DNA of 17,664 nucleotides, taken from positions 1-17,664 of the forward strand of contig JANWHI010000124.1 in the NCBI GenBank assembly GCA_025450495.1. The letters run 5' to 3'. Position 1 is the stretch's first letter, and every line of letters begins with the position of its first letter. Positions 1 to 17,664 of this stretch are shown here, piece by piece. This DNA comes from Candidatus Dormiibacter sp. Its GTDB lineage: Bacteria > Chloroflexota > Dormibacteria > UBA8260. The position numbers were made by a program, and so were the translations under genes. Below the pieces are notes generated by a model. The model was not told the origin of the DNA. It was given only the letters and a program-made list of their open reading frames with translations, and did no database searches.

Positions 1-130
1 CCTGGCCAGGTGCTCTTCGAGTTGGTTCCGCCGGGACAGGCCCTTCAGCCACGCTGATCACAAGCAACGGCGCAGCCGAGCCGAGCCGCACGCACCGCCA
101 AGGGGCCAGCGCGTGCGGTCGGCCCGCGGG

Positions 131-901
131 TCAGGCCTGCGGCGGCGGCTGGAGCACGGCGAACGCGGCCTGTTCGGAGTCGAGCACGACCGCGAACCTC
201 CCGACCTCCGGGATGTCATCCGGCCCGGCGATCACCGTCCCACCGAGCTCCTTGACCTTCGCCACCGTGGCATCACAGTTGTCCACGGCGATGTAGATCA
301 GCCAGTGTGGCGCGGGGGATCCCATGAGCCCGGCCAGCCCCGCGAAGTCCTCGCCACCGTCGCGAGAGAACGTCGTGTACTCGCCACCGGGCATCGACTG
401 CGTCTTCGGCTCCCAGCCGAAGACCTCCGTGTAGAAACGCTTGGCGGCGTCGGTCTCGTCGCTGTGCAGCTCGATCCAGCACACCGCGCGCGCCTGACCG
501 TATACGCCCCACCCGGTCATCTCGCCCGGCTGCCACAGCCCGATCGCGGCACTCACGGGGTCCTTGATCACCGCCATCGAACCGTGCGTCTTGACGTCCA
601 TCGGCTCCATGAGCACCTCGCCACCGGCCGCCTTGACCGCGTCGACCGTGGCGCGCACGTCAGACACGCCGATGTACGGCAGCCAGGAGTTCGGCGCGGG
701 ATTGTCGCCCAGGTCCATGACCCCGCCGACCGCCTTGCCGTCGAGCTCGTACACGGTGTAGCCGCCGAGGTCAGGGTCGGGGTCCGTGGAGGTCGTCCAG
801 CCGAACAGCTCGCTGTAGAAGCGCTTCGACGCCTCCAGGTTCCTGGTGCCCAGGTCCATCCATACCGGCTTGTTGGTCGTCGCGACCGCTGTCTCGCTCA
901 T
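131..901 (-). CDS. Two-domain VOC (glyoxalase/bleomycin-resistance fold) protein
   Basis: 256 aa made of two tandem vicinal-oxygen-chelate modules, roughly residues 13-125 and 137-253. Each opens with the family pattern of a Trp-containing strand, then an alpha helix with ASKRFY or AAKRFY, then the LFGW / VFGW turn. Both modules continue through a GG.YT strand and a second half with AxVDAVKAAGGEVL or ATVAKVKELGGTVI. This looks like the actinobacterial 27-kDa-antigen/CFP30B-type family, whose substrates are mostly unknown, so no reaction is assigned. The ATG at 901 is preceded on the minus strand by AAGGA about eight bases upstream, which supports this start. It is divergent from the DUF1801 gene across 126 bases. 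The fold is confident; the function is not. Confidence 0.9.
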   Translation of the reverse strand: MSETAVATTNKPVWMDLGTRNLEASKRFYSELFGWTTSTDPDPDLGGYTVYELDGKAVGGVMDLGDNPAPNSWLPYIGVSDVRATVDAVKAAGGEVLMEPMDVKTHGSMAVIKDPVSAAIGLWQPGEMTGWGVYGQARAVCWIELHSDETDAAKRFYTEVFGWEPKTQSMPGGEYTTFSRDGGEDFAGLAGLMGSPAPHWLIYIAVDNCDATVAKVKELGGTVIAGPDDIPEVGRFAVVLDSEQAAFAVLQPPPQA

Positions 902-1027
902 GGGGAATCCTTCATGTGGTCTCTTGGCTCGTGGCGCCCAGTCTGCGCCTTTGACTCAGGCGCTGCCGCAACTCGTCGGCCAGGCGGGAGATGAGCAGAC
1001 CAGCCGTCTCGTCTATGGTGCAGCCCG

Positions 1028-1423
1028 ATGAAGTACCCCACCGACCCGCGCGTTGACGCCTACATCGGCCGGCTGCCGCAGTGGCAGCGGAGGATCTGCC
1101 GCGAGGTCCGCAACCTGGCCCATGCAGCCGACCCCGAAGTCACCGAGACCGTCAAACGGACCATTCAGCCCTACTTCGTCCTCAACGGCAACATCTGCGC
1201 CCTGCTGGCGGCCAAGGACCATGTCAACATCTTTCTCTACGACGGCGGCATCGTCCCCGATCCCGACGGGATCATCACCGCCGGCCACGACAACAAGACC
1301 GCCCGCACGGTCGCCGTCCGCGAGAACGAGGCCCTCAACGCCCGGGCGCTGGCCGCCATGTTCAAGCACATCATCGCCAACAACCGCGCCGGGGGCTGGC
1401 GCAGGTTGAAGAGCGAGACATGA
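1028..1423 (+). CDS. DUF1801 (YdhG-like) domain protein
   Basis: 131 aa. The pattern is that of the DUF1801 / YdhG family: an N-terminal helix around DAYIGRLPQWQRRICREVRNLAHAADPEVTETVK, then short strands (YFVLNGNICALLAAKDHVNIFLYDG), and a C-terminal helical end. The length is typical for the family. The biochemical role is not established, although some relatives are linked to iron or stress handling. No clear ribosome-binding site precedes the ATG. A TATGGT hexamer at 1014-1019, eight bases before it, could be a -10 box for a near-leaderless mRNA, but its -35 is poor. The stop codon overlaps the ATG of the lipoprotein gene as ATGA, so the two are probably translationally coupled. Confidence 0.8.
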   Translation: MKYPTDPRVDAYIGRLPQWQRRICREVRNLAHAADPEVTETVKRTIQPYFVLNGNICALLAAKDHVNIFLYDGGIVPDPDGIITAGHDNKTARTVAVRENEALNARALAAMFKHIIANNRAGGWRRLKSET

Positions 1424-2235
1424 GGAGAGTGATGCGTTTTCACCGAGCAATCGTCGCGGGAGCAGGCGTCGCAACGCTGCTCGCCTGCGCAGGCTGCAGC
1501 AGCGGGACCAGGATCGGCCCGAGCAGCCCCGCCGGGACTCCGAATGCTGAGGCGAGCAAGGCCGCCGCCACCATCTTCGCGGACAGCATCGCGGCGATGG
1601 GCAAGGCCACCAGCGTCCACTTCAAGGGGCCGATCGCCGGGATCTTCTTCGACGCCGACATCGGCAAGGGCAATTTCACAGGCACGACCAACCAGGGAGG
1701 CAAGGTCTTCGACATCGTCTACCTCGCCGATCCCGGGGGCGTGCCCAGCAAAGCCCGCATCTTCGTCAAGGCCTCCGCCAGGGTGTGGGCCACCTCCTCA
1801 TCGCCCGCGATCGGCGCCTGTGTCGGTGACAAGTGGCTGATGCTCGATCCGGCGACCGCCGGCGCCAACGCCCCGTCGCCGAGCGGCGCGGCGCGACTCA
1901 CGGCCGACGCCGGTCAGCTGGGCGACCTCGCCGGCTTCGCCAACGCCCTGGGCACCTCACCCGGCGTGCTCAGCAAGGGGGCAACCGGCACCGCCAATGG
2001 CACCACTGTGATCGCCATCACGAGCAACTCGGGCGCGTCCGCATTCGTCGCCACTGAGGGTCCTCCGTACCTCCTGCGTCTCAGCGGCATCAGCAGCGGC
2101 CAGTCCCAGACTCTCGACTTCACCAACTGGAACGGTGGTGCGCAGTTCACCGCCCCGAGCGGAGCGCGGTCCCTGACGACGGCCCTCGCCGCCTGCCCGG
2201 GCGCCGCCACACCGGGCGCGACCCCCACCCCGTAG
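1420..2235 (+). CDS. Secreted lipoprotein, possible LppX/LprG-like fold
   Basis: 271 aa from the ATG that overlaps the preceding stop. A second in-frame ATG at 1432 has a GGAG four bases upstream and is a real alternative start. The N-terminus is a lipoprotein signal: a basic n-region, a short hydrophobic stretch, then LLAC and CAGC, either of which could supply the lipidated Cys (residue 23 or 26). The mature part begins with a Ser/Gly/Pro-rich linker. A helix and beta-rich pattern follow (KATSVHFKG, GNFTGTTNQGGKVFDIVYLAD, KIFVKASARVW-type strands, then a C-terminal NWN strand). This resembles the LolA/LppX-like half-barrels of mycobacterial LprG/LppX by pattern only, with no diagnostic motif. 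The C-terminus is Pro/Thr-rich. Extracytoplasmic location is well supported; ligand and role are unknown. Confidence 0.75.
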   Translation: MRRVMRFHRAIVAGAGVATLLACAGCSSGTRIGPSSPAGTPNAEASKAAATIFADSIAAMGKATSVHFKGPIAGIFFDADIGKGNFTGTTNQGGKVFDIVYLADPGGVPSKARIFVKASARVWATSSSPAIGACVGDKWLMLDPATAGANAPSPSGAARLTADAGQLGDLAGFANALGTSPGVLSKGATGTANGTTVIAITSNSGASAFVATEGPPYLLRLSGISSGQSQTLDFTNWNGGAQFTAPSGARSLTTALAACPGAATPGATPTP

Positions 2236-2248
2236 GCCGCCGGCGACC

Positions 2249-2680
2249 GTGATCGGCGCGACCATCGACAGCCTTGATGAGGTCGATCGCAAGACCGCCA
2301 AGCTCATCCGTCGCGCCCTCGCGGCCGATGAGGTGGTCAGCCTCTGGGCGAAAGGCCTCGAGGACCAGGTGGTGGCGCTCACCGACCGGCACGTGTTCAT
2401 CGTCAAGCGTGGCGCCCGTGCCGGCGCCGGCGCCCCGCTGCGCGCCATGGTCAGCACCCTGGACTACGACACCATCCTCGGCGCGGAGGTGATTCTCGGC
2501 GTGGGCACAGGCATGTTCGAGATCAGCGCCGCTGGGATGCCCGGGGTCGATGCGTGGTCGTGGGGCGGCAGGTTGCGGCGGTCGCGGGCGCCCGACCTGC
2601 CCAACGCATTCGCCATCGCTCAGAGCCAGGCCGACGAGTTCCAGCAGGTGGTGGAGGCAATCCAGGCGCGCATCCGCTGA
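2249..2680 (+). CDS. Small bacterial PH-like (bPH) domain protein
   Basis: 143 aa from a GTG start 13 bases after the lipoprotein stop, with no convincing Shine-Dalgarno sequence. After a helical N-terminus (residues 1-30) the chain shows the strand pattern of bacterial PH-like domains: EVVSLWAKG, then VVALTDRHVFIVKRG (the usual 'LTDRRLLFV' signature), then STLDYDTILGAEV, GMFEISAAG, and a closing helix EFQQVVEAIQARI. The region between is Gly/Ala-rich. Such domains often bind lipids or act as short-term activity or stress proteins, but no function can be given. It may share a transcript with the DUF1801 and lipoprotein genes. It converges on cimA with a 21-base gap. Confidence 0.65.
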   Translation: MIGATIDSLDEVDRKTAKLIRRALAADEVVSLWAKGLEDQVVALTDRHVFIVKRGARAGAGAPLRAMVSTLDYDTILGAEVILGVGTGMFEISAAGMPGVDAWSWGGRLRRSRAPDLPNAFAIAQSQADEFQQVVEAIQARIR

Positions 2681-2687
2681 GGGGTCG

Positions 2688-2701
2688 TGCGCGGCTGCGC
2701 A
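2688..2701. terminator. Short symmetric hairpin between convergent genes
   Basis: A perfect 5-bp inverted repeat, TGCGC-GGCT-GCGCA, fills the 21-base gap between the PH-like gene (plus) and cimA (minus). It can form on either transcript, so it could serve as a bidirectional terminator. No T-tract follows on either strand and the stem is short, so this is only a candidate. Confidence 0.25.
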
Positions 2702-4288
2702 TCAGGCGCTGGCGGCCGTCTCCTCACGCGACCGCTCCGCGAGCAGGATGCCGTACTCGAACGCGTCGGCCAGGGCCGCCCACGACGCCTCGATGATGTT
2801 GGTGCTGCACCCCACCGTCGACCAGCGGCGGTGATGATCACCGGACTCGATGAGCACGCGCACGACGGCGGCGGTGCCGTCCTGTCCGTCGAGCACGCGG
2901 ACCTTGTAGTCGAACAGCTGGGTCGTCGCCGTCTCCGGGAAGGATGGTGAGAGGGCCTTGCGCATCGCCGCGTCGATGGCGTTGACCGGTCCGTTGCCTT
3001 CGGCAGCGGTGTGCACGACCGCACCGGCGACGCGCAGCTTGACGGTCGCCTCGCAGACCGGGGCACGACCCTCGCGCTGTTCGACGAGCGCGATGTAGTC
3101 GACCAGCTCGAACGGTGGCTTCTCGCCGCGGGCGCGCTGGACGAGCAGCTCGAAGGAACCGTCGGCGCCCTCGAACGCGTACCCCTGGTGCTCCAGCTCC
3201 TTGATCCGCGCGGTCACGCGCCGCACCAGCGCGCGGTCCTCCCCGAGGTCGATGCCGAGCTCGTCGGCGCGGTCGAGGATGTTGGCGCCGCCAGACTGCG
3301 AGCTGACCACGCTGCGGGTGTGGTTGCCGACCGCGCTGGGATCGATGTGCTGGTACGCGTACGACGCCTTGCGCATGGCGTCGACGTGCTGGCCGCCCTT
3401 GTGCGTGAACGCCGCGGCGCCGATGTAGGGCGCGTTGATCGGCGGGTTGAGGTTGGCGATCTCGGCGACGTCGCGGGCCACAGAGAACAGGTGGCGGAGC
3501 TGTTCGCCGTCCACCACCGCATATCCCATCTTCAGCTGCAGCGCGGGGATCACCGTGCAGAGGTTGGCGTTGCCGGTGCGCTCGCCGTACCCGTTGATGC
3601 AGCCCTGTACCTGCACGGCGCCGGCCCGCACCGCGGCCAGCGTGTTGGCCACTGCGCACCCGGTATCGTCGTGGCAGTGAATGCCAAGCACCTCGCCGAA
3701 CTCTGCGCTGGCCCGGCCCGTGACCGAGGCAACGCCGTCAGGCAGGGTGCCGCCGTTGGTGTCGCAGAGCGCGACGCGGTCCGCACCACCCGCGAGCGCT
3801 GCCTCCAGGCAGCGGATCGCGTAGTCAGGATCGGAACGGTGACCGTCGAAGAAATGCTCCGCGTCGAAATACACCTCGCGGCCGGCGGCCACCAACCAGG
3901 CCACGGACTCCTCGATCATCCGGAGGTTCTCATCCAGCGAGGTGCGCAGCACGTCATGCACCTGCTGATCCCAGCTCTTGCCGACCAGTGTGACGATGGG
4001 CGCCGCCGAATCGAGCAGGGCGCGCAGCTGGAGGTCGTCCTGGGGCCGCACGCCGGGCCGGCGCGTGGCCCCGAACGCGGCCAGTCGGGCGTGCTCGAAC
4101 CGGATGCCTCGCGCATTGGCGAAGAACTCGGTGTCGGTCTGGTTGGCGCCCGGCCAGCCGCCCTCGATGACGCTGACCCCGATGCGGTCGAGGTGCTCGG
4201 CGATGCGCAGCTTGTCGGACACCGAGAAGTTGATCCCCACCCCCTGGGCCCCGTCACGCAGGGTGGTGTCGTAGATCTCCAGCGTCAC
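2702..4288 (-). CDS. cimA: (R)-citramalate synthase CimA
   Basis: 528 aa. It condenses pyruvate and acetyl-CoA to citramalate, the entry to the threonine-independent route to isoleucine. The HMGL-like barrel shows YDTTLRDGAQ (metal ligand Asp7), the CimA/LeuA-like VIEGGWPGANQTD instead of LeuA's EAGFP, and HCHDDTG (His204, His206) with NGYGERTGNAN (Asn240) completing the metal site. The C-terminal regulatory domain carries GNGPVNAIDAAMRKAL. Length and motifs fit the long CimA type rather than homocitrate synthase. The start is GTG, overlapping the leuB stop as GTGA, so translation is coupled. It is the last gene of the BCAA operon and lies beside leuBCD, whose enzymes can process citramalate to 2-oxobutyrate. 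Confidence 0.93.
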   Translation of the reverse strand: MTLEIYDTTLRDGAQGVGINFSVSDKLRIAEHLDRIGVSVIEGGWPGANQTDTEFFANARGIRFEHARLAAFGATRRPGVRPQDDLQLRALLDSAAPIVTLVGKSWDQQVHDVLRTSLDENLRMIEESVAWLVAAGREVYFDAEHFFDGHRSDPDYAIRCLEAALAGGADRVALCDTNGGTLPDGVASVTGRASAEFGEVLGIHCHDDTGCAVANTLAAVRAGAVQVQGCINGYGERTGNANLCTVIPALQLKMGYAVVDGEQLRHLFSVARDVAEIANLNPPINAPYIGAAAFTHKGGQHVDAMRKASYAYQHIDPSAVGNHTRSVVSSQSGGANILDRADELGIDLGEDRALVRRVTARIKELEHQGYAFEGADGSFELLVQRARGEKPPFELVDYIALVEQREGRAPVCEATVKLRVAGAVVHTAAEGNGPVNAIDAAMRKALSPSFPETATTQLFDYKVRVLDGQDGTAAVVRVLIESGDHHRRWSTVGCSTNIIEASWAALADAFEYGILLAERSREETAASA

Positions 4289-5367
4289 TGGACAACACCT
4301 GCGGCGGTGGGGAGGTACGCCGGCAGGGCGGCAACGACCGCGGCGCCCGCGGCCGACGTCGACATGCTGCCGCCCAGGTCAGCGGTGAGCACGTTGTCGT
4401 CGATGCAGGAGTCGACCGCGGCCTCGATGGCCGCGGCCAGGTCGCCGCGCTCCAGCGAATGGCGCAGCAACAGCGCAACGCTGAGGATGGCTCCGTACGG
4501 GTTGGCCACGTCCATGCCGGCGATCTCGGGCGCGCTGCCGTGCACAGGCTCGAACAGCCCGGGACCCGAGTCCCCGAGGCTCGCGGACGGGAGCAGGCCG
4601 AGCGACCCAGCCAGCACCGCCGCCTCGTCGCTGAGGATGTCACCGAAAAGGTTCTCGGCGACGACCACGTCGATCTCCCGCGGCCGCTGCACCAGCCGCA
4701 TCGCGAACGAGTCGACCAGCGCGTGCTCGAGCGTCACCGTCGGGTACTCCTGCGTCAGCGCGCTCACCGCGTCTCGCCAGAGCTCGCCGGTGGCCAGGAC
4801 GTTGGCCTTGTCGACGGACGTGAGCTTGCCGCGACGCTGCGCCGCCAGGGCGAAGGCGACACGCGCGACACGCTCGACCTCGTCGCGTGTGTAGACGATG
4901 CTGTCGACCGCGGAGTCGGCCTCGCGGCGCTTCGGCTTGCCGAAGTACGCGCCACCGGTGAGCTCGCGGACCACGACTAAGTCGACGCCGCGAACCACGT
5001 CGGCGCGCAGCGGGGTGCGGTCGGCCAGTCGTGGGTGGACACGCACCGGGCGCAGGTTGGCGAAGACGCGCAGGCCGGCCCGGAGCGCCAACAGTCCGGA
5101 CTCGCAGCGCTGCGCGCCGCTGAGATGGTCCCACCGCGGGCCGCCGACGGCGCCGAGCAGGACCGCGTCGGCCGCCTGGCAGGCCCGCAGCGTCTCCGCC
5201 GGCAGGGGGGTGCCGGTCTCGTCGATGGCGCGCCCACCGATGAGATGCTCGGCAACCGTCAGCTCGAGGTCCGCCGCCTCGGCCACGGCGCGGAGCACGG
5301 CGATCGCCTGCGCGGTGACCTCGGCGCCGACGCCGTCGCCGGGCAGGGCGACCACGTGCACGCTCAT
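4285..5367 (-). CDS. leuB: 3-isopropylmalate dehydrogenase
   Basis: 360 aa, the usual length. It oxidises and decarboxylates 3-isopropylmalate with NAD+ in leucine synthesis and probably also acts on 3-methylmalate from the citramalate route. Seen: the N-terminal LPGDGVGAEV, the R-rich substrate segment (Arg100-LRPVR), ELTGGAYFGKPKR with catalytic Tyr141, SVDKANVL with Lys187, and Asp219, Asp243 and Asp247 around VDSFAMRL / ENLFGDILSDEAA. The cofactor loop is LFEPVHGSAPEIAG (272-284). The reading frame stays open far upstream, but the ATG at 5367 is the family start and overlaps the leuD stop as ATGA. The stop overlaps cimA's GTG. Confidence 0.95.
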   Translation of the reverse strand: MSVHVVALPGDGVGAEVTAQAIAVLRAVAEAADLELTVAEHLIGGRAIDETGTPLPAETLRACQAADAVLLGAVGGPRWDHLSGAQRCESGLLALRAGLRVFANLRPVRVHPRLADRTPLRADVVRGVDLVVVRELTGGAYFGKPKRREADSAVDSIVYTRDEVERVARVAFALAAQRRGKLTSVDKANVLATGELWRDAVSALTQEYPTVTLEHALVDSFAMRLVQRPREIDVVVAENLFGDILSDEAAVLAGSLGLLPSASLGDSGPGLFEPVHGSAPEIAGMDVANPYGAILSVALLLRHSLERGDLAAAIEAAVDSCIDDNVLTADLGGSMSTSAAGAAVVAALPAYLPTAAGVVQ

Positions 5368-5987
5368 GCGCGTTGCTCCACGCGGGAGACGTCGGGCATC
5401 CACGACGGCCGCGTCGCCTCGTACACCGAGATCTCGTCGAGGCTGTGCAGCGTCAGGGTGATGTCGTCGAGACCATCGAGCAGCAGGCGCCGCTGCGTCG
5501 CCTCGAGGCGAAACCCAAAGCGCAGGTCGCCGGCGCTGACCGTGCCGTCCTCGAGGTCGACGACGCACTCGACACCCGGGTCCTCTGCGGCGAGGTCGAG
5601 CAGCGCGCGCACCTCGTGCTCGGCCAGCGTGACGGGTAGCAGCCCGCAGCTGAGCGCGTTGCCATGAAAGATGTCGGCGAACGACGGCGCGATCACGGCG
5701 CGGAAGCCGTGGTCCTGCAGTGCCCACACCGCGTGCTCGCGCGACGATCCGCAGCCGAAGTTCCGGCCCGCGAGCAGGACCGTCCCGGTGCGGTACACGG
5801 GATCGTTGAGCACGAAGGCCGGACGCTCGGCGCCGCTGCCATCGTAGCGCCACTCGTGGAACAGGAACGCGCCGTAGCCGGTGCGCTCGATGCGCTTGAG
5901 GAACTGCTTGGGGATGATCTGGTCGGTGTCGACGTCGGAGCGGTCCAGCGGCACCAGCGTGCCGTGCTCGCAGCGGAACGGCTTCAT
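5364..5987 (-). CDS. leuD: 3-isopropylmalate dehydratase small subunit
   Basis: 207 aa. This is the swivelling small subunit of isopropylmalate isomerase and forms the active enzyme with LeuC. The family signature is [16 protein letters not shown] (residues 18-33), followed by [20 protein letters not shown] (71-90) and [21 protein letters not shown]. Bacterial LeuD is normally about 200 aa, so it is complete. The frame is open further upstream, but those residues read as a shadow of leuC; the ATG at 5987 gives the expected N-terminus and overlaps the leuC stop as ATGA. With LeuC it probably also isomerises citramalate for the isoleucine branch encoded by cimA. Confidence 0.95.
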
Positions 5988-7407
5988 GACGCCACCTCGG
6001 CAACATGCCCGACGAAGCGGCGCACGTCGGTGATGCGCCCCTCGATGGCGGCGGCCGCGGCCATCGGCGGCGACACCAGGTGGGTGCGCCCGCCGCGCCC
6101 CTGGCGGCCCTCGAAGTTGCGGTTGCTGGTGCTGGCGCACCTCTCCCCCGGCTTGAGGATGTCGGGGTTCATGCCCAGGCACATCGAACAGCCGGCATCG
6201 CGCCACTCAGCGCCGGCGCAGCGGAAGATGCGGTCGAGCCCTTCGCGCTCGGCCTGTCGCTTGACCTGCTGCGAGCCGGGAACGACGAGCACGCGCACCC
6301 CGGCCGCGACACGACGGCCCTCCATCACGCCGGCAGCACTGCGCAGGTCCTCGATCCGCGCGTTGGTGCACGAGCCGATGAACACGGTGTCGATGGCCAC
6401 CTCCTCCATCGGCGTGCCTGCTCGCAGTCCCATGTACTCCAGCGCGCGCGCTGCGGATTCGCGCTCGGCCGGGTCGGCGAAGCTATCGGGGTGCGGGATG
6501 CTGTCGGTTACCGCCACCGACTGCGCCGGGGTCGTGCCCCAGGTCACCGACGGGGCCAGGTCAGCGGCCGCGATGCTGACCTCACGCGCGTAGGCTGCGC
6601 CGTGGTCGGTGGCCAGCGTGCTCCACGCCGCCCCCGCGTCGTCCCACGCCTGGCCCTGCGGCGCGAACGGCCGCCCGCTGAGGTACGCGATGGTGGTGTC
6701 GTCAGGCGCGATCATCCCGGCGCGGCCGCCGGCCTCGATGGTGAGGTTGCACAGCGTCATCCGCTGCTCCATCGACATGCGCCGCACCACCGAGCCGGTG
6801 TACTCGACGACATGCCCGCGGGCGCCCGCCGTGCCGATGCGGCGGACCACGCCGAGCGCGACATCCTTGGCGGTCACCCAGAGTGGCAGCTCGCCGTCGA
6901 TGCGCACCTCCATTGACATCGGCCGCGCGGCGCGCAGCGCCTGCGTGGCCAGCACGTGCTCGACGTCGGTGGTGCCGATGCCGAAGGCCAGCGCTCCGAA
7001 AGCCCCGTGCGTCGCCGTGTGGCTGTCACCGCACACGATGGTGGTGCCAGGCAGGGTGAGCCCGAGCTCAGGCCCGATGACGTGCACGATGCCCTGCCAG
7101 CGGTGGCCGACCCCGTAGCACGCGATGCCGAACTCCGCGCAGTTGCGCCGCAGCGCCTCCACCTGCGCGGCGCTGATCTGGTCTTTGATGGGCGCCAGCT
7201 GGTCGATGGTGGGCACGTTGTGGTCCATCGTCGCCACCGTCAGGTCGGGACGGCGCACCGTTCGGCCGCCCATCCGCAGCCCCTCGAACGCCTGCGGCGA
7301 GGTGACCTCGTGGACCAGGTGCAGGTCGATGTACAGCAGCGACGGTCCGTCGGCGGCCGCAACGACGGTGTGCGCGTCCCAGACCTTGTCGAACAGCGTC
7401 CGTGCCG

Positions 7408-7411
<4 letters not shown>
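5984..7411 (-). CDS. leuC: 3-isopropylmalate dehydratase large subunit
   Basis: 475 aa, typical for the bacterial LeuC/aconitase-like subunit. It binds the [4Fe-4S] cluster and isomerises 2- to 3-isopropylmalate together with LeuD. Motifs: [10 protein letters not shown] at the N-terminus, [49 protein letters not shown], the first cluster Cys in [13 protein letters not shown], and two more in [10 protein letters not shown] (residues 408 and 411), ending with [12 protein letters not shown]. The ATG overlaps the leuA stop as ATGA, and its own stop overlaps leuD. The tight coupling suits equal production of the two subunits. Confidence 0.96.
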
Positions 7412-9035
<1,624 letters not shown>

Positions 9036-9039
<4 letters not shown>

Positions 9040-10088
9040 ACCGCCGTCTCCGCGGTCCCGTTGGACCCAGCCTGCTCCATGCCCGGCGCCGTCTTGGCGT
9101 CGAGCCAGGTCATCTGCGCACGCAGCGCCGCGCCCACCGCCTCCACGGGGTGGCGATGGTCCTCGTCGCGGTACTCGAGGAAGTCGGGGCGTCCGTTCTC
9201 GTTCTCGGCGATCCATCGCTTGGCGAAGGTGCCGTCCTGGATGTCGGTGAGGATGCCGCGCATCGTGGCCCTGGTGCGTGCGTCGACGACCTTGGGACCG
9301 CTGACGTAGTCGCCGAACTCGGCGGTGTCGCTCACCGAGTAGCGCATGTACGAGAGGCCGCCCTGGTACATCAGGTCGACGATCAGCTTGAGCTCGTGCA
9401 TCACCTCGAAATAGGCGAGCTCGGGCTGGTACCCGGCATCCACGAGCGTCTCGTATCCCGCCTTGACCAGGCTGGAGATGCCCCCGCACAGCACCGCCTG
9501 CTCACCGAACAGGTCGGTCTCGGTCTCCTCGGCGAAGGTGGTGCGCAGGCATCCGGCACGCGTGCCGCCGATGCCGCTTGCGTAGGCGAGCGTGCGCTGC
9601 CACGCATGCCCGGTGGCGTCCTGCTCGACGGCGATCAGGCACGGCACCCCCTGGCCGTCGCTGAAGGTGCGCCGCACCAGGTGGCCCGGCCCCTTCGGCG
9701 CCACCATGGCGACGTCGACCCCCTCTGGTGGTGCGATCTGCCCGAACCTGATGGTGAAGCCGTGGGCGAAGAGCAGCAGGTCGCCCGCTTCGAGGTTGTC
9801 ACGGATCTCGGCCTCGTAGAGCGCCTTCTGCGCGGTGTCCGGCACCAGCACCATGACCACGTTGGCCTCGGCCACCGCCTCCGACGGGGTGACCACGCGC
9901 AGGCCATCCGCCGCCGCGGTAGCGCGGCTGCGCGAGGCCGGCGGCAGACCGACGCGAACGTCGTACCCGGCATCGCGGAGATTCTGCGCGTGCGCGTGGC
10001 CCTGCGACCCGTAGCCGAGCACAGCGATGCGCACGCCATCGAGCGCCCCGTGATCGACATCTGCTTCGTAGTACATGCGTGCGGTCAT
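9036..10088 (-). CDS. ilvC: Ketol-acid reductoisomerase, class I
   Basis: 350 aa, class I size. It isomerises and reduces acetolactate or acetohydroxybutyrate. The Rossmann motif is [17 protein letters not shown] (25-41). MVAPKGPGH and the C-terminal knotted domain follow, with [31 protein letters not shown] and SDTAEFGDY. The cofactor loop reads VGLPPASRS; the Arg usually found at position 49 is Pro. The ATG at 10088 has AGGA about ten bases upstream; a farther ATG at 10115 would overlap ilvN but lacks a better signal. It lies 19 bases after ilvN, the only coding junction in the operon without a 4-base overlap. The C-terminal tail after residue 330 is low-complexity. Confidence 0.95.
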
Positions 10089-10107
10089 CTCTGTGTCCTC
10101 ATGAGCG

Positions 10108-10691
10108 CTAGACATTGCCCGTCGTGTCGACAGGTTCGGCATCGTCGCCGGCGATGGCGTGCAGATCGTTGTCGGTTCGGGGTACCTCGAAGTCGACGAG
10201 ACGAAGCCGGGCGTCGTCGCCGCGCACCAGCGCGACGGCGCCGCTCCGGGCCACCTCCTTGATGCCGAACGGGCGCATCAGGTCGATGAAGTTGTCGACC
10301 TTCTCGGTGGATCCGGTGACCTCGACGATCACCGACTCCTGCGCGATGTCGACGACACGGCCGCGGAAGATGTCGACGATGTCGAGCACATCGCGGCGCC
10401 TGGTGGTGGGCGCGTGCATGCGGATGAGCAGCAGCTCGTGGGCCACGACCCGCTGCCCGGTGACGTCGTCGATGCTGATCACGTCGATGAGCTTGGCCAG
10501 CTGCTTGGTGGCCTGTTCGGCCTGCTGGCGGCCCACATGGACGGTGATGGTCATGCGCGACACCGTCGGGTCATCGGTGGGCCCGACCGACAGCGAATCG
10601 ATGTTGAAGCCGCGCCGTCTCACCATCGAGGCGACGCGGTTGAGCACGCCCGGCTTGTTCTCGACGAGCACGGAGAGGAGACGGCTCTGGC

Positions 10692-10695
<4 letters not shown>
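10108..10695 (-). CDS. ilvN: Acetolactate synthase small (regulatory) subunit
   Basis: 195 aa. The N-terminal ACT domain starts [33 protein letters not shown]. Asn13, Gly16 and Asn31 match the valine-contact positions known from E. coli IlvH (Asn11, Gly14, Asn29), so valine feedback is probably intact. [14 protein letters not shown] and a second ACT-like domain with HELLLIRM and GRVVDI follow, then a C-terminal tail of about 25 residues (VPRTDND to TTGNV) that is longer than in many homologues. The subunit raises activity of IlvB and makes it valine-sensitive. The ATG overlaps the ilvB stop as ATGA, which suits stoichiometric assembly. Confidence 0.95.
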
Positions 10696-12418
<1,723 letters not shown>

Positions 12419-12422
<4 letters not shown>

Positions 12423-12607
12423 TTGTAGGTGCGGTGGATGGCGTCGCGGAAGAAGTCGAATCCCTCGGCGCGATACTGCGCGTCAGGGGCTCCGCCCGGC
12501 CTGGTGCGGAACTGGGACTGTTCGCGTTGGTGTCGCTCCATCGTCGAGGGCCGCTGTGGGTCGCGGCTGTCGGGCCGCGCCGGTGTCTGTCGGTGCCGGT
12601 CGTCCAT
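12419..12607 (-). CDS. 62-aa basic protein of unknown function, first gene after the BCAA attenuator
   Basis: Not recognised. The ATG at 12607 has a perfect GGAGG seven bases upstream (12615-12619), and the stop overlaps ilvB's GTG as GTGA. Both signs say it is translated and coupled to ilvB. The N-terminal two thirds is hydrophilic and rich in Arg, Gln, Pro and Asp (DDRHRQTPARPD, MERHQREQSQFRTRP), likely disordered. The last 18 residues (YRAEGFDFFRDAIHRTYK) look like an amphipathic aromatic helix. There is no signal peptide or membrane segment. It might bind acetolactate synthase, or serve mainly as a translational on-ramp for ilvB. The frame is open farther upstream, but that part runs through the terminator hairpin and is unlikely to be coding. 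Confidence 0.65.
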
Positions 12608-12635
12608 TGCCCTGCCTCCGTGGGGTGTCGTGGGT

Positions 12636-12674
12636 AAAAAAAGAAGGGCCCCCTCCTGAGAGGGGACCCTTCTT
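12636..12674 (-). terminator. Intrinsic terminator (attenuator) of the ilv-leu-cimA operon
   Basis: On the minus strand the arms 12660-12674 and 12641-12655 pair over 15 positions with one mismatch (12649/12666). The loop is a 4-base TCAG, and a run of T (12642 down to 12636) follows at once. This is a textbook intrinsic terminator placed between the leader peptide and the first structural gene, with no other gene to end there, so it works as an attenuator. The 5' arm can instead pair with 12732-12743 (see the leader RNA entry). Confidence 0.9.
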
Positions 12675-12698
12675 GGATCTGGATCTGGTCTGTGTGCC

Positions 12699-12794
12699 CT
12701 ATGTGCCCACGCGCCGCGCCCGGAACCTCGAGGCCCCACTCCCAATAAGGAGAAGGCCGACGAGTACGAGGACGAGGACGAGCCGCTTGGTCAT
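12699..12794 (-). CDS. Leu/Val/Ile-rich attenuator leader peptide
   Basis: 31 codons from ATG (12792-12794) to TAG (12699-12701). The start reads MTKR and then LVLVLVLVGLLLI: residues 5-17 hold seven Leu, four Val and one Ile with a single Gly, so 12 of 13 codons are BCAA codons. A basic tail (ASRFRARRVGT) ends before the terminator. No ribosome-binding site exists, because the ATG lies only nine bases after the -10 box; the mRNA is probably leaderless or nearly so. It senses charged branched-chain tRNAs through ribosome stalling, and the product itself needs no function. All three amino acids made by the downstream operon are represented. Confidence 0.88.
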   Translation of the reverse strand: MTKRLVLVLVLVGLLLIGSGASRFRARRVGT

Positions 12795-12803
12795 GTGGCC
12801 AGT

Positions 12804-12832
12804 AGCCTAGGGGACGGCGGGTGACACGTCAA
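12804..12832 (-). promoter_or_regulatory. Promoter of the ilv-leu-cimA operon
   Basis: TTGACG (12827-12832) and TAGGCT (12804-12809) on the minus strand are separated by exactly 17 bases, a strong housekeeping-sigma match. The predicted transcription start lies within a few bases of the leader peptide ATG at 12794. It sits in the 65-base interval after the ilvD stop, where no terminator is visible, so ilvD transcripts could also run into this leader. Confidence 0.8.
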
Positions 12833-12897
12833 GTACGAACCTGTGACGGTGTGGGAGTCCAGGCGAAGGTGACCGCGGCGATCAGCAGTTCTTGCCA

Positions 12898-14625
12898 CTA
12901 TCGGCCAGAACGCGAGGGCGCCGGCTCGGCGTCGGGGACGGGCGACGTGATTGCTCCGCGTGAGGCGGATCCCACCGTAGCGGCGTACTTGGCGAGGGCG
13001 CCGTACGGGTACCGCGGCGGCGGTGCCGTCCAGCCGCGCAGCCGCTCGGCCAGCTCCGCCTCGGTCACCTCGATGTCGATCCGGCGGGCCTCCACGTCGA
13101 CGGTGACCATGTCGCCATCCTGAAGCGCCGCGATTGGGCCCCCCAGGGCGGCCTCGGGAGTGACGTGGGCCACCATGAACCCGTGGGTGGCGCCGGAGAA
13201 GCGGCCGTCGGTGATCAGCGCGACCGAGTCGCCGAGCCCGGCGCCGACCAGCGCGCCCGTCACCGAGAGCATCTCGCGCATGCCCGGGCCCCCGACCGGG
13301 CCCTCGTAGCGGATCACCACCACATCGCCGTCGTGGATGCCACCTGACTGCACCGCCGCAAAGCACTCCTCCTCGCCATCGAAGACCCTGGCCGGCCCGC
13401 GGTGGTGGGTGCGCTCGTGGCCCGCCAGCTTGACGACGCACCCATCCGGAGCCAGCGGGCCGTGGAGGATGGCGATGCCGCCGCGGGGCTTGAGCGGCGC
13501 ATCGGCGGGCCTGATCACGTCCTGGCCGGCCGTCTCCTGCGCGGCGGCGGCGACCGCGCCGATGGAGCGGCCGTCGACGGTGGCGCAGTCGTCGTGGAGC
13601 AGCTTCAGCTGCTGCAGGCGTCGGGCGAGCACGGCCAGCCCGCCGGCGGCGTGGACGTCGGCGGCCACGAACCTACCACCGGGTTTGAGGTCGGCGAGGA
13701 TCGGGGTGCGCGCAGCGACCCGATCGAAGTCGGCGAGGTCGAGGCGGACACCGGCCTCGGCTGCGATCGCCAGCAGGTGCAAAACCGCGTTGGTCGACCC
13801 GCCGCTTGCGGCGACGCAGGCGATGGCGTTCTCGAAGGCGTCGCGGGTGGCCAGCTGGCGCGGCCGCAACCCATCGCGCACCACCCGCACTGCCAGCGTC
13901 CCGGCTGCGACGGCGGCGGCGGGCTTGTCCTTGTGCGTGGCGGGGATGTCGTTGGCGCCCGCCGGGCTGAGGCCGAGGAACTCCATCGCCGTGCTCATGG
14001 TGTTGGCGGTGAACTGGCCGCCGCAGGCCCCGGCGCCGGGACAGGCCGCCTCCTCCACCGCGCGCAGCTCGGCGTCGTCGATGCGCCCCGCGGCGTGCGC
14101 GCCGACGGCCTCGAACACCTCCTGGAGGGTGATGTCGCGGCCGCGATGGTGTCCCGCAGCGATCGTGCCGCTATAGAGGATCACCCCGGGCAGGTCCAGC
14201 CGCAGCAGTGCCATGGCCGCGGCGGGGATCGTCTTGTCACAGCCCACGATCAGCACCAGGCCGTCAAACGAGTGACCGCGGGCCACCAGCTCGATCGAGT
14301 CGGCGATCACCTCGCGTGACACCAATGACGCGCGCATCCCCTCGGTGCCCATCGACACACCGTCGCTGACAGCGATGGTGTTGAACTCCATCGGGGTGGC
14401 GCCGGCCGCGCGGACGCCGGCCTTGACGTTCTCCGCCAGAGCGCGGTGATTGAAGTTGCACGGCATGGTTTCGATCCACGCGTGGCCGACGCCGATGATC
14501 GGCTGGGCGAGGTCGCCGGCGCTGAAACCGATGGCGCGGAGCATGGCGCGCGCGGGCGCGCGATCCGGACCCTCGGTCATCGCCGCGCTGTGCCGCTTGC
14601 CGTTCTGCGTGCCGCTGGCGCCCAT
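12898..14625 (-). CDS. ilvD: Dihydroxy-acid dehydratase
   Basis: 575 aa. It dehydrates the dihydroxy acids to the valine and isoleucine keto acids and carries an Fe-S cluster. Seen: [24 protein letters not shown] (Cys56), [21 protein letters not shown] (Cys129), [16 protein letters not shown] (Cys201), [12 protein letters not shown], and the C-terminal [16 protein letters not shown]. The Cys pattern fits the family cluster ligands. The frame opens at 14754, but that would cross the promoter and the divergent aro leader. The ATG at 14625 follows a TAGACT box by ten bases and suggests a leaderless mRNA; ATG 14580 is another possibility. It is transcribed toward the ilvB operon but sits outside its attenuator. 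Confidence 0.94.
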
Positions 14626-14635
14626 GTGCGGCCGA

Positions 14636-14663
14636 AGTCTAGCCACAACGTTCGGGTTGCCGA
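14636..14663 (-). promoter_or_regulatory. Putative ilvD promoter, overlapping the divergent aro promoter
   Basis: TAGACT (14636-14641) on the minus strand lies ten bases before the ilvD ATG at 14625. TCGGCA (14658-14663), 16 bases upstream, matches the -35 consensus at four of six positions. The -35 occupies nearly the same bases as the -35 of the plus-strand aro promoter. The -10 is convincing by its similarity to the neighbouring TAGGCT and TAGGGT boxes; the -35 is weak. Confidence 0.5.
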
Positions 14664-14685
14664 TTTCCCGCGCAGATGGTAGGGT
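14657..14685 (+). promoter_or_regulatory. Promoter of the aro leader and DAHP synthase gene
   Basis: TTGCCG (14657-14662), a 17-base spacer, then TAGGGT (14680-14685). The leader peptide ATG begins seven bases after the -10 box, where transcription would be expected to start, so the transcript is probably leaderless. Confidence 0.65.
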
Positions 14686-14691
14686 GCCGCC

Positions 14692-14760
14692 ATGCGATTC
14701 GCCGCGCGTTTCTATTTTGATCGGCCAGCCCGTCGGCTGCCGAGGGCTCCCCAAGCCTAA
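14692..14760 (+). CDS. Phe/Tyr leader peptide of the DAHP synthase-chorismate mutase gene
   Basis: 22 codons from ATG to TAA (14758-14760). The peptide begins [11 protein letters not shown]: Phe3, Phe7, Tyr8 and Phe9, a Phe-Tyr-Phe cluster at codons 7-9 (14710-14718), then an Arg/Pro/Ala-rich tail. It sits directly behind a promoter with no room for a ribosome-binding site and is followed by strong RNA structure before a gene for the first step of aromatic amino acid synthesis. Ribosome stalling at the Phe/Tyr codons when charged tRNA is scarce is the obvious model; a Phe/Tyr-coding leader (aroR) before aroF is known in Corynebacterium glutamicum. There are only four control codons, so the case is weaker than for the BCAA leader. 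Confidence 0.7.
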
Positions 14761-14794
14761 CGCGCAGTCGTCACCGAGGCTGGCTTCATCAATG

Positions 14795-14831
14795 ATGGGT
14801 CAGTCCCGGAGAGCCCCGCGGAGTGACCCAT
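14795..14831 (+). promoter_or_regulatory. Strong leader hairpin upstream of the DAHP synthase-chorismate mutase start
   Basis: ATGGGTCA (14795-14802) pairs perfectly with TGACCCAT (14824-14831). Inside, TCCCGG (14804-14809) pairs with CCGCGGA (14816-14822) with one bulged C, giving 14 pairs in all around a six-base loop. No T-tract follows, so it is either a U-less terminator or a translational block. A competing pairing joins leader bases 14740-14752 to 14808-14821 (about 11 pairs around GGGCTC/GAGCCC), and a 7-bp hairpin lies at 14729-14746. These fit alternating attenuator states but are hand-drawn. Confidence 0.6.
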
Positions 14832-14855
14832 TCACATCGCGGAGGACTCGACAAG

Positions 14856-15926
14856 GTGGTCATCGACTCACTGATTCCCAGCGCCACACGTGGTGCGCGC
14901 CTCGTCGCGATCGGCGGCGTCGTCATCGGCGGACCGGACGTGCCGGTGATCAGCGGCCCATGCGCTGTCGAGCCAGGCTACGTCGCCCACGCCCGCGCCG
15001 CCGCGCGCGCCGGCGCGGCCGCGCTGCGCGGCTGCGTGCACAAGCCGCGGACCCAGCCGGAGGCCTTCCAGGGAATGGGCGCGGCGGGTCTGGCGCTGCT
15101 CGACGAGGCGCGCGCGCTCACCGGTCTGCCGGTCATCGCCGAGCCGCTCGGCGTCGAGCACATCGCCCAGCTGCAACCCCACGTCGACGCGCTGATGATC
15201 GGCGCCCGCTCGATGCACAACACCCCGCTGCTCCGCGCGGCGGCGCGATCGGGGCTCCCCGTCGTCGTCAAGCGGGGGATGTCGGCGACGATCGAGGAGT
15301 GGCTCGCCGCCGCCCGTTACGTCCTACTCGAGGGCAACGACCAGGTGGTGCTGTGCGAGCGCGGCATCCGCACCTTCGAGACCGCGACCCGCAACACCCT
15401 CGACATCTCCTCGATCCCGGTGCTGCGTGACCGCACCGACCTGCCCGTGATCGTCGACCCCAGCCACGCCGCCGGCCAGGGGCCGTGGGTTCCCGCGCTC
15501 GCCGTCGCCGCCGTGGCGGCCGGCGCCGATGGGTTGCTCATCGAGTCCCATCCCGACCCGGAGCACGCGCTCTGCGACTCCGCGCAGGCGATCAGCTCCG
15601 ACACCCTGGCCGAGATCGTCCGCTCAACCCAGCTGCTCGCGACCTCGGCGCGACCATCACCGGCCACGACCGTCGACGAGTGCCGCACGGCGATCGACGG
15701 CGTCGACGCGGCGCTGGCCCAGCTGCTGGAACGCCGGGCCACGCTGGTCGCCCGGGTGGAGCGGATCAAGCTGGATGCCGGCGTGCCGATCCGCGACCGG
15801 CGCCGCGAGGCGGAGGTCACCGCGCGCGTCGCCCTGCTCGCCCCCCAGCTGGGCAAGGACGGCGCGGCCGCGGTCATGGCGGCGGTGATCGACGCCTGCG
15901 TCGCCACCGCGCTGGCGAGCGCGTGA
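14856..15926 (+). CDS. aroF: DAHP synthase (type I-beta) with C-terminal chorismate mutase domain
   Basis: 356 aa from GTG 14856, which has GGAGGA at 14841-14846. A GTG at 14823 adds 11 residues but lies inside the leader hairpin. The barrel (about residues 20-265) has SGPCAVE with metal-binding Cys36, [43 protein letters not shown] and [12 protein letters not shown], making DAHP from PEP and erythrose 4-phosphate. There is no N-terminal ferredoxin-like domain. After a linker, residues about 270-356 form an AroQ chorismate mutase ([21 protein letters not shown], then [10 protein letters not shown]). Fusion in this order suggests feedback by prephenate or by ligand binding to the mutase domain, as in known C-terminal fusions. 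The stop lies one base from the convergent hydrolase stop. Confidence 0.93.
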
Positions 15927-15927
15927 C

Positions 15928-16845
15928 TCAACCCACCTTGGCAAGCAGGAAGTTGACGGTCTGCATGGCCAGCGCGCCCACGTCGGGGCTGATCGCACCG
16001 CCGCGGGGGATCAGCTCGTGGGCGGCGTTGCTGACCTGGACGAGGGTGGCGCCGACCCCGGCGGCGAGCAGCCGGGCATGCAGCTCGACGGACTGGGTGG
16101 GCGGGACGAGTGTGTCGGCGAGCCCCTGGATGATCAAGAACGGCGGTGCGCCGGCGTGGATGTAGCTGACCGGCGACGCAGCCGCCAGCGTGTCGTTCTG
16201 CGTCCCCCAGCTGATGCGGAACACCAGCTTGCCGATCTCCAGCGCAGTGCTGCTCCAGCCCGCTGCGAGGAGGTCGATCGGGCCCCAGCAGTCCACCACC
16301 GCCGCCACCAGGCTCGATTGACCGGCGAATTGTGCGGTGTCCCAGGCCGGGACGGTGCCCGCCGAGAGGGCCGCCAGGCTGACCAGCTGCGCCCCGGCGC
16401 TGTTGCCCATCGCCGCAAAGCGGTGTGGATCGACACCCCAGCGGGCAGCGCTGGAACGGAGGTAGCGGATGGCGCAGCGCACGTCGATGATCTGCGCCGG
16501 CCACGGGTTCGCCGGCGCCAGCCGGTAGTTGACCGAGGCCACGGCGAAGCCCCGGCTCAGCACCGCTGCCACCACCCGCTGGGTCAGCTGGTTCTGTTCC
16601 TTGATGTTCGAGCTGCCGAACGCCCACGAACCGCCGTGCACGAAGATGAGCAGCGGGTGCGGTACTGTGCCCGACTGCGGTTCGTACACATCGAGCGCGA
16701 GCGGAATGCCGCCGTCGCTGCAGTACGTCACGGTGGTGGGGCGCGAGGGGCCGGCGGCAGTTGCGGACACCGCCGGGGATGCGCTCCCGCACCCGGTCGC
16801 TGCCGCGCTCACCGCGCCCAACAGGAGCAGCGCTCGCAGGTTCAT
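15928..16845 (-). CDS. Lipoprotein alpha/beta hydrolase (BD-FAE/carboxylesterase-like)
   Basis: 305 aa from ATG 16845. The signal peptide [19 protein letters not shown] ends at Cys19, a likely lipidation site though the -3 residue is Ala, so the enzyme is probably anchored outside the cytoplasm. Fold and catalytic pattern are clear: oxyanion HGGSW (70-74), VNYRLAP, the helix [10 protein letters not shown] before nucleophile Ser149 in GNSAG, Asp244 in GLADTLVPP, and His276 in NAAHEL. This is the BD-FAE / hormone-sensitive-lipase-like arrangement, and the substrate is unknown. The gene begins 13 bases after the greA stop and probably shares its transcript. It converges on the aro gene with a one-base gap, leaving no room for a terminator. 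Confidence 0.88.
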
Positions 16846-16858
16846 ACGACGCGGTCGC

Positions 16859-17323
16859 TCAGCGAACCGATGCGATCGTCGCGCTGCGGGTGCCACCCGG
16901 CGAGCTGAAGGAGACCTCGTCGCCGACGGTGCGGCCCATCAGCGAGGCTCCCAGCGGCGACACCATCGAGATCCTCCCGCCGGCAACATCGGCCTCCACC
17001 GGGCCGACGATGACGTAGGTCGATTCACCGAACTCATCGCGCACCGTCACGGTCGAGCCGAGACCGACCACCTCGCCGACGGTCGTCTCCATGACCTGCG
17101 CATGACGCAACATGTTCTCGATCGTCTGGACCCGTCCGTCGAGGAGCCCGAGCTCGCGGCGCGCATCGTGGTATGCGAAGTTCTCGCTCAGGTCGCCCTC
17201 CTCGCGTGCGGTCGCCACCCGCTTGACTATCGCGGCGCGGCGATTGTCCACCAGGTCGCGCAGCTCGTCCTCGAGGTTCGCCCGTCCTGCTGCGGTGAGG
17301 TGAACCGTTTTGTCATCAGTCAT
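16859..17323 (-). CDS. greA: Transcription elongation factor GreA
   Basis: 154 aa, normal length. It rescues backtracked RNA polymerase by stimulating transcript cleavage. The N-terminal coiled coil (about 1-78) carries the tip motif EEGDLSENFAYHDARRE with the acidic residues that reach the polymerase active site. The C-terminal FKBP-like domain (about 83-154) shows VGLGSTVTV, YVIVGPVEAD, ISMVSPLGASLMGRTVGDEV. The ATG at 17323 lies six bases after TAGGCT and has no ribosome-binding site, so it is likely leaderless. Downstream it is followed by the lipoprotein hydrolase. Confidence 0.95.
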   Translation of the reverse strand: MTDDKTVHLTAAGRANLEDELRDLVDNRRAAIVKRVATAREEGDLSENFAYHDARRELGLLDGRVQTIENMLRHAQVMETTVGEVVGLGSTVTVRDEFGESTYVIVGPVEADVAGGRISMVSPLGASLMGRTVGDEVSFSSPGGTRSATIASVR

Positions 17324-17329
17324 GCGGCC

Positions 17330-17335
17330 AGCCTA
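17330..17335 (-). promoter_or_regulatory. Putative -10 box of greA
   Basis: TAGGCT on the minus strand, six bases before the greA ATG. It is identical to the -10 of the BCAA operon. No good -35 is visible at 16-18 bases, so support rests on the box and its position. Confidence 0.4.
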
Positions 17336-17477
17336 TCATCGCCCTCCCCAACATCCGTGCTGATCGGTTCTTCAGGCGGTCGCCGCTCCCAGGGGTCCGC
17401 CCGCAGTGGTCGCGGTCAAACACCGAGAAAATCCAACTGTCACAGAGACAATTCAGCCGTGCAGACCGAAGGACGGA

Positions 17478-17664
17478 GTGGAGATCGACGCCGCTGTACT
17501 CCTCTTCACCATCGCCAACGCAACGGCTCATCGCGCCGATGCACCGCCGCCAGTTGGCTTTTGCCCGTCCGAAATGGCATGCTTGCCGTCGCAGTCGCGG
17601 ATGGCGGAGCTCGCTGTCCGGTCACTGCAATGCAGAGGGTTCTCGCCCGAGGGGACAGGGGGGA
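17478..17664 (+). CDS. Possible start of an unknown gene, cut by the window edge
   Basis: From a GTG at 17478 with AAGGA a few bases upstream, a frame stays open for 62 codons to the window end. It starts with a plausible helix (VEIDAAVLLFTIANATAHRAD) and then becomes Pro/Cys-rich, with no recognised motif. Another frame is also open here and composition gives no clear preference, so this may be non-coding. Apart from this and the greA -10 box, the 340 bases 17324-17664 hold nothing I can assign; only a short TGTC/GACA repeat around 17440 was noticed. Confidence 0.2.
   Translation, partial: MEIDAAVLLFTIANATAHRADAPPPVGFCPSEMACLPSQSRMAELAVRSLQCRGFSPEGTGG

Follow-up and report, generated by a model that had tools for sequence, protein, structure and literature searches.

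A short reading frame made up largely of leucine, valine and isoleucine codons lies ahead of a set of branched-chain amino acid (BCAA) biosynthesis genes in the 17,664-nucleotide stretch of DNA analysed here (the window). The question raised by this locus is whether the frame regulates these genes and, if so, which of its codons are sensed. An initial annotation, made from the sequence of the window, described a complete leaderless BCAA attenuator and named Actinobacteria among the known precedents. Having compared the locus with its relatives, we consider it very probable that an ilvBNC-leuACDB-cimA operon is controlled here by ribosome-mediated transcription attenuation from a leaderless frame, in a soil bacterium of Candidatus Dormibacterota, a little-studied phylum known chiefly through metagenomes. 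An Actinobacterial setting is not supported: the closest ilvB in a scan of 74 loci is that of Candidatus Amunia macphersoniae (90%), followed by Candidatus Aeolococcus gillhamiae (88%), and the host is placed in Candidatus Dormibacterota, Aeolococcaceae (the lineage of Amunia).

Anatomy of the leader and the genes behind it

The elements of the leader are as follows.

12827..12832, minus strand: -35 element TTGACG (from the sequence; TTGAC in 16/16 clade-A rows)
12804..12809, minus strand: -10 element TAGGCT, 9 nt 5' of the leader ATG, with a 17-nt spacer from the -35 element
12699..12794, minus strand: leader ORF of 31 codons, MTKRLVLVLVLVGLLLIGSGASRFRARRVGT, stop codon TAG at 12701-12699; equivalents in 55 loci
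12749..12758, minus strand: segment 1, 5' arm of the predicted 1:2 (anti-antiterminator) hairpin (from folding and the clade-A alignment)
12732..12743, minus strand: segment 2, which encodes GSGA and has two possible partners, segment 1 and the terminator 5' arm
12660..12674, minus strand: segment 3, terminator 5' arm
12641..12655, minus strand: segment 4, terminator 3' arm
12636..12642, minus strand: terminator T-run of seven T, the first two inside the stem

Codons 5-17 of the leader ORF encode four Leu-Val repeats followed by Gly, three Leu and Ile, and 12 of these 13 codons specify a BCAA. This density is reached in one frame of the 17.7-kb window and in none of 100 dinucleotide shuffles. 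No Shine-Dalgarno motif was found before the ORF. The terminator (12674-12641) has 15 paired positions and a loop of 4. The coordinates given in the initial annotation for TTGACG, the 17-nt spacer, TAGGCT, the ATG nine bases on and the 12 BCAA codons proved exact to the base, and its 15-position terminator stem with a T7 tail was found as described. In the minimum-energy fold of 12794-12630, 12743-12732 pairs with 12758-12749 (z -3.18; equalled by 2/200 shuffles), and the terminator 5' arm likewise finds its best partner in 12743-12732. Taken alone, this 2:3 duplex of the window is unexceptional, since 11/200 shuffled leaders match its energy, and the case for an attenuator rests on the relatives and not on the window alone.

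On the minus strand 3' of the terminator, a 62-codon ORF is followed by ilvB, ilvN, ilvC, leuA, leuC, leuD, leuB and cimA, and most of these genes overlap or almost do.

12419..12607, minus strand: 62-codon ORF, preceded by GGAGG (12619-12615) and overlapping the start of ilvB
10692..12422, minus strand: ilvB, acetolactate synthase large subunit (by sequence comparison)
10108..10695, minus strand: ilvN, acetolactate synthase small subunit
9036..10142, minus strand: ilvC, ketol-acid reductoisomerase (limits of the ORF; the real start may be internal)
7408..8970, minus strand: leuA, 2-isopropylmalate synthase (start approximate, being the first matched residue)
5984..7411, minus strand: leuC (named from an aconitase-family match and its position between leuA and leuD)
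5364..5987, minus strand: leuD
4285..5358, minus strand: leuB (start approximate)
2702..4288, minus strand: cimA, citramalate synthase (TIGR00977 above cut-off)
12898..14754, minus strand: ilvD, 5' of the leader promoter

The eight genes which the initial annotation had placed behind the attenuator were thus identified as BCAA genes. ilvD lies upstream of the leader promoter and therefore outside attenuator control. Divergent from ilvD, at 14823-15926 on the plus strand, lies a gene for a DAHP synthase with a C-terminal chorismate mutase domain.

The 62-codon ORF with its Shine-Dalgarno sequence between the terminator and ilvB was absent from the initial annotation. No match to it was found in searches against plasmids or against Pfam, and tblastn with its protein gave matches in L001 and L011 only. 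ORFs of similar size are located between the terminator and ilvB in 13 clade-A rows, with C-termini that often read EFVRRSLxRYYQ or FRDAIHRTYK, and GGAGG precedes the post-terminator ORF in 13 of 14 clade-A rows inspected (the exception is L015). The small ORF at this position in clade C is unrelated to the clade-A one.

Conservation among relatives and the start of the leader

The 74 loci came from one scan. Ten of them, assigned to other phyla by their titles (L057-L059, L061-L065, L069 and L072; ilvB identity 39-45%), were set aside, and in nine the upstream DNA was missing or masked (L010, L017, L037, L039, L040, L052, L056, L071 and L074). The remaining 55 loci, with ilvB identities of 55-90%, are almost wholly metagenome-assembled, are titled Dormibacterota, Chloroflexi or just bacterium, and were treated as one phylum. 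A short BCAA-containing ORF precedes ilvB in all 55, and a terminator follows this ORF in 54 of them; in L015 the terminator is masked by Ns, and this locus was left out of the duplex test, the ribosome-position model and the alignments. Eight leaders (L014, L016, L054, L045 and L048-L051) scored below the automatic threshold and were found by eye, and the clade-C start codons were picked with the promoter in view. Together with the window, the relatives make up 56 rows, which were grouped by eye and not by a tree into clades A (16 rows), B (21), C (10) and D (9). Clade B comprises L018-L020, L022, L024, L025, L027-L032, L034-L036, L055, L060, L066, L068, L070 and L073.

The BCAA runs are shorter in clade C and shortest in L045, which has few BCAA codons. 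Clade-A peptides combine a hydrophobic stretch with an Arg-rich tail, as would be expected if the leader ORF encoded a real small membrane protein with a hydrophobic core and a basic tail, the hairpin being merely its terminator. However, the tail is missing from clades B, C and D, where the BCAA codons, a GGG codon and the complementarity to the terminator are kept. In addition, Shine-Dalgarno motifs are almost absent, and the terminator sits before ilvB and not behind an operon. We regard such a membrane protein as highly improbable and retain the attenuator as the preferred reading.

The start codons of the 56 leaders are ATG (40), GTG (8) and TTG (8). The chosen -10 element ends 9-11 nt 5' of the start in 52/56 leaders, a spacing that is partly made by the method because the -10 element was picked as the best within a range of 7-13 nt. 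The picker is also imperfect: in L020 only 3 nt separate TACTAT from the chosen ATG, so that the following ATG is the better candidate, and in L026 TAGTCT is a better -10 candidate than the one selected. A less method-bound measure is the occurrence of TANNNT 8-12 nt 5' of the start, found for 42/56 leaders compared to 136/19,520 start-like codons in the same sequences. A Shine-Dalgarno-like motif precedes the leader in 1/56 rows, or in 2/56 with another search range. Judged by promoter spacing and the near-lack of Shine-Dalgarno motifs, the leader is probably leaderless, in line with the near absence of a 5' untranslated region (UTR) proposed in the initial annotation.

Transcription might instead begin further upstream, with the leader translated from a longer 5' UTR. 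The window allows for this in that ilvD is codirectional and could read through (ilvD is likewise codirectional upstream in L001, L002 and L011); moreover, a generic sigma-70 scan of 10000-15000 found no promoter, and TAGGCT matches TATAAT at 3/6 positions. On the other hand, TTGAC and a well-placed -10-like element are present in all 16 clade-A and all 10 clade-C rows, TTGAC being found in no clade-B or clade-D row, and the rarity of Shine-Dalgarno-like motifs argues in the same direction. Where ilvD was found in clade A, it is divergent in 10 of 13 loci, with the edge of the tblastn match 28-120 nt from the leader start, and leuC is divergent upstream in 21/21 clade-B loci (96-269 nt by match edge). 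With a divergent gene so close upstream, the leader at these loci is transcribed from a short gap and a far-upstream start, which the initial annotation named as an observation that would speak against it, is excluded there, whereas the window with its codirectional ilvD is not covered by this argument. Overall, we consider a distant start very unlikely and a leaderless start the better explanation.

Clade B, which is without the TTGAC -35 element, carries a palindrome TTTGT-N7-9-(A/C)ACAA in 19/21 rows, and the same pattern occurs in no A, C or D row. It is located approximately 37-60 nt 5' of the leader start, between the divergent leuC and the ilvB leader, and looks like an activator or LysR-type site.

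Alternative pairings and the codons predicted to be sensed

When leader ORFs were paired with the 5' arm of their terminators, the segment directly following the BCAA codons formed part of the best duplex in 54/54 leaders (in L047 this duplex extends back to codon 14), although by energy no more than 31 of the 54 duplexes outdo 95% of shuffles. L018 was left out of this test, and its terminator was set by hand for the ribosome-position models. Loss of the LVLV frame or of the pairing in close relatives would, according to the initial annotation, have spoken against an attenuator; a BCAA frame is kept in 55/55 relatives and the pairing in 54/54 leaders.

Within clade A, the 2:3 pairing is formed in 97.0% of cells (15 distinct rows) or 97.5% (18 distinct rows), compared to at most 84.8 and 86.3%, respectively, for versions slid along the alignment. 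Its covariation score was reached by 3/500 shuffles (15 rows) and 1/500 shuffles (18 rows), with 3 and 2 pairs, respectively, changed on both sides; a slide of -1 column nevertheless has more doubly changed cells than the 2:3 structure (7 vs. 5; 8 vs. 3). The telling pair consists of columns 61 and 135, where the terminator arm has U for C in the window, L001, L002 and L011. The segment-2 base opposite this U is A in two of these rows (L001 and L002) and G in the window; L011 carries its A one position further 5', and its pairing register is displaced. The partner of column 135 within the terminator itself is G in all 15 rows. The 1:2 hairpin is paired in 97.2% of cells (slid versions at most 70.4%) and contains one covarying pair, with 61/500 shuffles scoring as high, and in the terminator 5/13 pairs are changed on both sides (18 distinct rows). 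The consensus fold of clade B contains a 2:3 helix, CGGGGGC:GCCCCCG, and an inner helix at the stop codon, both nearly invariant; clade B adds no covariation because RNAalifold gives 0/29 doubly changed pairs. The pairing evidence as a whole leans on G/C-rich arms that change slowly. Of the covariation proposed as a check in the initial annotation, some was seen for the 2:3 pairing, subject to the result of the -1 slide, and for the terminator, and it was nearly lacking for the 1:2 hairpin (1 pair).

Codon choice points to constraint on the same segment. The Gly codon picked in segment 2 is GGG in 54/56 rows compared to 21% in the eight BCAA genes of the window (for codon use, ilvD was counted and leuD was not), a preference that amounts to synonymous constraint as judged from sequence. 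The three-state RNA of the initial annotation, in which 12743-12732 has two alternative partners, is supported by folding and by the pairing of the relatives, with the 1:2 hairpin as a putative protective element. By sequence and comparison, the locus combines a control-codon leader ORF, present in 55 relatives and poorer in BCAA codons in clade C, an intrinsic terminator between this ORF and the first gene, and a putative antiterminator competing for the terminator 5' arm.

Based on this anatomy, conservation, pairing and codon bias, we infer start site, stalling, termination, antitermination and amino-acid response as follows. The transcript would begin at the leader start codon or no more than a few bases from it, and ribosomes would load onto its 5' end. 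When tRNA-Leu and tRNA-Val are charged, the ribosome would reach the stop codon, segment 2 would pair with segment 1 behind it, and the terminator would form and end transcription near 12636. At a hungry codon among codons 9-14 (Leu9, Val10, Leu11, Val12 or Leu14), the ribosome would cover segment 1, upon which segment 2 would capture the terminator 5' arm and polymerase would read into the eight genes. In a leader without a ribosome, the 1:2 hairpin would likewise permit termination.

The sensing range was predicted with a ribosome-position model, in which the 3' edge of the ribosome lies 16 nt from the first base of the P-site and the RNA is folded to the terminator loop; the model is an equilibrium one and ignores kinetics. 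For the window, folding with ribosome-masked bases, as suggested in the initial annotation, gave the antiterminator when the A-site codon was 9-14 (L V L V G L), half formed at codon 15 and absent from codon 16, and folding without a ribosome gave the 1:2 hairpin, the off state. Moving the ribosome edge from +10 to +18 shifted the on range by at most 2 codons. The off state with the ribosome at the stop codon follows from the ban on pairs across the ribosome in the model; when such pairs are allowed, the window stays off at the stop and several relatives (L001, L002, L003 and L006) turn on. Without a ribosome, 1:2 pairing wins in 14/15 clade-A rows (not in L006), 4/10 clade-C, 0/21 clade-B and 0/9 clade-D rows.

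The model bears on the earlier statement that the leader reads Leu, Val and Ile together. Sensing of Leu and Val is predicted, and sensing of Ile is not: Ile17 lies outside the on range of the window, at a position where a stalled ribosome would itself mask segment 2. With the ribosome edge at +10 or +11 this codon is half on; it is nearly off with the edge at +12 and off from +13. In all 15 clade-A rows modelled, the BCAA codon closest to segment 2 on its 5' side (Val in L006, Ile in the others) is off; 19/21 clade-B rows have one or more Ile codons in the on range. BCAA codons inside compared to outside the modelled on range number 104/149 vs. 73/289 in clade A, 201/367 vs. 20/193 in clade B and 53/131 vs. 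15/79 in clade D, and no enrichment was seen in clade C (61/169 vs. 32/91). The leaders also favour codons that are rare in the eight BCAA genes of the window: AUU (77% of leader Ile codons vs. 1%), GUA (43% vs. 1%) and CUU (25% vs. 2%). In clade A, AUU (12746-12744 in the window) falls in the 1:2 hairpin loop, beyond the codons predicted to be sensed. Since a single tRNA normally decodes both AUU and AUC, a reason in RNA structure is as likely for the AUU preference.

Read-through could also be set without codon sensing, by general translation of the leader or by arrest caused by the nascent hydrophobic peptide. The folding model is blind to the difference between codon hunger and peptide arrest at the same codons, clade C lacks the enrichment described above, and changes of ilvB leader codons in Streptomyces coelicolor were without effect according to the account given in PMC1262725. 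However, the residue order of the leader peptides is not kept between clades, and in a sister leader (see below), which precedes a homocitrate synthase gene, the Lys codons fall within the on range, although this range is broad there. We consider control without codon sensing unlikely and sensing of Leu and Val codons the preferred explanation.

Known attenuators, copies per genome and a lysine sister

Attenuators of the leaderless BCAA kind have been described for Corynebacterium and Streptomyces, and the window attenuator is therefore of an already-known switch type. The ilvBNC attenuator of Corynebacterium glutamicum (ilvL; ilvB-II motif) likewise has a BCAA-rich leader peptide before ilvBNC, a terminator and an antiterminator, and its leaderless start and anti-antiterminator hairpin correspond to the probable leaderless start and the putative 1:2 hairpin of the window, as described in passages of PMC11857589 and PMC10272879. 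The former places the start one nucleotide from the leader ATG and states that replacement of valine codons abolishes the response; the latter describes a uORF attenuator of ilvB across Corynebacterium. The window differs in phylum and sequence, in a leader of 31 codons compared to 15 in C. glutamicum, in having segment 2 within the ORF, some ten codons short of the stop, and in an operon that also carries leuACDB and cimA. Leaderless leader peptides (ilvL, leuL, trpL and others) are listed from RNAseq in Streptomyces lividans (passages of PMC8079986), where BCAA codons and a terminator before ilvBHC resemble the window and the leaderless start resembles that proposed for it; the S. lividans peptide has 13 codons and another sequence, and codon sensing was questioned in S. 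coelicolor (PMC1262725). The Actinobacterial ilvB leaders predicted by Seliverstov et al. (2005) share the short BCAA ORF and the terminator, but the ORF is said there to overlap the terminator hairpin, and the study treats Actinobacteria (PMC1262725). Attenuation of ilvB1 is also reported for Mycobacterium tuberculosis in a passage of PMC13236596. The attenuator RNA of Sinorhizobium meliloti trpL has its 5' end at the leader ATG, as predicted for the window, but senses tryptophan and belongs to the Alphaproteobacteria (passages of PMC7298713).

In the open-licence PMC literature, no published attenuator was found for Dormibacter and no transcription attenuation for Dormibacterota. Rfam 15 gave no match at the gathering score for the window or for the loci of 13 relatives. 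A weak match to a Bradyrhizobiaceae sRNA (24.1 bits vs. a cut-off of 39) and four weaker matches, mostly on the terminator, were regarded as chance.

A covariance model built from the window and 14 loci was used to scan 32 genomes of the family. A full-length copy (E 4e-24 or better) was found in 20/32 genomes, 14 of which hold training loci and match by construction; the six new ones are G012, G020, G022, G023, G031 and G032, the last of which holds the masked L015. One of the 32 genomes gave a weak match only and 11 gave none, some of these genomes being small. G012 has two strong copies, each near a contig end (L098 and L100; full-length matches of 87 and 75 bits), which are outside the 56 rows. 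No leader was seen at the weak matches in G006:C92 and G018 within the sequence inspected, and for those in L115-L117 the scan gave no leaderless short ORF. Outside the phylum, a BCAA-rich short ORF (ending MHIVVSLLVLLVVVVADDKLTG) precedes ilvB at L065:4818-5022 in Ca. Marispirochaeta associata; the region matches the clade-A model weakly (E 0.0016) and may be a BCAA attenuator of a spirochaete.

The full-length matches include a further class of lower score, made up of leaderless ORFs that carry tandem AAA AAA (Lys) codons and have a terminator of their own.

L107:599-740: Lys leader with a peptide like VQTSVRLAKKAVSLPRSGFLCARMR; also in L101, L102, L110-L114, L125 and L126

These leaders lie directly 5' of a homocitrate synthase gene (best NCBIfam TIGR02146, below cut-off for a 300-residue piece). 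They are present in 10/11 genomes with the closest homologue (77-100% identical; group A), the one before L127 being missing, and the same scan detected no Lys leader before nine homologues at 61-64% identity. The Lys codons fall in the on range in 10/10 leaders modelled, an on range that covers nearly all codons to about 11. Leader-peptide attenuation of lysine genes is known in Thermus. A leaderless pattern with Trp codons matched 10/13 genomes, with counts for a reversed-pattern control of the same order. Six loci from two sets of such matches were inspected: the nearest frames of the set in G006, G020 and G022 are without a run of Trp codons, and the set in G033, G035, G036 and G037 precedes a 102-residue ORF. 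No Trp attenuator is claimed.

Leaderless attenuation may be a phylum-wide form of amino-acid operon control in Dormibacterota in which the untranslated default has been rewired: the 1:2 hairpin would keep it off in clade A, and it would be on in clades B and D, which are without this hairpin in the model. This reading is tentative and falls a little short of what we would call probable; its scope so far is BCAA in every readable relative and lysine in one family. New are the phylum, the four-clade comparison, the lysine sister and the codon-level prediction of sensing, which is testable and includes a conserved Ile codon predicted not to be sensed in the clade of the window. The locus would extend leaderless BCAA attenuation to Dormibacterota and provides 55 natural variants in four clades, in which start-codon spacing, the GGG codon and terminator-arm pairing are fixed, and the tail, the protective hairpin and the density of control codons vary.
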